Source: Desulfocurvibacter africanus subsp. africanus DSM 2603
GTDB lineage: Bacteria; Desulfobacterota; Desulfovibrionia; Desulfovibrionales; Desulfovibrionaceae
Assembly (NCBI RefSeq): GCF_000422545.1
Contig: NZ_KE383873.1
Span: forward strand, 1 to 64,000
Reading direction: 5' to 3'
Length of the DNA stretch: 64,000 nucleotides
Of the stretch, positions 1 through 64,000 are shown piece after piece. The translations under genes and the position numbers were made by a program. Positions within the stretch are counted from its first letter, which is position 1; each line of letters starts with the position of its first letter. The notes beneath the pieces were generated by a model. The model saw only the letters and a list, made by a program, of their open reading frames with translations. It searched no databases and had not been told where the DNA came from.

Positions 1-79
1 AATTGCGCCTACGCCGAAGCTAGCGGCAAGCCATGCCGACGCATGGCTTTTAGAGCATTTTCAAAAGCAAAATGCTCTA
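1..79 (+). repeat. Interspersed ~128-bp repeat, copy 1 (truncated by the window edge)
   Basis: Right-hand part of the repeat family, here reading from the GC-rich middle to the terminal hairpin that ends AAAATGCTCTA. The spacer just before the central palindrome reads GCCGAAGCTAGC, placing it in the same subtype as copies 4 and 7. Just after the central palindrome it has TTTTAGAGC where other copies have TTGCAGAGC. The next copy starts about 120 bp downstream in the same orientation, so the two form a direct pair. Confidence 0.85.
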
Positions 80-202
80 AAAGGTAAGAACCGCGAGGGT
101 CCAGGGGCGCGCCTTATCCGGAATGGCCCTGGCGGGAGTGGGTAAGGAGAGGACGCCGCTCTGACGGGCAGCGCCCTCTTCCTGTTCAAATGCGGGCTAC
201 TT

Positions 203-330
203 TAGAGCAGATTGCTTTTAAGACGCCCGCTCCGGCGTTGACGGCGCAAGTGAATTGCGCCTACGCCTACGCGGCGGCAAGCCATGCCGACGCATGGCTT
301 GCAGAGCATTTTCAAAAGCAAAATGCTCTA
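203..330 (+). repeat. Interspersed ~128-bp repeat, copy 2
   Basis: Complete copy starting TAGAGCAGATTGCTTTT and ending AAAATGCTCTA. The two ends are imperfect inverted repeats (15 of 17 positions), bounded by TA on each side. Internal dyads are a 7-bp stem (GGCGCAA/TTGCGCC), an 11-bp stem (GCAAGCCATGC/GCATGGCTTGC) and a 10-bp stem (AGAGCATTTT/AAAATGCTCT). The right terminus overlaps the stop codon of the minus-strand transporter gene next to it. Confidence 0.93.
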
Positions 331-1233
331 AACGCTGGCCGAAGCTTCGGCTGGCTTCCTGGCTTGCTCCGGCCAGAGCTGAGCGAGCAGCATGCCCGCG
401 AGCATGAGGCCGCAGCCCGTGATGCCGCGTGTTGTCATGGTTTCACCCAGCAGAAGCCCTCCGGCCAGCGCTGCAAAGGCGCCCTCCAGCGACAGGAGTA
501 TGGAGGCGTGGGCCGGTGGCGCGTCTTTCTGGGCCACGACCTGCAGCGTGTAGGCCACGCCCACGGACATGAGGCCGCCGTAGAGTATGGGAATGGCTGC
601 TTCCGCAATGTCCGCCAGCCTGATCTCTTCGGTGAAGGCCGCGGCGATGAAGCTGAAGACGGCGCAGCAGGCGTACTGCAGCACGGACAGACGCAGGACC
701 GGAATCTTGGGCGCGAGCCAGCCGATGACAAGTACGTGGCCAGCGAAGCAGAAGGCGCACACGAGCACGAGCAGATCGCCGGCGCTCATGGTGAAGCCAT
801 CGGTGATGGACAGGAGGTACAGGCCCATGGCGGCCAGCAGCGCGCCGATCCAGACGCCGAGGGTGGGCCGCTGCTTCCACAGAAGCCCCAGGATGGGCAC
901 AAAGACTACATACAGGCCGGTAATGAAGCCTGCATTGCCGGCAGTGGTGTACATGATGCCGACCTGCTGGAAACTCGCGCCGGCGAACAGGGCCAGTCCA
1001 GCCAGCAGACCGCCCAAGAGCGCAGCCTTGGTGGACATGCCTGACGGATTGCCGGAAGTGGGCCTGCGCAGGGCGAAGGGTGCGAGCACCAGCGCGCCCA
1101 GGGCGAAGCGCACGCCGTTGAAGGTCATGGGCCCCACGTGGTCCATGCCCACGCGCTGAGCCACGAATGCCACGCCCCAAATGAGTGCGGTCAGGAGCAG
1201 CAGGCCGTCGGCCCTGAGCTCGCGTGCGCGCAT
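328..1233 (-). CDS. DMT-superfamily (EamA) transporter
   Basis: Predicted inner-membrane permease of about 301 residues, the usual length for the ten-helix EamA/RhaT family that exports amino acids or other small metabolites. The N-terminus carries the typical LTALIWGVAFVAQRVG stretch, and two repeated halves of hydrophobic segments follow, with the second half beginning near an LLVLVCAFCFAGHVL segment. The start at MRARELR is chosen over an upstream in-frame Met because a GGAGAAG ribosome site lies just before it and homology-like sequence begins there. The TAG stop falls inside the end of repeat copy 2, so the last residues (about ASASV) may be insertion-altered. It is about 20 bp downstream of the MarC gene, so the two are probably cotranscribed. 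The substrate cannot be told. Confidence 0.9.
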   Translation of the reverse strand: MRARELRADGLLLLTALIWGVAFVAQRVGMDHVGPMTFNGVRFALGALVLAPFALRRPTSGNPSGMSTKAALLGGLLAGLALFAGASFQQVGIMYTTAGNAGFITGLYVVFVPILGLLWKQRPTLGVWIGALLAAMGLYLLSITDGFTMSAGDLLVLVCAFCFAGHVLVIGWLAPKIPVLRLSVLQYACCAVFSFIAAAFTEEIRLADIAEAAIPILYGGLMSVGVAYTLQVVAQKDAPPAHASILLSLEGAFAALAGGLLLGETMTTRGITGCGLMLAGMLLAQLWPEQARKPAEASASV

Positions 1234-1253
1234 ATGGTCTTCTCCGAATGTGC

Positions 1254-1835
1254 TTAGAGATTTTGCCAGCCGCGACGGATCATGTTCACGGCGATGGCCA
1301 CGAGCAGCAGCGCGATGATCTTGGAGATGGCCTTGATCCCGTTGATGCCGATGAAGCCCACGATTTTTCGCACATGGACCATGCAGATGTGGTTGATCCA
1401 CAGGTTGGCCAGCAGCGCGGCCAGGGTCGGCGTCACTCCTCGGGTTGTCATAAGCGCCAGCAGGGCCGTGAGCATGGCCGGTCCGGCGATGAGCGGCATG
1501 CCCAGTGGCACCACGCCGAACTCCTCATCGTGGAAAAGCGGGGCCTGCTCGTGCTCCAGCAAATGACGCACGCCGAAAATGAGCAGGATGATGCCGCCTG
1601 CCACGAGAAAGTCGGCCACGGTAATGCCCAGAGCGGACAGAAGCACCTTGCCGCCGAACATGAAGGCCGTGCCCACGGCAAGCGCGGTGAGGCTTGCCTG
1701 GCGGGCAATGCGTCTGCGCCTGTGGTGCTCCATCTCCGAGGTCAGCCCCAGGAACAGGGCGGCCATGCCCAGCGGATCGATGGCCACGAACAGGGGAATC
1801 CAGGCCAGAATGAAGTCGTTCAGCCACGCTAGCAT
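1254..1835 (-). CDS. MarC-family integral membrane protein
   Basis: A protein of about 193 residues with six likely membrane helices. It carries the MarC-family signature near the N-terminus (LFVAIDPLGMAALFLGLT) and the conserved GMPLIAGPAMLTALL segment in the middle. MarC proteins (also called YhcE/YchE group) are of uncertain function and were once wrongly linked to multiple antibiotic resistance. The start chosen is the internal ATG (MLAWLND), which has GGAGG five bases upstream; a Met eight codons earlier lacks such a site. It lies directly upstream of the DMT transporter on the same strand, suggesting a two-gene membrane operon. Confidence 0.9.
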   Translation of the reverse strand: MLAWLNDFILAWIPLFVAIDPLGMAALFLGLTSEMEHHRRRRIARQASLTALAVGTAFMFGGKVLLSALGITVADFLVAGGIILLIFGVRHLLEHEQAPLFHDEEFGVVPLGMPLIAGPAMLTALLALMTTRGVTPTLAALLANLWINHICMVHVRKIVGFIGINGIKAISKIIALLLVAIAVNMIRRGWQNL

Positions 1836-1963
1836 GTACGCCTCCAGGCGCGAACACAATCAGAAAAGGGTTGCCGTGTAAAGGGATCGGGGCGCCGATC
1901 TTCAGTCAGTGGCCTGTGGTGCAGGTGAGGCCTGGTGCGATCGGAGTGCATTTCGTCGATGTA

Positions 1964-1992
1964 TTGACATGAGGATATGTGCCAGCTACGCT
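1964..1992 (+). promoter_or_regulatory. Candidate sigma-70-type promoter for the receiver gene
   Basis: A perfect TTGACA is followed after 17 bp by TACGCT, which keeps the three most conserved -10 positions. It lies about 110 bp upstream of the receiver-domain start codon at 2105. Judged by eye only. Confidence 0.4.
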
Positions 1993-2104
1993 ATACATGG
2001 CATAGATTTTGAGCATGCAAAACTGTGCGCGACTATTCAAAGCAGACCCAGAGCGCTATCCGGGACATGATGAAAACCGGCCCTATGCGTGGAAACGGAG
2101 TGTA

Positions 2105-2470
2105 ATGCCGCCCGCCAAAGTGATGATCGTTGAGGATGAGGCCATAGTGGCTTTGTGCCTGGAGCGAGCGGTCCGCAGGATGGGCCACAGCGTGAGTTGT
2201 GTCGTGGACAAGGGCGAGGATGCGGTCATTCAGTTCGAGCGGCAACCGGCGGATGTAGTGCTCATGGATGTTCGGCTCAAGGGCGACATGGACGGCATCG
2301 AGGCCGCGCGTCATATCGTCAGTCGGCGGCATATCCCAGTCATCTTTCTCACGGCCTACAATGATACCGCGACCATGCTGCGCGCCGAGAACATTCCACC
2401 TGCGGCATTTCTGTCCAAGCCCGTGGACGAAACTCAACTCGCCCAGGCAATCGCCGAGGCGATGGGCTAA
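2105..2470 (+). CDS. Stand-alone response-regulator receiver protein
   Basis: A single CheY-type receiver domain of 121 residues with no output domain. The acidic pair is at D11/E12 (IVEDE), the phospho-acceptor Asp at about residue 55 (VVLMDVRL), the switch Thr at about 83 (FLTAYN) and the conserved Lys at about 104 (FLSKPVD), so it should be phosphorylatable. Receivers of this single-domain type act by protein contact, for example in phosphorelays. The start MPPAKVMIVEDE has a GGAG site five bases upstream; an earlier in-frame TTG would add about 32 residues not typical of the fold. No kinase is adjacent, so its partner is unknown. Confidence 0.88.
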   Translation: MPPAKVMIVEDEAIVALCLERAVRRMGHSVSCVVDKGEDAVIQFERQPADVVLMDVRLKGDMDGIEAARHIVSRRHIPVIFLTAYNDTATMLRAENIPPAAFLSKPVDETQLAQAIAEAMG

Positions 2471-2504
2471 ACAAGTCGGCCCGCGCGCACGTTCGAGAGA
2501 GCGT

Positions 2505-2524
2505 GGAGAGGGCGGACCCTCTCC
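2505..2524. terminator. Intergenic hairpin between convergent genes
   Basis: GGAGAGGG-CGGA-CCCTCTCC forms a perfect 8-bp stem with a 4-base loop between the end of the receiver gene and the end of the convergent unknown gene. There is no clear T-run, so a terminator role is only suggested by position. Confidence 0.4.
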
Positions 2525-2547
2525 GTGCAGACTTGGCGGGCAGCCCC

Positions 2548-3048
2548 CTAGTGCAGGGTGTTATTGCCGCCTGCAGGGGTCGCCGTCGGCGAAGACTCCA
2601 TGAGTTTCTTGGCGTAATCGGCAACCTGCTCCGTGGCCCTCCAGCCCGCGTACAGCTCTTCCCATTCGCTGAAAGGGCGGATGTCCTCGTCCAGGAAGTC
2701 CTCGTGGCCCTTTATCCATAGACCGAAGAGGTACATCTCGATCTGGTAGCCCTTGCTGTCCAGGATGGTGGTCACAAGGGCAGTGGAACTCTTGGGTCCG
2801 TCGATGTGCGCGCCCACGTAGGCGCAGACCATGTCGCAGGACTTCTGGTAGTCGATCTCGCCGCCGTTGGCCATGTTCGCCAGTTCCAGCAGGTGCGGGT
2901 AGGATGTCTTGATCTCTTCCAGCCGCTCTCCCGGCACACTGAGGAAAAGCTTGTCGTCGCGCTCCTCCACGAAATAGAAACGCAGCCACTGCTCGAACCT
3001 GAAGACTTGGCAGATTTCTTCCTGGGTCTTCTTTTTACTTTCCATCAT
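2548..3048 (-). CDS. Hypothetical protein, 166 aa
   Basis: I do not recognise this protein. It is soluble, acidic and lacks a signal peptide or membrane segment. Notable features are a charged N-terminus (MMESKKKTQEE), an aromatic stretch (FRFEQWLRFYFVEE) and a Trp/Asp-rich C-terminal half (FGLWIKGHEDFLDEDIRPF) ending in a low-complexity tail. The start is the first of two adjacent ATG codons, preceded by AGGAG at a seven-base spacing; upstream in-frame codons have no ribosome site. The neighbouring minus-strand gene at 3130..3423 ends about 80 bp upstream and may be cotranscribed. Confidence 0.75.
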   Translation of the reverse strand: MMESKKKTQEEICQVFRFEQWLRFYFVEERDDKLFLSVPGERLEEIKTSYPHLLELANMANGGEIDYQKSCDMVCAYVGAHIDGPKSSTALVTTILDSKGYQIEMYLFGLWIKGHEDFLDEDIRPFSEWEELYAGWRATEQVADYAKKLMESSPTATPAGGNNTLH

Positions 3049-3129
3049 CTCGAATCTCCTTGATTCCCGAGCCCATGCGCCGGGGTTCGAGATAATGGTC
3101 ACCAATCGTCGTCGCGTCAAGCGCCGTCG

Positions 3130-3423
3130 TTAAGGAATGCGTCCCTTGCCTGGGCAACCCTCGGGCATGTGCATCTGGGTGTTCGGGGTCTGCTGGTCCT
3201 GGGAGGGATTCAGCTCACCCGGAGCCACCCAGTCGTATTCCTGATCCTGGAGCCAATCAATGCTTTGGGTCGGGCAGTTCTTAAGCCCGGCACCAGGGAA
3301 AGACGCTTGGAAGTTGCGCATGTCCACCGGGCCGCAGACCTTGAGGATCTTGTCGCCGTGGAACTCCACTGCGTAGAGTTCTCCCGTGGAGCGGATCTTG
3401 GCGTAATGATAGGTGGTCAGCAT
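3130..3423 (-). CDS. Hypothetical protein, 97 aa
   Basis: Unrecognised small protein. The N-terminal part (YHYAKIRSTGELYAVEFHG) looks like a beta-rich globular fold, and the C-terminal third is rich in Gln, Asn and Pro (PSQDQQTPNTQMHMPEG), probably disordered. Two Cys residues lie in the middle and one near the end, without a clear metal motif. A good GGAGG site precedes the ATG. It is upstream of the unknown 166-residue gene on the same strand. Confidence 0.7.
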   Translation of the reverse strand: MLTTYHYAKIRSTGELYAVEFHGDKILKVCGPVDMRNFQASFPGAGLKNCPTQSIDWLQDQEYDWVAPGELNPSQDQQTPNTQMHMPEGCPGKGRIP

Positions 3424-3542
3424 GTATTCCTCCCTGCTTCCTGGTCACTATGCAGGATCGAACGAGAGGCTGGGATTAGAAAGGGCGGCGTCTGATCTAA
3501 CGCGGCGACGGCAAATGCGTGGGATCGCGGGCTGGGGTCTGA

Positions 3543-4490
3543 TCAGGCCCGAACGCAAGCCGCGAAATGGCCTGGGACCACCTCGCGCAGGTCGGGCACG
3601 GCCTCGCTGCAGGCTGGTTCGGCCAGAGGGCATCGGGGTGCGAAGGCACAGGCCAGAGGGGGCAGGGCTCCGGCTTCGTCTCGAAGGCGCAGGCGTCTTT
3701 TGGTCTTGCGCGGGTCGGGTTCGGGCGCGGCGGACAGCAGGGTGCGCGTGTAGGGGTGCAATGGGTTCGCGTACAACTCGTCGCGTTCGGCCAGCTCCAC
3801 CAGACGGCCCAGGTACATGACCGCCACGCGACGGCTCACGTAGTTCACCACGGCCAAGTCGTGGGAGATGAACACATAGGTCAGGCCAAGTTTCTCCTGC
3901 AGCCCTTGCAGGAGATTGATAATCTGGGCCTGGATGGAAACGTCCAAGGCCGAGACGGCTTCGTCACAGACCACCAGTTCGGGATTCAGGGCCAAGGCGC
4001 GGGCTATGGCCACGCGCTGGCGCTGACCTCCGGAGAACTCGTGAGGGTAGCGGGCGGCATCCTCGGGCCGCAGACCCACGAGGGACAGCAGCTCGCGCAC
4101 GCGATTAGCGCGCTCACGCCGGCTGCCGTGTCTGTGAATGGCTAGAGGCTCGCCGATAATGGCCCCCACGGAGCGTCGGGGGTTGAGCGAAGAGTAAGGG
4201 TCCTGGAAGACCATTTGCACCTTTTCGCGGAAATCCGCGGGCGGCGCGGGGAAAAGGCTTTTGCCTTTGTAGAGTACGGCCCCGACATCGGGATCCTCCA
4301 GGCCCAGCATGAGCCGGGCCAGGGTGGACTTGCCGCAGCCCGACTCGCCCACCAACCCCAAGGTCTCGCCTGCGCGCACGGACAGGCTCACGCGGTCCAC
4401 GGCGCGCAACACGCCGCGGGTCAGGCCCAAGGGCCCTTCGCGCATGTGGTATTCGCGGATGACGTTTTGGATCTCAAGCAGGTCGGCCAT
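3543..4490 (-). CDS. Oligopeptide/dipeptide ABC transporter ATP-binding protein (DppF/OppF type)
   Basis: A cytoplasmic ATPase of 315 residues that would energise a peptide- or nickel-type importer. Walker A is GESGCGKST at about residues 48-56, followed by the Q-loop ([15 protein letters not shown]), the ABC signature [15 protein letters not shown] and Walker B ([14 protein letters not shown]). After the H-loop comes the C-terminal oligopeptide-transporter extension with a Cys-containing stretch ([14 protein letters not shown]) typical of the Opp/Dpp family. It starts two bases after the stop of the DppD-type gene, so translation is probably coupled. No permease or solute-binding gene is next to the pair within the window. 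Confidence 0.93.
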
Positions 4491-4492
4491 GC

Positions 4493-5470
4493 TCAGGTCC
4501 TCGCCGTGTGCAGCAGGCAGCGCACCTTGCGGCCGTCAGGCATAGCGAGGAGTGCAGGCTCCTCTGTGGCGCAGAAGCCCACGGCGTCCGGGCAGCGAGG
4601 GTGGAAGGCGCAGCCGCTTGGCAGGTCCATGAGACTGGGCACCGCGCCGCCGATGGCCGCCAGGGGCCTGCGCTCGCCGATGCGCGGCACCGAGGCCAGC
4701 AGAAGCTTCGTGTACGGGTGCAGGGGCTTGTCGAACAAGGCCAGCACCGGGGCCTCTTCCACGATCTTGCCCGCGTACATGACCGCCACGCGCTGGCAAG
4801 TCTGGGCCACCACGCCCAAGTCGTGAGTTATGAGCATTATCGCGGTCTGGCGCTCTTCCTTGAGCTGGAGCATGAGTTCCAGGATCTCGGCCTGGATGGT
4901 CACGTCCAGGGCCGTGGTGGGCTCGTCGGCCAGGATCAGGTCGGGGTCTAAGGCCAGGGCCATGGCGATCACGACCCGCTGGCGCATGCCGCCGCTCATT
5001 TCATGGGGATAGCTCTTGAGCCGCCGATCCGGGTTCGGAATGCCTACCTTGACCAGCATCTGCCTGGCTCGCTCCAGGGCCTCGGCCTTGCCCAGCTTCC
5101 GGTGCAGGCGGACGGCCTCGGCGATCTGCTCGCCCACGCGGAAAACCGGGTTGAGTGAGGTCATGGGCTCCTGGAAGATCATGGAAATTGCGTTGCCGCG
5201 CACCTTGAGCAGTTCAGCGGCCGAGGCGCGCACCAGATCAAGCCCCTTGAAGCGCACCGCGCCTCCCACGATGCGGCCGGGCCTGGGCACCAGGCCGAGC
5301 ACCGAAAGGGACAGCATGGTCTTGCCGCTGCCCGATTCGCCCACAACTCCCAGGGTCTCGCCGCCCGACAGGGACAGATCCACCCCGTCCACGGCCTTGC
5401 CGATGCCGCGAGCCGTGAGGAACCAGGTGCGCAGGCTGTCGATCTCCAGGACTGGCGCGGAATGATCCAT
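4493..5470 (-). CDS. Oligopeptide/dipeptide ABC transporter ATP-binding protein (DppD/OppD type)
   Basis: A 325-residue ATPase, the D-type partner of the downstream DppF-type protein. Walker A is GESGSGKT at about residues 44-51; the Q-loop region reads [12 protein letters not shown], the signature is [15 protein letters not shown], and Walker B is [13 protein letters not shown]. The C-terminal [14 protein letters not shown] stretch is the family extension. Opp/Dpp importers need two ATPases, two permeases and a binding protein; only the ATPases are present here, so they must serve permeases encoded elsewhere. Repeat copy 3 lies about 120 bp upstream of the start codon, within the probable promoter or leader region. 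Confidence 0.93.
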
Positions 5471-5593
5471 GTAAAAGTCCGTGGTTAGCCGGGAGGCGGG
5501 GAGGGCTGGCTATAATGCCGAGAGTGCCGCTCCCCGCTCCCTCCTTTCCTACACCCAAATATCTCGCCGGGCCTTGGCCCGGAGGCCTCGTTT

Positions 5594-5721
5594 TAGAGCA
5601 TTTTGCTTTTGAAAATGCTCTGCGAGCCATGCTTCGGCATGGCTTGCCGCCGCGTAGGCGTAGGCGCAATTCACTTGCGCCGTCAACGCCGGAGCGGGCG
5701 TCTTAAAAGCAATCCGCACTA
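5594..5721 (-). repeat. Interspersed ~128-bp repeat, copy 3
   Basis: Complete copy on the minus strand; its AAAATGCTCTA end faces the DppD-type gene. The other terminus has drifted (CCGCACTA where the consensus complement reads CTGCTCTA), but the TA boundary remains. The spacer beside the central palindrome has the TACGCCTACGCGGC subtype seen in copy 2. It lies in the divergent intergenic region upstream of both the peptide-transporter ATPases and trmFO. Confidence 0.9.
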
Positions 5722-5874
5722 GTCGCGAGTCGCGCCAAGTCCGTACGACTTGGACCTACGACTTCTCTCATGAACTCTACGTGGTTTCGCTCCCACGGGC
5801 AAGGCGGCGTTGTCATTCCAGGGCCAGTCAGCTAGAAGAAATGGCTGCCCCAATCGGGCAAGGAGAAACCTATC
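5722..5874. other. Leader region of trmFO
   Basis: No gene. It holds a small perfect dyad, CCAAGTC-CGTAC-GACTTGG at 5735..5753, directly after repeat copy 3, and an AAGGAG ribosome site just before the GTG start of trmFO. No convincing promoter hexamers were found by eye. Confidence 0.5.
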
Positions 5875-7206
5875 GTGTCCCATATCGCCGTTATCGGCGG
5901 CGGGTTGGCCGGTTGCGAGTGCGCTTGGCGGCTCGCCCAGGCCGGGATTCCCGTGCGCCTGTTCGAGATGAAGCCCATCCGCCGCTCGCCGGCCCATCAG
6001 GAGGACGGACTGGCTGAACTGGTCTGTTCCAACTCGTTGCGTTCCGAGGATGAGGCCTCGGCCATCGGCGAGCTCAAGGTCGAGATGCGCATGGCGGGCA
6101 GCCTGGTCATGGAGGCGGCCGAGGCCACGCGCGTGCCGGCCGGCAAGGCACTCGCCGTGGACCGTCGCCTGTTCTCGGATTACATGACGCACAAGATCGA
6201 GTCGCATCCGCTCATCGAGGTCGTGCGCGCCGAGGTGGAGTCCCTGGACAATTCGCTCCTGGCCGGCGCGGATCTAGTTGTCGTGGCAGCCGGCCCCCTG
6301 GTCAGCGACAGCCTGGCTTCCAGCCTTGCGCAGGCCCTGGGTGACAAGGGGCTGTATTTCTATGACGCCATCGCGCCCATCGTCACGGCTGAGTCCGTGG
6401 ACATGGAGCACGCTTTCTGGGGCTCGCGCTACCGGCCCGAGGACGACGACTACCTCAACTGCCCGCTCACGGAAGAGGAGTACAAGGCCTTTGTGCGCGA
6501 GTTGCTGGCAGCCGAGACCGTGCCTTGCCGCGAGTTCGAGGAGCACATGCACTTCGAGGGCTGCCTGCCCATCGAGGAGATGGCCGGGCGCGGCGAGATG
6601 ACCCTGGCCTTCGGGCCCATGAAGCCCGTGGGGCTGGACGACCCGCGCACGGGGCGCAGGCCCTATGCAGTGTTGCAGTTGCGGGCCGAGAACCGCGAGC
6701 GGACCACCTTCAACCTGGTGGGCTTCCAGACCAAGCTGAAGTATCCGGAGCAGAAGCGCGTCTTCGCGCTCATTCCTGGCCTGCGTAATGCCGAGTACGT
6801 CCGCCTGGGCTCCATCCACCGCAATACCTTCGTCAACGCGCCGGTTGTGCTGACCGATGAGCTGGAACTGAAGGCCAGGCCCGGCGTGCACTTGGCCGGA
6901 CAGATCACGGGCGTGGAAGGTTACCTGGAGTCCGCGGCCTGCGGTTTGTGGGTAGGCATGCTCCTGGCCGCCAAGGCGCGGGGGCAATCCTTGGGCTTTC
7001 CGCCGCGCGAGACGGCCCTTGGCGCGCTGCTGTCGCACCTGCGCACGCCCAGCAAGAATTTCCAGCCGAGCAATGTCCAGTTCGGGCTGGCCCCAGCCCT
7101 GGATAAACGCGCCGGTCGCAAGAAGCGCAAGGAACTGTACGCCGAACGAGCCCGCGAGGCCTGGAGCGCCTGGCTTGGGCAGGTGACGGAACAGGGGAAG
7201 CCATGA
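5875..7206 (+). CDS. trmFO: Methylenetetrahydrofolate--tRNA-(uracil-5-)-methyltransferase TrmFO
   Basis: Folate- and FAD-dependent enzyme that makes 5-methyluridine at position 54 of tRNA, using methylenetetrahydrofolate as the carbon source. The protein has 443 residues, normal for the family. The FAD-binding GGGLAGCECA glycine motif is at about residues 8-17. Two cysteines match the family's catalytic pair: C51 in LVCSNSLRS and about C230 in FEGCLPIEEMAGRG. The NxxxFQTKLKYPEQ-like segment in the C-terminal half is also typical. The start is GTG with AAGGAG upstream. Its end overlaps the start of the acyl-ACP thioesterase gene by four bases, implying coupled translation. Confidence 0.96.
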   Translation: MSHIAVIGGGLAGCECAWRLAQAGIPVRLFEMKPIRRSPAHQEDGLAELVCSNSLRSEDEASAIGELKVEMRMAGSLVMEAAEATRVPAGKALAVDRRLFSDYMTHKIESHPLIEVVRAEVESLDNSLLAGADLVVVAAGPLVSDSLASSLAQALGDKGLYFYDAIAPIVTAESVDMEHAFWGSRYRPEDDDYLNCPLTEEEYKAFVRELLAAETVPCREFEEHMHFEGCLPIEEMAGRGEMTLAFGPMKPVGLDDPRTGRRPYAVLQLRAENRERTTFNLVGFQTKLKYPEQKRVFALIPGLRNAEYVRLGSIHRNTFVNAPVVLTDELELKARPGVHLAGQITGVEGYLESAACGLWVGMLLAAKARGQSLGFPPRETALGALLSHLRTPSKNFQPSNVQFGLAPALDKRAGRKKRKELYAERAREAWSAWLGQVTEQGKP

Positions 7207-7988
7207 GCGGGGAGACCTGCGATATCGATTTCCGGGTGCGCGCCTACGAGCTGGGCACCGCCGGTTGTGCGCGCCTGCCGGTGCTGCTGGGCTATCTGCA
7301 GGAGGCCGCTGCCCTGCATGCCCGCAACCTGGGTTTTTCTCACGAGGAGATGTCCGCCAACAGTCTGTTTTGGGTCCTGACCCGACTTTACCTGCGCCTG
7401 TCGCCCGAGGCAGTGGCCCGGCGTTGGCCCGGCTGGCGCGAGCGTGTCGCGGTGCGCACGTGGCCCGTGTGTTTCGAGCGGCTGCAGGCCCGGCGCGACT
7501 TCCTGCTTCTGGACGAGCAGGGCCGGACCATGGGCTCGGCAGTGTCTTCCTGGGTCACCCTGGATACTGCCGCGCGCAAGCTGTCGCCCATGCCCGAAGA
7601 GCTGCGCCAACGCATCCCGGTGAGCGACGAACACGCTCTGGAATACCAGAGACGCAAAACGCCCGGCTTGGAGCCTGCCGACCAGACGGGCGGAATACTC
7701 ATGACCGCCCAGCGATCGGACCTGGACGTCAACGGCCACGTGAACAACGCTGTGCTTGCGGCCTGGGCGCTGGACGAGGCCACGACTCATCTGTCGCCGA
7801 CAGCGCGCTGCACGGCCCTGGAGGTTGCTTTTCGGGCCGAGGTCCTGCCGGGCCAAAGCGTGCTGGCCAGGTCCGCCCCTCAAGGAGAGAATGTGCGGCT
7901 GCTCGGCCTGTTCTCGGCCGACGACGGCCGGGAGCACCTGCGGGCGGCTTCCTGGTGGGAGACTGTCTCGGCCATGGGCCAGTCTTGA
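7203..7988 (+). CDS. Acyl-ACP thioesterase (FatA/FatB-like)
   Basis: Predicted to release free fatty acids from acyl-carrier protein. The 261-residue protein has the two tandem hot-dog domains of the bacterial/plant acyl-ACP thioesterase family. The first half has [27 protein letters not shown]-type sequence (given here in part: [20 protein letters not shown]). The second half carries the hallmark [16 protein letters not shown] at about residues 173-188, with the Asp, Asn and His expected for catalysis (D175, N177, H179). The ATGA overlap with trmFO indicates an operon. Its role could be lipid turnover or supply of free fatty acids; the fatty-acid synthesis genes lie far away at 31-36 kb. Confidence 0.88.
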
Positions 7989-8055
7989 GCTGTATCCCCA
8001 CCTCGTGTACTCAAGTGTAATCCGGCCCATCCCTTCAGATTCCAGGAGGTTGAGC

Positions 8056-9807
8056 ATGCGGCTAACCGACGTGAACACGTCCACCAAGATCATGGGCATT
8101 TCCGTGCTGACCCTGGCACTGACTGCCGGCGCCGTGCTGTTCTACCTGCTGCCTTTTTTTTCGGATCTCCTGATGGAAGATCGGCTGAACAGGAGCAGCA
8201 ATCTGGTGGAGGTGGCCTGGAGTCTGCTCGGCGATTACGCCGAAGACGTCCGGATGGGGCGGTTGAGTGAGGACGAGGCCAAGCGACGCGCAATGGTGCG
8301 TCTTGGCGGGCTGCGCTTCGGCCAGGACAATTATTTCTGGATCAACGACTTCGACGGCGTGATGCTCATGCATCCATTGTTGCCCCAGCTCAAGGGCAAG
8401 AGCCTCCTGAACGATCAGGACGAGCAGGGCAAATACTACATGCGCGAGATGCTCGAGGCGGCCCGCACCAGCGGCGAGGGTTACGTGGAGTATATCTGGC
8501 CCAAGCCGGGCAGTCTTGAGCTCGCACCCAAGATATCCTATGTGAAGGTATTTCAGCCCTGGAACTGGCTCGTGGGCTGCGGTATCTACGTGGACGACGT
8601 GCAGCGGGAAGTCGCGGCCATGCGCAACACCGTCATCATCTTCGGCCTAATAGCCATGGCCGGGCTTCTGGCGCTGGCCTATTTCATGGCCGGCATGATC
8701 ACCGGTCCCATCGTTCAGGCCACCGACGCGGCTGGGCAGCTCGCCGAAGGCGCGTTGCCCGAGGTGCACTCCGAGCGCCGCGATGAATCGGGTCGCCTGC
8801 TGGCGGCAATGAGCTCCATGGCGAGAGCTCAGCGGGAAATGGCCGAGAAGGCCGAGGCCATATCGCGCGGCGATCTGAGCGTGGAGGTTGTGCCCCGCTC
8901 GGAGCAAGACGTGCTCGGCCAGGCCTTGGCGCGCATGATCGAGTCCCTGCGCGCGCAGATGGGCGAGATCAGCGATGGAGTGGGCGTGCTGGCTGCCTCG
9001 GCCGCGGAGATCGCCTCCCTGGTCAATCAACTGGCGGCAAATGCCGCGCAGACCAGCGTATCCGTCGAGGAGACCGTGACCACCGTGGAGGAGCTTCGAC
9101 AGACTTCGCATATGGCCGCCTCCAAGGCGGACGAAGTTTCGAACAGCGCCCGACGCAATGCTGAAATTGCGGTCTCGGGGCAGTCGGCCACGCGTGATGC
9201 CGTGTTGGGCATGTTAGACATCCGGGCCAAGATGGATTCCATCAGCCAGAGCGCCCATGAGCTGATCGACAATACGCGCACGGCCCAGGACATCATCGAC
9301 ACCGTCAACGACCTGGCCGATCAGAGCAACCTGCTGGCCGTCAATGCAGCCATCGAGGCGGCCAGGGTGGAGCATGGGGCCGAGGGCTTCGCTGTGGTGG
9401 CCGCCGAGATGCGTTCCTTGGCCGAGGAGTCCAAGCAGGGCGCGGCCCGCGTGCGCAAACTCCTGGCCCAGATGCGCGTTTCTTCCGAGCGCACCACTCA
9501 GGCCATGGAAAGCGGCCTGGATGCCGTGAGCCAGGGTGTGCAGCAGGCAACGGCGGCCGGGACAGCCATCCAATCCCTGGCCGAGAACATATCCGCCAAT
9601 GCCCAGGCAGCTACACAGATCGCCATGGTGGGCCGTCAGCAGCGCGAGGGCGTGGACCAGGTGCTGGAAGCGGTGCAGAGCATTCGCGACGCCAACACTC
9701 AGAACAGCCAGGCAGCGGACAGCCTGCGCCAGGAGGCCGCGAATCTGGAGATCCTGGGCCGGCGGCTCAAGGATATGGTGGCCCGCTATACTGTGCGCAA
9801 GGCATAG
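8056..9807 (+). CDS. Methyl-accepting chemotaxis protein with a single-Cache sensor
   Basis: A transmembrane chemoreceptor of 583 residues. After a short N-terminus and TM1 (about 15-35) there is an extracytoplasmic single-Cache-type domain with the pattern [17 protein letters not shown] and [14 protein letters not shown], then TM2 (about 195-215), a HAMP region, and a long helical signalling domain. The kinase-contacting tip reads [16 protein letters not shown] and continues [19 protein letters not shown], slightly divergent from the usual GRGFAVVADEVRKLAERS. The start at MRLTDVNTS is set by AGGAGG a few bases upstream; an open frame extends further upstream but overlaps the thioesterase gene. 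The ligand is unknown; Cache domains of this kind often bind small carboxylates. Confidence 0.94.
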
Positions 9808-9813
9808 TAGTCA

Positions 9814-10842
9814 GTGCCATCCGCGCGCGATCCCGACGCCCTGCGCAAGGCCATGGCCGCCCGACGGTCCAGGCGGCGCGAGGAACCTCCCCGTAGGCGG
9901 GGCCCGTCATCCCCGGAGCCTGCCGACGCAGGCCAGCCGGCTTCGGACGACTGGCTGGACGTGTCCTCGCCGCTCAATGCCGGGCGGCCCCTGCTTTATT
10001 CCGTGGCCTTCGAATGGGATTTGGCGCTTACGGCCCGCGGCGTGGCCCATCGCGCCGAGCGCCATGGCGGCGGCTGGCGCATCCTGGCTCCGGATCGCGA
10101 AGCCGGTCAAGCCATGGCCGAGCTGATCGCCTATCGCGCGGAGAACCGGCCCGGCCGGTCCGGCACACCGTTGCCCCGGCACGAGAACCGTACGGCCACG
10201 ATGCTGGCTCTAGCCGTGCTGTTGGCCTTCTTCGTGCTGACGCGCACATATTTGCCCGCGTTGGGGCTCTATCCATATGAGTGGGACGAGTTGGGCTCGG
10301 CCCAGGCCGGCCACATCCTGGATGGCGAGTGGTGGCGTCTGGCCACGGCCCTTACCTTGCACGCCGATGCGGCCCACGTGCTCGGCAATGTAATCGTGGG
10401 CGCGCTGTTCATCGTACCTATCTGTCAGGCCTTGGGCGGCGGTCAGGGCTGGCTGCTCGTGCTTCTTTCGGGTGTTGTGGGCAATCTGGTCAATGCCCTG
10501 GTTCAGGGGCCAGGGCACGACTCCATCGGTTTTTCCACCTGCGTATTTGGTGCGGCCGGCATTCTGGCCGGTCTGCGCGCCAGGACCGGTTCCGGGCGCT
10601 CCCCGTGGTTCACGGCCGTGGCCGCGGGTTTGGCCCTGCTGGCCGTGCTCGGCGTGGGCGGCGAGCGCACCGACGTGGGCGCGCACCTGTTCGGGTTTCT
10701 GGCAGGGCTTGCCTTGGGTCTATTTGCGGGATGGCGTTTGCTGCACCTTGGTCCCGTTGGCCGCCTTACCGGCGCATTTCTTGCCATGACCGCAGCCCTG
10801 GTTCCACTGGCGGCTTGGTTGTGGGCTTTTTTGTCACACTAA
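9814..10842 (+). CDS. Rhomboid-family intramembrane serine protease
   Basis: About 342 residues from the GTG at 9814; an ATG 13 codons later is an alternative and neither has a strong ribosome site. The first ~125 residues are soluble, with an Arg/Pro-rich disordered start followed by a small globular part. The membrane domain contains GEWWRLATALTLHADAAHVLGN, the conserved loop/helix-2 HxxxHxxxN-like region (quoted in part: LHADAAHVLGN). The nucleophile motif is GFSTCVFG with Ser at about 241, and the catalytic His is at about 291 (DVGAHLFGFLAG). The usual motif is GxSG, so the residue after Ser is Thr instead of Gly. It starts seven bases after the chemoreceptor gene and may be cotranscribed. 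Confidence 0.87.
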   Translation: MPSARDPDALRKAMAARRSRRREEPPRRRGPSSPEPADAGQPASDDWLDVSSPLNAGRPLLYSVAFEWDLALTARGVAHRAERHGGGWRILAPDREAGQAMAELIAYRAENRPGRSGTPLPRHENRTATMLALAVLLAFFVLTRTYLPALGLYPYEWDELGSAQAGHILDGEWWRLATALTLHADAAHVLGNVIVGALFIVPICQALGGGQGWLLVLLSGVVGNLVNALVQGPGHDSIGFSTCVFGAAGILAGLRARTGSGRSPWFTAVAAGLALLAVLGVGGERTDVGAHLFGFLAGLALGLFAGWRLLHLGPVGRLTGAFLAMTAALVPLAAWLWAFLSH

Positions 10843-10994
10843 TCCCGGCGCACTTTATGCAACCAACTTGGCGACCTGCATGCAGAGGTCGTCCAGTGCG
10901 TTTGATTTCGTCTGTTCGGAGCCATTCAAACACTCCGGGATATTGATGCAACCACACCCGTGCAACGCTTTCGTGCGGGGTCTAGGAAACATGG

Positions 10995-11492
10995 ATGCAG
11001 GAGCAGTCAATACCATCGACGTCCGAACCGGCAGCGACGATTCGCGACATCAGCGCGCATATCGTTGCGTTTCGGGAGTTTCTCAATGCCTCTTGGAGTT
11101 GTTTCGGCGCCCTACGTACTCAGAGCATATGGGAGGATACCCATACGCTTCTGCGCAAATTTCTGCAGGCCAACTGGAGCGTGCTCGTGGAATCGCAGCT
11201 TTTGGTGGATGGCGGGCGTTTGGCCCCCTATTACACCTTCCTGCATCAGACCCTACGCGAATCCGTGCCTGTCGAGGAACGGCCCACGCATTATGTCAAA
11301 TGCGAGATGCCCGGCTCAAGGTACGATCTCATTGACCGACAGGTGGCGCTGCTAGGTCTTGTCAGCAGATTGGATACCGGCTCGGGCGTCTATCCACCAT
11401 TCGACCATGTGGAGATGTACGCAGTGGGGACATCCAAGGTGCTCCTCGCGCCCTTCAACATGGTCAGGTTCCGGTTGGCCGAAGTCTGCTGA
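10995..11492 (+). CDS. Hypothetical protein, 165 aa
   Basis: Not recognised. It is a soluble, mixed-composition protein with Trp-rich N-terminal helices (FREFLNASWSCFGAL, FLQANWSVLVE) and a C-terminal segment with VYPPFDHVEMYAVGTSKVLL, which looks like the end of a beta-rich domain. No signal peptide or membrane segment is seen. The start is the second of two nearby ATG codons, with an AGGAAAC sequence upstream. It stands alone between the rhomboid and SDR genes, with about 150-200 bp gaps on each side. Confidence 0.65.
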   Translation: MQEQSIPSTSEPAATIRDISAHIVAFREFLNASWSCFGALRTQSIWEDTHTLLRKFLQANWSVLVESQLLVDGGRLAPYYTFLHQTLRESVPVEERPTHYVKCEMPGSRYDLIDRQVALLGLVSRLDTGSGVYPPFDHVEMYAVGTSKVLLAPFNMVRFRLAEVC

Positions 11493-11690
11493 TCCCGGCT
11501 GACGCCCCGCCTTGTTTCTGTTAGGATGCAAGCATTCACCCGCCCGGTGAACAGACATCCTGGAACAGCCTGCTGATGAATTGCGCGCTTCTGGGCATCT
11601 TCAATCGGGGTGGTGTTTGGGGGGATGGGCAGGGCGGTTCCAGTTTAGCCCATGTGCAAATCGCCTAAAGTCGCGCAGAGGAGGCATGCC

Positions 11691-12443
11691 GTGGATTTTT
11701 TCCGCGACAAGGTCGCCCTGGTTACGGGCGGCGGTCAAGGCATCGGCTTGGCCGTGACGCAGGCATTCCTGGACCGGGGTTCGTCCGTGGTTATCTTGGA
11801 GCGTGACGCCGAGGCTGCGGGCCAAGGCGCGGAACCGGGACGAGTGATGGCCGTGTGCGGCGACGTGGCCGCCGAGGCGGATGTGCTCGCGGCAGTGGGA
11901 ACGGCCACCCGGGAGTTCGGACGGCTGGATTTTTTGGTCAACAACGCCGGCATCTCCGAGTTCATGCCCTTGGAGCTTTGCAGCTTGGACGAATGGAACC
12001 GCATCATCGGCGTGAACCTCACGGGCATGTTCCTGTGCGCCAAGCACGCCGCGCCGGCCTTGCGCGCAAGTCGTGGGGCCATGATCAACATCGCCTCCAC
12101 GCGGGCTTTTCAGTCCGAGCCGGGCAGCGAGGCCTACGCAGCGTCCAAGGGCGGCATAGTGGCCCTGACACACGCCCTGGCCCTGAGTCTGGGCCCACAC
12201 GTGCGCGTGAATTGCATCGCGCCGGGCTGGATCGACGTCTCGAATTGGAAGAAACGTTCCGCGCGCGAGCAGGCCGAACTGCGGTCCGTGGACCACGAGC
12301 AACATCCCGCCGGTCGTGTCGGCCGTCCCGAGGATGTAGCCGAGGCCGCTCTGTTCCTGTGCTCGGACAAGGCTGGCTTCATCACGGGCGAGTGCCTCGT
12401 GCTGGACGGCGGCATGACCCGCAAAATGATCTACGCTGAATAG
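11691..12443 (+). CDS. Short-chain dehydrogenase/reductase (SDR)
   Basis: Classical SDR of about 250 residues, NAD(P)-dependent. The cofactor loop is TGGGQGIG at about residues 12-19, followed by the NNAG motif (about 84-87) and the catalytic Ser, Tyr and Lys at about S136 (NIAST), Y149 and K153 (YAASK). The C-terminal SGxxxxxDGG-type end (TGECLVLDGGMT) is present. The GTG start is chosen because GAGGAGG lies six bases upstream and the protein then begins right at the first beta strand; an ATG 39 bases earlier lacks a ribosome site. The substrate cannot be predicted; fold and length match FabG-like and sugar/steroid dehydrogenases. A small lipoprotein follows 27 bp downstream. Confidence 0.88.
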   Translation: MDFFRDKVALVTGGGQGIGLAVTQAFLDRGSSVVILERDAEAAGQGAEPGRVMAVCGDVAAEADVLAAVGTATREFGRLDFLVNNAGISEFMPLELCSLDEWNRIIGVNLTGMFLCAKHAAPALRASRGAMINIASTRAFQSEPGSEAYAASKGGIVALTHALALSLGPHVRVNCIAPGWIDVSNWKKRSAREQAELRSVDHEQHPAGRVGRPEDVAEAALFLCSDKAGFITGECLVLDGGMTRKMIYAE

Positions 12444-12470
12444 CAACACTCAACGAATGGAGAATCCGTT

Positions 12471-12824
12471 ATGAATACCCGCGCGCTCCTGGCGTTGACC
12501 CTGGCCGCGGCCCTGGCCCTGGGAGCTTTCGGCTGCACCCAGGAGTCCCAGAACCGCATCAGTCGCTCCATCCAGAACTGGACCGGCACCAACGGCGTGT
12601 TGGACATCTACGCCGGCAACAGGCTGGTCATGCGCTTCATCAAAATCGACAAGCTGACCACAGCCGACAGCACTGGCGGCGGCAACGAATCCAGGGCCTA
12701 CCGTTTTGGCTACGGCTACCTGGACCGCGATCTGGACTATGAAGTCGATCCGGGCGAGAAGAAAATCTACTTCGAGATTTCGGATTTCTCGACCAACTAC
12801 ATCTTCTACGAAAGCCCCAAGTAG
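12471..12824 (+). CDS. Small predicted lipoprotein
   Basis: A 117-residue protein with a lipoprotein signal peptide: positive N-terminus, hydrophobic stretch of Ala/Leu, and a lipobox-like LGAFGC with Cys at about 22 (an atypical F before G). The mature part is rich in aromatic and charged residues (FGYGYLDRDLDYEVDPGEKK, then YFEISDFSTNYIFYE) and probably forms a small beta fold. A GGAG ribosome site precedes the ATG. It follows the SDR gene by 27 bp and is ended by a strong terminator. Function unknown. Confidence 0.8.
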   Translation: MNTRALLALTLAAALALGAFGCTQESQNRISRSIQNWTGTNGVLDIYAGNRLVMRFIKIDKLTTADSTGGGNESRAYRFGYGYLDRDLDYEVDPGEKKIYFEISDFSTNYIFYESPK

Positions 12825-12842
12825 GCTTTCGTAGGAAAACAG

Positions 12843-12885
12843 ACGACAAAACGGCCCGGAGCAGTGCTCCGGGCCGTTTTGTCGT
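12843..12885 (+). terminator. Strong palindromic terminator after the lipoprotein gene
   Basis: A perfect inverted repeat of 21 bp per arm around a single central G. The core is AACGGCCCGGAGCA with its complement TGCTCCGGGCCGTT, and TTTTGTCGT at the right arm supplies the T-rich side. Its last base merges with the TTTAGAGC terminus of repeat copy 4. Confidence 0.9.
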
Positions 12886-12886
12886 T

Positions 12887-13014
12887 TAGAGCATTTGCTT
12901 TTGAAAATGCTCTGCAAGCCATGCGTCGGCATGGCTTGCCGCTAGCTTCGGCGTAGGCGCAATTCACTTGCGCCGTCAACGCCGGAGCGGGCGTCTTAAA
13001 AGCAATCTGCTCTA
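12887..13014 (-). repeat. Interspersed ~128-bp repeat, copy 4
   Basis: Complete minus-strand copy with TA-bounded ends; one T is missing in the outer T-run (GCATTTGC instead of GCATTTTGC). It has the GCCGAAGCTAGC subtype spacer like copies 1 and 7. It sits immediately after the lipoprotein terminator, with the rest of the intergenic stretch (13015-13128) showing nothing notable. Confidence 0.93.
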
Positions 13015-13128
13015 GGCCTGCCGCCCTCGACGAGTAGCCAAGTAACTGCGCGGATACAGAGAGGTGTCTCCTGCGGAGAGAGATCTGGAAAGATTACGTC
13101 TCTTCTCAATTCTTTTGTGCGAGCAGAA

Positions 13129-15378
13129 TTATGCGTCCGCGAACCCCAGCAGCTTTTCGAGTCCCTGCACGACCGCCAGTTCGGCGCGGCGCTGCCAGTA
13201 GACATTCTGCGCGGGATACAGGTCCACGGACAGTCCGATGGCCGCGGCGCGAGTGATCACGCCGGGCGCGGCCGAGGGAGATGTAGCCAGCAACTCCAGA
13301 AGGCGCTCCTGAACTCGCTGAGCCAGGAGCAGGACAGCCGGGTTGTTGCGGCCGGCTTGGCTCAGGAATGCCACCAAATTCTCTTCCGCTCCCAAGGCGG
13401 CAGCATCGCCCACGATGTAGCGCCAAGCCAGGGGCGAATAGAGCCTGGCCCAGGCGTTGCCCGCGTTCTGGGTCGTCTGGGCCTCCTGCCAAGGCATGAA
13501 CATGGCCGCCGCGGGCAGGCAGGAATTTACGGCGCACAACCAGGCCGTGCGTTCGGCGTGCTCGACCCAGGTGATGGCCAGGGCTTGGCGCTTGTTCCAG
13601 GGCAGCGCGCCAGGTTTGGTCTCCAGCGCCCGGGCGCCATTTCTGCCGCGGACATCCACTTGCCAGGCCATGGGATCGTTTGCGGGCTCACGATGCAGGA
13701 CGAGGTCGTACTCTTCGCGGCCAGACTCGCGCGCCCATTGCACACTCATGGCGAACCGGCCGGGAAAGGTCTTACCCGTGAGCGTCACGGCCACGCCGGG
13801 CCAGCTGGCCGTATTCCGCAAACCATTGCCGGGCAGCCGGTCTGTGCCCCACAGGTCGAGCACGGCCTGGGCCGCCAGGCTTTCGGGCGTTTCGCAGCGA
13901 GGCAGAATCTCGCGCCGCCAGAGGTCGGCGCCCGTGCCCACGCCGGGCATGTTGGATACGGCCCTGGACAGGATGGCGGCGATTTCGTCCTGCAGCCGTT
14001 CCAGATCGGGCATGCCGCTCATCCTGCCGATATCCAGGCTACGCAAGGCCATACTTAGGGCGTTGACCGGCTCGATGCGCGAAAGCTCGTCAAAAAACCA
14101 GGCACAGCTGGCGAAGGCGGCCAGCGCCCATTGCTGCATGGACAGGAGCTTCCAGCCCGTGGCCCGCTCGGTCGAAGACAAGTCCGGCGAAAAGTGCTGC
14201 CGCTCGAAGGCGTCCAGGTCCGCCGCGCCGGTGTAAACCCGGCCGTAATCCACCAACGCCGCGCGGGAATCAAGGAACAGGCCATGGCCACGGGAGAAGT
14301 AGTGTTTGTCCACGCGCGCCTTGATCAGATCCAGAGACTTGCGCAGGGGCGCGCGCCACTGTTGGTTCCAGCCGTGATGGCCCCCGGTGGAACAGCCGCA
14401 GTCGCTGCGCCAGCGTTCCACGCCATGCACGCAGCTCCACGAGCTGGGCTCGTGCAACTGGACCTCCAGGGTCGGCGGATTGGCCGCGAGGTAAGCTCCG
14501 AAATTGGTGATGGACCAGCCGTCGCGACCTCCACGGGCCTGGTCCAGCACATAAGCCAGGGCCATTTCGCCGAAGGTGAAGTGGTGGCCGTAGGTCTCGC
14601 CGTCAGTAGCCAGAGCCCGCAGGCCGTCGTGAGCGCCGCCGCCTATGCGCTGCCAGAAACCTTCACCGTTCTGCAGCAACCGCTCGAAGGCCACGGCCTG
14701 GGATAGGGGACCGTCATAGAAGAAGACGGAGATGGAATTTCCCGAAGGCAGGCGGACTAGGTAGGGCCGGGTCACGTCCAATGATCCCTCGTGCGCTGGC
14801 GTCCACTGCTGATCCGTCGTCGAAAGGCGGCGCACGGCTTTGGCTTGACGCGGTGCAAGGACCGTATACGCGATGCCGTAAGCCGCCAGCACCTCCAAGG
14901 ACGCAGTGTCCACGGCGGCCTCGGCCAACCACATGCCTTCGGGCGGCCGGCCGAAACGGCGCTCGAAGTCGGCTTTGCCCCAAGCCACTTGCAGCTCCTT
15001 GTCCAACTCCGAAGCCAGCGGCAGGATGATGTGGTGACAGACCTGGGCCATGGCGTTGCCGTGGCCCAGACGCTCGGCGCTTCTCCTGTCGCCTTCAACA
15101 ATGCGGGCGTAGACGTCAGGGTGGGTCAGTTCCATCCAGCGCAGCAGGGTAGGGCCGACATTGAAGTTGATCCACTCGTAGCAGTTCATGATCTCGGTGA
15201 TGCGGCCTTGGCCGTCCATGCGCCGGGCGAAGGCCAGCGGGCCGTAGCTCTCGCGGCAGATGCGTTCGTTCCAGTGTTTATACGGCGCGGCGCTGCCCTC
15301 GGGCAGGATCACGTCCAGCCAGGGATCCTCGCGGGGCGGCTGGTAGAAGTGGCCGTGGATGCAAAGTGATTTGCTCAT
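13129..15378 (-). CDS. Glycoside hydrolase family 57 protein with DUF3536 C-terminus
   Basis: A 749-residue cytoplasmic protein. The N-terminus has the GH57 hallmark KSLCIHGHFYQPPREDPW (His-x-His in the first strand) and the region around MNCYEWINFNVGPTLL. GH57 enzymes act on alpha-glucans (amylase, branching enzyme, 4-alpha-glucanotransferase). The long C-terminal half matches the DUF3536 arrangement I recall for large GH57 proteins of delta-proteobacteria. The start at MSKSLCIHG is supported by GGAG five bases upstream; the open frame upstream has no family-like sequence. It stands as a single gene, with repeat copy 4 about 115 bp past its 3' end. Substrate is not certain. Confidence 0.88.
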   Translation of the reverse strand: MSKSLCIHGHFYQPPREDPWLDVILPEGSAAPYKHWNERICRESYGPLAFARRMDGQGRITEIMNCYEWINFNVGPTLLRWMELTHPDVYARIVEGDRRSAERLGHGNAMAQVCHHIILPLASELDKELQVAWGKADFERRFGRPPEGMWLAEAAVDTASLEVLAAYGIAYTVLAPRQAKAVRRLSTTDQQWTPAHEGSLDVTRPYLVRLPSGNSISVFFYDGPLSQAVAFERLLQNGEGFWQRIGGGAHDGLRALATDGETYGHHFTFGEMALAYVLDQARGGRDGWSITNFGAYLAANPPTLEVQLHEPSSWSCVHGVERWRSDCGCSTGGHHGWNQQWRAPLRKSLDLIKARVDKHYFSRGHGLFLDSRAALVDYGRVYTGAADLDAFERQHFSPDLSSTERATGWKLLSMQQWALAAFASCAWFFDELSRIEPVNALSMALRSLDIGRMSGMPDLERLQDEIAAILSRAVSNMPGVGTGADLWRREILPRCETPESLAAQAVLDLWGTDRLPGNGLRNTASWPGVAVTLTGKTFPGRFAMSVQWARESGREEYDLVLHREPANDPMAWQVDVRGRNGARALETKPGALPWNKRQALAITWVEHAERTAWLCAVNSCLPAAAMFMPWQEAQTTQNAGNAWARLYSPLAWRYIVGDAAALGAEENLVAFLSQAGRNNPAVLLLAQRVQERLLELLATSPSAAPGVITRAAAIGLSVDLYPAQNVYWQRRAELAVVQGLEKLLGFADA

Positions 15379-15629
15379 TATATCTCCATCCTGGTCCGCT
15401 GACGCTGGGAAGCATGCCGGGAAACGGCGGTTGCTGCGGGCATTCGACTCCTGCCGGGCAGGCCGGCAGGGAGGCAGTCCGGAAGCATCGACTGTTCTGC
15501 GTGTCAGGACTCTATGATTTCGGGGCGGATCGTCCCTCACAATGCAGAAAACATGCCCTTCGGGGGCTTGGCGCCTGGAAACGTCTCTTACAGTCCGGCG
15601 TGTCGCCTGGAGCTAATCACTTAAGGGGC
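15379..15629. other. Intergenic region, no gene seen
   Basis: About 250 bp between the start of the GH57 gene and the end of the Rossmann-PAS kinase, both on the minus strand. It should carry the GH57 promoter, but no hexamer pair or hairpin with T-run was convincing by eye. Confidence 0.4.
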
Positions 15630-17144
15630 TTAGCCGGAGTGGTCGCCCGCCAGCACGGGCTGGAAGAGCAGCGTAACCGTGGTGCCCTGGCCCTCCTTGC
15701 TGGAGATATCCACCAAACCGCCGGACTCTTCGATCATCTTTTTGATCATGGCCAAGCCCAGACCGTAGCCTTTGTCCTTGGTTGTGAAGAATGGGCTGAA
15801 GGCCTGCTCCAGCTGCGCCTGGGTCATGCCCTTGCCCGTGTCGCGGATGTCCAGGAACACATGCGGTTCGGTGCGGCCGGCGCTGATGCCGATGGTGCCT
15901 CCGTGCTCCATGGCCTCGATGGAGTTCTTGATGATGTTGATGAGGCACTGCTTGATCATCTCGGGTTCGCCCATGATCAGCGGAAGATCGGGCTCGAAGG
16001 TCGTGACGAACTCGATGCCCTGCTTGCGGTAGCCCATGCTCATGAGCTCCACGGTTTCCATGGTCACGGCCTGCAGGTCGGTTTGGGCCACCGTGACGCG
16101 GGCAGGCCGGGCGAAGTTGAGGATGCTGGTCAACATGTGGTCCAGGCGCTTGGTTTCCTCCGCGATGATCTGGAGCTTCTCGTGTTCCTTGCCGGAAAGG
16201 CACTTCGACTTGAGCAGGGAATTGGTGAATCCGGCGATGGCGAACAGGGGATTGCGTATCTCATGGGCCAGGAAGGTGGACATCTCGCCGATTATAGCCA
16301 GCTTTTCGGCCTGCTGGCGCATGCGCTCCCGCCGTGTGCGCTCGGTGATGTCCCGCCGCATGACCATGATATGCGAGACAGCTCCGCTCGAATCGCGAAT
16401 GGGATACGAGTAGACGCGAAAATAGCGCAGGTGCCCTTCGGCATCCACGCGGGTCATGAGGGCCTCGGACTTCTGGCCGGTTTCCCGCGTGATCAGGAAA
16501 GGGCACTTGGGGTCCATGGCCGAACAGAAGGGAAGGCCGTCTTCAAGGGTCTGCACCTTCCAGCAGGGTTGGCCATTCAATTTTTCCTTGGACAGGCCCC
16601 GACGGTCGCAGACGCTTCGGTTGGCGTCCACCACATTGCCCTTGAGATCCAGGAGCATGATGTCCTCGCGCACCTCGTCGATGATGGCCTGCAGTAAAGC
16701 CTGGTGCTCCTGCAGGTTGATCCGGCAGTGCGTGCTGGTCTGGGCCATGGTGTGCAGACCGCAGACGAATACGGCCATGGAGTGGTCCAGAAGCGAGGTA
16801 TGCGCGGGCAAGGCCTGGCGGAGTGTATTGCGCAGGAACCGGTTGCCGGTGAATTCCGCCACCAGGTCCAGGTCCGGATTTTTGTCCAGCAGATCCTTCC
16901 AGTCGGCGTGAATGGGAATGTTGCGGTTCTTGAGGGCCTTGAGCTTGGGGCTGGCCGGATTGGGTTCGGCCACGCCTACCAGCCGCATATTGGGCAGGAA
17001 TTCGCGGTACTGCTCGTTGAAGATGACGGCCAGGAAAGACAGGAAGCCCGGGCCGGTGCCAATGATGCCGACCTTGAACTCCCGATCCTCTGTCTCCCAG
17101 AGGCAGTAGTAGTCGGACTGAAGGCATCCGTTGTCAGGACACAT
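15630..17144 (-). CDS. PAS sensor histidine kinase with an N-terminal Rossmann (dinucleotide-binding) domain
   Basis: A 504-residue soluble kinase. Residues about 22-145 look like a Gfo/Idh-type NAD(P)-binding fold: KVGIIGTGPGF glycine motif at about 25-34, an acidic strand end (LVGVAEPNP) near 55-63 and an IPIHADWKDLLDKNPDLDLV stretch typical of such oxidoreductases. A PAS domain (about 148-265) follows, with three cysteines (CW, FCS, KCP). The kinase core has the phospho-acceptor His at about 294 (LAHEIRNPL), an N-box (IIKNSIEAM), and G-boxes (DTGKGM, GYGLGLAMIKKM). No membrane segment is seen, so it senses a cytoplasmic signal. The start at MCPDNGC has GGCGGAG upstream. No response regulator is adjacent. 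Confidence 0.87.
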   Translation of the reverse strand: MCPDNGCLQSDYYCLWETEDREFKVGIIGTGPGFLSFLAVIFNEQYREFLPNMRLVGVAEPNPASPKLKALKNRNIPIHADWKDLLDKNPDLDLVAEFTGNRFLRNTLRQALPAHTSLLDHSMAVFVCGLHTMAQTSTHCRINLQEHQALLQAIIDEVREDIMLLDLKGNVVDANRSVCDRRGLSKEKLNGQPCWKVQTLEDGLPFCSAMDPKCPFLITRETGQKSEALMTRVDAEGHLRYFRVYSYPIRDSSGAVSHIMVMRRDITERTRRERMRQQAEKLAIIGEMSTFLAHEIRNPLFAIAGFTNSLLKSKCLSGKEHEKLQIIAEETKRLDHMLTSILNFARPARVTVAQTDLQAVTMETVELMSMGYRKQGIEFVTTFEPDLPLIMGEPEMIKQCLINIIKNSIEAMEHGGTIGISAGRTEPHVFLDIRDTGKGMTQAQLEQAFSPFFTTKDKGYGLGLAMIKKMIEESGGLVDISSKEGQGTTVTLLFQPVLAGDHSG

Positions 17145-17299
17145 GGTGCTCCGCCTTGGTTGCCTGGGTTGCGGCCGATCATTTGACTGAGCTTGGATAA
17201 CTTTTCCCAAATACTGGAGAAAAAAACAATCGGAATCAGGATGCGGGGAAGTGTCGGCTTCGTTGCGTCCTTGGAATCGTCGCTTTCAGATCATACATG

Positions 17300-17331
17300 A
17301 AAAAACGGGCCGGATCATATGACCCGGCCCG
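17300..17331 (-). terminator. Rho-independent terminator of lon
   Basis: On the minus strand CGGGCCGGGTCAT pairs with ATGATCCGGCCCG (one G-T pair) and is followed by TTTTTT. It lies about 30 bp past the lon stop codon and upstream of the kinase gene, separating the two transcription units. Confidence 0.9.
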
Positions 17332-17362
17332 CTTGAGCATGCGAATTGACGGTTTTCTAAGC

Positions 17363-19864
17363 CTAGGCCCTTGCTTCGGGTTTCTGCTCACCCTTGGTCT
17401 CGGGCGTGGGGGCTCCCGGCTTGCGCTTGGCCTTGCGCTTTTCGCAGGCCAGGGGCCAGATCTCGTCGATGAGTTCAACAGGCTTGATGGTGATCTTCCT
17501 GAGCAACTCGGCTGGGATGTCCTGCAGGTCCTTCTCGTTGGCCTTGGGGATGATGACCCACTTGATGCCTTGGGATACGGCGGCCAGGATCTTCTCTTTG
17601 ATCCCGCCCACGGGCAGCACGCGGCCGCGCAGGGTGATCTCGCCGGTCATGGCCACATCGCTGCACACGCGCGTGCCCGTGAGAGCCGAGATGAGCGCGG
17701 TGACGAGCGTCACGCCGGCCGAGGGGCCGTCCTTGGGTGTCGCGCCCGCGGGTACGTGGATATGGATGTCGTTCTTGTCCGAGAAGTCGGCATCGATGCC
17801 CAACTTAGCGGCCCGGCTGCGCGCATAGGACAGGGCGGCCTGGGCCGACTCCTTCATCACTTCGCCCAACTGGCCCGTAAGGGTCAGGCGGCCCTTGCCA
17901 GGCATGGTCGAGATCTCGATGTGCAGGATCTCGCCGCCATAAGGCGTCCAGGCCAGGCCCGTGGCAACGCCCGGAGGCAGATCCTTCTCGCGCTCCTCGG
18001 CGCGGAAGGGCGGGATGCCGAGCATCTTGGGCAACACATTGGCCGTGACCTTGAAGGGACCTTCCTTGCCCTCGGCCTTCTTGCGCGCCAGCTTGCGGCA
18101 CACGGAGCCAAGTTCCCGCTCCAGGTTGCGCAGGCCAGCCTCGCGTGTGTACTCGCGGATGACCTTGGCGATGACCTGGTCGGTGATTTGCACCTCGTCC
18201 TCGGAAAGGCCGTTCTCTTTGGCTTGACGCGGCACGAGATAGGTGCGGGCGATCTTGACCTTGTCGCTCTCGGTGTAGCCCGGGATGCGGATGATCTCCA
18301 TACGGTCGCGCAGCGGTCCGGGAATTGTGTCGAGCACGTTGGACGTGCAGATGAACATGACCTTGGACAGGTCGAAGGGCACGTTCAGGTAGTGGTCCTG
18401 GAAAGTATAATTCTGTTCCGGATCAAGCACCTCAAGGAGTGCCGAGGACGGATCGCCGCGGAAGTCGGTGCCCACCTTGTCGATTTCGTCCAGCATGATG
18501 ATCGGGTTTTTGGTGCCGGCCTGCTTGATGGACTGGATGATGCGGCCTGGCATGGAGCCGATGTACGTGCGCCGGTGGCCGCGAATCTCGGCCTCGTCGC
18601 GCATGCCGCCCAAACTCATGCGCACGAACTGGCGGCCCAGGGAGCGCGCGATGGAACGGCCCAGCGAGGTCTTGCCCACGCCCGGGGGGCCAACAAAGCA
18701 GAGAATGGGACCCTTCATCTTGGGATTCAGCTTGCGTACCGACAGGTATTCGAGGATGCGCTCCTTGACCTTGTCCAGGCCGTAGTGATCCTCGTCCAGT
18801 ATTCTCTGAGCTTCCTTGATGTCCAGGCGATCCTTGGACATTTTCTTCCAGGGCAGCTCGACCATCCAGTCGAGATAGGTGCGGATGACGCTGGCCTCGG
18901 AGGAGTCGGGGTGCATGGACTCCATGCGCCGCAGCTGCTTCTCGGCCTCGGAACGAACTTCCTTGGGCATGCCTGCTTTGGCGATGGCCTCGCGCAGCTG
19001 ATCGGCTTCCTCGGACTCCTCGCCGGTCTCACCCAGCTCGCGGCGGATGGCCTTCATCTGTTCGCGCAGGAAAAAGTCTTTCTGGGCCTTGTCCATGCCT
19101 TCTTTGGCCATGGACTGGATCTTGGCCTGCATGGAGGCTACTTCGACCTCCTTGGCCAGCTGGTCGTTGACCAACTGCAGGCGCTTGACCGGCTCCACGC
19201 ATTCAAGAATGGCCTGGGCGTCCTCAACCTTGACGCGCAGGTTGGAAGCGATGAGGTCGGCCAGCCGCCCGGGCTCTTCCACACTGCCGAGTACCGCGGT
19301 GATGTCGGGCGAAGAGATGCCGCGCAGCTGCATTATCTTTTCGCTCTGCTCGCGCGAGGCGCGCATGAGCGCCTCAACCTCGGGGCCATGCTCAACCAGA
19401 GCCGGCTCCTCGATGGGCTGAATCTCGGCCATGTGGTGCTTCTCGCCTTCGTGGAAGGCGGTCACCCGCGCACGGGACAGGCCCTGCACGAGCACCTTGA
19501 GCCGGCCGTCCGGCATCTTGAGCATGCGCATGATCATGGCCACGGTGCCGATCTGGTGCAGATCCTGCTCGCCGGGCTCGTCCACCTTTTCGTCCTTCTG
19601 GGTCAGGATGAGAATGAAGCGGCTGGTGTTGAGCGAGGTGTCCACGGCGGCCACGGATTTCTCGCGGCCCACGAACAGGGGCAGGATCATGTAGTTGAAG
19701 ACCACGATGTCGCGCACGGGCAGCACGGGCAGCTCGCTGGGTATCTCGAGCTGGCTCGTGTCAGCGCTGCCGGCCTCCGCGGGGGAGACCTCGATCATGG
19801 CCTCTTCTTCGTCGTGAGAACCGCCTTCGCTCATGGCGAGAGTGTCGTTGTATTCTTTGCTCAT
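17363..19864 (-). CDS. lon: ATP-dependent protease Lon
   Basis: An 833-residue AAA+ serine protease that degrades misfolded and regulatory proteins in the cytoplasm. The N-terminal substrate-binding LON domain begins with [20 protein letters not shown]; the AAA+ module contains Walker [10 protein letters not shown] and Walker [12 protein letters not shown]; the protease domain has the catalytic Ser in [10 protein letters not shown], with the Lys partner near [10 protein letters not shown]. The first ~40 residues are an acidic tail extension and the C-terminus has a short Lys/Glu/Pro-rich tail. A TTAAGGAG site precedes the ATG. It is a single-gene unit with its own terminator. Confidence 0.97.
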
Positions 19865-20126
19865 GCATTCTCCTTAACGGAACGCCCGGCGGATTGCCAG
19901 GGCCGCTGGCGCGGCCTGCTTCCGGAAGCAAGGGCGTTTGGTTAGGCCTGTGGCCCCGTTTATCGGCTAAAAGCGGGAAAGATTAGATAATCCGGACAAC
20001 TAAATAATCGGGGCGCACGGGCAACGTGGACAAGTGTAATCACTTCTACCTGGGCGTAAAGGGGGCTGAGCGTAAAAAGGTTGTAGGCCTTCGTCTGCGC
20101 GTGTAAAGGCAGTCTGCTCTCGCATG
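19865..20126 (-). other. lon upstream region
   Basis: About 260 bp between the acylphosphatase stop and the lon start, both on the minus strand, and so the likely place of the lon promoter. It holds a perfect 12-bp palindrome GCTTCCGGAAGC (19918..19929) and a dyad GATTA-GA-TAATC (19981..19992). No canonical heat-shock promoter or CIRCE element was found by eye. Confidence 0.4.
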
Positions 20127-20411
20127 CTAGCGCCGGATGACGAAGCCGTTGAATTCCTCGGAGTTGGGTTCCTTGAAGCACTCCACGGCCTGCACTTGGG
20201 ACATGGGTGGACCGTCGTGCAGAGCTTGTCGCAGGCTCTCCGTGGCCTCTTCGGCACCCTGGGCCAGGACTTCCACGCGGCCGTCGGACAGGTTGCGCAC
20301 CCAGCCGCGCAGGCCAAGGCGCGTGGCCGTTTCCTGGGTCCAGTAGCGGAAGGACACGCCCTGCACCAGACCGGACACGAGGCAGCGTATAGTCTTAGGT
20401 CCCTGGGACAT
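20127..20411 (-). CDS. acyP: Acylphosphatase
   Basis: A 94-residue enzyme that hydrolyses acyl phosphates such as acetyl- and carbamoyl-phosphate. The substrate-binding loop with the catalytic Arg is in LVQGVSFRYWTQ, and the catalytic Asn is in GWVRNLSDGRVEV; both are in the right spacing. Normal family length. The start at MSQGPKT has AAGGAGG upstream. It is the last gene of the long minus-strand run, about 50 bp after the RadC-like gene. Confidence 0.93.
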   Translation of the reverse strand: MSQGPKTIRCLVSGLVQGVSFRYWTQETATRLGLRGWVRNLSDGRVEVLAQGAEEATESLRQALHDGPPMSQVQAVECFKEPNSEEFNGFVIRR

Positions 20412-20460
20412 GATCGTCCTCCTTGCTCGGCAAGCTCCATGAGCGATGCGCATGTCGCCC

Positions 20461-21138
20461 CTACAGCATGCCCTGCTGCTCGAAACTGTACCATCCCGCC
20501 TCTGCCACGACCAGATGATCCAGCAAGCGCAGGCCCATCTCCAGGGCCACCCTGGCGATACGCCGGGTAGTTTCGATGTCGTCCGAGGAAGGCTTGGGGT
20601 CGCCGCCGGGGTGGTTGTGCACGAGGATTACGCCAGCGGCCTGGTGCTTGAGTGCCAAGGCCAAGACCTCGCGCGGGTAGACCGGCGTGCGGTCCACGGT
20701 GCCGCGGGAGAGGCGTTCCCAGGCCAGCAGGCGGTTCTTGCTGTCCACCAGGGCCAGCCAGAATTCCTCGGTGCGCGAAGGGCCGAGCCGGGCCTTCGCC
20801 AGCGCGGCGACCTGTTCGGGGCCGGAGAGCACCGCACGCTCGCGCAACGGGGCCTCGTGCAGCCGCGACCATGTCTCGCGCCACAAAGCCCAAAATCCGG
20901 CCAGTGATGGGCCGAAACCGGGCACGTCCAGCAGCTCCGCCTCTTGGGCCTCGAATACGCCGCGCAGGGTGCCGAACGTGGTCAGCAGCTCCTTGGCCAG
21001 GGGCTTGGTGTCTCCGCGCCGGACAACATGACCCAGGAGCAGCTCAAGGATCTCGTAGTCGGCCAAGCTCCTGGGCTCGCGGACCAATCGCTCGCGCAAC
21101 CTTTCCCGATGGCCGTGATAGTGCGGCTTGTCGCTCAC
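20461..21138 (-). CDS. radC: RadC-family (JAMM-motif) protein
   Basis: A 225-residue protein with the N-terminal helix-hairpin-helix part (DVPGFGPSLAGF) and the C-terminal MPN/JAMM domain. The metal-site motif reads HNHPGGDPKPSSDD, where most RadC proteins have HNHPSGDP. The family was once tied to DNA repair, but its biochemical role is unsettled. It starts with GTG, overlapping the stop codon of holA by four bases, so the two are translationally coupled. The name radC is used by family only. Confidence 0.92.
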   Translation of the reverse strand: MSDKPHYHGHRERLRERLVREPRSLADYEILELLLGHVVRRGDTKPLAKELLTTFGTLRGVFEAQEAELLDVPGFGPSLAGFWALWRETWSRLHEAPLRERAVLSGPEQVAALAKARLGPSRTEEFWLALVDSKNRLLAWERLSRGTVDRTPVYPREVLALALKHQAAGVILVHNHPGGDPKPSSDDIETTRRIARVALEMGLRLLDHLVVAEAGWYSFEQQGML

Positions 21139-22163
21139 GACCTGCGGCTCACGGGAGATGGCCGTCCGACTTGCTGCGGCGTAGGGCCGAACAGGCGCAG
21201 TAGCCCGGCCACGAGCAGCTCAAGGGCTTGGACATCGCTCTTTTCGCCGGATTTTACGGAGAGCTCGGCGTCCAGGGCCAGACTTAGGGCTTCGGCCAAG
21301 CGTACCTGACCAAGCCTGCGTGCGGCGCGTTCCTTTTTTTCGGCCAGCCATGGGGGCAGGCGAACCTTGCCGCCCTCGCCCGAAGCGAGCATCCATAAAG
21401 TTCGCACTTCGCGCGTCAGTCCGAATATGAGCGGAAACAATGCGTCTTCGCCACCATGGCCCAGCACGTGCCGCCAGACTTTAGCCTGGCCGCCACCTTC
21501 CTGGATGGCCTCCAGCAGCCCCCAGACATCCAGTCCCTCGTAGGAGTTCAGCATGTCCAGGTGATCGGGACGTACCTCTCTGTCTTGGCCGCCTTGTCCT
21601 TCTTGCCCTCCTGGCAGAACCAGAGACAGCTTGGCGATCTCGCTGGATACGGCCGAGGCGTCCTCGGGTAGCCGCGCGCACAGGCCTTCCAATACCTGAG
21701 GGGTGGCGTGCAACCCTTCGGCCTTGAATCTGGCCAGCACGAAGCCGGGCAGAGTCTTGCGCGTCAGGCCTGGTGACTGCCAGACCCAGTTGCGGGCCTT
21801 TGCCGCTTCCCAGGGTTTGGCTTTGGTCAAATGGGCGGGGAGCTTGGGGGAGCCTTTCTGCCAGGCGGATTCGATGCAGAAGATTGGCCAGCAAGCCTCG
21901 TTGAAGCCGGCCAGGCGTGGCGACAACTCCTTCCATGCGTCAGCCTTGAGCGCTTCGGCGCGGCGCAGCAGCACGAGTTTGCTCCCGCCAAGCAGACCGG
22001 GGCTGCTCAGATCTTGCCAAAAACGGGCCGGCAGCTCCTCATCGCCGAAGTAGGCCCGGCGCTCGAAACCTCCGGCCGCGTGGACCACGACAAGACGTTC
22101 AAGCTCGGCGCGCGCAAGTTCGGCATCGGGGCAGACAAGGAAGGAGAAGGCTGGTCTTTGCAT
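21135..22163 (-). CDS. holA: DNA polymerase III subunit delta
   Basis: A 342-residue protein with the length and weak but typical pattern of HolA, the clamp-loader subunit that opens the beta clamp. Characteristic parts are the N-terminal FLVCPDAELARAELERLV, the central region FLSPGLLGGSKLVLLRRAEAL-like (SSPGLLGGSKLVLLRRAE), and a C-terminal helical domain ending LELLVAGLLRLFG. Its position after lptE and leuS matches the common bacterial leuS-lptE-holA order and supports the call. It overlaps the RadC-like gene at its end. Confidence 0.87.
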   Translation of the reverse strand: MQRPAFSFLVCPDAELARAELERLVVVHAAGGFERRAYFGDEELPARFWQDLSSPGLLGGSKLVLLRRAEALKADAWKELSPRLAGFNEACWPIFCIESAWQKGSPKLPAHLTKAKPWEAAKARNWVWQSPGLTRKTLPGFVLARFKAEGLHATPQVLEGLCARLPEDASAVSSEIAKLSLVLPGGQEGQGGQDREVRPDHLDMLNSYEGLDVWGLLEAIQEGGGQAKVWRHVLGHGGEDALFPLIFGLTREVRTLWMLASGEGGKVRLPPWLAEKKERAARRLGQVRLAEALSLALDAELSVKSGEKSDVQALELLVAGLLRLFGPTPQQVGRPSPVSRRS

Positions 22164-22215
22164 GGTCGGCGCTCCAATTGTGCCACGCTACGCAGACCAT
22201 AGAGGCCGCGGGGGC

Positions 22216-22719
22216 CTAGAAGGTAGCAGTCAGGGTGTCCACCAAGCGGCGCACCGCGAAGTCCATGGCCCGGCGGGTGGCCTGAGCCTCCTGTGCTAGG
22301 CCCAGGAAGGTTTCCTCGCCTGTTACGGAACCGGAATCCCAGACCTGCACCTTATCCGCGCGACGCATGAGCGTCCCGCGTATGGTCACCAACACCTGAA
22401 ACTTGAGGGTGACATCCTGGGTCGTCGTAACCCGGCTGTCGGTGTATACATTGACCACCTCCAGGTTCACGATGCCGTCGGCCTTGCCTGCGCTGGACCA
22501 TTCCGCCATGTCCCGCTTGTTGATCTCGTCACGGAAGAGGGTATGCAGCAGGGGCGTCAGGCTCACGTCCAAAGTGGGGTTCTCCACCTTGCCGATATGC
22601 AGTGTCCGCACCTCGCCGGGCAGGTCTCGCGGCGCACCTAGGTGGTAGCCGCAGGACGCAAGCATAGCCGCCGCGAGCAGGGCGGCTATGGTTACGCAAA
22701 CGCTGAGCGGGCGGGCCAT
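22216..22719 (-). CDS. lptE: LPS-assembly lipoprotein LptE
   Basis: A 167-residue outer-membrane lipoprotein that plugs the LptD barrel during LPS export. The signal peptide ends at a lipobox LASC with Cys at about 23, followed by GYHLGAPRDLPGEVRTLHIG, the pattern expected at the mature N-terminus of LptE. Later segments (LTPLLHTLFRDEINKR, TTTQDVTLKFQVLVTIRGTL) also fit. It starts eight bases after the leuS stop and precedes holA, the classic gene order. Confirms a Gram-negative envelope with LPS or lipooligosaccharide. Confidence 0.92.
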   Translation of the reverse strand: MARPLSVCVTIAALLAAAMLASCGYHLGAPRDLPGEVRTLHIGKVENPTLDVSLTPLLHTLFRDEINKRDMAEWSSAGKADGIVNLEVVNVYTDSRVTTTQDVTLKFQVLVTIRGTLMRRADKVQVWDSGSVTGEETFLGLAQEAQATRRAMDFAVRRLVDTLTATF

Positions 22720-22727
22720 GACGCCTC

Positions 22728-25229
22728 CTAGCCTACCACGATGTTGACCAGCTTGCCCGGAACCACCACGACCTTGCGCACGGTCTTGCCTTCAAGATGG
22801 CGCACGACGTTCTCGTCGCCAAGAGCCGCCTGGCGCACGGCATCCTCGGAGGAATCGGCCGGCACTACAAGCTTGCCGCGCAGCTTGCCGTTGACCTGCA
22901 CCACCACTGTGATTTCGTCGCGGGCCAAGGCGGTCTCGTCCCACGTGGGCCAGGGTTCGGCGCAGACCAGTCCGGCGTTGCCGATGGTGCGCCACAACTC
23001 TTCGCAGATGTGCGGGGCCACGGGCGAGAGCACCGTGAGCACCGTGGCCACGGCCGAGGACAGGGCGGCCTTGCCTTGGTCGGTTGCGCGCAGTTCGTCC
23101 TTGGCGTGGTACAGCTCGTTGACCAGCTCCATGACCGCGGCAATGACCGTGTTGAACTGGAAGGGCGGCTCCAGGTCACGGGTGACGCGCTGCACGGTTT
23201 CGTGTTCCTTACGACGCAGATCCTTGGTCCTGGGGCTCAGGGTCGCCGGGTCCAGGTCCGCGCAGGCGCCGCTCGCAGAAAGATCCGGGAGGAGTTCTTC
23301 CACGAGCCGCCACAAGCGGCCCAGGAAACGCGAGGCTCCCTCGACGCCCTGGTCGCTCCATTCAAGCTCCTTCTCGGGCGGCGCGGCGAAGAGAATGAAC
23401 AGGCGGGTGGTATCGGCCCCATACCTGCCGATCATGTCGCCAGGGTCCACCACGTTGCCCTTGGACTTGCTCATCTTGGCGCCGTCCTTGATGACCATGC
23501 CCTGGGTCAACAGGGACGCGAAGGGCTCGTCGGGCACCGGGTAGCCCATGTCACGCAGGATCTTGATGAAAAAGCGGGAGTAGAGCAGGTGCAGGATGGC
23601 ATGCTCGATGCCGCCGATATACTGGTCCACGGGCAGCCAGTATTTCAAGGCCGCGTCGTCGAAGGCCGCGTCGGTGCTATGGGTCGAAGTGTAGCGCGCA
23701 TAGTACCAGCTCGACTCCATGAAGGTGTCGAAGGTATCGGTCTCGCGCCGGGCCGGTCCGCCGCACTTGGGGCACCAGGTGTGCACGAACTCCTGGAAGT
23801 CGGGCAGGGGCGAACGGCCGTCCTCGCGCGTCTTGACCTCCAGCGGCAGGATTACGGGCAGGTCGCTCTCGGGCACGGGCACCACGCCGCACGTGGCGCA
23901 GTATATGGCCGGGATAGGCGCGCCCCAGTATCGCTGGCGGGATACGTTCCAGTCGCGCAGCCGGTAGTTCACGGTCTTCTTGGCGATGGAGCGCTCGGCC
24001 AGACGATCGGTGATCTTGGCCTTTGCCTCTTCGTTGGGCAGACCCGTGAACTCGCCCGAGTCCACCAGCACGCCGGGCGCGGTGTAGGCTTCCGTGAGAT
24101 CCTCGACCTTGAGCGGCTCGCCTTCGGCCGGGCTGATGACCACCTTCATGGGCAGATCATACTTCCTGGCGAACTCGAAATCCCGCTGATCGTGGGCAGG
24201 CACGGCCATGACCGCACCCGTGCCGTAACCCATGAGCACGAAATTAGCCACGTAGATGGGCATGCGCGCGCCGGTCACGGGGTTCAGGCAGTAGCGCCCG
24301 GTGAATACGCCTTCCTTCTCCAGGTCGTCGGCAGCGCGCTGGATGCGGTCCAGGCTGACGACCTTGTGCACGAAGTCCTTGATCTTGTCCTGCTCGGACG
24401 TGCCCTCCGCAAGTCGCTTCACGAGCGGATGCTCCGCGGCGAGACTCATGAACGTCGCGCCGAAGAGCGTGTCGGGCCTGGTCGTGAATACAGTGATGGA
24501 CTCGGCGAGGCCCTCGATCTGAAAGGTGATCTCAGAGCCGTGGCTTCGACCTATCCAGTTGCGCTGCATGGTCAGCACGCGCTCGGGCCAACCGCCGGCG
24601 AGCTTGTCCAGGTCGGCCAGCAATTCCTCGGCATAGTCCGTGATGCGCAGGAACCACTGCTCCAGCTCCTTCTGCTCGACCACTGCGTCGCAACGCCAGC
24701 ACTTGCCATCCTCGACCTGCTCGTTGGCCAGCACGGTGTGGCAGTCGGGACACCAGTTCTGGGGCGATTTGCGGCGATAGGCCAGGCCCTTCTCCATCAT
24801 GCGGATGAAGAAGAGCTGCTCCCACTTGTAGTATTCCGGGGTGCAGGTGGCCAACTCGCGTTCCCAGTCGTAGGAGTAGCCCATGCGCTGAAGCTGCGCG
24901 CGCATCTCGTCGATGTTGGCGAAGGTCCATTTGGCCGGGTGAATGCCGTGCTTGATGGCCGCGTTCTCGGCCGGCAGCCCGAACGCGTCCCAACCCATGG
25001 GGTGCAGGACATGGAAGCCGCGCATGCGCTTATAGCGCGCCACTACATCGCCGATGGAGTAGTTGCGCACGTGGCCCATGTGGATCTTGCCGGAGGGGTA
25101 GGGGAACATCTCCAGCACGTAGTACTTGGGCTTATCCGAGGTGCTCTCGGCTGCGAAAAGCCTGCGCTCGCGCCACTCGTCCTGCCACTTCTGCTCGATC
25201 GTCTGCGGTTCGTACTTGCCGATGCCCAT
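22728..25229 (-). CDS. leuS: Leucyl-tRNA synthetase
   Basis: An 833-residue class I aminoacyl-tRNA synthetase. The HIGH-type motif is in [19 protein letters not shown] and the KMSKS motif in [11 protein letters not shown]; the CP1 editing domain with [13 protein letters not shown] lies between. Zinc-finger-like Cys pairs (CPDC, CWRC) occur in the inserted region and again near CPKC. Length is normal. It is followed closely by lptE and preceded by nusB with about 70 bp, so it lies within the long minus-strand run. Confidence 0.97.
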
Positions 25230-25302
25230 GGGGGAAATCCTTTACGTTGTCTTTCAACCGGCCGTGCTGTCGAATCTGCCGAGACGGATTAAACCTGAGC
25301 GG

Positions 25303-25788
25303 CTACTCGTCGCCCTTGGCCTGCGGCGGCCTGGTGCCGATCTCGCCCGTATCCACGGCTCTGGCCGCCGCGTCCAGGATGCCGTTGACGAAGTTGCGCG
25401 AGTGTTCGTCGCCGAACTCCTTGGCCAGCTCAACGGCCTCGTTGATGGCCACCTTGAGCGGGATGTCCGGCCGGTGCAATATCTCGAACATGCCCAGGCG
25501 CAGTATGGTCAGGTCGACCTTGGCGATGCGCGTGACTTTCCAGTTCTGGGAGAAGCGGCCGATGATTCCGTCCAACTCGGCTTTGGACTCCCAGGTGCCC
25601 TTGACCAGTTCCCAGGCGAAGGTGTCGGATTTCTCGTCAAGCTTGGTCTGGCGCTCGGGCCTGGGATACTCGACAAAGGCGTCACGAACGGCCCCCAGGT
25701 GCGAGGAGTCGGTGAACTCGATGCCGTAGAGCACCTGAAAGGCCTTCTCCCGGGCAAAGCGCCGGGCACTTTTCTTCTTTTCTGACAT
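25303..25788 (-). CDS. nusB: Transcription antitermination factor NusB
   Basis: A 161-residue all-helical RNA-binding protein that works with NusE (S10) at boxA in rRNA antitermination. The N-terminus (KKKSARRFAREKAFQVLYG) and the C-terminal LRLGMFEILHRPDIPLKVAI, then NEAVELAKEFGDEHSRNFVN are the standard family blocks. It starts four bases after the ribH stop; the ribH-nusB pair is common across bacteria. Confidence 0.96.
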   Translation of the reverse strand: MSEKKKSARRFAREKAFQVLYGIEFTDSSHLGAVRDAFVEYPRPERQTKLDEKSDTFAWELVKGTWESKAELDGIIGRFSQNWKVTRIAKVDLTILRLGMFEILHRPDIPLKVAINEAVELAKEFGDEHSRNFVNGILDAAARAVDTGEIGTRPPQAKGDE

Positions 25789-25792
25789 GCGA

Positions 25793-26263
25793 TTATAGCT
25801 GCTCCAGGACCCTCACGGTCTCCAGCACGGCGGCCGCGGCCTCCACGCCCTTGTTACCGCCCTTGGAACCCGCGCGCTCGATGGCCTGCTCCAAGGTGTC
25901 GGTGGTCAGCACGCCGAAGCCGATGGGCACTCCGGTTTCCATGGCTGCCACGGCGATGCCCTTGGCGCACTCGCCGGCCACGAAGTCGAAATGCGGAGTG
26001 GCTCCGCGGATGACGGCGCCCAGGCAGATGACGCCGGCGAACTCCTTGGTTGCCGCCAGTTTCCTGGCCACCAGGGGCATCTCGAAAGCGCCGGGCAGCT
26101 TGACCAGGGTCAGGTCTTCCTTGCTCGCGCCGTGGCGCACGAGGTAGTCCACGGCCCCGCCTACGAGGCGGTCCACGATGAAGTCGTTGAAGCGGGTGGC
26201 CACAAGGGCGAATTTGAGGCCCGAGGCTTCCAGGCGGCCTTCGATGGTCTTGACATGCTGCAT
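25793..26263 (-). CDS. ribH: 6,7-dimethyl-8-ribityllumazine synthase
   Basis: A 156-residue enzyme that condenses the ribulose-derived butanone phosphate with the pyrimidine intermediate to make lumazine, the penultimate riboflavin step; it usually forms hollow 60-mers or pentamers. Typical blocks are [16 protein letters not shown], the [16 protein letters not shown] substrate loop, [20 protein letters not shown] and [20 protein letters not shown]. The start at MQHVKTIEG is supported by GGAG six bases before it. It starts one base after the ribBA stop codon region, so translation is likely coupled. Confidence 0.96.
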
Positions 26264-26264
26264 A

Positions 26265-27506
26265 TTATGCTCCGCTCGTTTCCGTGTCCTTGAGTTCCAA
26301 AAGGTGGCCGAGCTTGGCCTTCTTGGTCTGGAGATAGAAGAGGTTCTGCTGGCAGGCGGACATCTCGATGGGCACGCGCTCCACGACTTCCAGCCCGTAG
26401 CCCTCCAGCCCAATGATTTTCTTGGGGTTGTTGGTCATGATGCGCATCTTTCTCACGCCCAAGGCAACGAGGATCTGTGCGCCGGTGCCGTATTCGCGCA
26501 GATCGGCCTTGAAGCCGAGCTTTTCGTTGGCCTCCACCGTATCCAGCCCCTGGTCCTGCAGGTGGTAGGCTCTAATCTTATTGCCCAGGCCGATGCCCCG
26601 GCCCTCCTGGCGCATGTACAGGAGCACACCGCGCCCGTCGGCCTCCATCATGCGCATGGCGCTTTGCAGCTGGCCGCCGCAGTCGCAGCGCGAAGAGCCG
26701 AACACGTCGCCCGTCAGACATTCGGAGTGCACGCGCACGAGCACGGGCTCGCCGCTGCTCACATCACCCTTGCTCAGGGCGATGTGCTCCTTGCCGTCGA
26801 TATCCGAGCGGAAGGCGTGGATGGTCCACTCGCCGGAGTGGCAGGTGGGCAGCTTGGCCTCGCCAACTTTCTCCACGGACAGGTTGCCGAAACGCATGCG
26901 GTAGCGGATGAGGTCGGCAATGGTGGCGATCTTCATGTCGTGCTTGCGCGCGAACTCGATGAGATCGGGCATGCGAGCCATGTTGCCATCCTCGCGCATG
27001 ATCTCGCAGATGACCGCCGCGCTCTTGAGGCCGGCCAGCTTGGCCAGGTCCACGGAGCCTTCGGTCTGTCCGGCGCGCACGAGCACGCCGCCCTCCCTGG
27101 CGCGCAGGGGGAACACGTGACCCGGCGTGACCAGGTCCTCGGGCTTCACATCGTCGGTGATGGCCGTGAGTATCGTCGTGGCCCGGTCATAGGCCGAGAT
27201 GCCCGTGGTCACGCCCTTGCGGGCCTCGACGGACACGGTGAAGTTGGTGCCGAAGCCCGATTCGTTCTTGGTCGCCATCATGGGCAGCTGCAGGTGCTCC
27301 ACGCGATCATGCGAGAGCGACAGGCAGATGAGCCCGCGGCCGTGGGTGGCCATGAAGTTGATGATCTCGGGGGTGACAAATTCCGCGGCGATGGTCAGGT
27401 CGCCCTCGTTTTCGCGGTCCTCGTCGTCCACCAGGATGATCATCCGACCCTTGCGGATTTCCTCGATGGCTTCCTCGCTGGAAACCAGAAATGGATTGTC
27501 AGTCAT
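26265..27506 (-). CDS. ribBA: Bifunctional 3,4-dihydroxy-2-butanone-4-phosphate synthase / GTP cyclohydrolase II
   Basis: A 413-residue fusion that supplies both precursors of riboflavin. The N-terminal half is RibB ([18 protein letters not shown], then [10 protein letters not shown]). The C-terminal half is RibA, with zinc-binding cysteines in [19 protein letters not shown] and the substrate loop [20 protein letters not shown]. Both sets of catalytic residues appear intact. There is a 118-bp gap to the riboflavin synthase gene upstream, with no riboswitch recognised, and ribH follows directly. Confidence 0.97.
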
Positions 27507-27625
27507 TATGCTATGCTCTCCACTGGATGGGGACCGCGCAACGAAGGGCGCGCGGCAACCGTGTAACTTACTCGGAAATGCCGGGATTGAAAAGCGAAAC
27601 CGGCCTAGACGGCCTGCACCAGATT

Positions 27626-28288
27626 TCAGAATCCATGCCGGCGCAGGAATTCTTCATTGATGCTTGAGGGCTTGGCCGCGCCCTGACCCTGGCCGCTAAC
27701 GTACGGCTCGATCATGCGCTGCACGTACTTGCCGATGAGGTCGGTTTCCATGTTAACGGCCCGCCCTGGAGCCCAGTCCAGGATGGTCGTTTGGCCCTGA
27801 GTTTCGGGGATGATGTTCACGCTGAGGAAATCCGGGCCGCATTCGTTGATCGTCAGGCTGATGCCGTCCAGAGCCACGGAACCTTTTTCGATAACCGTCG
27901 GTCCGTACTCGGCCGGGAACCGCAGAACGTACTTTTTCGACTCGCCGGCCGGGGAGACCGATTCGACCTCGGCCAGGCAGTCCACGTGGCCGCTGACCAG
28001 ATGGCCGCCCAAGCGGTCGCCGAAGGCCAGGGCGCGCTCCAGGTTGACGTTCGAGCCGGGCCGCAGTTTCCCGAGATTGGTGCGGTGCATGGTCTCGGCC
28101 GAAGCATAGGCCGTGAACGCCGAGCCGTTCCACGTCTCCACGGTCAGGCATGCGCCATTGACCGCGATGGACTCGCCGATGCGTACGTCGGTCAGCGCAA
28201 AGCGCGGCGCGACGCGCAAACGCGATTCGGCCCCGCGGTTCTCGACGGCCTCGATACGGCCCAGGCCTTGAATGAGTCCGGTGAACAT
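27626..28288 (-). CDS. ribE: Riboflavin synthase, alpha chain
   Basis: A 220-residue enzyme that dismutates two lumazine molecules to riboflavin and the pyrimidine. Two tandem lumazine-binding repeats are visible: the first begins [19 protein letters not shown] with [10 protein letters not shown], the second has [18 protein letters not shown] and [16 protein letters not shown] stands about nine bases before the ATG. It starts five bases after ribD stops on the same strand. Confidence 0.95.
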
Positions 28289-28292
28289 CCTG

Positions 28293-29435
28293 CTATTCTC
28301 CAACCGCCGCGACTTGCGGCCGTAGCGTGATCTCAAGGTCGCTGCCCGAAGGCTCCGCGCGCAGCACGCGCCAATCGACGGCCTCGGCCACGGACTCGAC
28401 GCTACGGCCCGCGAAGGACGCAGGCGCGCGCTCGTCGCCCAGGGCGCGCGGGGCCAAAAAGACCTTCAACTCGTCGGCCGCGGATTGCAGGGCCAGACTC
28501 ATGGCCATGTGCCCGCCGCCCTCGCAGAGCACGTAATGGCCGCCGGCATCGCGCATGAAGCGCTCCAGTCCGGCCGCAAGGTCAAGTCCGCCAGCGGAAT
28601 GCTCGGGAAGACCCCACACGCGACAGCCCATGTCGCCCAGTCTGTCGGCCGTGTCCGAGCGGGCTGCTTCGTCCGTTGTCCAGAATATGAGTTCGCTTGG
28701 TCGTTCGCGCAAGAGGTAGAAGCTCGCGCTAATGCCCGTGAGCTTGCGCGTGGCCACGATGGCCAGGGGACGCTTGACCTGCGCGTTGCCCTCGGGCTGC
28801 AGGCGGCAGGTCAGGCGCGGGTCGTCGGCGCGCAGGGTGCCGCCGCCAATAAGCACCGCGTCGGAGCGGGCGCGCAGAAGCTGCACGCGGCGGTGCGATT
28901 CCTGGCCGCTCACGGACTCGGGCTTGCCCGTGGGGCCGCCGATGCGGCCGTCCAGGGTCATGGCCAGCTTGAGCGTGCACCAGGCGCGGCCCTTGGTCTT
29001 CCAAAGCATGAAGTCGGCGATGGCGTCTTGGCACTCCTGCTCCAGGACGCCTAGCTCCACCTGCACGCCCTTGGAGAGCAGGTACTCAGTCCCACGGCCC
29101 GGCACGGTAGGATTGAGATCCTTGCAGCCCACGAGTACGCGCTTGATGCCGGCTTCCAGGATCGCTTCGGTGCAGGGCGGAGTCTTGCCGTGGTGGCTGC
29201 AGGGCTCCAGGGTAACGTACATGTCGCAGGTCGAGGTATCCACTCCCTTGGCGCGAGCGTCGGCAATGGCTTCTCGCTCGGCGTGCGGGCCGCCGTATAT
29301 CTTGTGCCAGCCCTCGGCCACGACCTGTCCATCGCGCACGAGCACCGCACCCACGCATGGGTTTGGTGCGGTGAAGCCCCGGCAGCGCTCGGCGAGTTCC
29401 AGAGCGCGCCGCATGAAGATAGCGTGGTCAGTCAT
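28293..29435 (-). CDS. ribD: Bifunctional riboflavin deaminase/reductase RibD
   Basis: A 380-residue fusion carrying out the deamination and side-chain reduction steps of riboflavin synthesis. The deaminase half has the zinc site [10 protein letters not shown] and [11 protein letters not shown]; the reductase half begins around [20 protein letters not shown] with [20 protein letters not shown]-type sequence (quoted in part). Its start codon lies inside the end of the dCMP deaminase gene (8-bp overlap), so the two deaminases are translated together. Confidence 0.96.
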
Positions 29436-29886
29436 GGGGAATCTCCAATAGGCCGAAAGTCACGCCCGCCTCGGTCAGCATGCCTTGGGACAACTCGTCC
29501 GGGTAGGCCTCCGCGAACCAGATTTCCTTCACGCCCACGTTGATGAGCATCTTCGTGCAGATCAGGCAGGGCTGGGTGGTGCAGTAGATGCTAGCGCCCG
29601 AGATGTCCACGCCGTGGGTCGCGGCCTGGATGATGACGTTCTGCTCGGCGTGCAGGCCGCGGCACAGTTCGTGACGTTGGCCGGACGGGATGCCCATCTT
29701 TTCGCGCAGGCAGCCCACGTCCTCGCAGTGCGCCAGGCCCGAGGGCACGCCGTTGTAGCCCGTGGCCGCGATGCGCTTGTCCTTGACCGCTATGGCGCCC
29801 ACCTTGCGGCGCAGGCAGGTGCTGCGCTCGGCAACGAGGTAGGCGATCTTCATGAAGTATTCGGGCCAGGGCAGGCGACGGGACAT
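29428..29886 (-). CDS. dCMP deaminase (ComEB-like cytidine/deoxycytidylate deaminase)
   Basis: A 152-residue zinc deaminase converting dCMP to dUMP for thymidylate synthesis. The zinc site is in [10 protein letters not shown] (His-Ala-Glu with catalytic Glu) and [10 protein letters not shown] (PCxxC). A further Cys/His set in [12 protein letters not shown] with HELC matches the structural zinc of this family. The start at [11 protein letters not shown] has AAAGGAG upstream. A long hairpin lies 25 bp upstream of the start (29911..29957), and ribD overlaps its end. Confidence 0.93.
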
Positions 29887-29910
29887 GACGACTCCTTTGA
29901 TGCGGGAATC

Positions 29911-29957
29911 GGGGGGAAGGGAAACCCCCTTTTGAGAAAGGGGTTTCCCTTCCCCCC
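29911..29957. repeat. Long GC-rich hairpin upstream of the dCMP deaminase gene
   Basis: GGGGGGAAGGGAAACCCC pairs perfectly (18 bp) with GGGGTTTCCCTTCCCCCC; after one bulged C the stem continues with TTT/AAA around a small loop. On the minus strand it lies after the glyA terminator and just before the deaminase start, so it could be a second terminator/attenuator or a genome-wide palindromic repeat; I recall similar purine-arm palindromes in Desulfovibrio intergenic regions but cannot verify copies here. Confidence 0.75.
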
Positions 29958-30050
29958 GAGCCCCCCATCCTTTCCTCAAAACATTTTAATATCTTACAAG
30001 GCCAAGCTCGACGCGTGATGGCGTGTGAACGTTCAACGCACCTGGGCCGC

Positions 30051-30086
30051 AAAAAAAGGGGGACCGGGGGAGCCTAGCTCCCCCGG
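30051..30086 (-). terminator. Rho-independent terminator of glyA
   Basis: Minus-strand stem CCGGGGGAGC / GCTCCCCCGG with a three-base loop, followed by TCCCCC and seven T residues. It lies about 25 bp past the glyA stop and would at least partly separate the fatty-acid/glyA block from the riboflavin block. Confidence 0.9.
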
Positions 30087-30111
30087 CCGCCGGAGGCAAA
30101 TTCTATCTATC

Positions 30112-31350
30112 TTACCAAGCGAAGATCGGGAACTCCCGCGCGAAAACGTTCACCCGCTTCTTGATATCGGCGAGCTTGCTCTCGTTGCCGATGCTGGCCA
30201 GAGCCTCGACAATCCATGCGCCAACCTGCTCCATCTCTTTTTCCTTCATGCCGCGCGTGGTCAGCGCCGGGGTTCCCAGACGCACGCCAGAAGTGATGAA
30301 GGGCGAGCGGGTCTCGAAGGGCACGGTATTTTTGTTGACCGTGATGCCGGCCTTGTCCAGAGATATCTCGGCGTCCTTGCCCGTGAATTCCTTGTTGGTC
30401 AGGTCCACGAGCATGAGGTGGTTGTCCGTGCCGCCGGATACGAGGCTGTAGCCCGCGTCAGTCAGGGTCTTGGCCAGTACCTTTGCGTTCTTGACTACCT
30501 GCTGCTGGTAGATCTTGAACTTGGGGGACAGGGCCTCGCCGAAGGCAACGGCCTTGGCCGCTATGATGTGCATGAGCGGGCCGCCCTGGATGCCGGGGAA
30601 GATCTGCGAGTTGAGAGTCTTGCCGAATTCCTCGGAGGACAGGATCATGCCGCCGCGCGGGCCGCGCAGGGTCTTGTGCGTCGTCGTGGTGGTGTAGTGC
30701 GCGTGCTCGATGCAGTTCGGGTGCACGCCGGCGGCGATGAGGCCGGCGATATGCGCCATGTCCACCATGAGCTTGGCGCCCACGGAGTCGGCGATCTGGC
30801 GGAAGCGGGGAAAATCCAGAGTACGCGGGTAGGCCGATGCGCCGGCGATGATCATCTTGGGCTTGTGCTCGTCGGCCAGGCGCTGCACTTCATCGTAGTC
30901 GATGGTGCCGGTCTCGCGGGACACGCCGTAGGACACGATCTTGTAGAGCCGGCCCGAGAAGTTGACCGGCGAACCGTGGGTCAGGTGGCCGCCATGGGAG
31001 AGGTTCATGCCGAGCACCGTGTCGCCGGGCTGCAGAGCGCCGAAGTACACGGCCATGTTGGCCTGTGAGCCTGCATGGGGCTGCACGTTGGCGTACTGCG
31101 CCCCGAAGAGCCGCTTGGCGCGTTCGATGGCCAGGTTTTCGGCCATGTCCACGAATTCGCAGCCGCCATAGTAACGCTTGCCGGGGTAGCCCTCGGCGTA
31201 CTTGTGGGTCAGCACGCTGCCCATGGCCTGACGTACGGCAGTGGATGTGAAGTTCTCGGAGGCGATGAGTTCCAGGCCGCTCACCTGGCGGTCGCACTCC
31301 AGGGTGATGGCCCTGGCCAGTTCCGGGTCTTGCATGAGGAGTTCTTCCAT
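30112..31350 (-). CDS. glyA: Serine hydroxymethyltransferase
   Basis: A 412-residue PLP enzyme interconverting serine and glycine with transfer of the one-carbon unit to tetrahydrofolate. The PLP lysine is in [14 protein letters not shown], and the folate-binding/N-terminal blocks [20 protein letters not shown] and [16 protein letters not shown] are typical. Normal length. In this window trmFO also depends on the methylene-tetrahydrofolate it generates. It is about 100 bp downstream of fabF on the same strand and is followed by a terminator. Confidence 0.97.
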
Positions 31351-31448
31351 GGTCTTCCCTCTTGTTAGAAAGAGCGTCGTGCGTAGCCGGGGGCTGGCGC
31401 GGCCCGGCTGGCTCGGACGGAAGGCGGGGGCGCGAGGCCCCCGCTCGG

Positions 31449-32690
31449 CTATCCGTCGAATTTCTTCATCAGCACGGAACAGTTGGTTCCGCCGAAACCG
31501 AAGGAGTTGCTCAACGCGTAGGGCATGTCCAGCTTGCGCGGCGCCGTTACGCAGTCGAGGTCCATCTCCGGGTCGGGATTTTCCAGGTTGATGGTGGGCG
31601 GCACAAGGCTTTCCACCATGCTCTTGACCATGATGACCGTTTCGACGCCGCCCGCGCCGCCCAGCAAGTGGCCGAAGAGCGACTTGTTGGCCGTGAGCGC
31701 GATCTTGGGCGCGTGTTCACCGAAGACGGTCTTGATGGCTCTGACTTCGCACATGTCGCCTGCGGGCGTGGACGTGGCGTGGCAGTTGATGTGCGCTACC
31801 ACCGAAGGCTCCACGTTGGCTTCCTTGAGGGTAGCGCGCATGGAGCGGGCCATGCCGTCGCCGTTCTCGGGCGGCGCGGCCATGTGGTAGGCGTCGGCCG
31901 AGGCGCCGAAGCCCACGACCTCGGCAAGGATCTTGGCTCCGCGAGCCTTGGCGGTCTCCAGGGACTCCAGGAGCATGAGACCGCAGCCTTCGCCCATGAC
32001 GAAACCGTCACGGTCGCGGTCAAAAGGCCGCGAAGCGCGCTCCGGGTCGTCATTGCGCGTGGACAGCGCCTTCATGACATTGAAGCCGGCGATGCCCAAA
32101 GACGTGATGGTGGACTCGGAGCCGCCGCAGATAAAGGCGTCGGCCCGGCCGAGCATGATGTCGGTGTAGGCGTAGCCGATGGCGTGCAGACCCGAGGCGC
32201 AGGCCGAGGTGGTGCACAGGTTGGGGCCGCGCGCACCCAGGAAGATTGAGACCTGGCCCGCTGCCATGTTGGCGATGAGCACCGGGATGAAGAAGGGCGT
32301 GATGCGCTTGGGCCCGGACTGGAGCATCTTGGAGTGGTTGACCTCGATGGTGTGTAGGCCACCGAGCCCCACACCGATCATGGTGCCTACGCGGTCGGCA
32401 TTGTCGGGCGTAATCTTGAAGCCCGAGTCGTCCATGAGCATCTTGCTGCAGGCAACGGCATACTGGGTGAATGTATCCATCCTCCGAGCCTGCTTGATAT
32501 CCATGTACTGCTCGGGATCGAATCCCTTGACCGAGCCGGCGATCTTGGTGGCGAAGTTGGTGGTGTCGAACTGGGTGATGGGCCCGACGCCGGACTTGCC
32601 AGCAAGCATATTGCGCCAGGTTGTCTCCAGGTCGTTGCCAAGGGGCGTTATTGTCGAGAGCCCGGTGACGACTACCCTGTTTCCGATCAT
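31449..32690 (-). CDS. fabF: 3-oxoacyl-ACP synthase II
   Basis: A 413-residue condensing enzyme that elongates acyl-ACP with malonyl-ACP. The Cys-His-His triad is visible: Cys in [13 protein letters not shown], His in [13 protein letters not shown] and His in [12 protein letters not shown]. Sequence begins [17 protein letters not shown], the standard opening. It follows acpP by about 110 bp. Confidence 0.97.
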
Positions 32691-32800
32691 ATCAGATCCC
32701 TTCGGATGGGTTGTTTACTAAAGAAAGCGAGCGTCTTACGCGCCGCCAGCGGCCGCAAGACGCCCGAAACCGCGCATGGAGCAGTCTCCGCCAACGGCGG

Positions 32801-33031
32801 TTACTGCTTGGACTGGATATAGGAGATGGCGTCCTTGACCTTGAGGAGCTTCTGGGCGTCCTCGTCGTCGATCTCGATGCCGAATTCCTCTTCCATGGCC
32901 ATTATGAGCTCGGTGAGGTCCAGGGAGTCGGCGCCCAGATCGTCCACGAAGGAGGCTTCGGGCTTTACATCCTCGGCGGAAACGCCAAGCTGGTCCACAA
33001 TGATCTCTTTGACTTTGGCTTCAACGGACAT
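32801..33031 (-). CDS. acpP: Acyl carrier protein
   Basis: A 76-residue acidic carrier. The phosphopantetheine attachment Ser is at about residue 36 in [18 protein letters not shown]. It lies between fabG and fabF, the standard order, with a 30-bp gap from fabG. The final GTACATGTAAC-like boundary shows no extra gene. Confidence 0.97.
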
Positions 33032-33061
33032 AGTCCCTCCAACATTCGAAGTCGAGTTGAG

Positions 33062-33805
33062 TTACATGTACATGCCACCGTTCACGGCCAGGACCTGGCC
33101 CGTGACGTATCCGGCGCCTTCCGAGGCGAGGAAGGACACCGCTGCCGCGATGTCCGCCGCCTGCCCAAGGCGTTTGAGGGGGATACGCTCGAGCAGGGAT
33201 TCCCTGACCTTGTCCGGAAGCACGGCGGTCATGTCGGTTTCGATGAATCCTGGAGCAACGGCGTTGACCGTCACGTTGCGGCTAGCCAGCTCCAGTGCCG
33301 AGGCCTTGGTCAGGCCGATGAGCCCGGCCTTGGCCGCCGAGTAGTTGGCCTGACCGGCATTGCCGGATTGCCCAACCACTGATGAGATATTGATTATGCG
33401 GCCTTCCCGTTGGCGGGTCATGATCTTGGCGGCCTCGCGCAGGAAGGCGAACGCTCCGGAAAGGTTGATATCCAGGACCTTGTCCCAGTCATCGTCCTTC
33501 ATGCGCATGATCAGCCCGTCACGGGTAATGCCTGCATTGTTCACCAAGACGCTGAGCAGTACCTTGTCCTTGATCTCCCCGGCGAAGAAGCGAGCGACGG
33601 CTTCCCGATCGCCTGAATCGAGCAGGAAAGCCTTTGCCTTGCCGCCCGAAGCCGCGATCTCGGCCACGACCTGCTCGGCCAGCTCGGGCTTGCTCACATA
33701 CGTCAGATAGACCTGAAAGCCGTCGGCAGCCAGGCGCTTGGCGATTTCCTTGCCTATGCCGCGGGAGCCGCCGGTGACCAGCGCAGTTTTGGTAAGTTCA
33801 CTCAT
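33062..33805 (-). CDS. fabG: 3-oxoacyl-ACP reductase
   Basis: A 247-residue SDR of fatty-acid elongation using NADPH. Cofactor motif TGGSRGIG near residue 11, NNAG at about 88-91, and catalytic Ser-Tyr-Lys in NISSVVGQSGNAGQANYSAA and the following K. The C-terminal VLAVNGGMYM end is typical. It lies between fabH and acpP in the fatty-acid block. Confidence 0.96.
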   Translation of the reverse strand: MSELTKTALVTGGSRGIGKEIAKRLAADGFQVYLTYVSKPELAEQVVAEIAASGGKAKAFLLDSGDREAVARFFAGEIKDKVLLSVLVNNAGITRDGLIMRMKDDDWDKVLDINLSGAFAFLREAAKIMTRQREGRIINISSVVGQSGNAGQANYSAAKAGLIGLTKASALELASRNVTVNAVAPGFIETDMTAVLPDKVRESLLERIPLKRLGQAADIAAAVSFLASEGAGYVTGQVLAVNGGMYM

Positions 33806-33906
33806 TGTCTGGATTTACTTTCCTTGTCGAAACAATTGCCCTGGACTTACTAGCCGAAATGCGCCGCGACTGCAATGCATTCCTGCTCGCCCAAGCACAA
33901 AGAGAC

Positions 33907-34905
33907 CTAGAAGCGCAGCAGGGCCGAGCCCCAGGTGAAGCCTCCGCCAAAGGTGGCCAGAAGCACCAGATCGCCGGCCTTGATAAAGCCTGTCTGCAGG
34001 GCCTCGGCCAAGGCAATGGGTATGCTGGCCGCGGACGTATTGCCGTAGCGGTCCAAGTTGACGAAAATCTTTTCCTCGGGAATCGCCAGCTTCTTGCCCA
34101 CATGCTCGATGATGCGCAGGTTGGCCTGGTGGGAGATGCATACGTCCACCTGCTCCACTCCGAAGCCGTTGCGTTCAAGGACTTCGCGGGACACGGACTC
34201 CATGGAGCGGACAGCGTGCTTGAATACATCGCGGCCCTGCATCTGGATGAAAAAATCCTCGCACACGCTCTCACCCAGGGCATAGGGTCTGGCCGAGCCT
34301 CCACCCTTGATGGTCAGGAAATCCCCCAGGGCGCCGTCGCTGCGCAGCAGTACGTCCATGACGGTCGCGGATTTGTCGCCGCGTGGCTTGGACGCGAGCA
34401 CCGCGGCGCCGGCCCCGTCGCCGAAGAGCACGCAGGTGGAGCGGTCGGCCCAGTTGGTGCGCGAGGTGAGAACCTCGGCCGCGGTCACAAGCACCACGGC
34501 GTCGGGATGCAGAGCAAGAATGGCCCGAGCCGTCTCCAGGCCGTAAAGGAAACCGGAGCAGGCCGCGCTGATGTCCATGGCCATGGCCCCGTTCAGCCCT
34601 AGCTTGTGCTCAAGGATGCAGGCTGTGGACGGCGTATAGCTGTCGGGAGTCAAAGTGGGGCAGATGATGTGAGTCAACTCGCTGGGCAGGATGCCAGCGG
34701 CATCCAGGGCTTTGCGAGCGGCCGCCAGGGCCAGGTCCGAAGAGCTGGTTCCGACTTCGGCGATGTGCCGCTCGCGGATGCCTGTCCGCGAGGTGATCCA
34801 CTCGTCGCTGGTCTCGACCATGCGCTCCAGATCACGGTTAGTCAGAACTTTCTCGGGCACGTGGAAGCCGAGCCCGAGGATATAGGCGGAACTAGGAGTA
34901 GTCAT
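33907..34905 (-). CDS. fabH: 3-oxoacyl-ACP synthase III
   Basis: A 332-residue enzyme that starts fatty-acid synthesis from acyl-CoA and malonyl-ACP. The triad is Cys in DISAACSGFLYGLE, His in VCISHQANLRII and Asn in DRYGNTSAASIP. Opening sequence SAYILGLGFHVPEKVLTNRD fits the family. It follows plsX closely on the minus strand. Confidence 0.96.
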   Translation of the reverse strand: MTTPSSAYILGLGFHVPEKVLTNRDLERMVETSDEWITSRTGIRERHIAEVGTSSSDLALAAARKALDAAGILPSELTHIICPTLTPDSYTPSTACILEHKLGLNGAMAMDISAACSGFLYGLETARAILALHPDAVVLVTAAEVLTSRTNWADRSTCVLFGDGAGAAVLASKPRGDKSATVMDVLLRSDGALGDFLTIKGGGSARPYALGESVCEDFFIQMQGRDVFKHAVRSMESVSREVLERNGFGVEQVDVCISHQANLRIIEHVGKKLAIPEEKIFVNLDRYGNTSAASIPIALAEALQTGFIKAGDLVLLATFGGGFTWGSALLRF

Positions 34906-34964
34906 GTAATTTTTATGTGCTCAGGTTCGTGCCGCGCAAGCGGCTTGCGGAATCAGCCGGAGGG

Positions 34965-36017
34965 CTACTGCCCCTCGGCCGCGACGCGGGTGCGCAGGAA
35001 CATGGTCAGTTCCTCGTTCCGTGACAGGGCGCGTACGAGGCGCCCGTTGGCGTCATTCTTCACGAAAGTGCTTGCCATGTCCACGGCGCTGTTTATGGCC
35101 TTTATATTCGACTTGCCATGGCAAACGATGACGATACCGGACAAGCCGAGCAGGGGCGCTCCGCCGTACTCGGCGTAGTCCGTCAGGCGCTTGAAGCGCT
35201 TGAGCGCTCCGATGGCCAGCACGGTGCCCAATTTGGACAGTATGCTCCGGGTCAGCTCGCCCTTGAGCATGCGGCCCATAGACGTGGCCAAGCCTTCGGA
35301 GAGCTTGAGAGCCACATTGCCCACAAATCCGTCGCAAACCACCACGTCGATGTCGCCGGTGAAAATGTCCCGGCCTTCCACGTTGCCAAGAAAGTTTAGC
35401 GAGGACTTGCGGAAGATGTCGTAGGCTTCCTTGACTTGGATGTTACCCTTGCCCTCTTCTTCGCCAATGGACAGAATGCCCACGCGGGGTTTCTCGTAAC
35501 CGAGCACCGTCTTGGCCAGCACATCGGCCATGAGTCCGAATTGGAAGAGGTGGTAGGGCTTGGCGTCTACGTTGGCGCCCACGTCGATGAGCACCACGGG
35601 TTTTTTTTCGGTGGGTAGAAAGCTGGCCAGAGCCGGCCGCTCCACACCCTCGATGCGCCCGAGCACGAACATACCGCAGGCCAATGTGGCCCCGGAATTG
35701 CCCGCGCTGACCACGCCGTCGGCCTTGCCTTCCTTAACCAGTCGGCAAGCCACGTGGATGGATGAATCTTTCTTGCGACGCAGAATCTCCGAGGGCTTGT
35801 CCTCCATGGTCACCACCTGGCTGGCGGGAACTACTTCGATGGACAGGCCCTTGGTGTCATGCTTGGCCAACTCGGCCTCGATCTGGGCAGGATCGCCGAC
35901 CAGGAGCAGCGTGCAGCCGCCCTGTCGGGCGGCGTTCAAGGCCCCCGGCACAACCACCGAGGGCCCGAAATCGCCGCCCATGGCGTCCACGGCTATGCGC
36001 GGATTATTCGTTGGCAT
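34965..36017 (-). CDS. plsX: Phosphate acyltransferase PlsX
   Basis: A 350-residue peripheral membrane enzyme making acyl-phosphate from acyl-ACP for phospholipid synthesis. Family blocks seen: RIAVDAMGGDFGPSVVVPGA at the N-terminus, IEVVPASQVVTMEDKPSEIL, and GNSGATLACGMFVLGRIEGV. Its start lies inside the end of rpmF (14-bp overlap), so rpmF and plsX are translated together, as in many bacteria. Confidence 0.97.
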   Translation of the reverse strand: MPTNNPRIAVDAMGGDFGPSVVVPGALNAARQGGCTLLLVGDPAQIEAELAKHDTKGLSIEVVPASQVVTMEDKPSEILRRKKDSSIHVACRLVKEGKADGVVSAGNSGATLACGMFVLGRIEGVERPALASFLPTEKKPVVLIDVGANVDAKPYHLFQFGLMADVLAKTVLGYEKPRVGILSIGEEEGKGNIQVKEAYDIFRKSSLNFLGNVEGRDIFTGDIDVVVCDGFVGNVALKLSEGLATSMGRMLKGELTRSILSKLGTVLAIGALKRFKRLTDYAEYGGAPLLGLSGIVIVCHGKSNIKAINSAVDMASTFVKNDANGRLVRALSRNEELTMFLRTRVAAEGQ

Positions 36018-36198
36018 CGGTCTTTTCTGCGATCCTTAGCATCTGACGACCCTTGTACGTGCCACAGCTCGGGCAGATGCGATGCGGCAAAGTGGGCTCG
36101 CCGCATTTGCAGAAGATCACGTTGGGAATGGCCACGTGATCATGGGAACGGCGCATGCCAATCTTGGACTTGGATTTTCTATACTTTGGTACCGCCAT
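36004..36198 (-). CDS. rpmF: 50S ribosomal protein L32 (bL32)
   Basis: A 64-residue basic protein beginning AVPKYRKSKSKIGMRRSHD. It carries four zinc-ligand cysteines (CKC and CPSC), so it is the zinc-containing form. It lies between the YceD/DUF177 gene and plsX, the typical arrangement, with its 3' end overlapping plsX. Confidence 0.97.
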   Translation of the reverse strand: MAVPKYRKSKSKIGMRRSHDHVAIPNVIFCKCGEPTLPHRICPSCGTYKGRQMLRIAEKTDANE

Positions 36199-36232
36199 GA
36201 CTAGCCTCTCTTTATTGTTGCGGTCGTGCGAC

Positions 36233-36760
36233 CTAGTCTTTCTTTGTTAACTTGAAGCCGCGCAGCGCGGCCAGGCGCGGGTCGCCTTCATCAGAAGAAC
36301 AGGCGCATTCTTCCTGATTGAGGTTCTTGCCGCATGTGGGACACAGACCCTTGCAGTATTTCGAACACAAAAGCTTCACCGGGAGGTTTAGAGAGAACTC
36401 CTCCCAGAGCATTTCGGCCGGGTTGAGCTCCAGATGGTCGCGCTCCCGACGCAAAAGCTGGCTCTGCTCGCCTGCTGCGTTGCCTCCAGCCTCTTCGTAA
36501 AGCTCGAACGGCAGGTCCACCACATGCTCCACGTCGCCAGTGCAGCGGGAGCATTCAAGGATGACCGAGCCGGTCAGGCGGCCGCGAACCAGCACTCCAC
36601 TCTTTTGAGGATAGACCGTGAAGGTCGCCTCAAGCGGCTTGCCCGACTTGACGGGCAAACGAAATTCCCGCCAGTAGGTTTCCCAGGTGGACTGGTCCGA
36701 AAATGAAAACTCCCGACCCTCGGCCGGGATATCCTTGAGTGAAATCCAAACTTCAGCCAT
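36233..36760 (-). CDS. DUF177 / YceD family protein
   Basis: A 175-residue protein of the YceD family, found next to rpmF throughout bacteria and linked in some species to 23S rRNA processing or 50S maturation. It has the family block with two Cys in ECSRCTGDVEHVVDLPFELY, and a C-terminal Cys cluster CSKYCKGLCPTCGKNLNQEE followed by CAC, which could bind zinc. The start at MAEVWISL is preferred over a Met seven codons upstream because GAGGAAG stands just before it. It heads the long minus-strand run. Confidence 0.92.
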   Translation of the reverse strand: MAEVWISLKDIPAEGREFSFSDQSTWETYWREFRLPVKSGKPLEATFTVYPQKSGVLVRGRLTGSVILECSRCTGDVEHVVDLPFELYEEAGGNAAGEQSQLLRRERDHLELNPAEMLWEEFSLNLPVKLLCSKYCKGLCPTCGKNLNQEECACSSDEGDPRLAALRGFKLTKKD

Positions 36761-36778
36761 ACTTCCTCGCAAGGGAGC

Positions 36779-36807
36779 CATCTATTGCGAACGAGTCCCT
36801 TTGTCAA
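36779..36807 (-). promoter_or_regulatory. Candidate promoter for the yceD-rpmF-plsX-fab run
   Basis: On the minus strand a perfect TTGACA (36807..36802) is followed after 17 bp by TAGATG (36784..36779), which matches the -10 consensus at three of six positions. The start point would fall about 12 bases before the yceD ATG, leaving just room for its ribosome site. Confidence 0.45.
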
Positions 36808-36819
36808 GAACAGAGGGGG

Positions 36820-36846
36820 TTGCTATTCCTAAAAGAAGACTATAAG
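36820..36846 (+). promoter_or_regulatory. Possible promoter for rpmB
   Basis: TTGCTA is followed after a short 15-bp spacer by TATAAG (five of six -10 matches) about 110 bp upstream of rpmB. The short spacer lowers confidence. Confidence 0.3.
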
Positions 36847-36955
36847 GAAGCATGTTCCTCGCGCAAGCATAAAAGCGGCAACCGGGCATCGGCGGGCGCG
36901 ACGAGTCCGGGAGCAGCCGAGAAAACGATTTTCGTAACATTTGAGGAGGCATTCC

Positions 36956-37159
36956 ATGTCCAGGAAGTGCGAAATCTGCGAAAAGCACCGCAGCGTGGGC
37001 AACAACGTGAGCCACGCCAACAACAAGACCAAGCGTGTGTTCCAGCCCAACCTGCAGAAGGTCCGCGTGCTGCTGCCCTCGGGAGAGGTCAAGCACATGA
37101 AGGTCTGCACCCGTTGCATCCGTTCCGGCAAGGTAGTCAAGCCTGTGGCTAACGCCTAG
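36956..37159 (+). CDS. rpmB: 50S ribosomal protein L28 (bL28)
   Basis: A 67-residue basic ribosomal protein. It begins [20 protein letters not shown] and has a second Cys pair in [11 protein letters not shown], so it is the zinc-binding (C+) form. A TGAGGAGG site precedes the ATG at MSRKCEIC. It is transcribed away from the yceD-rpmF run and ends at a strong terminator. Confidence 0.97.
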
Positions 37160-37183
37160 ACTGACCCCGACTTTTGAACGCCG

Positions 37184-37219
37184 GCCCCGATTCCCTAAGG
37201 AACCGGGGCTTTCTTTTTT
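37184..37219 (+). terminator. Rho-independent terminator of rpmB
   Basis: GCCCCGATTCC pairs with GGAACCGGGGC around CTAA, followed by TTTCTTTTTTG. Confidence 0.92.
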
Positions 37220-37526
37220 GTTCTATCCATCCTCTGTAGTCGTAGTGCCATGTTTTGTCGTCTGCTGCTGCAGCCATGACATAGCCGTAAGCGTCCATGC
37301 TCGTTCCAGGAATCAATAAGGACAGTACTTGCAAGCCGGCCTTCGCGTTTTCAGTTTCTTTTTCCGTGCAAGAAACCGATTCTGCTTGTCCATAAGCCTC
37401 CATTTAATGTATATCTCGCAGTATGGCCGTCTTTCGGCCAGAAATGGAATGCGGCCTGAAGTCCATAAGTCGTGGCTTCCGGCACGCACGGTGAAACCGT
37501 GTGGAAGCAGTAAGGGAAAAGGGGCT
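37220..37526 (+). other. Upstream region of the LuxR-like regulator
   Basis: About 300 bp without a supported gene and of lower GC than its surroundings. A possible promoter is TTGTCC (37386..37391), 18-bp spacer, TATATC (37410..37415), about 110 bp before the regulator start. A run of pyrimidine-rich sequence follows the rpmB terminator. Short open frames here overlap the terminator and are not accepted as genes. Confidence 0.35.
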
Positions 37527-38168
37527 ATGAACGCGCACATACTCGTCATCGGTCCAGGAACGATTCAGAATCGCATGCTCGCCAAGTACATCGAGGACCA
37601 GATCGGAGCAGCGAGCGAATGCCGGCAGGAATTTTCTCAAGCAGACACTGCGCAGGTCGCGGATTCACGCAGGCCGCTTCTTCTTTGGGACTGTTTGAGC
37701 AACAATTTGCCCAAGTTTTGGACCATGTGCTCACAGCGCGCGGAAAACGGCAACGGGCCGTGCCTTGCGCTCATCAACGCGCCGCATGAATTGACACTGG
37801 AACTGCAGGCATTACGCAACGGCGCCGATGGACTGTTCCGGGAGTGCGACCCGCCGGATCTGCTCATCAAGGGTATTGCCTCCATCCTGCATGGCGACCT
37901 GTGGTACTCGCGAGAAGTGCTCTCGCGATTCGTGCGCGACGAACGCAAGGTGCGACCCCAGGCAACTCAATCGGCCGACACCTCGACCCTGACTCCCAGG
38001 GAGCGGGAGGTCCTGGAGCAGATCGCCGCAGGCGCGAGCAATGAGGAAATCGCCAAGAATCTCTTCATCAGCCCCAGTACGGTCAAGACCCACGCCTATA
38101 ACATCTACGCCAAGATACGAGTTCCTAACAGGATACAGGCGGCTCTATGGGCCGTGCAGAATTTGTAG
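37527..38168 (+). CDS. LuxR/CsgD-type transcriptional regulator with an atypical receiver domain
   Basis: A 213-residue DNA-binding protein. The C-terminal 65 residues are a clear LuxR-type helix-turn-helix: LTPREREVLEQIAAGASNEE, then IAKNLFISPSTVKTHAYNIY. The N-terminal ~135 residues have a receiver-like outline but lack the acidic pocket (ILVIGPG instead of VDD), have a lone Asp in LLLWDCLSN, Ala for the switch Thr (LALINAP) and no conserved Lys, resembling CsgD-type receivers that do not use standard phosphorylation. The start MNAHILVIG has an AAAAGGGG site. It stands alone, so its targets and partner are unknown. Confidence 0.85.
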   Translation: MNAHILVIGPGTIQNRMLAKYIEDQIGAASECRQEFSQADTAQVADSRRPLLLWDCLSNNLPKFWTMCSQRAENGNGPCLALINAPHELTLELQALRNGADGLFRECDPPDLLIKGIASILHGDLWYSREVLSRFVRDERKVRPQATQSADTSTLTPREREVLEQIAAGASNEEIAKNLFISPSTVKTHAYNIYAKIRVPNRIQAALWAVQNL

Positions 38169-38334
38169 CTAGTGTTCGGTTTCGGGCTTGCGCTGTCTGC
38201 TGAACAATACTCAGTGGTTTAAACGAGCGACAGGCCGAGCAATTGCGTCGCGTGACGGCCTCGTGCACATCAGTTCCATGGTGCGCGGGGCCGTCATCAA
38301 TTCTCCGAGCAAAAAGCCCTGCGTTGAGCCGGGC
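38169..38334. other. Intergenic region between convergent genes
   Basis: About 165 bp between the LuxR-like regulator and the convergent spermidine-synthase-like gene. No clear terminator with a T-run and no open frame was seen. Confidence 0.35.
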
Positions 38335-39813
38335 TCAGCGCAGGACCATGCCCAGGGCATATCTGTCCACGGGTGCGTACTCGTCGGTCAAGGGCGGCAG
38401 ATCCTCTGGGATGGGTCGCGTCCAGCGCTGGTCGAGCATGGCCTGCATGGCGGGGTCCGCGCTGGTCAGATCTGGCTCTCCGGCGGTGGTCAGGGCGACC
38501 AGGATCAGGTTCTGCACGGTCTCGCCGCTGTATGGCGAGCGCACCGGGAATACGAGCACCTGCGTGAAGGCCTGGCGCAGGGTGGCCAGTTGCGCGCGCA
38601 GGAGCTGGCCGGGCCGGCCTTCGATGGCCGAGATGGTGTTTATGACCGCCGCGCCGCCGTCGTGCAGGCTGGCGCGCAGGCTTTGGGCGGCCTCCAGCGT
38701 GGCCAGATGGAAGGGAATGGCATAGTGCGAGTTGAATACATCCACGAAGGCCAGATCGTACTTTTTTTCCGTTCGCTGCAGGAACGTGCGCGCGTCCTCG
38801 TGCACGATGCGCAGGCGCGGATCGTCATGCAAATCGAACCAGCGGCGGGCCAGGGCGGTCATGCCCGGGTCCAGTTCCACCACATCCAGCTTCATATCAG
38901 GATTCTGAGCCAGCAGATGGCGCGGGTATGAGTAGGCTCCGCCGCCGAGCATGAGCGCTTGCCGAGCATGGGGCACGAAGTGGCGGCCCATGTCGAAGAA
39001 TTTCGTATAGCGCAGGGCCAGCTCCAGCGTGTCGTCCAGGAACATAGCCGATTGGGTGCCGCCGGGGTTGGTGGTCATGGCCCGGATTGGCCGACCTGTT
39101 ATGGCGTCGTGGCCCGTGGTTACGCGGATGCGGTTGTAGCGCGTGTCCACGTCGGCAAGTCCGGCCTCGTCCAGTCCGGCACGCGCCGACAGGCTCAGCA
39201 TGAGCAGCGTGGCAAGGAAAGCCGCGCCGGCCGCACCCGCGATCTTGAAGGATGGCGCGGCCAGGATGGCCGTCAGGGCCAGGATGATGGCGATGACGAG
39301 CAAGGTGGTGGAGCTGCCCAGGAAGGCCACGAGCACGAAGCCGGACAGGAAGGTGCCCACGATGCTGCCCACAGTGGAGATGGCGTACAGTCTGCCCACC
39401 AACGCGCCGGAGGTGGCCAGCTCGCTTATGCGCAGGCGCACGGCATAGGGCGAGACCATGCCCAGGAGCACCGAGGGCGCGGCGAAGAGCAGCACGGTAG
39501 CCACTATGGAGCCCACGTAGATGTCCGGCATGGCCTTGCGCAGCACGGCCAGCAGCGGCCCGTTGACCATGGCCGTGAGGCCGATGCTCAGAGCCGCCAG
39601 CAGGATGATGCCGGCCAGGGCCTTGCGGTTGGGCGAGCGGTCGGCCAGTTTGCCGCCAAGCCAGTAACCCAGGCTCAGGCAGCCCAGGATGATGCCGATG
39701 AGGCTTGTCCAGACAATGATGGATGTGCCCATGTGCGGGGCCAGGATGCGCGAGCCGACCATTTCGAGCGCCATGACCATGGCTCCGCAAATGAAGACCA
39801 CCAGTTCGAGCAT
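38335..39813 (-). CDS. Membrane-anchored spermidine-synthase-like protein
   Basis: A 492-residue fusion. The first ~215 residues hold six to eight membrane helices (beginning LELVVFICGAMVMALEMVGS, with LGYWLGGKLADR). The cytoplasmic second half is a spermidine-synthase-like methyltransferase fold with the SAM loop LGGGAYSYPRHLL, an acidic strand end VVELDPGM and the DAR/DVF blocks HEDARTFLQ and LAFVDVFNSHYAIP. Bacterial fusions of this type are common but of unknown substrate; the key Asp of the aminopropyl site appears as D in FVDVF. The start at MLELVVF has GGGAGGA upstream. Repeat copy 5 lies 45 bp upstream of the start codon. Confidence 0.86.
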   Translation of the reverse strand: MLELVVFICGAMVMALEMVGSRILAPHMGTSIIVWTSLIGIILGCLSLGYWLGGKLADRSPNRKALAGIILLAALSIGLTAMVNGPLLAVLRKAMPDIYVGSIVATVLLFAAPSVLLGMVSPYAVRLRISELATSGALVGRLYAISTVGSIVGTFLSGFVLVAFLGSSTTLLVIAIILALTAILAAPSFKIAGAAGAAFLATLLMLSLSARAGLDEAGLADVDTRYNRIRVTTGHDAITGRPIRAMTTNPGGTQSAMFLDDTLELALRYTKFFDMGRHFVPHARQALMLGGGAYSYPRHLLAQNPDMKLDVVELDPGMTALARRWFDLHDDPRLRIVHEDARTFLQRTEKKYDLAFVDVFNSHYAIPFHLATLEAAQSLRASLHDGGAAVINTISAIEGRPGQLLRAQLATLRQAFTQVLVFPVRSPYSGETVQNLILVALTTAGEPDLTSADPAMQAMLDQRWTRPIPEDLPPLTDEYAPVDRYALGMVLR

Positions 39814-39857
39814 GACAAATCCTCCCGATAGCGCATGGTGCAAAATGATCGTGCATT

Positions 39858-39985
39858 TAGAGCATCTTGCTTTTGAAAATGCTCTGCAAGCCATACGTCG
39901 GCATGGCTTGCCGCCGTGTAGGCGTAGGCGCAATTCACTTGCGCCGTAAACGCCGGAGCGGGCGTCTTAAAAGCAATTTGCTCTA
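39858..39985 (-). repeat. Interspersed ~128-bp repeat, copy 5
   Basis: Complete minus-strand copy with TA-bounded ends. The central palindrome has one change that leaves a G-T pair on one strand (GTATGGC for GCATGGC). The spacer is GCCTACACGGC, closest to copies 2 and 3. It sits between the 5' end of the spermidine-synthase-like gene and the 3' end of the outer-membrane protein gene. Confidence 0.92.
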
Positions 39986-40059
39986 TAGGCCAAGCGGAAG
40001 CGGAATGTCACGAACTGATGGCCGCAGACGCTTCGAGATTGCCGTTGCCCACGCTATAA

Positions 40060-40085
40060 CCGGGAGAGGCGAACCCCTCTCCCGG
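40060..40085 (-). terminator. Hairpin after the outer-membrane protein gene
   Basis: CCGGGAGAGG and CCTCTCCCGG form a perfect 10-bp stem with a six-base loop just past the stop of the minus-strand gene at 40102. A weak TTATAG follows on that strand rather than a T-run. Confidence 0.6.
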
Positions 40086-40101
40086 TGAAAGAAAGGATAG
40101 C

Positions 40102-40878
40102 TCAGAAGCTGAACTGAATGCCCGTGGTGGTCAGGAATTCGGGCGACTCGTCGCCGAAGCCCGGTCCTCCACCGATGGCCACGGTGAGATTGGGCCGCAA
40201 TTGATAGCGCAGGCCGATTTCGGCCACGTTTTGCTCCTCATTCTTGACCTTGGTCTCCTCACGCCAGACGTCGGCCACGAAGACGAGATCCGGGGTCAAA
40301 CGCGCGCTCCAGCCCAGCACCGCGGCCCAGTGGTCCCGGCGCTCGTCGCTCAGGGGGGCGTCGTTGTGCATCCAGGATGCGTTGACGTGCAGCTGGTTGT
40401 AAAACAGCGAGTGGCCCAGGGTCTTGGTGGCCAGGAACTTAAGTTCCGTATCCACGCCCTCGCTGTCCTCGCCCGAAGGAAAGGTCAGCCGCCCCTTGAG
40501 GCCAAGGGCCGGAATCCACAGGCCTTCCTGGTTGAAGTTGTACAAACCTGAAAGATTGATGTCGCCGCTGCCTCGGCCGTCGGAATTGCCGAGCAGGAAT
40601 GGCGCGGACAGCTCGACCTCGGCGTTGCGCCATACGCCGACTTCCAGGATGGGCTCCAGGAGGAATTCATTATCGCCCCCGTCCGTGCGTGTGTAGCGGT
40701 ACACGCCCTGGAATTCTCGATTGCGGTAGGGCGTGGCGTAGGCGTCCTCCACGCGTAGCGGAATGTTGTCGTCGATCTTGTCATGATCGTGGGCCGTGGC
40801 CGAGGACGGCAGCGCGATGGCGGCCACCGCGAGGATCATGGCCAAGATCCTGATGGCAAGTAGCGGATGCGTCGTCAT
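40102..40878 (-). CDS. Predicted outer-membrane beta-barrel protein (phenol MetA-pathway / transporter-like)
   Basis: A 258-residue exported protein. A signal peptide ends near SATAHDHD. The mature part alternates short hydrophobic strands with polar turns (GVWRNAEVELSAPFLLGNSD, IPALGLKGRLTFPSGEDSEG) and ends in Phe (TTTGIQFSF), the usual signal for insertion by the BAM machinery. The pattern resembles the PF13557-type family annotated as phenol-degradation MetA-pathway proteins or transporters, whose function is not established. The downstream end of the upstream exported-protein gene is only 13 bp away, so both form an operon. Confidence 0.75.
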   Translation of the reverse strand: MTTHPLLAIRILAMILAVAAIALPSSATAHDHDKIDDNIPLRVEDAYATPYRNREFQGVYRYTRTDGGDNEFLLEPILEVGVWRNAEVELSAPFLLGNSDGRGSGDINLSGLYNFNQEGLWIPALGLKGRLTFPSGEDSEGVDTELKFLATKTLGHSLFYNQLHVNASWMHNDAPLSDERRDHWAAVLGWSARLTPDLVFVADVWREETKVKNEEQNVAEIGLRYQLRPNLTVAIGGGPGFGDESPEFLTTTGIQFSF

Positions 40879-40891
40879 ATTGTGTCCCCCC

Positions 40892-42271
40892 TTAGCGCAT
40901 GGTGGCGGCTTCGGCCTTGATCGCCTGGAATGGAGAAACCGGCGGGACCGGGTCGTCGGCCATGGATATGGGCTGCGCGTCAGGCATGTCGCCGTACTTG
41001 CGATGCCAGCCTTGGAGCATGGTCTCGACCATCTGTTTCGGTGTTTCGCCGGGCCGCATGGCCTCGGGCGCCATGCGCATGTCGGGCATAATCGTCTTCA
41101 TGGCATCGTGCAGCGAACCAGCCAATTCGCCCTGCTGCAGACCGGGCCTAAGTTTCATGCGTAGCTGCTCGGACATGCGGCGGTGTTGGCTTTCGTCCAT
41201 GGCCATGCCTCGAGGCATCATCATAGGCATCATCTCATCCCACATTTCCAGCATGATGCGGGTCATGGCTCCGTCCGTTCCGCGCATCCAGTCATGGTAC
41301 ACGCGCGGATCCATGTCCGGGTAGGGCAGGGCGAACTTGCGCGCGAGCTTCTCGTCCCCCGGCTGATGGCTCATGGCCCGGATGACCCGATACAGCTCTT
41401 CACGCTGCTCATCCGGGCTCCAGGCGTCATAGGCCAGAATGTCATAGGCTATGCCGTGGAGCATGTGCAGGTTGTCGAAGATGTTGGCCGACTCGGGTGA
41501 CATGCGGCTGTAACGCGGCATGGCCTCGCGGGACAGGAGCATGCGCAGCGGCCGGTCGCGCAGGACCTGCTCGTAATAGGTCTTATTGGTGGCATCGAGC
41601 ATGGCCTGCTGGGCCTCTCCGTTGCCGGCGAGCATGAGCGCCTCGTAGATGACCGGATGCCACCAGTGGGCAGCGTAGAAGAAGTTGTTGGACTGCGGGT
41701 AGTGGTTGCGGAACAGGCTGAAGTAAGGCTTCATCATCACCGCGGCCCGGCGCATGGTCACGTCCAGCGGCGCTTCGCTCATGGGCAGGTCGAGCTGGTC
41801 CTGGTAGTAGGCCACGGCGCGGTCGGTCCACTCCTTCTTCTCCTGCCAGGGGATGCCTTCGTCCGACAGGATATCATAGGTCTGCTCGTGGTGCATGTGC
41901 GTCCAGTCGATGCTGCGCAACAGCCGCCAGGCGAACTGGTTGGTATATGGCGCATAGTAGTCCATCTTGGGTTCGGTGCGCGGCGGGTTGAACAGCATGT
42001 CCAGGTACATGGCGTCGGAGGCCTGGTCGGTTTTGACGTGTTCTTCCATGGGCCTTAACGCCAGCAGGTCATGCTGGATGCCGTGGGCGAAATGGATGGA
42101 CGACGAAATTCGGTAGCTGTGGTTGTGGCGCTGGTAGAAGTCGAAATTATAAGGTCCGCGCAGGTAGGAGACCTCGTCGCGCTGCTCTATGTGCATGGCC
42201 GAGGCGGGCCCGGTCGCGAACAGTGCGAGAAGGACCGCCGCCCCCAAGGTTCGCAATGCCTGTCTTATCAT
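40892..42271 (-). CDS. Exported Met/His-rich protein of unknown function
   Basis: A 459-residue protein with a classical signal peptide (cleavage near GPASA-MHIEQ). The mature protein is mainly helical and unusually rich in Met, His and Tyr: YDILSDEGIPWQ, FFYAAHWWHPVIYEALMLAG, IRIMLEMWDEMMPMMMPRGM-type runs (part: EMWDEMMPMMMPRGMAMD) and a Met-rich tail (MKTIMPDMRMAPEAMRPGE). Such clusters often bind copper or iron, but no known fold or metal motif is recognised. It lies 13 bp upstream of the outer-membrane protein gene, so the two likely work together in the envelope. A GGAGGG site precedes the ATG. Its stop is followed by the partner gene, and the hemerythrin-like gene lies about 195 bp upstream. 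Confidence 0.7.
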   Translation of the reverse strand: MIRQALRTLGAAVLLALFATGPASAMHIEQRDEVSYLRGPYNFDFYQRHNHSYRISSSIHFAHGIQHDLLALRPMEEHVKTDQASDAMYLDMLFNPPRTEPKMDYYAPYTNQFAWRLLRSIDWTHMHHEQTYDILSDEGIPWQEKKEWTDRAVAYYQDQLDLPMSEAPLDVTMRRAAVMMKPYFSLFRNHYPQSNNFFYAAHWWHPVIYEALMLAGNGEAQQAMLDATNKTYYEQVLRDRPLRMLLSREAMPRYSRMSPESANIFDNLHMLHGIAYDILAYDAWSPDEQREELYRVIRAMSHQPGDEKLARKFALPYPDMDPRVYHDWMRGTDGAMTRIMLEMWDEMMPMMMPRGMAMDESQHRRMSEQLRMKLRPGLQQGELAGSLHDAMKTIMPDMRMAPEAMRPGETPKQMVETMLQGWHRKYGDMPDAQPISMADDPVPPVSPFQAIKAEAATMR

Positions 42272-42465
42272 GGTCCCTCCCTGGTAAGGTCGAATAGGGT
42301 CACCTCATCAGCAAAGGAAGCATGCATCAGCAGGCAAGACCATGATAAATGGGCGCCCGTTTCCACAGGCCGCGAACGCGGGTTCCCGTCTACGCGTGCG
42401 GACGGGGGGCGGATGGAATGGTGGGTGGCGTCCCGAAGGGCTTTCGTACTCTAGGAAGTATGCCG

Positions 42466-42921
42466 TTACACCTCGCGGGCCATGCGCCGGCGCAGATCGA
42501 ACATGGTCCGTTCCAGGCGCTCGCCCAGGGTCTCGGCTTCCTCGGGCGTTATGATCCGCCCGAGCCAGGGCAGCATCTCGTGCTCCTTCCATTCAAGGTG
42601 TTGGAGTACCTGGCCGTGCAGGCGCTCGATGATGAACTGGTATTCGCTCCTGTGCGGCGGCTGAGTGAGCAACTCATCGAGCGTGTCCAGTATCTCGCGG
42701 CCGTCCTGCGCCGTACGCTCGGCGGCTTCGGGCCGTCCGTAAAAACGCAGCTCCGGAAGCAGGATGTCTTCCTCGGCTTGCTGGCCGGCGCGGATCTGGA
42801 TGCGCGCTTGGTTGACCAGGAGTTCACGTTCGGCGGGATCGCTTGATGTGGTGTCCTCAAGCTTGCGCAGTATCTTGAGCAGCTTGGCGTCTTCGCGCTT
42901 GAGCAGCGTGACGGCGTCCAT
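42466..42921 (-). CDS. Hemerythrin-like (HHE) domain protein, degenerate metal site
   Basis: A 151-residue four-helix-bundle protein. The second half keeps HGQVLQHLEWKEHEMLPWLG, which matches the third/fourth helix His/Glu ligands of the HHE family. In the first half, positions that are His in typical members appear as Asp (LLKREDAKLLKIL) and Gly/Gln (AGQQAEEDILLPEL), so a full di-iron site is doubtful. These domains usually sense or carry oxygen, NO or iron. The start MDAVTLLKRED has GAGGAGG upstream. The sigma-54 regulator gene follows about 105 bp downstream on the same strand (43027 is past its promoter side), so common control is possible. Confidence 0.72.
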   Translation of the reverse strand: MDAVTLLKREDAKLLKILRKLEDTTSSDPAERELLVNQARIQIRAGQQAEEDILLPELRFYGRPEAAERTAQDGREILDTLDELLTQPPHRSEYQFIIERLHGQVLQHLEWKEHEMLPWLGRIITPEEAETLGERLERTMFDLRRRMAREV

Positions 42922-43026
42922 TGCGTCCTCCTCGGATGCTTGCCGGACGCGGACATATCCGGTCCGGAGCCGCAAGCATAGCCGACTTGTGCAGGAAGGG
43001 AAGGCCTTGGGCCTGTCGAAGTGTTT

Positions 43027-44460
43027 TTAGCGGCGGATCAGGCCGTGCTTTTTGAGCTTGTATTGCAGGGTGCGCCGGCTGATGCCCAGGGCGTCGGCGG
43101 TGCGCTCGCGGTGACCGTCATGCGCCTCCAGCGCCTGGACCAGGGCTTGGCGCTCGGCTTCGTCCAAGGATGAATCGAACGGTCCGGCGAGTACCGGAGA
43201 GTGTTCCGGCGAATCCTGGAGCGCACGCGTTTCGCGCTCCACGAGGACCTCGCGGTCAAGGCTGGCCTCGCGCACATGGGCCGGCAGCAGGTCGGGCGTG
43301 AGCACGTCGGCACGGGCCAGGATGAGCGCTCGCTCCAGCACATTCTCCAATTCGCGCACGTTGCCCGGCCAATCATGGCCGGAGAGCGCTTCCAGGAAAT
43401 CGGGCGAGACCGTGCGCACTTCCTTGCGGTTCTTGCGGCCCAGCTTGCGCAAAAGATAGCTGGTCAGTATGGGCAGATCCTCCAGCCGCTCGCGCAGGGG
43501 GGGGATGCGCAGCTCCAGGACATTGAGCCGAAAGAAGAGATCCTCGCGAAAGCGGCCCTCGCGCACCTCCTGCCGCAGGTCGCGATTGGTGGCCGCGATG
43601 ATGCGCACATCCGTCTCCACGGAACGCACCGAGCCCAGGGGCTCCACCACGCGTTCCTGGATGGCGCGCAGGAGCTTGGGCTGCAACTGCAGGGGCAGCT
43701 CCCCGATTTCGTCCAGGAAGAGCGTGCCGCCTTGAGCTAGTTGAAAGCGCCCCGGCTTGTCCTTGACCGCGCCGGTGAACGCGCCGCGTACGTAGCCGAA
43801 CAGCTCGCTTTCCAGTAAATCCGCGGGCAGGGCCGCGCAGTTGACCTTGACCAGCGGGCCGTTCTTGCGGCCGCTCAAGGCGTGCAGCCGCTCGGCCACG
43901 AGTTCCTTGCCCGTGCCCGACTCACCCAGGATGAGCACCGTGGCCTCGCTGGGTGCCACCTGCTCGATAAGCTCTTCCAGCCGGCGCATGGCCGGGCCTT
44001 GGCCGATGATCTCCGGCCCGCTCTGGATCTCCCCGCGCAGCCGCTCGTTCTCGCGCAACAGCTGGCCGTACTGCCAGGCCTTGTCCAGCACGGCTTCCAG
44101 CTCGTCGTTGTCTGCAGGTTTGGTCAGGTAGTCGTAAGCGCCTTTCTTCATGGCTTCCACGGCCGAGCCCACGCTGCCGAAGGCGGTGAGCATCACCACG
44201 GGCAGGCCCGGCCTCAGTTCGCGCAGAGAGCGCAGGATGGCCAGTCCGTCCATGTCCGGCAGGCGCATGTCCAGGAGCACCACATCGGGAGCGGGCCCGG
44301 AGCGCAGGATGCGCAGGGCCGAGCCGCCGTCGGCCGCCTCGGCTACGCGCCAGCCGTTGTCTTCCAGCACGGCCCGGACCATGAGCCTGTGGCCCGGTTC
44401 GTCGTCCACCACGAGGACGCTTCGTTCATCCTGGATCTCGTCGCCTTGCGCAGTCGTCAT
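43027..44460 (-). CDS. Sigma-54-dependent response regulator (NtrC/ZraR family)
   Basis: A 477-residue transcription activator. The N-terminal receiver has the acidic pair VVDDE and phospho-Asp in VVLLDMRLPDMDG; the central AAA+ domain has Walker A GESGTGKE, the sigma-54 contact loop YVRGAFTGAVKDK and Walker B LFLDEIGELPL; the C-terminal Fis-type helix-turn-helix is RTADALGISRRTLQYKLKKH. It activates promoters of the GG/GC (-24/-12) type. No kinase gene is adjacent. The Zra-like sensor kinase at 51.8-53.6 kb and the sigma-54-like promoter before the ZraP-like gene make this a plausible, unproven partner. Confidence 0.95.
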   Translation of the reverse strand: MTTAQGDEIQDERSVLVVDDEPGHRLMVRAVLEDNGWRVAEAADGGSALRILRSGPAPDVVLLDMRLPDMDGLAILRSLRELRPGLPVVMLTAFGSVGSAVEAMKKGAYDYLTKPADNDELEAVLDKAWQYGQLLRENERLRGEIQSGPEIIGQGPAMRRLEELIEQVAPSEATVLILGESGTGKELVAERLHALSGRKNGPLVKVNCAALPADLLESELFGYVRGAFTGAVKDKPGRFQLAQGGTLFLDEIGELPLQLQPKLLRAIQERVVEPLGSVRSVETDVRIIAATNRDLRQEVREGRFREDLFFRLNVLELRIPPLRERLEDLPILTSYLLRKLGRKNRKEVRTVSPDFLEALSGHDWPGNVRELENVLERALILARADVLTPDLLPAHVREASLDREVLVERETRALQDSPEHSPVLAGPFDSSLDEAERQALVQALEAHDGHRERTADALGISRRTLQYKLKKHGLIRR

Positions 44461-44817
44461 GCCCTTTCTCCGCGTTGACTGCGGCGGAGCATCCGCCGCT
44501 TACCTCGTTTACCCTCTTGTCCCGCGAAACGGAACAGCCAAGCGCCGCTGCGGGTCTCGACGCATCATGACCAGACGAGCGCCATTTAGCGCGACGTGGC
44601 GCTCACTTCTGAAGCTACTACTGATTACAAAACATTTCGTTAGCTGAAACATTGCAGGTAAAGATTTATCTCCAAACAGTCGATTAAAGTAACACAGACC
44701 ACTTTCATCGAGATGACGGGCGCGAATGCTGCTTGCCGCACTGGCCGTGCCATGTGCGCGCACAGCAGAGTTGCATCGGTTCGTGCCTTCACCCTTGCTC
44801 CACGGATGGAGTCGATC
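44461..44817. other. Divergent intergenic region between the sigma-54 regulator and the TraF-like gene
   Basis: About 355 bp without a supported gene. It contains a dyad GAGCGCCA ... TGGCGCTC (44577..44604, 8-bp arms, 12-base loop) and a stretch of lower GC (44605-44700). No convincing -24/-12 or -35/-10 promoter was found by eye. Confidence 0.4.
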
Positions 44818-46374
44818 ATGCATCGCATCAGTTCTCGTGCATTGCGGTTGGCCGTCGGCGCGGCACTTTCGGGCGTGCTTGCGTTGCCCAGCACGGCCCT
44901 GGCTTTGGACACCTTTTTCGTAGGCCCGCGCGCCATGGGCATGGCCGGAGCCAATGTGGCCTCGGTGACGGATACCACGGCCCAGTATTACAACCCCGCG
45001 GCATTTGGCTTCTTCGGCATGGTCGGCAGCGAGATGGACAAGAAGGGGAAGACCGTGGAAAAGCGGCTGACCTCCGACAACAACAACGTCGGCCGCAAGG
45101 ACTGGGGCTGGGATGTCGTCTCTGCCGGCGGCGGCATACGCGCGCATAACGACCTTGGCGACATCATCAACGACCTCGCGGGCGTCGACCTTGATGAAAT
45201 CGAGAACGGCGTGCAGACCAAGGACGAACTGGACGATCTCATTCTTCTGGCTAACAAGCTGGAACTCCTCGAGAACCCTGGCAACGGCCTGACCGCCAGC
45301 GTAAACGGTGGCACGGCCCTGCGCGCCGGCAGCTTTTGTCTTGGCGTGCGCGGTTACGGCCAGGGTGCCGTGCATGTGCTTGGCGATATCGACACGACGA
45401 ACCTGGGCATCGAAGCCACCGATATGACCGACCTGAGTGGCCAGATCGTGTCCGCAGCGAACTCCGCGGGCTACAGCACTGACCCTGGGCAGGTCAGCTT
45501 GCTTACGGCGGATCAGGTCACCATTCTGACAAACGCAGGCTTCACTCCCGCAGCCATTGCGGCCATCGACAGTGCGGCGCAGGAGCAGGGCATCACGCAA
45601 CAAGACATCGCTCCCCTGGTCTCCACCATGGAGGACGTTGCCCAGGCCACCAGTTCTTCAAGCGGAAGCCTTGATGACAACCAGACCACGGTGCTCGTGT
45701 CGGGCTTCGGCCTGGCCGAGGTCCCTCTATCCTTCGGCTACGCCTTCAACGAATACATCTCCGTGGGCGGCAACATCAAGGCCATGATGGGCCGCGTATA
45801 CGCCACCGAGGTGCGTGTTTTCGATTCGGAGACCGAGGAGATCTTCTCGGAGGCGGAGGAGAGCTACGAGGAGTCCATGAACTTCGGCGTGGATCTGGGC
45901 GTCATGGGCCGCGTGCGCTGGTTCCAGGCCGGCATCGTGGGCCGCAATCTCAACTCGCCCAAGTTCAAGGGCCCGGAGATCACCCGCAGGGACGGCACGG
46001 TGGTCCAGTTCGAGGACGTGACCGTCAAACCCCAATTCGCGGCTGGTTTGGCTTTAATTCCCTTCGAGACGTTCACCATAGAGGCCGACATCGACCTGAA
46101 CAAGAACGAGACCGCTCTGGAAGGCTATGAGACGCAGTTCGTGCGCGTGGGCGCCGAATGGGACATCCTCCGTTTCCTGGCCCTGCGCGGTGGATTCTAC
46201 ACCAACCTGGCCGAGGACGACATCGGCATAGTCTACACCGCGGGCCTTGGCCTCAATCTCTGGGCCGTACGCCTGGACGTGGGCGGCGCTTTCTCTGCTA
46301 AGACGATGGAATATGACGGCAATGACATCCCTAAGGAGATGCAGCTCGTGGCCGGCCTGAGCATCGACTTCTAA
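44818..46374 (+). CDS. TraF-like (TraF_2) outer-membrane protein
   Basis: A 518-residue exported protein. A signal peptide (LALPSTALA-LDTFFV) is followed by VGPRAMGMAGANVASVTDTT and AQYYNPAAFGF, the pattern of the family annotated as conjugal transfer protein TraF (PF13729), a FadL/OMPP1-like barrel. A central helical, Asp/Asn/Ser-rich insert (about 130-300) precedes the C-terminal barrel strands, ending in Phe (LVAGLSIDF). Despite the name, no conjugation genes are nearby. The start MHRISSRA has GGAG six bases upstream. It ends at a strong bidirectional terminator. Confidence 0.83.
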   Translation: MHRISSRALRLAVGAALSGVLALPSTALALDTFFVGPRAMGMAGANVASVTDTTAQYYNPAAFGFFGMVGSEMDKKGKTVEKRLTSDNNNVGRKDWGWDVVSAGGGIRAHNDLGDIINDLAGVDLDEIENGVQTKDELDDLILLANKLELLENPGNGLTASVNGGTALRAGSFCLGVRGYGQGAVHVLGDIDTTNLGIEATDMTDLSGQIVSAANSAGYSTDPGQVSLLTADQVTILTNAGFTPAAIAAIDSAAQEQGITQQDIAPLVSTMEDVAQATSSSSGSLDDNQTTVLVSGFGLAEVPLSFGYAFNEYISVGGNIKAMMGRVYATEVRVFDSETEEIFSEAEESYEESMNFGVDLGVMGRVRWFQAGIVGRNLNSPKFKGPEITRRDGTVVQFEDVTVKPQFAAGLALIPFETFTIEADIDLNKNETALEGYETQFVRVGAEWDILRFLALRGGFYTNLAEDDIGIVYTAGLGLNLWAVRLDVGGAFSAKTMEYDGNDIPKEMQLVAGLSIDF

Positions 46375-46430
46375 CCACGTTTCATCTTCGCTCGGGTAGC
46401 TAGGCTGCCTGGCGGAACAGCGCACAATGC

Positions 46431-46464
46431 AAGAGGCCCCGGAAGTGATTCCGGGGCCTCTTGT
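46431..46464. terminator. Bidirectional terminator between convergent genes
   Basis: CAAGAGGCCCCGGAA and TTCCGGGGCCTCTTG form a perfect 15-bp stem with a GTGA loop, placed between the convergent ends of the TraF-like gene and the VWA lipoprotein gene. Confidence 0.85.
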
Positions 46465-46490
46465 CATAGTTATATTCTTGCACGCTACGG

Positions 46491-47204
46491 CTACTCTCCA
46501 AAGATGCGCTCCAATCTCTCCAGGTCGTTGACTACCAGGAACGAGCCGCCGCCTTGCTCTACACGGGCACGCCACTCTTCCAGCCTCTGCTGGTACTTGC
46601 GCGGGTCGATCTGATCGTTGCGCAGCTTGGTCACATTGAGGGCCACCACGCGGATGCCAGCCAGATCCATAGGAAAGTCGCGCTCATAGCCTGGCTTAAG
46701 CTCCTCCTGCATGTCGGAGAAAACGAGGATGGTCTTGCGCCCCGCGCCGGTTTCGTCGATGAACTCGGCGGCCTGAAGTATTCCGCCGGTGATGTCCGTG
46801 TACGGGCTCCCGTTCAGGTTGACCACGGCGGCGCGCAAGGCGCTCAGAAAAGCCCGCTTCTGGTCGTTGACGGTGGAGGGCCTGCTATCAAAGGTCACCT
46901 TGGCCAACAGGTCCTTTTCGCTGAAGCTGGCCGTGTCGATGCGACCCACGGCCAGCGAGTCGCCCGGCTGCAGCCTGGCCAACAGCCAGTGGACGATTGC
47001 CTGGGCCTTGTCCAACTCTTGTTGATAAGTGCCGGAGGTGTCCAGGAGCATGTAGATAGCCTGGGCATGGCTGGTGGTGTCAGGGCAGCCGGTTAAAGCC
47101 ACGGCGGCCAACAGCGTTGCAGCCAATACCGCAAGTCGGATCGGCCTCAGGCCAAATCGGGCGAGGCGGCGCATGAACAAGGGGGGGCGGATGATTGCGC
47201 GCAT
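46491..47204 (-). CDS. VWA-domain lipoprotein
   Basis: A 237-residue predicted lipoprotein. The signal peptide ends at the lipobox ALTGC with Cys at about 40. The rest is a von Willebrand A domain: the metal-ion site begins AIYMLLDTSGTY with D55-x-S57-x-T59, and later blocks include ITGGILQAAEFI and TILVFSDMQEEL. It should bind a divalent ion and a protein partner in the periplasm or at the envelope. It starts ten bases after the stop of the coiled-coil membrane protein gene, so the two form one operon. The start MRAIIRPP has an AGAGGA site; a Met at residue 11 is an alternative. Confidence 0.83.
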   Translation of the reverse strand: MRAIIRPPLFMRRLARFGLRPIRLAVLAATLLAAVALTGCPDTTSHAQAIYMLLDTSGTYQQELDKAQAIVHWLLARLQPGDSLAVGRIDTASFSEKDLLAKVTFDSRPSTVNDQKRAFLSALRAAVVNLNGSPYTDITGGILQAAEFIDETGAGRKTILVFSDMQEELKPGYERDFPMDLAGIRVVALNVTKLRNDQIDPRKYQQRLEEWRARVEQGGGSFLVVNDLERLERIFGE

Positions 47205-47214
47205 GCTGTTCCTC

Positions 47215-48723
47215 TCAGGCCGATTTGGTAGCGCCGTCGCTGTCGGTCAGACTTGGGGCGCCGCATGTCTCAAACACGTCATGCTGATCATCGCCCTCGC
47301 TGATAGATGCGGGGACTGCCGGCTCAATTCGTACGTATCTGGATTCCTTGCACACAAGCAGGCGGCATTCGATCCAGAGCGGGAAGAAGATGAGCACGTC
47401 GTACAACGCAACCGTGAGCTTGCCCAGGGTCAGGCACAGGCTGCCCAGAACCCGCAGCAGCCAGGCCGTGATCTGCACCAGGCCAAGCAGGATCATGCCT
47501 GTCACGGTGCGGGCCGAGTGTATGAACGACTCCAGGGGAATGGCCACGAAGGTCAAGGCGAAGGGCAGGATGAAGCCGAGCACCATCTGGCCCGCTGTGG
47601 GTATCCAGGCGTAGGCGCCAGTGCGTACCAGGTGTTCCGCGCCGGACAGGGTCTGGCGCAGAGCCTCGTTATCCGCCGCGATGCGGTCGCGCATGAAGGC
47701 CAGGGCCGACTCCACTCCGGCCAAAGTCAGCAGGAGGGCGAAGGCGATCCAGCCTAGGCGCCTGCGCATGCGATCGTCCATCATGGTGATGAGCGGGAAA
47801 AGCCTGGTGATGCGCAGGGCCTCCATGAGGAACAGGCCCATGGCCGCTTCCACGAGGATGATGACCATGGCCGCGACGTTGGAGGTCTTGAACGGCCCAA
47901 GGTAGCTGCCGCCGCCCACCATCTCGGACATGGGCAGGGCGATTAGATTGAAGTTGATGACCGCGCCGCCCATGGCGATGAGCAGCACCAGGAGCGAAAT
48001 GAAGAACTGGGTCATGGCTGAGGATGACAGCTTGTGCAGACTCTTGTCCGACTGGCGGCGAATCTGCTCGTACTCTTCCATCCGGCGATCCGCCATGGCC
48101 GCCCGCTCGGGCAAACCTGCCACGGTCCGGCCTACGTCACGCAAGTATCCCGAGAGTTCCCGCCAGCGCGGAGCCATGCGGTGCAACAGGGCGTGCCGGC
48201 GTGCGCTCTGCTTGCGGTAGTCGTCCAGGACTTCCTTCTGCTGGCGCTTGAGGGTCTTGTGGATCTCGCCCAGCACGTTCCCGGCCATGCGGTCCTTGGC
48301 GCAATCCTCTAGTCCGGCAACGGTTTCCACGGCCTTGATCCAGGCCGTGGGAGCTGGCGGGACATCAACGGTGGACTGATAATCCACGTCCACGCGTTCG
48401 ACCAAGTCCGCAATTTTGCGTTGCAGAGCCGGAAATCCAGCCAAGTCGCGAGACAAGATGGTCTGGATGCGCTGGAACTCGCGCTCCAGTTCGGTTTCCG
48501 CCTCCAACTCGCCCCGTGCCAGGAGCACATCGCGGTTGCGCTGGCGCAGCAGGGCCTCCGTGGACTTCACGGCGCGTGCGCTCAGGCGCAAAGCATTGTG
48601 CGCCACGCGGCTGGCGCTGATAATGGCATGCTGGGCGGGGTGCCGTCCGAAATACAGGGCGACCATGAGCAGGGCCGCGCCGACGAGCAGGCTTATGGCG
48701 GTGTAGTCTTGCAGGAAGTTCAT
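47215..48723 (-). CDS. Multi-spanning membrane protein with a large coiled-coil region
   Basis: A 502-residue protein I do not recognise. One helix near the N-terminus (about 8-26) is followed by some 210 residues of charged helical sequence with coiled-coil character (ARGELEAETELEREFQRIQT; MADRRMEEYEQIRRQSDKSL), then about five or six more membrane segments between residues 240 and 460, and a polar Asp/Ser-rich tail. The arrangement recalls stator-like or mechanosensing membrane proteins (MotA/TolQ-type helices), but no signature residue supports that. It directly precedes the VWA lipoprotein gene. The start MNFLQDYT has GGAGG about eight bases before it. Confidence 0.68.
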   Translation of the reverse strand: MNFLQDYTAISLLVGAALLMVALYFGRHPAQHAIISASRVAHNALRLSARAVKSTEALLRQRNRDVLLARGELEAETELEREFQRIQTILSRDLAGFPALQRKIADLVERVDVDYQSTVDVPPAPTAWIKAVETVAGLEDCAKDRMAGNVLGEIHKTLKRQQKEVLDDYRKQSARRHALLHRMAPRWRELSGYLRDVGRTVAGLPERAAMADRRMEEYEQIRRQSDKSLHKLSSSAMTQFFISLLVLLIAMGGAVINFNLIALPMSEMVGGGSYLGPFKTSNVAAMVIILVEAAMGLFLMEALRITRLFPLITMMDDRMRRRLGWIAFALLLTLAGVESALAFMRDRIAADNEALRQTLSGAEHLVRTGAYAWIPTAGQMVLGFILPFALTFVAIPLESFIHSARTVTGMILLGLVQITAWLLRVLGSLCLTLGKLTVALYDVLIFFPLWIECRLLVCKESRYVRIEPAVPASISEGDDQHDVFETCGAPSLTDSDGATKSA

Positions 48724-48800
48724 GCTATCATCCTCCAACAAGTGTCTTACAAAACCCATGCCGTTACGGCAGGTTGCAGCAATTCCCTCGTAAACCATAA

Positions 48801-48932
48801 GTTACAGGTCCGAACGCGTTTTCCAATCCACCAATGCTGGAAGATCTTCTGCCAATATGGGAACAAGAAGAACCAAATATTGCTCACGCTCCAGCGGAGA
48901 CATTCGTTTGGTACATCAATTACGATGATTAA
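48801..48932 (+). pseudogene. Possible gene remnant of 43 codons, AT-richer than its surroundings
   Basis: An open frame ending at TAA encodes a protein-like segment that includes PMLEDLLPIWEQEEPNIAHA and ETFVWYINYDD. Its base composition is clearly lower in GC than neighbouring genes, and there is no ribosome site (the only ATG is at 48834). It looks like the tail of a lost, possibly foreign, gene. It lies 45 bp upstream of repeat copy 6. Function unknown. Confidence 0.3.
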
Positions 48933-48977
48933 GTGCTCGCAGTGGCAGCCAAGTCATGACGCGCTTTGGCAGGCTCA

Positions 48978-49106
48978 CTAGAGCAGATTGCTTTTAAGAC
49001 GCCCGCTCCGGCGTTGACGGCGCAAGTGAATTGCGCCTGCGCCTACGTAGCGGCAAGCCATGCCGACGCATGGCTCGCAGAGCATTTTCAAAAGCAAAAT
49101 GCTCTA
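48978..49106 (+). repeat. Interspersed ~128-bp repeat, copy 6
   Basis: Complete copy with both TA-bounded ends. The central palindrome has one change (GGCTCGC). The spacer is GCCTACGTAGC. It lies between the 5' end of the coiled-coil membrane protein gene (minus strand) and the 3' end of the hybrid kinase gene, with its AAAATGCTCTA end facing that stop codon about 160 bp away. Confidence 0.93.
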
Positions 49107-49264
49107 AACCGCCTATTGCGAGAAACCATATTGAAGATGGATGCGGCTTTAAAGGCAGGGTTTATAGCAAGCTATAATGAACCGCGGACCTGGGCGTGTC
49201 TTATTCGAGAATGGTCCGGCAGGTGAGGAGGGCAAAACCTGCCCCATTCCTTGTGCTGGATGCT

Positions 49265-51412
49265 CTAACTTTGGCCCAGGGCGCGGCCCTTTAAAGCCTC
49301 GCGCACGGAGCGCAGCAACTCTTCGCGGCCAAAGGGCTTGGGCAGGAAACCGGTCATGCCGGCATCCATGATGTTGCTGCGGTCTCCTTCCAGAGCATAG
49401 GCCGTGACCGCCACCACAGGCAGGTCGCGTGGGGTGTTTCCTGCCTGACCGGAACGAATGCGGTTCAGGGCCTCCAGTCCATCCATGAGCGGCATCTGGA
49501 TGTCCATGAGCACCAGATCCACATGTTCTCTGGCCAGCAAATCCAAGGCTTCCTGGCCGTCGCAGGCCTCCAGCACGCGCAAACCCTCGCGCTCCAGGAG
49601 ATGGCGCACCATGAGCCGGTTGGTGGCCTCGTCCTCGGCATGCAGCACCGTGGTCCTCTCGGGCATGGCCAACCCCAGTGGTTTGGTCGACTTCTTGGTT
49701 GCGGGTTGTATCGCGCGGGGCAAGCTGATCGTGAAGTGGAACAGGCTGCCACGGCCGACGGAGCTCTCGGCCTCGATGCGCCCGCCCAGCTTGCTCACGA
49801 TGTGCTTGGCTATGGCCAATCCCAAGCCTGCGCCTCCGTAGCGCTTGGTCAGATAGTTCTCGCCCAGGTTGAAGCCCTCGAAAACCTCAGCCAGCTTGTC
49901 ATTGGGGATGCCGATGCCCGTGTCGGAAACAAGGAATGTGACGGGCAAGGCCGCACCGTCCTGTCTATCCTTCTCGGCCAGGCGCACCTCCAACCGTACC
50001 GAGCCCGACTCCGTGAACTTGACCGCGTTGTCCAGGAGGTTGATGAGCACTTGCTTGAGGCGCAATTCGTCTCCCAGGAATTGGCCGGATAGGGCCGGGT
50101 CCACGCTGGCCGAGAAATCCAAGCCCTTGAGCCGCGCGCGCACGGAGAAGAAGCGCGCGACCGAATCCACTGCTTCGGCCAGGCCGAAGGGTCGACTGAT
50201 GGGTTCGAAGCGCTTACGCTCAAGGGTGGACAGCTCCAGCAGGTCGTTCACGAGCCCTAGCAGATCATGGGCCGAGGCGCGAGCCAGCTCCAGAAAATTG
50301 CGCTCCTCCGGTTCCGAGCGGGATATGAGCAGCAGCTCGATCATGCCCACGATGCCGTTCAGGGGCGTGCGCAGTTCGTGGCTCATGTTGGCCAGGAACT
50401 GGGACTTGGCCCTGTCGGCAACTTCGGCTTTCTGGCGGGCCTGTACAAGCTCTTGTTCGGCTTTCTTGCGCTCGGTGATGTCCAGCGAGAAGCCGCCCAC
50501 ACCCTCCACCAGACCTGACTCGTTGAGAACCGGAAACAGGATGGTGTCGAAGCAGCGCAGGACGCCGCCCAGATAAAGCTTGTCTTCAATGCGCAGCGGC
50601 TTGCCAGATTCAGCAACCTGCCGCATGTACTCGAGGAAAGACCGAGCTTTCTCCTCACCGAAAATCTCGCTCACGTGACGGCCCACCACATCCACATAGC
50701 GCTGGCCCATCAGCGATTCCCAATCTGGATTGACCAGGCTTAGGCGGCCGTCAAGGTCGGTGATGTGCAACGGGCACGGAATGTTATCCAGGAAGCTCCA
50801 CAGGAAGGTGTGCAGCTTGCGGTAGCGGACTTCCTTCTCCAGGTAGTCGGTCAGGTCCGTCACGATAACGTGCAGCAGATCCTTGCGGCACAGGCGGATG
50901 GGGCTGGCGATGATTTCCACGTCGCGCGGAGCGCCCTCGCGGGCCATGTGCCGCGAGATAATGCGCTGTGCGGACTTTGCATGGGACAGGGCCAATTCGG
51001 ATGGGGGCTGGCCATTTTTGGGTACGGTCAGGTCCAGGAGCTTGCTGCCGGCTATATCGTTTCGGCCGTAGAAGTCTCGGGCGCTGGCATTGGCCTCCAC
51101 GATGGCCAAGGTCCCCGGGTCCACCAGCAGCATTGGGTTCAGATTGCTGCCAAACAGGCCCTGGTAAACACGGACTTGTTCCTCGATGGATCGCCTATAA
51201 CCGCATACCAGCCTGTAGAGCACCAGAGTGGTGATGACCACGAACAGCAGGCCCTTGACCGTTTGCAGTCCCTGGGGTGGATGGTCCGCGTATAAATGAG
51301 AGAGTATGCTGTCGGAAACGAAAATCCAGGCTCCAGCCAGCAGAAAGTAGAGCAGGACGACTCGCAGGATGCCCGCATCAAGGGACATGGAAAGAGACAG
51401 CAGTTTGCGCAT
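49265..51412 (-). CDS. Hybrid sensor histidine kinase with two PAS domains and a receiver
   Basis: A 715-residue membrane-bound kinase. Two membrane helices (about 13-35 and 52-70) are followed by PAS-like domains (about 80-200 and 210-330, the second ending VGGFSLDITERKKAEQELVQ), the dimerisation domain with phospho-His in FLANMSHELRTPLNGIV, the ATP-binding domain (N-box INLLDNAVKFTES, G-boxes DTGIGIP and YGGAGLGLAIAKHI) and a C-terminal receiver with phospho-Asp in LVLMDIQMPLMDG. A further phosphotransfer protein is expected. No HPt domain or separate regulator is next to it. Confidence 0.93.
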   Translation of the reverse strand: MRKLLSLSMSLDAGILRVVLLYFLLAGAWIFVSDSILSHLYADHPPQGLQTVKGLLFVVITTLVLYRLVCGYRRSIEEQVRVYQGLFGSNLNPMLLVDPGTLAIVEANASARDFYGRNDIAGSKLLDLTVPKNGQPPSELALSHAKSAQRIISRHMAREGAPRDVEIIASPIRLCRKDLLHVIVTDLTDYLEKEVRYRKLHTFLWSFLDNIPCPLHITDLDGRLSLVNPDWESLMGQRYVDVVGRHVSEIFGEEKARSFLEYMRQVAESGKPLRIEDKLYLGGVLRCFDTILFPVLNESGLVEGVGGFSLDITERKKAEQELVQARQKAEVADRAKSQFLANMSHELRTPLNGIVGMIELLLISRSEPEERNFLELARASAHDLLGLVNDLLELSTLERKRFEPISRPFGLAEAVDSVARFFSVRARLKGLDFSASVDPALSGQFLGDELRLKQVLINLLDNAVKFTESGSVRLEVRLAEKDRQDGAALPVTFLVSDTGIGIPNDKLAEVFEGFNLGENYLTKRYGGAGLGLAIAKHIVSKLGGRIEAESSVGRGSLFHFTISLPRAIQPATKKSTKPLGLAMPERTTVLHAEDEATNRLMVRHLLEREGLRVLEACDGQEALDLLAREHVDLVLMDIQMPLMDGLEALNRIRSGQAGNTPRDLPVVAVTAYALEGDRSNIMDAGMTGFLPKPFGREELLRSVREALKGRALGQS

Positions 51413-51661
51413 CGTTTACAAAGCCAGCTATAGGTCAAGACAGTGTTTGATAACTGCTCAACGATGTGGACCCTTGCGGGTTCTGTATATTGGCTTTGTA
51501 GACCCTGCTTTGGGAAAGCACAAGGAAAAATGGTCGCGCGCAGGTTATGCACCGGAAAGACGCCAGGCGGTTGCGTCTTCTCGGCACATTCGCCCCGGCA
51601 GGAAGCTTGGCTTTGTGCCGATTCCAGGCAGGTTTTAGATCCGGTTCTGGAAGATGTTGTC
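51413..51661. other. Upstream region of the hybrid kinase
   Basis: About 250 bp between the hybrid kinase start and repeat copy 7. No supported gene; it should hold the kinase promoter, but none is clear by eye. Confidence 0.35.
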
Positions 51662-51790
51662 TAGAGCAGATTGCTTTTAAGACGCCCGCTCCGGCGTTGA
51701 CGGCGCAAGTGAATTGCGCCTACGCCGAAGCTAGCGACAAGCCATGCCGACGCATGGCTTGCAGAGCATTTTCAAAAGCAAAATGCTCTA
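51662..51790 (+). repeat. Interspersed ~128-bp repeat, copy 7
   Basis: Complete copy with TA-bounded ends and the GCCGAAGCTAGC-type spacer shared with copies 1 and 4. Its AAAATGCTCTA end lies two bases from the TAA stop of the minus-strand Zra-like kinase gene. Confidence 0.94.
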
Positions 51791-51792
51791 AA

Positions 51793-53553
51793 TTAGGCCG
51801 GAGGCAGAAAGACGCGCACAACAGCGCCTCGACCTTCCTCGCTTTCGATCTCCAGATGGCCGCCGTGATCCTGCACGAGCTTGTGGGCAATGGCCAATCC
51901 CAAGCCCGTGCCTTGGGCGCGGGTTGTGAAGAACGGCTCCAGGGCATGCTCACGGGCATCGGGACTGAAGCCGCGGCCGTTGTCGGCCACGGATAGAAGT
52001 ATGTCGTTCCCGGCGGGCTCCGCAGTTACGGTTACCTGGCCTCCGGTTGCGGGCAGTGCGGCCAGGCTGTTCATGATAAGGTTGAGCAGAACCTGCTTGA
52101 GGCCGTCGGAATCGGCGTGCACGCTCGGCGTGCGGGCTTCGAAACGCAGTTCGGCCCCGGCTTTCGCGGCCTCGCCCTCCAGCAGTCGTCGCAGATCCTC
52201 GAACAGGGCCGTCGTATCCACATCCTGGGGAGTCAAGCTCTGGGGCCTGGCCAGGAAAAGCATGTCGGTAATGACTTTGTTCAGCCGGTCGGCCTCTCGG
52301 ACCATGGTCCGGGCGTATTCCTCGTCTGGCTGAACGCCCTGCAGTTTTTTGAGGAAGAATTGCGCGAAACCGCGCAGGGCCGAGAGCGGATTGCGTATCT
52401 CATGGGCCACGCCGGCGGCCAGCCGACCCACGGCGGCCAGCTTCTCGGCCTCGGCCAGGCTGCGTTCCAGGGCCTTGAGCCGCGTGCGGTCGCGCACGAG
52501 CACCAGGCTGGAACCTGGGCCATCGTCCGCTTCGCCCACTGACCGCCGTAGTACTTCCAAGCGCTTGCTTCCCAGTTCGGTTTCGGCCCAGGCTTCGCCA
52601 CCGTTTTCCTCATTGATCGCTTGCCCCAAGGGCAGCCAGTCAAGAGTTGAACCCACGAGCGTGCCTGGCGCGCGCTCCAGAATGGCGTGAGCCGCCGGGT
52701 TGGCCGCGCGCACGACGCCCTGGCCGTCGAGGCTCAACAAGCCGTCGGGCATGTCGTCCAGCAGGCGGGCGTGGAAACGCTGCAGGGCCTGATAAGCCCG
52801 AGACTGCTCGCGTCGGCGAAGATAATAGGTGAAGAAGGCCAGGAATCCGGCAGCCGCGGCCAGTATGAAACCGGTCTGGTATATGGCCGTGCGCTGGAAC
52901 TCGTTGTATAAGCCCAGGTATTCCTCCACGCCCAGGCCCATGACCAGGTACAGCACGGAAGGCCGTCGCCCGCCGGTCATGGGCTGTCCGTCAGGAGAAC
53001 GCTCAAAGCCTCGGGACTCGGGCAGGTCGTGATCCTGCATGCCTTGGCAGAAACGGGCCACGGCTGGTCTGGCACGTTGTGCCAGATACAGCACGCGCTC
53101 GCCGTTCTGCACCTGCAACGAGTACCAGAGACCCGTCTCGCGCAGCCCGCGCAATCCTTCGGCCGATAATGCAAAGGCCCTGCCGGCTTCAGGTGAGGAT
53201 GAGATGATAATGTCGCCGCTTGTATCGAGCAGGCCAAGAAAGCGTACATCGCTGTCTTGGGTCAATTCAGTCAGTAGATCAGCGGTAAGGGAAGGAAGCG
53301 GTTCGTCCATGGATCCGTGAAAGCCGCGTCGTCGCATGGAATCTGGCCCCATGCGGCGCAGGGAGCCTTGCAGATGGGCCTGCGTGGAGCGCAACACTAC
53401 CTGGGCCGAGAGGAGCATGTGCCGCATGACCAGCTCTCGCTGCTGGCGCACGCTGTTCCAGGTGGCCAGAATGAGACTCGCGGCCACGATGCCCGTGGCT
53501 GCGATGGCCACCAGCAGGGGCAGTCTCCGGCTCTGGGTGACGCTGATCTCCAT
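51793..53553 (-). CDS. ZraS-like sensor histidine kinase
   Basis: A 586-residue membrane kinase. TM1 (about 10-30) and TM2 (about 210-232) flank a periplasmic sensor region of about 175 residues; a PAS domain (about 255-345) precedes the phospho-His in AAGVAHEIRNPLSALRGFAQ and the ATP-binding domain (NLIMNSLAALP, DNGRGFSPDA, GTGLGLAIAHKLV). This layout is that of NtrB/ZraS-type kinases that control sigma-54 regulators. It is downstream of the ZraP-like gene on the same strand, separated by 206 bp that contain a long hairpin. The ATG start at MEISVTQS is preferred over a GTG two codons earlier. The likely regulator is not adjacent. Confidence 0.9.
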   Translation of the reverse strand: MEISVTQSRRLPLLVAIAATGIVAASLILATWNSVRQQRELVMRHMLLSAQVVLRSTQAHLQGSLRRMGPDSMRRRGFHGSMDEPLPSLTADLLTELTQDSDVRFLGLLDTSGDIIISSSPEAGRAFALSAEGLRGLRETGLWYSLQVQNGERVLYLAQRARPAVARFCQGMQDHDLPESRGFERSPDGQPMTGGRRPSVLYLVMGLGVEEYLGLYNEFQRTAIYQTGFILAAAAGFLAFFTYYLRRREQSRAYQALQRFHARLLDDMPDGLLSLDGQGVVRAANPAAHAILERAPGTLVGSTLDWLPLGQAINEENGGEAWAETELGSKRLEVLRRSVGEADDGPGSSLVLVRDRTRLKALERSLAEAEKLAAVGRLAAGVAHEIRNPLSALRGFAQFFLKKLQGVQPDEEYARTMVREADRLNKVITDMLFLARPQSLTPQDVDTTALFEDLRRLLEGEAAKAGAELRFEARTPSVHADSDGLKQVLLNLIMNSLAALPATGGQVTVTAEPAGNDILLSVADNGRGFSPDAREHALEPFFTTRAQGTGLGLAIAHKLVQDHGGHLEIESEEGRGAVVRVFLPPA

Positions 53554-53703
53554 GGGCACCTCTTTCTTCCTGGCGCGTAGGCTGCGGTCTTGTCCTCGCG
53601 GCGGAACTGGTCACGGCCAAGCGCTAGCGGCTTTCCGCCTATCACATCTTTCTATTTATCCAGGCCCTTTTCCGCTTGGCCGGAGAGCGCCGGCAATGCG
53701 TTG

Positions 53704-53733
53704 GCGCGGAAGGAGGCCGTCCTCCCTCCGCGC
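53704..53733. other. Intercistronic hairpin between the ZraP-like and kinase genes
   Basis: GCGCGGAAGGAGG pairs with CCTCCCTCCGCGC (12 of 13 positions) around CCGT. It has no T-run on the minus strand and may stabilise the upstream message or partly terminate, which would give more ZraP-like protein than kinase. Confidence 0.5.
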
Positions 53734-53759
53734 GCTTTGTCACAGAGACGCTGGCTTGT

Positions 53760-54314
53760 CTATATGGCGGAGGCGGAGGGAGCCTTCTGCATGCGGCCGC
53801 CCAGGACGGCGGGGTCATGCATCATTTGCTTGCCGTTCATCATGCCCATACCGTGCTTCATGCCTTTGCCGCCCATCATGCCCTGGCTGCCCATCATGCC
53901 GCAACCACCCATGCGGCCCATGCCCATGCCGATCTGCGGGAGGCCTTCCTTCTTGAGGGCCGCGTTAAGGGCCTCGCGCTCGGCGTACTGCTTGGCACGC
54001 AGAGTCTTGAGTTCGGCCACGAGTTGGCTGATGCGCTCGGGCTTGGTGTTCGGGTTGGCGGAAAGAGCGTTCAGTTCGGTCTGTTTGGCCCACATGTCCT
54101 CGCGCACGGCATGGGTCTTCTTCTGGTGCTCGGACATGATCTTGTCGAACTTGGCCTGCTGCTCCGGCGTCAGGGCCGGGGCCTGGACCTGGGCCTTTCC
54201 AGCATCGGTGGCGGAGCCGTGATCGTGCGTAGCGGTTTGGGCCAGAGCCAACGAAGCGGAAAGCAGGACAGCCATGCCTGTGAGAGCGAAAATGCGCAGC
54301 GACTTGCAATTCAT
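53760..54314 (-). CDS. ZraP-like periplasmic metal-binding protein
   Basis: A 184-residue exported protein. A signal peptide ends near SLALAQ; the mature part begins with a His-containing segment (THDHGS), then a helical CpxP/Spy/ZraP-type region (LTPEQQAKFDKIMSEHQKKT, MWAKQTELNALSANPNTKPE with the LxxLRAK-type helix) and a C-terminal Gly/Met/His-rich tail (GMGMGRMGGCGMMGSQGMMG and more). In the Zra system the corresponding protein is a zinc-dependent chaperone and negative modulator. It precedes the Zra-like kinase, and its promoter looks sigma-54-dependent. Confidence 0.85.
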   Translation of the reverse strand: MNCKSLRIFALTGMAVLLSASLALAQTATHDHGSATDAGKAQVQAPALTPEQQAKFDKIMSEHQKKTHAVREDMWAKQTELNALSANPNTKPERISQLVAELKTLRAKQYAEREALNAALKKEGLPQIGMGMGRMGGCGMMGSQGMMGGKGMKHGMGMMNGKQMMHDPAVLGGRMQKAPSASAI

Positions 54315-54366
54315 GAGTATCTCTCCATATCAAGGGGGTTTTACAATTCGGACTTGCTGCCTATAG

Positions 54367-54382
54367 AGCAGAGTCTGTGCCA
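54367..54382 (-). promoter_or_regulatory. Candidate sigma-54 (-24/-12) promoter of the ZraP-like gene
   Basis: On the minus strand TGGCAC-AGACT-CTGC matches the consensus TGGCAC-N5-TTGC except for one base, with the essential GG and GC at the right spacing. The predicted start point is about 40 bases before the ATG. A nearby sigma-54 regulator and a ZraS-like kinase support it. Confidence 0.65.
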
Positions 54383-54465
54383 GTAGTTAAAACTCAATTA
54401 ATACAGTATGTTGCCTTCATGGTGCGAGCCCAAGGCCTTTGTTACGACCAGTTATGTGCAACAGA

Positions 54466-54480
54466 CTGCACCTTGTGCAG
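54466..54480. promoter_or_regulatory. Candidate activator-binding palindrome (proximal)
   Basis: CTGCAC-CTT-GTGCAG is a perfect palindrome about 100 bp upstream of the sigma-54-like promoter; it resembles NtrC-family sites (TGCACC-N5-GGTGCA) in its half-sites. It lies about 42 bp, four helix turns, from the second palindrome. An additional half site GTGCA stands at 54456..54460. It could instead serve the NifU-like gene on the other strand. Confidence 0.45.
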
Positions 54481-54509
54481 CAAGTGCTCCGATATTGTGT
54501 AAGGTATGT

Positions 54510-54521
54510 TGCACATGTGCA
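54510..54521. promoter_or_regulatory. Candidate activator-binding palindrome (distal)
   Basis: TGCACATGTGCA is a perfect 12-bp palindrome with the same TGCAC/GTGCA half sites, centred about 42 bp from the proximal one and about 145 bp from the sigma-54-like promoter. Confidence 0.45.
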
Positions 54522-54651
54522 GCACTGTTCTATTAGCGGATGCTCACTTCGGCCTGCCGCGCCATGCGGCCGTAACCGCCCGATCATCAAATTGACAAGC
54601 AGGGGTAAAGGAAGTAGCAGCAATCCCAACATGACGCTCAGGGATACAACG

Positions 54652-54873
54652 ATGCGCGAACGGGTGCTGGCAGCCCTTGACATGATCCGTCCGGTCCTGC
54701 GAGCCGACGGCGGGGATGTCGAGCTCGTCGAGGTTACCGACACCGGTGTGGTCAAGGTCCGCCTGCGTGGCGCTTGCCAGTGCTGCACCATGTCCAGGAT
54801 GACCCTCAAGAATGGCATCGAGCGCACCATCCTCAAGGAAATCCCTGGCCTCACGTCCGTAGAGTCCGTTTGA
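54652..54873 (+). CDS. NifU C-terminal-domain Fe-S scaffold protein
   Basis: A 73-residue protein consisting only of the NifU C-terminal (Nfu) domain: RPVLRADGGDVELVEVTDTG followed by the CxxC-type cluster site in GACQCCTMSRMTLKNGIE. It can carry or deliver an Fe-S cluster. The ATG at 54652 has AGGGA eight bases before it; an ATG seven codons upstream is possible but lacks a well-placed site. It ends at a strong terminator and precedes gltX. Confidence 0.93.
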   Translation: MRERVLAALDMIRPVLRADGGDVELVEVTDTGVVKVRLRGACQCCTMSRMTLKNGIERTILKEIPGLTSVESV

Positions 54874-54900
54874 CGCGGGCATGACCGAACGATTGATAAA

Positions 54901-54922
54901 GGCGGGTCGGCCCGCCTTTTTT
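54901..54922 (+). terminator. Rho-independent terminator of the NifU-like gene
   Basis: GGCGGG-TCGG-CCCGCC followed by six T residues, 28 bp past the stop codon. Confidence 0.93.
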
Positions 54923-54960
54923 CATGGCCCGGTCGCCCGGATATCTTGTAAGAGGTAGAC

Positions 54961-56349
54961 ATGAAACGCATGGTCACCCGCTTCGCGCCCAGCCCCACGG
55001 GCTACCTGCACGTGGGCGGCGCCCGCACGGCGATATTCAACTGGCTGCTGGCCAGGCACAATCAAGGCCGCTTCATTCTGCGCATCGAAGATACTGATCG
55101 CGAGCGCTCCACGCCCGAGGCCACGCAGGCCATCCTGGACGGCATGTCCTGGCTGGGCTTGGACTGGGACGAGTTGCACTACCAGAGCCAGCGCGCGGAA
55201 CTGCACAACGAGTACATCGATCGCATGGTCGCCTCGGGTCATGCCTACTGGTGTTCGTGCACGCCCCAGCAGGTGGACGCCATGCGCGAGAAGGCTACCG
55301 CCGAGGGTCGCAAGCCCAAGTACGACCTCACCTGCCGCGAACGCGGCCTTGGCCCCGGACCGGGCCGTTGCGTGCGCCTCAAGGCCCCGCTCGTCGGCTC
55401 CACTGGCTGGACCGATCTGGTCAAGGGCCACATAGCCTTCCCTAATGAGGAACTGGACGACCTCGTGCTGCGTCGATCCGACGGTTCGCCGATCTACAAC
55501 GTGGCCGTGGTTGTCGACGACATCACCATGGGCGTGACCACCATCATCCGCGGTGATGACCACGTGTCCAACACGCCCAAGCAGATTCTCATCTACCAGG
55601 CCCTGGGGGCGGAGATGCCCGAGTTCGGCCATGTGCCCATGATCCTGGGCCCGGACAAGAAGAAGCTCTCCAAGCGCCACGGCGCGACCAGCGTGGTGCA
55701 GTACCAGGACGAGGGCTACCTGCCCGAAGCCATGGTCAACTACCTGCTGCGCTTGGGCTGGTCCCTGGGCGACAAGGAGATCTTCTCCCGTCAGGAGATG
55801 GTCGAGCTGTTCACGACCGCCAACCTTGGCTCTTCGCCTGCGGTCTTCGATCAGAAGAAGCTCAACGCCCTCAACGCGCACTACATCAAGGAGTCCGCGC
55901 CGGAGAGACTGGCCGGACTGCTGTTGCCGTTCTTCGCGGCCAAGAACCTGGCGGCCGACGCGGCCTACGTGGCCAGGATCGTGCCCATGTTTCAGCCCCG
56001 CGCCCAGACCCTGAAGGAGATGGCCGACAAGGCCGAGTTCTTCCTGCTGGACGACGCCGCTCTGGAGTACGACCAAGCCGCGGTGCAAAAGTTCATCACC
56101 GAGGCAACCAAGCCGCACCTGGCCGCTATCCGCGAGGGCTTGGCCGGCTTGCCCGACTTCAGCGAGAGCGCCGTGGAAGAGCTGCTGAACGCCTATGTGG
56201 CCGAGAAGGGCGTCTCCTTCAAAGACATCGCCCAGCCCCTGCGCGTGGCCTTGACCGGCAAGACCGCCTCGCCCGGCTTGCACGAGACCATCGCCGCCCT
56301 GGGCCGCGACAAGGTCCTGAACAGGCTGGAGCAAGCCCTGAAGCTGTAA
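54961..56349 (+). CDS. gltX: Glutamyl-tRNA synthetase
   Basis: A 462-residue class I synthetase. HIGH-type motif in FAPSPTGYLHVGGARTAIFN, ERxxR-type region RIEDTDRERST, and KMSKS-type motif KKLSKRHGAT. No Cys-x-Cys zinc site remains beyond the CSCTPQQ segment (CSC at about 98-100), which may be a partial zinc site. AAGAGG precedes the ATG. Single-gene unit with its own terminator. Confidence 0.97.
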   Translation: MKRMVTRFAPSPTGYLHVGGARTAIFNWLLARHNQGRFILRIEDTDRERSTPEATQAILDGMSWLGLDWDELHYQSQRAELHNEYIDRMVASGHAYWCSCTPQQVDAMREKATAEGRKPKYDLTCRERGLGPGPGRCVRLKAPLVGSTGWTDLVKGHIAFPNEELDDLVLRRSDGSPIYNVAVVVDDITMGVTTIIRGDDHVSNTPKQILIYQALGAEMPEFGHVPMILGPDKKKLSKRHGATSVVQYQDEGYLPEAMVNYLLRLGWSLGDKEIFSRQEMVELFTTANLGSSPAVFDQKKLNALNAHYIKESAPERLAGLLLPFFAAKNLAADAAYVARIVPMFQPRAQTLKEMADKAEFFLLDDAALEYDQAAVQKFITEATKPHLAAIREGLAGLPDFSESAVEELLNAYVAEKGVSFKDIAQPLRVALTGKTASPGLHETIAALGRDKVLNRLEQALKL

Positions 56350-56394
56350 TCGAGGCCGAGCGCCGTCAGTCCTGGCGGCTTGAAGCAATGAACA

Positions 56395-56426
56395 AACCCC
56401 ACCGGGTCAGAGCCGGTGGGGTTTTT
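56395..56426 (+). terminator. Rho-independent terminator of gltX
   Basis: AACCCCACCGG pairs with CCGGTGGGGTT around GTCAGAG, followed by TTTTT. Confidence 0.93.
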
Positions 56427-56596
56427 ACTTTTTATCTGTCACACCAACGCTGGAGGCCCGCTATCCAGGCCGCTGAAAAACCCGCTTGCTTCCCCACCAT
56501 ACCAGCGTACAGGATTCGCCTTCTCGTCGAGCACGTGGCGTGCACGTGTCACGCAAACGACGCGTACGCAGGTTCATCAGCAGAGGGCATTCGCGC

Positions 56597-57565
56597 ATGG
56601 TCTATCAGGGCTCCCATCTTCCAGGCATTTCTCTCGCCGCCGCGGCGGCCGCCATCTGGGGCGTCTCCTTCGTCATTCCCTCCTTGCTGATGGAGTGGTC
56701 GCCGCTGGAGATCACCCTTAGCCGCTATTTCGTCTATGGCCTTGTGTCATCGGCGGTTTTCATGCGCTACCGCAAGCAGTTCGCGCCACTCACCCGTCGG
56801 GAATGGCTGCGCGCCGCCAGCCTGGCCTTTACGGGCTTCTTCATGGCTTACTTGCTGCTCACGGCCTCGATTCAGGAGATCGGGCCGGCGGTGCCAACCC
56901 TGCTCATGGGCGCGACGCCGGTCTGCGTGGCCCTGTTCGGCAATCTCATCCGCCGCGAGTTCCCCTTCACCCGGCTTATGCCACCCCTCTCGGTTATCTT
57001 TATAGGTCTGCTGGTGGTCAATCTCGACCGCTACGGCTTGTCCGTGGAATCCGGAACTGTCGCTGCCGGCAGGGTAGGGGGCATGGCCCTGGGCCTGCTG
57101 GAAGCCCTGGCCTCCTTGGCCGTGCTGACCTGGTACTTCGTGGACAATCTCGTCTTCCTGCGCAGCCATCCGCACATCTCGCCCGTGCAATGGTCCTGCG
57201 CATTGGGCCTGTTGTTGGGCCTCATGTCCCTGACCTGTCTGCCCCTGGCTCTGTTGGCCGGCTCCGGGATCGAGATCGCCGGGCGCGCGCTTCTGCCGTT
57301 CGTTATGGCCAGCCTCGTGCTCGGCATCGGTTCCTCCTGGCTTGGCGGCATCCTGTGGAACCGGGCGTGCGGCTTGCTGCCCGGCTCGCTGGCCGGGCAG
57401 ATGATCGTCTTCTGGCCCATATCCGGTTTGGTGCTGACGTATCTCGTGGAGTCGCGCCTGCCCACCCCGGCCGAGGCCCTGGGGGCGGCCATGGCCCTGG
57501 GGGGCGTGTTTCTGGGTGTGCGCGCCACAAGTCGGCCTGTCGCTGTCCGGCATGAGCCTGCCTGA
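56597..57565 (+). CDS. DMT-superfamily (EamA) transporter
   Basis: A 322-residue membrane protein with about ten helices in two homologous halves. It opens with ISLAAAAAAIWGVSFVIPSL and carries ITLSRYFVYGLVSSAVF; the second half ends AAMALGGVFLGVRATSR. It is a different subfamily from the transporter at 0.3 kb. The start at MVYQGSHLPG is chosen with AGAGGG about ten bases upstream. The substrate is unknown; single gene. Confidence 0.88.
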   Translation: MVYQGSHLPGISLAAAAAAIWGVSFVIPSLLMEWSPLEITLSRYFVYGLVSSAVFMRYRKQFAPLTRREWLRAASLAFTGFFMAYLLLTASIQEIGPAVPTLLMGATPVCVALFGNLIRREFPFTRLMPPLSVIFIGLLVVNLDRYGLSVESGTVAAGRVGGMALGLLEALASLAVLTWYFVDNLVFLRSHPHISPVQWSCALGLLLGLMSLTCLPLALLAGSGIEIAGRALLPFVMASLVLGIGSSWLGGILWNRACGLLPGSLAGQMIVFWPISGLVLTYLVESRLPTPAEALGAAMALGGVFLGVRATSRPVAVRHEPA

Positions 57566-57839
57566 GTTCGTGATTCGGTAACGAACAGGCCTGCAGCGTA
57601 TCCGGCCTTGTTGCTCAGCAAGTTGTCTGCGTCTTGGAATGATACGCCGCGTATGGTTTCGGTGGTTTTCTTTGACTGTCAGAGCTGCATGTCCTAGTTT
57701 TCACATGCGAGGCCAAACCGGCAGGAACGTTTGCTGGTTGCACGTCGAGGCCTGGGCGGCTACAAGTGCCCTTGGCTGCCGATCCAGGCGCCTTTTTCCA
57801 CGAAAAACAACGCGACTTCTCACGGATAAGGAGGACCGG
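57566..57839. other. Intergenic region, no gene seen
   Basis: About 270 bp between the DMT transporter and the HD protein. It contains a weak dyad GTTCGT ... ACGAAC just after the transporter stop. No terminator with a T-run and no clear promoter were found. Confidence 0.35.
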
Positions 57840-59165
57840 ATGGCTCAGCCCATCAAGCAGGCCGTCGATCTGTGCAAAACCATCATGCGCAACGGCTTTG
57901 ACGCATATGTCATCAACGCGGGCCTGCAGCAGACGCTGTTTGCCGAAGACCGGCCCAGCGAAGTGGACATCGCCACGGATATGCCTTTGGAAGAGCTCAG
58001 CCGCCTTTTTCCAAATTGCGGCGCAAGCCAGGAAGGCGGCGTGACGGGCATCTTGGTCCAGGATGACACGACCTTCCGCTTCTATGCTGGCGGCGACGAG
58101 GAAGCCGGCCATCCGGAAACCGCGGTGCTCAAGATAACCCCGAGCATCATCCGGCGCATGGACGGGCAGGGCCTGACCATGAACTTGACCTGCGCATACA
58201 CTCCGTCCAACGGCGGCTCCTATGCGGGCTTCGAGGATTTTTCCGCCGGCGAGCTCAAGTTCTCCGGGCTGCCCGACGAAACCCTGCGCCATAACTACCT
58301 GCTCGGCATCCGCGCCCTGCGCTTTGCCGCCAACTATCAGCTGAAGATCGAGCACAATTCCTGGTTGGCCATAGTTCGCGGAGCCCGGCGCATCCTGGAT
58401 TACGTCTCAGTCACCGATCTCATGGACGAGTTCAGCAAGGTCGAGGCCGAGAACTTGTGGTTGTTCTTCAAGCTGCTCTTCGATTCCATGATCCTGCATG
58501 GACTCATCCCCGAGGTGGCTGCCTTGTCGCGGATCACGCAAGCCAAAACCGACGCGGGGCAGACCGAGGACGTCTTCGCCCACACCCTGGAGGTCATGCG
58601 CCGCTACCCCGAGGAGCTGCCCTATGACTGGTTCGGCACCCTGGCCTGCCTGTTCCACGACGTGGGCAAGCTCTACACGGCCGAGCACTTCGAGGGAAAG
58701 TGGAACTTCTACCAGCACCACAAGATCGGGGCCAAGGTCACGCGCAAGATCCTCAAACGGCTGCGCATGGACCCCGAGGACATCGACCTCATCTGCCACC
58801 TCGTGCGCCAGCACATGCGTTTCCACTTCATGCTCACGGACCGGGGCATCAGGCGCTTCAAGGCTTTGGACGAGTATCCTCGGCTTATCGAGATTGCCCG
58901 CGCGGACATTAAGGCTCGGGGGGGCAACTACACGTACTTCAATCATAATATGAAGTACCTGGAGCGCGCCGACGTACCGGAGGACATGCTGGAGCCGTTG
59001 CTCAACGGTCGCGAGATCATGGAGCATACGGGCCTCAAGCCCGGCCCTGCCGTGGGCCTCATCCGCGACGAACTCCTGAAGGCTCAGATATCCGGCGAAG
59101 TGGCCGACACGGCTAGCGCCATTGCCTACGTCAAACAGTATAAGGACCGCGAGATGCTTAGCTGA
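57840..59165 (+). CDS. CCA-adding-enzyme-like protein with HD domain, degenerate catalytic site
   Basis: A 441-residue protein with the layout of class II tRNA nucleotidyltransferases: N-terminal nucleotidyltransferase region, the RALRFAANYQLKIE helix block (about 158-171) and a C-terminal HD phosphohydrolase domain (AHTLEVMRR with H248, LFHDVGK with H273-D274, then HHKIG and HLVRQHMRFH). In the catalytic head the usual GGxVRD becomes NAGLQQT (about 26-32) and the DxD metal pair becomes E41-V-D43 (SEVDIAT), and the DFTINA-type block is not evident. It may thus be an HD hydrolase with a vestigial head. AAGGAGG precedes the ATG. Ends at a terminator. Confidence 0.78.
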   Translation: MAQPIKQAVDLCKTIMRNGFDAYVINAGLQQTLFAEDRPSEVDIATDMPLEELSRLFPNCGASQEGGVTGILVQDDTTFRFYAGGDEEAGHPETAVLKITPSIIRRMDGQGLTMNLTCAYTPSNGGSYAGFEDFSAGELKFSGLPDETLRHNYLLGIRALRFAANYQLKIEHNSWLAIVRGARRILDYVSVTDLMDEFSKVEAENLWLFFKLLFDSMILHGLIPEVAALSRITQAKTDAGQTEDVFAHTLEVMRRYPEELPYDWFGTLACLFHDVGKLYTAEHFEGKWNFYQHHKIGAKVTRKILKRLRMDPEDIDLICHLVRQHMRFHFMLTDRGIRRFKALDEYPRLIEIARADIKARGGNYTYFNHNMKYLERADVPEDMLEPLLNGREIMEHTGLKPGPAVGLIRDELLKAQISGEVADTASAIAYVKQYKDREMLS

Positions 59166-59199
59166 TACGCGTCACTGCTTTCATTATTTGAATTTTGCG

Positions 59200-59229
59200 G
59201 GGGCGGCCAAAGGCCGCCCCTTCTATTTT
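59200..59229 (+). terminator. Rho-independent terminator of the HD protein gene
   Basis: GGGGCGGCC-AAA-GGCCGCCCC followed by TTCTATTTT. Confidence 0.92.
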
Positions 59230-59361
59230 AGCCAAGTTGCAAATTCATGTCAGATATATGAAGGAAAAAATAGTTGCATTCCTCGTTCAGGAGGGTAATA
59301 AACCAACATAATAAGATGTATTTGGTATTGAACCCATATGATTTGAAGCCGGGAAGATGGC

Positions 59362-60375
59362 ATGAACAATCTGACAATCAACGGTTCGCATACGGAAGAG
59401 GACGTCTATACAACCTCTCCGGCATACATCCAGATCACGCGGGGGATATTTGATCGTCTGCCAAAGTTCAAGCTGCCGTTTCCCTTGCACGCCAGCTACG
59501 ACGACACGCTTAAGCCCGTTTTCGGTTCGAGGGCGAGCGATCGTCTCACCCGCGAGCAGTACGAGGTTCTGAGCCGGATGTGCAGCCAGGGCATGTTGTT
59601 TCTCTCCAGGCGGGACATTGGCGCATACAAGGACCTGTTGGTGGAGAACCTGGACCTCGCAGCGGGCGATCCTTGCCTGAGCGGGCTCGAGCGGGCCGAT
59701 ATTCTCTCCCGAGGCATCACGGCCAAGGCCGGCGCCTTCCTTGAGCAACCCTCGCCAGCAACGCTGGAGGCCGTGCACGCCGGAGTTCTGGCGCTCACCG
59801 GCTGCCTGCATGCTGACCGCGCCGCCATAAATCCTTTCTTCCAACTGGATGGCGATCAGGGCCTGCCCTGGCACGGCTTCAAGACCATGATCTTCGGCCT
59901 GGCCGCTTTCCAGAAGATCTACGAGGGTCGACAAGGCCGTCGTCATCTGGACGATCTGGCTCTGGGACTGCTGCTGCATGACGCGGGCATGACACGCATC
60001 CCCGGTTTCGTGGTCAAGAAGCCCACTTCTCTGCAGATCCTGGAGTTCGAGAAGGTCAAACGCCACCCGGCCATGGGCGTCGAAATCCTGCGGGCTGCCG
60101 GCATCCAGAGCGTGGACACCCTCAATTGCGTGGCTCAGCATCACGAACGCCTGGACGGCAGCGGCTATCCCCAGCGCTGTAAAAGCGGCGAGATCACGGT
60201 TCTCGGGCGCATCGCCGCCGTGGCCGACTCCCTGGCGGCCATGACCACCGACCGACCGCACGCCAAGGCTCGGGGCCTTGCGGAATGTCTGCACGAGTTG
60301 GCCCGCGATCGCCGTCGCTATGACAATACGGTGGCCAAGGCCCTGCTCGTATTCGTGCTCACCGAGCTGAGTTAG
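59362..60375 (+). CDS. HD-GYP domain protein
   Basis: A 337-residue soluble protein. The N-terminal ~150 residues are of unknown fold; the C-terminal part is an HD-GYP domain with the HD pair in LGLLLHDAGMTRIP, a His-Pro in KRHPAMGVEIL, and QHHERLDGSGYP. Canonical members have LHDIGK; here Ala and Met replace Ile and Lys. HD-GYP proteins are usually c-di-GMP phosphodiesterases. A GGGAAG lies before the ATG. No receiver or sensor domain is fused, so the input is unclear. Confidence 0.88.
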   Translation: MNNLTINGSHTEEDVYTTSPAYIQITRGIFDRLPKFKLPFPLHASYDDTLKPVFGSRASDRLTREQYEVLSRMCSQGMLFLSRRDIGAYKDLLVENLDLAAGDPCLSGLERADILSRGITAKAGAFLEQPSPATLEAVHAGVLALTGCLHADRAAINPFFQLDGDQGLPWHGFKTMIFGLAAFQKIYEGRQGRRHLDDLALGLLLHDAGMTRIPGFVVKKPTSLQILEFEKVKRHPAMGVEILRAAGIQSVDTLNCVAQHHERLDGSGYPQRCKSGEITVLGRIAAVADSLAAMTTDRPHAKARGLAECLHELARDRRRYDNTVAKALLVFVLTELS

Positions 60376-60536
60376 CCGGTCTAGGGACGTCCTGCGGCTC
60401 CTTCTGTGCAGGTATTCCGGAAGGCCTTCTGTCTCTTCCTCTTGTCACGGCCTTGGCGTATAGAAATCCTTCGCCGCGCCGACGCGCAAAGTATTCGCCA
60501 CCGACCAACCGGCCGCCACGGCCCCGGAGCTTGCCC

Positions 60537-61721
60537 ATGCGTTTCGCCACCCGCATGCAGACCGCCCAGCGTTCGTTCATCCGCGAAATTCTCAAGGTCA
60601 CGGCCGACCCTCAGATCATCTCTCTTGCCGGCGGTTTGCCCAGCCCGGAACATTTCCCGTGCGCGGCCTTCGTTGAGGCGACCAGGGCCGAGTTGGGTGA
60701 TGCAGGCCCCGCCTGCCTGCAGTATTCCACCACCGAGGGCCACCCGGAGCTGCGCGCTTTCATTGCCAAACGCTACGAGCGCTGGGGCCTGAATTTCTCT
60801 CCCGACGAAATTCTCATCACCACCGGCTCCCAGCAGGGCCTCGACCTGCTGGCCAAGGTCTTCCTGGATCCGGGCGATGCCGTGGTCGTGGAGCGCCCCG
60901 GCTACCTGGGCGCCATCCAGACGTTTTCGCTGTTCGGCGTGCGCTTCACGCCCGTGGAGCTGGAGGATGACGGTGTGGATACGGCGGCCCTGGAGCAAGT
61001 CCTGCGCGCCGAGCGCCCCAAGATCTACTACACCGTGCCCAATTTCCAGAACCCGTCGGGCGTGACCTTCAGTCAGGATAAGCGCGTGGCCGTGGCCGAG
61101 ATCATGAACGGCCCAAGCGGCGAGGACACCGTGCTCATCGAGGACAATCCCTACGGAGAGCTGCGCTTCCTCGGCCAGGACCTGCCGCCCATCCGCAAGT
61201 TCATGCGCAAGCCGTCGGCCTTGCTGGGCTCCTTTTCCAAGATCGTGGCTCCCGGTCTGCGCATCGGCTGGATCGCCGCGGACAAGGAGGTCATCGAGCA
61301 GTGCGTGACCGTGAAGCAGGCCGCCGACCTGCACACCTCGACCTTTGCCCAGCGCGTGTTGGCCCGTTTTCTGCGCGATAATGACCTGGATGCGCACATC
61401 GAAAAAATTCGCAAGACCTACGGCGAGCGCCGCCAAGCCATGGTCGAGGCCATCCGCGAGCATTTCCCGTCCCAGGCCAAGGCCACCGAACCCGAGGGCG
61501 GCATGTTCCTGTGGATCACCTTGCCCGAGGGTTGCTCGTCGCTTGCCTTGTTCGATGCGGCTATTCAGGAAAAGGTCGCCTTCGTGCCCGGCGTGCCCTT
61601 CTACACCGACGGCAGTGGCGAACGGACCCTGCGGCTGAATTTTTCCAATGCCACGCCGGAAAGGATCACCGAAGGCATCAAAAGATTGGGCCGGGCGATC
61701 GGTCGGATGCTCGAAAGCTAG
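60537..61721 (+). CDS. PLP-dependent aminotransferase (class I, LysN/2-aminoadipate type)
   Basis: A 394-residue fold-type I aminotransferase. The N-terminal ISLAGGLPSPEHFPCAAF is characteristic of the MocR/LysN-like group without a DNA-binding domain; the PLP-binding Lys is in LGSFSKIVAPGLRIGWI, and QYSTTEGHPELRAFIA, NFQNPSGVTFSQ and EDNPYGELRF are family blocks. Likely acts on 2-aminoadipate, aromatic or branched-chain amino acids with 2-oxoglutarate; the exact substrate is not certain. GGAG lies about eight bases before the ATG. Confidence 0.92.
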   Translation: MRFATRMQTAQRSFIREILKVTADPQIISLAGGLPSPEHFPCAAFVEATRAELGDAGPACLQYSTTEGHPELRAFIAKRYERWGLNFSPDEILITTGSQQGLDLLAKVFLDPGDAVVVERPGYLGAIQTFSLFGVRFTPVELEDDGVDTAALEQVLRAERPKIYYTVPNFQNPSGVTFSQDKRVAVAEIMNGPSGEDTVLIEDNPYGELRFLGQDLPPIRKFMRKPSALLGSFSKIVAPGLRIGWIAADKEVIEQCVTVKQAADLHTSTFAQRVLARFLRDNDLDAHIEKIRKTYGERRQAMVEAIREHFPSQAKATEPEGGMFLWITLPEGCSSLALFDAAIQEKVAFVPGVPFYTDGSGERTLRLNFSNATPERITEGIKRLGRAIGRMLES

Positions 61722-61793
61722 TTTTTGGGAGTCAAAAGCCAAGGCGACAGCCGACCGGAACACGGGGGGCTGCCGCCTTGGGAGTTGATTCGG

Positions 61794-62564
61794 CTAGATT
61801 TCCAGGCTTCTGTGGACCAGCCAGTTGTCCAGACGCCGGCTGATGGCTGACACCTTGTCCCTGAGCTTGGCGTATTTGGCTTGATCGGCCTTGAGGACAT
61901 CCAGGTAAGGCAGATACCCTTCGATCGCATCCAGGCACTGCAGGCTTTCTTGGTACAGACGCTCGACCTTGTTCTTGTCCTTGCGGATATCCTCAATATG
62001 CAGCCTGTAGGTGGCGAAGGCGGTCTTCTGCTGCTCGGTGCCCTCCATGCGCGCGATATTCAGCAGCTCCTCGAAGGAGTATTCCGGATGCGACCGGCAT
62101 TCCTCGAAAATCTCCCGAGGCAGCTTCTTCAGCTCCAGAATGCTCCTGACGTCCTCCACGGATACCCCCAGTACAGCAGCCAGCTGCTCCTTGGAGAAGC
62201 CGTACGCCAGAGCCTGGAGCACGGCTTCGGCGCGCCGGCAGGGGGTTAGATCCGGGCGCAGGAGGTCCTCCACTACCTCGGCCTCCAGGCTATCGCCCGT
62301 GCAGCATACGGCCGGTATAGTGGGCAGCCCTGCGGCCTTGGCTGCCCGGAGCCTGTCGACGCCGCCTATAATCTCTAGAGTGCCGTCTTGGCACACGCGG
62401 AAGGACACGGGCCGCAACGAGCCTTGCTCGCGGCAGTGCTCCAGGATGCTTTCCTGGAGCGCGAGGTCCGCGGGACAGGCTTCGTCGAGCTCGGGGCTGC
62501 ATGCGAGCTCATCCATGGGGACATGGTACATCTCTCCACGTTTGAACCTGGCGCCACTTCCCAT
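61794..62564 (-). CDS. ParB-like nuclease-domain protein (orphan)
   Basis: A 256-residue protein. Its first part is a ParB/Sulfiredoxin-type domain: a motif EIIGGVDRLRAAKAAGLPTI in place of the usual GERRYRAAKxAG, preceded by SFRVCQDG. It is followed by a helical region with a helix-turn-helix-like stretch (FSKEQLAAVLGVSVEDVRSI) and a long charged helical C-terminus (about 190-250). No ParA partner or obvious parS-type repeat is adjacent. The start MGSGARFKRG has GGGAGG upstream. Roles could include DNA-site binding in segregation or gene regulation. Confidence 0.78.
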   Translation of the reverse strand: MGSGARFKRGEMYHVPMDELACSPELDEACPADLALQESILEHCREQGSLRPVSFRVCQDGTLEIIGGVDRLRAAKAAGLPTIPAVCCTGDSLEAEVVEDLLRPDLTPCRRAEAVLQALAYGFSKEQLAAVLGVSVEDVRSILELKKLPREIFEECRSHPEYSFEELLNIARMEGTEQQKTAFATYRLHIEDIRKDKNKVERLYQESLQCLDAIEGYLPYLDVLKADQAKYAKLRDKVSAISRRLDNWLVHRSLEI

Positions 62565-62796
62565 TACGCACCTCCCGTCCGGCTTGGCTGATGGGGTTTT
62601 GCCCCAGTCTACACCATTTCCGTTCCGCGAAGTCAATCGAAGCCGGTTCCGGTGCGTGCTAGCCGCCGCCAGCGTGCTGCTGAATTCCGCACCAGGCCTA
62701 TCTAGTGAATATCTCGTGAATATGATCGCAAATTAACTTGTGGCCGGTGGAGACTCCGGGCAAAGTGGAATCGCTGCACACTTCCTGGAGGAACAT

Positions 62797-63180
62797 ATGG
62801 CTAACGAAAAAGATCAAGATACGGCCCTGAAACCGCTGCTGCCGCTCATCGGCGAGAAAGGCGTGCAGCGGATTATCGAATACCGCGGCTATCGCGACGG
62901 ATGGGATAAGGGCCGCGGCCGATCGTTACAGTCCGCTTCTTTGCGCATGCTCGTGGAGCTTGCCGGCTATCTGCCAACGTTGCCCGTCATGCCTGATGTC
63001 GTGTTGACGCATGATGGCAACATATCCCTGGTCTTTACAGACCTCGCCGGCAAATCCGTGGAACTGGACCTGTTGCCGGACGGCTACTACCTGTACTCGG
63101 AAGGTCTCGACAACCTGGAACGGGAGTTCGACAAAGGCGAGCGCAAGGATCTGCTGGCGCTTTTACGGAAGCTGGTTTGA
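62797..63180 (+). CDS. Hypothetical protein, 127 aa
   Basis: Not recognised. A small soluble protein with a charged N-terminus (MANEKDQD), a central Arg/Gly-rich stretch (EYRGYRDGWDKGRGRSLQSA) and an acidic C-terminal half (DNLEREFDKGERKDLLALLR). No signal peptide, membrane helix or Cys motif. A TGGAGG site precedes the ATG, which supports it as a real gene. It diverges from the ParB-like gene. Confidence 0.7.
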   Translation: MANEKDQDTALKPLLPLIGEKGVQRIIEYRGYRDGWDKGRGRSLQSASLRMLVELAGYLPTLPVMPDVVLTHDGNISLVFTDLAGKSVELDLLPDGYYLYSEGLDNLEREFDKGERKDLLALLRKLV

Positions 63181-63375
63181 TCTGACCGGCGATCCAGGAC
63201 TCCCGGAACTGGCAGTTTCGGGTAACCCTGCCCGGAATCACTTGCGGGAACAGTGGCATCCAGATGCGCGGTTAGCGCCGGATAAAAATGCGCACTCATT
63301 GCTGAAGAGAGTGCGCTAATCGTCTTTCCGGGAGCGACCCTTTGGCTTGCCCAAGTCTTTGCAAACATTACTAAA
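63181..63375. other. Intergenic region with a hairpin
   Basis: About 195 bp after the unknown 127-residue gene. It has a dyad GCGCACTC ... GAGTGCGC (63290..63316) that may end that transcript, though no T-run follows. Confidence 0.4.
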
Positions 63376-63405
63376 CAGGGAGAGGGGACTGCGCCCCTCT
63401 CCCTG
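63376..63405. terminator. Terminator of the FTR/glutaredoxin pair
   Basis: CAGGGAGAGGGG and CCCCTCTCCCTG form a perfect 12-bp stem with a six-base loop, immediately past the TAG stop of the minus-strand FTR gene; TTTAG follows on that strand. Confidence 0.8.
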
Positions 63406-63406
63406 G

Positions 63407-63754
63407 CTAACCTAGTCCCATGGCCTTCATGACTTTCTCGGCCGGTCGTCTCTCGGGCACGGTCTTGTGCTCGATCTTCCCTTCGTTCCATTCCTTGTTC
63501 ACGTACAGGGCGCAAAAGCAGGCGCCGTACTCCGCGACATCGGGGTCACGGTAGACGCAGGGGCAGACGATGTCCCGGTCCTCTTCGAAGGTGCCGATGG
63601 CCAGGCGGCAGGGGCAGGACATGTAGCCGTAACGCTCCTTGTTGACCAACAGGTTTTCCAGGAGCGGCATGGTGTAGCTCATGTCCGCGTTGAACAGGTA
63701 GCCCTTGGCTTCCTGAATCGGCTTGAGCTTCTCGTAAAGCTGCTTGGCGTCCAT
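63407..63754 (-). CDS. Ferredoxin:thioredoxin reductase catalytic subunit-like protein
   Basis: A 115-residue 4Fe-4S/disulfide protein. The cysteines are C47-P-C49 (CPCRL), C64-P-C66 (CPCVYRDPDVAEYGA) and C79-x-C81 (CFC), so the pattern is CPC-x14-CPC-x12-CxC, versus x16 and x8 in the chloroplast enzyme; the x12 form is what I recall for bacterial and archaeal homologues. It takes electrons from ferredoxin to reduce a disulfide protein. No variable subunit is nearby; instead a glutaredoxin-like gene ends two bases upstream, suggesting that protein is its substrate. It ends at a strong hairpin. Confidence 0.92.
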   Translation of the reverse strand: MDAKQLYEKLKPIQEAKGYLFNADMSYTMPLLENLLVNKERYGYMSCPCRLAIGTFEEDRDIVCPCVYRDPDVAEYGACFCALYVNKEWNEGKIEHKTVPERRPAEKVMKAMGLG

Positions 63755-63756
63755 GC

Positions 63757-63996
63757 CTAGGCTCCCAGGGCTGCCTGGAGTTCTTCCTTGTTGAAGCCCA
63801 CCAGAACCTTACCCCCGACTACCATGGTCGGGAAGGACAGGGCCGGATTGTGCTTTTTGACCTCATCGACCGCCTGCTGGCGTTCCTCGCCCGCGAGCAT
63901 ATCCACATAGGTGCAGTCGTACTCGACGTTGTTGCTTTCCAGGTATTCCTTGGCCTTCTTGCAGTGGATGCAGGTGCTCAGGGCATAAATCTTCAC
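63757..63996 (-). CDS. Glutaredoxin-like protein
   Basis: A 79-residue thioredoxin-fold protein with the active site C9-IH-C12 (STCIHCKKAKEYLE) and the conserved cis-Pro segment FPTMVVGGKVLVGFNKEELQ. It is likely reduced by the downstream FTR-like protein. The visible start is a GTG near the window edge; its ribosome site lies outside, so the exact start is not certain. Confidence 0.88.
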   Translation of the reverse strand: MKIYALSTCIHCKKAKEYLESNNVEYDCTYVDMLAGEERQQAVDEVKKHNPALSFPTMVVGGKVLVGFNKEELQAALGA

Positions 63997-64000
63997 CTTG

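Follow-up and report, generated by a model that had tools for sequence, protein, structure and literature searches.

How strict anaerobes sense changes in their pools of NAD and ferredoxin, and convert them into transcription, is largely an open question. A kinase that carried the cofactor domain of a dehydrogenase would be a direct readout. A candidate of this kind is encoded in the window, the stretch of 64,000 nucleotides of Desulfocurvibacter africanus subsp. africanus DSM 2603 analysed here. Does this kinase begin with such a domain, and what might the domain sense? The genome (G000) comprises 4.4 Mb in 40 contigs and contains dsrA (612 bits, cut-off 393), which is consistent with an anaerobic sulfate reducer.

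Architecture of the kinase and fold of its N-terminal domain

The gene occupies nt 15630–17144 of the minus strand, and all features of the gene given below lie on that strand. It starts with ATG at nt 17144 and ends with the stop codon at nt 15630–15632. The 504-residue product is arranged as Rossmann domain, helix, PAS, HisKA and HATPase, according to the open reading frame, Pfam and AlphaFold2 (AF2). A GGAG at nt 17149–17152, read from the sequence, is the probable ribosome-binding site.

Judged from its sequence, the kinase core is ordinary. HATPase_c (residues 393–494, nt 15663–15968) matches Pfam at E 2e-21; N407, D435, G437, G439 and G461 of its N and G boxes are invariant across 27 sequences, and G463 completes the set. 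HisKA (residues 286–346, nt 16107–16289) matches at E 1e-11, with 45.2 bits against a cut-off of 26.9, and its phospho-acceptor H294, within AHEIRNP, is invariant in 13 of 13 aligned sequences. By these domains the protein is predicted to be a HisKA sensor histidine kinase. The PAS domain (residues about 158–271, nt 16332–16673; Pfam and AF2) matches PAS_4 at E 4e-10 (40.3 bits, cut-off 23.1) and PAS_9 at 36.7 bits (cut-off 27). It carries the cysteine triad C194, C207 and C214 (nt 16503–16565), which is invariant in 13 of 13 aligned sequences. Thus both the cysteine-bearing PAS domain and the complete kinase core of the original prediction are present. The protein was also predicted to be free of membrane helices, and this is upheld, since its one hydropathy peak (1.66, residues 25–43) coincides with strand 1 and helix 1 of the modelled Rossmann fold.

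The PAS-HisKA-HATPase core belongs to the same class as that of the AtoS/ZraS-type HisKA kinases (NCBIfam NF008468 and NF007688), whose models score 245 and 188 bits on the window kinase, far under their cut-offs of 646 and 479. Unlike these kinases, it has no membrane sensor and bears the Rossmann domain instead. When the whole protein was compared with NCBIfam, the best 25 of 88 matches were kinase models from residue 127 on, none above its own cut-off.

The Rossmann domain covers residues about 20–120 (nt 16785–17087; AF2 and structure search). With an alignment of 13 sequences, AF2 places a Rossmann beta-alpha domain at residues 23–119 (mean pLDDT 78.9; 81–95 in the blocks of residues 21–120). 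The strands, at residues 23–28, 53–59, 94–97 and 117–119, have helices between them and are followed by one long helix, residues 121–162 in this model, of which residues 121–157 (nt 16674–16784) connect the Rossmann domain to the PAS domain. The full-length model contains the same Rossmann domain, then PAS, dimerisation helices and ATPase, at pLDDT 80.1 and pTM 0.39; at this pTM the placement of the domains is unreliable.

Foldseek and VIA searches with the model grouped residues of about 20–126 with NAD(P)-dehydrogenase Rossmann domains, with a best Foldseek E of 3e-4 and VIA Z values of 9–10.2 at an rmsd of about 2.2 over about 95 residues. They include homoserine dehydrogenase (5xdf, Z 10.2), Gfo/Idh/MocA (3fd8, Z 10.1) and acylating acetaldehyde dehydrogenase (1nvm, Z 9.8, rmsd 1.9 over 95 residues). 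The 50 structure matches listed were all NAD(P)-dehydrogenase-type or Gfo/Idh-fold proteins, and no CoA-binding fold was among these 50. The model, the structure searches and the Pfam kinase core agree with the prediction of a histidine kinase with an N-terminal Rossmann domain. The glycine motif GIIGTGPGF at residues 26–34 (G29, G31, G33 and F34; nt 17043–17069) lies within this dehydrogenase-type domain, and the structure matches indicate that it is no chance match.

A Gfo/Idh-like pattern had also been proposed, and it is borne out by the fold but not by Pfam, where GFO_IDH_MocA (PF01408) scored 12.6–16.2 bits versus a cut-off of 24. NAD_binding_3 was sub-threshold as well, and no dehydrogenase model exceeded its Pfam cut-off at the N-terminus. 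CoA_binding (PF02629) was absent from the Pfam matches of the window protein, and one of 27 family members matched it at E 0.064. Matches to Phage_connect_1, ExoU_C, UL42 and AmiR_N at the N-terminus were weak and were judged to be chance. Because the domain lies under the Pfam cut-offs, routine annotation sees plain PAS kinases.

A PDB search with the single sequence gave no match. A profile of 30 phylum-wide domains matched acetaldehyde dehydrogenase 1nvm best (E 1.9e-6), followed by three further acetaldehyde dehydrogenases (1e-4 to 7e-4), then homoserine dehydrogenase and inositol dehydrogenase. Together with the fold, this match relates the domain to NAD-dehydrogenase cofactor domains by sequence too. 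The NAD-binding domain of acylating acetaldehyde dehydrogenase (1nvm, 7z3s, 8ih7, 4jn6) is the closest sequence match of the phylum profile and has the same fold. However, the catalytic half of the enzyme is absent from the window kinase, in which PAS-HisKA-HATPase follows after residue 145, and the third glycine is replaced by F or L in the window's clade. The profile of this clade alone found no dehydrogenase in PDB under E 0.85. It was led by CoA-ligase alpha subunits, none of them significant: succinyl-CoA synthetase alpha (best, E 0.035), citryl-CoA synthetase (0.4) and ATP-citrate synthase (0.6).

Distribution of the domain and gene neighbourhoods

The N-terminal domain has a single matching place in its own genome, and the other kinases of that genome align to the window kinase only from residue 101 on. 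Of 199 Desulfovibrionales genomes searched with the Rossmann domain alone, 101 contained a match. Its profile matched in at least 106 of 395 sampled Desulfobacterota genomes, a lower bound given that at most nine candidates were scored per genome. The domain heads single-PAS kinases of about 500–560 residues, longer multi-PAS kinases and 360-residue kinases without PAS (L069, L080, L084). It also occurs in tandem Rossmann-Rossmann kinases (L070, L075, L079, L082, L086, L087), whose first domain carries GxGxxG complete with its third glycine.

In the window, the kinase gene lies between a lon protease gene upstream (nt 17363–19864) and a gene for a GH57/DUF3536 protein downstream (nt 13129–15540), both on the minus strand and both outside the system. 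A strong intrinsic-terminator-like hairpin with a 14-pair stem (nt 17303–17334, minus strand) separates lon from the kinase; two such sites were found in the region, where shuffled sequences gave 1.7 on average. Lon was rejected as a functional partner because of the hairpin between the genes and because, out of 45 loci of the window's clade (type A), it adjoins the kinase in a single one, the window's own. GH57/DUF3536 is likewise found beside an A-type kinase in the window's locus only, 1 of 45. No response regulator lies next to the kinase at this locus. Since the lon and GH57 neighbours are peculiar to it, this copy of the kinase is an orphan. Translations of the window reveal further two-component genes, namely a sigma-54 regulator (43027–44460), a hybrid kinase (49265–51412) and a membrane kinase (51793–53559), none of which adjoins the Rossmann kinase.

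Outside the Desulfovibrionales, 54 loci were surveyed, comprising every kinase-type locus taken with wide flanks; they were picked by match and length of contig, regardless of neighbours. A sigma-54 response regulator lies directly downstream of the kinase in 31 of them, versus an adjacent downstream regulator in 0 of 40 Desulfovibrionales loci in the same survey. By Pfam name, the neighbours in the 54 loci include GcvH-like proteins (26), M54 peptidase (25), HdrA (13), HdrB (10) and MetV (7). At L138:1-8373, L140:12-9703 and L147–L150, a conserved HdrA-HdrB-HdrC-GcvH-like cluster is divergent from the Rossmann kinase, sigma-54 regulator and M54 peptidase; the GcvH-like protein of this cluster has 304 residues and a Cys-rich N-terminus, and MetV follows in some. 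The GcvH-like/M54/Hdr cluster was not found in the window's genome, where the only trace is a 35% GcvH-domain match in a 125-residue frame.

The neighbours differ among the 45 A-type loci, which include near-duplicates such as L047/L095: a receiver protein just upstream in 13, PPDK/PEP-utiliser in 16, NhaB in 5 and an NtrC492 regulator in 6. In Pseudodesulfovibrio-like genomes, the order PPDK/PEP-utiliser, kinase, receiver, kinase, receiver, with or without NhaB, precedes the Rossmann kinase (L045, L047, L058, L095, L097, L098, L100, L105, L110, L113, L115, L116, L120). The HK514-NtrC492 pair, which follows the Rossmann kinase in some relatives, was considered as the cognate pair and set aside, since the orthologous pair in the window's genome is on contig C40, with its own kinase.

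Dinucleotide signature, cysteines and alternative readings

The signature was examined in 140 distinct domains out of 186 aligned rows. Group A is the clade of the window protein (52 domains), group B consists of eroded paralogues from Desulfovibrionales (7) and group C of domains from other Desulfobacterota (64); T1 is the first domain of tandem pairs (11), and S comprises stand-alone domains (6). The labels A and B were assigned by match strength and motif, and the members of B do not form a single clade in the tree. There A and B are joined apart from C (SH-aLRT 94), and B appears as one branch of six rows plus L054, placed inside A.

The first glycine, G29, is kept in 52/52 of A, 6/7 of B, 64/64 of C, 11/11 of T1 and 6/6 of S. 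G31 is kept in 51/52, 1/7, 63/64, 11/11 and 6/6, respectively, and G33 in 46 of the 52 A domains. In NAD-binding Rossmann domains, an acidic residue at the end of strand 2 anchors the NAD ribose. The residue at this place is E60 in the window protein (nt 16965–16967), and position 60 is D or E in 23/52 of A, 0/7 of B, 63/64 of C, 11/11 of T1 and 6/6 of S; thus 29 of the 52 A domains are non-acidic here, while the window protein itself keeps the acid. At position 34, 51 of 52 A domains have F (37) or L (14), 60 of 64 C domains have C or G, and all T1 and S domains have G. Compared with GxGxxG, the window's GTGPGF has the first two glycines and F at the third position. These counts indicate that the wider family keeps the classic dinucleotide signature strictly, whereas the window clade has lost part of it and B has lost it. 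Conservation of the glycine motif in orthologues therefore holds for 51 of the 52 members of subfamily A but breaks down in the paralogous group B.

Two cysteines are specific to subfamily A. C14 (nt 17103–17105) corresponds to a Cys 15–16 residues ahead of G29 in 52/52 A domains; any Cys within 8–22 residues ahead of G29 occurs in only 4 of 64 C domains. C128 (nt 16761–16763) is Cys in 52/52 of A, and the position is W in 38 of 64 of C.

The glycines and the PAS cysteines were compared in single-domain kinases, 87 in all (51 of group A, 7 of B and 29 of C). Both GxG and the three-Cys pattern are found in 75, GxG only in six, the triad only in none, and neither in six (Fisher 1.8e-6, with kinship ignored). 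The six GxG-only kinases are three A members with cysteines at other spacing, two C members without such PAS sequence there, and L041 of group B. All six proteins that lost the glycines are also without the triad. Among the Desulfovibrionales paralogues (L041, L046, L048, L055, L056, L057, L054), the glycine motif is gone in six of seven distinct sequences, and the triad is absent in seven of seven. The losses on one B branch and separately in L054 amount to few events, at least two. From this pattern, the Rossmann and Cys-PAS modules seem to work together.

The domain of the Desulfovibrionales could instead be a structural or dimerisation unit that has ceased to bind a dinucleotide, with C14, C128 and the PAS triad sensing via disulfide, metal or Fe-S. 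We consider this unlikely. The strict invariance of C14 and C128 in the window clade alone, the erosion of the acid after strand 2, the F/L at the third glycine and the invariance of the PAS cysteines would all fit such a unit. On the other hand, a structural unit has no obvious need for the three glycines kept in nearly the whole clade, E60 is retained in the window protein, and the glycines are lost jointly with the PAS cysteines.

Less probable still is a domain that binds another ligand, such as CoA or acyl-CoA, and reports the carbon or acyl state. The best PDB rows of the clade-only profile, the single family member matching CoA_binding and the PPDK/PEP-utiliser genes near 16 of 45 Desulfovibrionales loci point in this direction, and acylating acetaldehyde dehydrogenase, the nearest enzyme relative, makes acetyl-CoA. 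Yet all CoA-type scores are non-significant, the 50 structure matches listed are of the dehydrogenase or Gfo/Idh type, and what the phylum profile finds is dehydrogenases instead of CoA ligases. It is very improbable that the N-terminal domain has decayed and lost all function, leaving an ordinary PAS histidine kinase: the likeness of PAS and kinase core to AtoS/ZraS-type kinases and the lack of a dehydrogenase Pfam model over cut-off would suit it, but kinases across Desulfobacterota begin with this conserved domain, its glycines are almost invariant, and it occurs in several architectures.

Proposed sensing mechanism and known analogues

The reading we favour, with moderate confidence, is a soluble redox- or cofactor-sensing histidine kinase of the cytoplasm, in which a non-catalytic Rossmann input is coupled to a Cys-PAS. 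It would be one of a large kinase family in sulfate-reducer-type bacteria that probably reports redox state inside the cell. The first input, the Rossmann domain, would descend from the half of an NAD(P)-dependent dehydrogenase that binds the cofactor, the nearest types being acylating acetaldehyde dehydrogenase, homoserine dehydrogenase and Gfo/Idh. The second would be the PAS domain with its conserved set of three cysteines. The Rossmann domain would bind a nucleotide cofactor; NAD(H) is the likeliest ligand for the ancestral family and a possible one for the window protein. Occupancy of the domain, or the redox form of the cofactor, may alter the long helix into PAS. The PAS triad, together with C14 and C128, may relay redox state by thiol, metal or Fe-S chemistry. 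Both inputs together would set autophosphorylation of H294, and phosphotransfer to an unlinked response regulator would follow. Points against this reading, besides those on NAD(H) given next, are the Pfam dehydrogenase scores under cut-off, the small number of linked losses, the missing downstream regulator in the 40 Desulfovibrionales loci and the neighbours peculiar to the window's locus.

Direct NAD(H) binding by the window protein is a plausible proposal. Doubt about it in the clade comes from the eroded acid, the F/L at position 34 and the clade-only profile led by CoA-ligase alpha subunits. The coupling of redox or dinucleotide state to phosphorylation that was first proposed is therefore supported in part: the dehydrogenase-type Rossmann domain, the glycines, the Cys-PAS and the full-signature relatives near sigma-54/Hdr genes argue for it, whereas the window's own clade, with its acid in 23 of 52, its F/L and its CoA-ligase-led profile, and the paralogous group without the glycines argue against it.

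The ancestral role was probably to report the electron-carrier state to energy-metabolism genes, as indicated by the sigma-54 activator next door, partly beside heterodisulfide-reductase genes, outside the Desulfovibrionales. That electron-carrier state is the signal is suggested by the Hdr and MetV genes near kinases of the wider family, a case of guilt by association in other orders of the phylum. A more far-reaching proposal, which we offer tentatively and regard as rather doubtful, is a phylum-wide, as yet unnamed family of cytoplasmic kinases that would read the NAD(H) pool directly via a captured acetaldehyde-dehydrogenase-type domain and Cys-PAS, and would control HdrABC/MetVF-type electron-bifurcating machinery through the sigma-54 regulator. 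The Desulfovibrionales domain would then be in the course of rewiring from dinucleotide to thiol sensing, with the acid lost and C14 and C128 gained. The family provides a natural experiment: some members have the full signature and lie by hdrABC, others are eroded but have gained cysteines, and the paralogues have lost both modules.

The fold of the window domain is common to the Gfo/Idh/MocA oxidoreductases and Gal80 (3btu, VIA Z 9.3). Gal80 is a non-catalytic regulator of the Gfo/Idh/MocA fold that responds to NAD(P); unlike the window protein, it is a transcriptional regulator of yeast, not a kinase. Rex and ArcB report redox state, as proposed for the window kinase. Rex does so via a Rossmann domain, which the window kinase shares, but acts as a repressor, and the signal of ArcB is quinones, sensed at the membrane. 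KidO of Caulobacter is an NADH-binding oxidoreductase homologue that regulates a two-component pathway (PMC7083601). It is a separate protein acting in trans, whereas the Rossmann domain of the window is part of the kinase. Regulators of this kind, which bind a dinucleotide and act in trans, are the nearest working analogues of the window kinase. Among the titles and abstract beginnings of the open-access literature, we found no description of a histidine kinase of sulfate reducers that combines Rossmann and PAS domains.

The domain also occurs outside kinases. In L068 and L066 it stands directly at the head of sigma-54 activators that have no kinase part, which suggests that one input module has been joined to a different output. 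Stand-alone Rossmann proteins of 128–157 residues without a kinase are encoded at L121:3623-4042, L122:3647-4039, L123:3443-3859, L124:3625-4017, L125:3579-3962 and L126:2806-3276. The L125 protein has no Pfam match. These proteins are possibly sensors acting in trans; all six carry the full GxGxxG and E60, and they have a common tail ending in GY.

Follow-up and report, generated by a model that had tools for sequence, protein, structure and literature searches.

A predicted sigma-54 promoter with a GTGCA-N6-TGCAC operator upstream of the zraP-like gene of Desulfocurvibacter africanus and its conservation in Desulfovibrionales

As judged from sequence comparison, the sigma-54 promoter of the zraP-like gene of Desulfocurvibacter africanus is real and belongs to a known type; its operator, GTGCA-N6-TGCAC, is newly resolved. 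Very probably, the activation of zraP is due to a ZraSR-like two-component system that also activates its own kinase gene and acts through an array of this operator found across the order, probably with an IHF-type bend. The stretch of 64,000 nucleotides that was analysed (the window) is part of contig C39; the genome searched comprised 4.4 Mb in several contigs, and the relatives found belong to one family and order (named close matches: Humidesulfovibrio and Desulfovibrio), in agreement with a place in the Desulfovibrionaceae.

Genes of the locus and the sigma-54 box

The zraP-like gene (53760..54314, minus strand; ATG at 54314) encodes a periplasmic Metal_resist protein of 184 amino acids (PF13801, 8.5e-15; PDB 3lay, ZraP, 9.8e-12). 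The gene for a ZraS-like sensor histidine kinase (51793..53559, minus strand) follows zraP on the same strand, with no terminator-like site predicted between the two genes, and kinase orthologues are found immediately downstream of zraP in 11 relatives. The proposed activator is an NtrC-type response regulator (43027..44460, minus strand), which belongs to the enhancer-binding proteins (EBPs) by its receiver, sigma-54 AAA+ and Fis-type HTH domains (PF00072, PF00158, PF02954) and by the GAFTGA loop in its translation. The locus thus has the gene grouping of the ZraPSR type, namely a Metal_resist periplasmic protein, a pair of kinase and EBP, and a sigma-54 promoter for zraP. Since the NCBIfam equivalog cut-offs were not reached by any of the three proteins (ZraP, 54.5 bits with a cut-off of 200; ZraS, 273.5 with 479; ZraR, 403.7 with 760), we call the system ZraPSR-like, not ZraPSR.

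In the same 11 relatives, zraP, the kinase gene and the regulator gene form one operon, and therefore the window holds a split form of it. Distances of 9.9 kb and 7.3 kb separate the regulator gene from the promoter and from the kinase gene, respectively; between kinase and regulator lie four other genes, of which one has the opposite orientation. Because the regulator gene is this far from the promoter and outside the operon, its expression may be decoupled from that of zraP. The interrupting region (44461-51792) contains a hybrid kinase gene, two unassigned genes and a plus-strand gene for an outer-membrane-like protein. On the other side, a NifU-like gene (54631-54873) is divergent from the zraP-like gene.

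The predicted sigma-54 promoter, TGGCACAGACTCTGCT (54367..54382, minus strand), reads TGGCAC-AGACT-CTGC-T, with T(-24) at 54382, C(-12) at 54368 and a predicted start point near 54356. The GG-GC spacing is the canonical 10 bp, and a single mismatch to TGGCAC-N5-TTGCW was found (C for T before TGC). The box is located 53-68 bp 5' of the ATG, in agreement with the 50-70 bp of the original prediction. In the scored scan, no other sigma-54-like site of equal score was found in the window. The same box is carried upstream of the zraP homologues of the relatives, and rpoN is present in the genome (PF04552 at C10:100815, 1.6e-60).

The operator and the twin palindromes

The original prediction described two palindromes, 42 bp apart, upstream of the box. 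Both were located as claimed: palindrome 1, CTGCAC-CTT-GTGCAG (54466..54480), has perfect 6-bp arms and an asymmetric 3-bp centre, and palindrome 2, TGCACATGTGCA (54510..54521), is perfect, with half-sites at 54510-54514 and 54517-54521. Their centres are 42.5 bp, approximately four helical turns, apart. A genome search for such palindromes was suggested at the time; exact TGCAC-N2-GTGCA occurs only twice in the genome, each time upstream of a zraP paralogue (the second copy at C9:71059); the form is also present at locus L062. Taken together, TGCAC-N2/3-GTGCA was found at 18 places in the genome (control, 8). The near-perfect symmetry, the spacing by about four turns and the recurrence at the second zraP would suit a pair of operators, each for one activator dimer. 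The comparison of zraP promoters, however, argues against this reading. Among 15 of them (13 from relatives and two from the window's genome), TGCAC-N2/3-GTGCA is present in four (the N3 form in one), whereas GTGCA-N6-TGCAC is present in 14, with 0.002 expected in shuffles. In a larger set of 54 non-redundant promoters, which were selected by the N6 operator, the N2 form was found in five and the N3 form in two. The twin palindromes were therefore rejected as the operator unit, and we regard the paired-operator reading as quite unlikely. The prediction of an EBP-controlled sigma-54 promoter for the zraP-like gene is retained, while its binding unit is replaced: the conserved unit across Desulfovibrionales is, on these counts, GTGCA-N6-TGCAC.

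In the window, the predicted principal activator operator, GTGCA-ACAGAC-TGCAC, which is conserved in zraP promoters, lies at 54456..54471 and overlaps palindrome 1 by one half-site (54467-54471); a further half-site, GTGCA, follows within that palindrome (54475-54479). The two palindromes would thus be adjacent half-sites standing back to back, with a mutual spacing that is not conserved, and palindrome 2 is probably the distal part of an enhancer array. The 15 zraP promoters together contain 66 half-sites (6 expected). The region of palindrome 2 (54507-54524) was also considered as a terminator hairpin; this was rejected, as one terminator-like match was obtained against 1.4 expected in shuffles and no known plus-strand gene lies upstream.

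A composite pattern (GTGCA-N6-TGCAC, a gap of 50-80 bp and TGGCAC-N6-TGC) was scanned in 348 genomes. It was found at 111 sites in 78 genomes (reversed control, one site), although these counts are not of independent events because the compared sites share ancestry. The box and the palindromes are weak singly; their combination is not due to chance, because of this excess and of the restriction of exact TGCAC-N2-GTGCA in the genome to the promoters of the two zraP paralogues. By itself, the box pattern shows no enrichment in the genome (TGGCACN5YTGC, 18 sites; reversed control, 30), and for this reason a chance resemblance was considered, but against the conserved position with partner sites and the paralogous promoter this explanation is next to impossible.

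The half-sites are also located 110-175 bp before the start of the NifU-like gene, for which no sigma-70-type promoter consensus was found, and they might accordingly control that gene, or serve both genes. In the relatives read, however, it is zraP that the operator accompanies; only two neighbourhoods contain a NifU-like gene, which does not adjoin zraP there, and the orientation of the operator and its spacing to the sigma-54 box are kept toward zraP. The alternative named in the original prediction, that the palindromes serve the NifU-like gene, is thus disfavoured and appears very unlikely.

With zraP as the target, further features of the promoter were compared within the set of 54. In 49 promoters, the 100 bp preceding the operator contain further half-sites, in steps of approximately 11 bp. 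The gaps between operator and box cluster at 51-55, 60-65 and 73-79 bp, and a Rayleigh test on them favours periods of approximately 11-12.5 bp, a result inflated by relatedness; phasing on the same face of the helix is therefore plausible, not proven. Between enhancer and promoter, an IHF-like element, CAACATACTGTAT (54401..54413, minus strand), was recognised. Of the 54 promoters, 31 (7 in shuffles) have a YAANNNNYTGAWW-like element whose start is 29-32 bp upstream of the -24 box; the motif was adapted after inspection, and the copy in the window deviates from the consensus WATCARNNNNTTR. Because of this adjustment, the element is suggestive only.

The regulator and its recognition helix

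Orthologues of the regulator were assigned at a threshold of E <= 1e-145 and were found in 170 of the 348 genomes. They are present in 74 of the 78 genomes with the operator and in 96 of the 270 others (Fisher p 7e-23; the related genomes are not independent); these 96 genomes are without a strict composite match, and some of them have variant boxes. A regulator orthologue lies downstream on the same strand at 58 sites, at a distance of 2.3-4.6 kb for 57 sites in relatives and of 9.9 kb for that of the window. The operator thus is an inverted repeat upstream of the promoter that is conserved together with the regulator, as expected of an EBP operator. When the contigs were searched with the regulator, the matches listed were mostly distant EBPs, and only those at L115 and L116 were close.

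The regulators of operator-bearing loci share ...TADALGISRRTLQYKLKK..., with the recognition helix ISRRTLQYKLK. At loci where zraP and zraSR are divergent, the regulators carry ...AARRLGITRATLHNKLRR..., with the helix ITRATLH.KL, or ITRKTL variants, and six promoters of such loci contained no N6 operator and only 4 stray half-sites. The same genome provides a control: at its divergent zraP/zraSR locus (contig C5), the helix is different and the intergenic region contains no half-site. These comparisons show covariation of the recognition helix with the operator type. Two ZraR-like classes in one genome, differing in parallel in helix and operator, make this a clear example for deducing the specificity of EBPs from sequence. 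Repeated TTTATACA-type motifs were observed in promoters of the divergent class (L069-L071 and L074), and are probably the operator of that class. On contig C5, the small zraP-like gene, divergent from a second ZraSR-like pair (L084; G000:C5:127267-130740), has a sigma-54 box of its own.

With approximately 36 EBP candidates in the genome, and the regulator gene not adjacent to zraP here, the operator could be recognised by another EBP; the one encoded at C1:450451 carries SRRAIHYKVKK, which is a related recognition helix. This is unlikely, since genome-wide co-occurrence and physical linkage favour the orthologues of the regulator at 43-44.5 kb, and among the 22 EBP helices read in the genome, ISRRTLQYKLK was found only in the window's regulator. 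The proposal that this regulator is the activator, already made in the original prediction, is accordingly probable: its orthologues share an operon with zraP, and the recognition helix tracks the operator type. An exact operator, a regulator and a testable regulon can thus be given for one of the EBP candidates.

We infer the following course of activation. The promoter would serve a ZraPSR-like operon, with envelope or metal stress as the presumed signal. The kinase (51793-53559) would phosphorylate the regulator (43027-44460), which would bind the array of GTGCA half-sites centred on the N6 operator at 54456-54471. A bend of the DNA, probably by IHF at 54401-54413, would bring the regulator to the sigma-54 RNA polymerase at 54367-54382, where its GAFTGA loop would drive open-complex formation, and zraP would be transcribed, probably together with the kinase gene. 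As for the signal, a zraP homologue of D. alaskensis G20 decreased and did not increase under copper (PMC8836040).

Further targets and comparison with known systems

Exact copies of GTGCA-N6-TGCAC were found at five positions in the genome. Two are in the zraP promoters; the second zraP (C9:71237-71695, 56% identical) has a promoter of the same layout, with a sigma-54 box, TGCACTTGTGCA, the N6 operator and further half-sites. Two others form a tandem pair (C39:336633/336663; G000:C39:336633-336678, L080:6634-6679) upstream of an ABC transporter with a LolD/MacB-like ATPase. By eye, a weak sigma-54-like sequence, TGGACCTGTTTTTGCT, below the scan cut-off, was seen between the pair and the transporter, approximately 40 bp before the start of the ATPase gene, and the transporter is a candidate third target. 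The fifth copy (C7:132512), in the start of ispG, is probably there by chance; it has neither a sigma-54 box of the score used nor further half-sites nearby, and was rejected.

In the relatives, the composite element also precedes genes for SHOCT-like small membrane proteins, small periplasmic proteins and a CcmF-like gene (identities assigned by eye). In genus g29, it precedes a noncoding stretch of 143-149 nt, which ends in a perfect terminator, AAAAAGGGCCG/CGGCCCTTTTT (L226:419-562, L227:461-608, L230:469-617, L231:2678-2820(-), L232:429-574, L233:2684-2829(-), L240:400-544). With a covariance model (R1), matches to this RNA were obtained for 11 genomes within the genus (E < 1e-25) and none for the window's genome; no matching family was found in Rfam. 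The stretch (approximately 145 nt) is probably a sigma-54-dependent small RNA under the same operator, and its CCUCC-rich part could pair with Shine-Dalgarno sequences. In genus g49 (L099, L100, L102-L106, L243, L244), a conserved, GC-rich stretch of several hundred bases comes after the operator and sigma-54 box; no convincing gene was seen in it, and it may be another noncoding RNA.

These observations would fit a sigma-54 regulon for envelope stress that spans the order Desulfovibrionales and is governed by a ZraR-like class with its own operator code (arrays of GTGCA-N6-TGCAC half-sites) and helix. Past the zraP-like genes, this regulon would take in small SHOCT-like proteins of the membrane, a transporter of the Lol/MacB type and, in certain genera, a noncoding RNA rich in CCUCC. 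To this proposal, taken as a whole, we give an even chance. No description of an order-wide regulon of this kind was found in the literature searched.

In E. coli, ZraR binds the spacer between zraP and zraSR (PMC8249747); it activates ZraP in a sigma-54-dependent manner, and a role in envelope stress was proposed (PMC7657598). The present system resembles ZraPSR of E. coli and Salmonella in having a periplasmic ZraP-type protein, a kinase and a sigma-54-dependent NtrC-type regulator that would act on zraP and its own operon. It differs in that the genes are co-directional (zraP-kinase-regulator), not divergent, with the regulator gene split off in the window, and in that the window's regulator scores higher with AtoC and NtrC than with ZraR (NCBIfam).

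The EBPs of D. vulgaris and their targets, some of which are noncoding RNAs, have been mapped (PMC3333781, PMC4641369). The targets given for DVU3381 are DVU3382-DVU3381 and DVU3384, with the label 'envelope stress response' (PMC4641369, PMC3333781). DVU3381 is likewise a response-regulator EBP with GAFTGA that acts on its own operon and a nearby gene; by the targets listed there, it looks like a member of the divergent class (L069-L073), which has a different recognition helix and is without GTGCA-N6-TGCAC. Neither TGCAC nor GTGCA was found in the running text of PMC4641369. The operator given there for the flagellar EBP DVU2894, yGTCA-N6-TGACr (PMC4641369), is similarly an inverted repeat of short arms separated by 6 bp, in front of genes under EBP control, but with a half-site different from the GTGCA described here.
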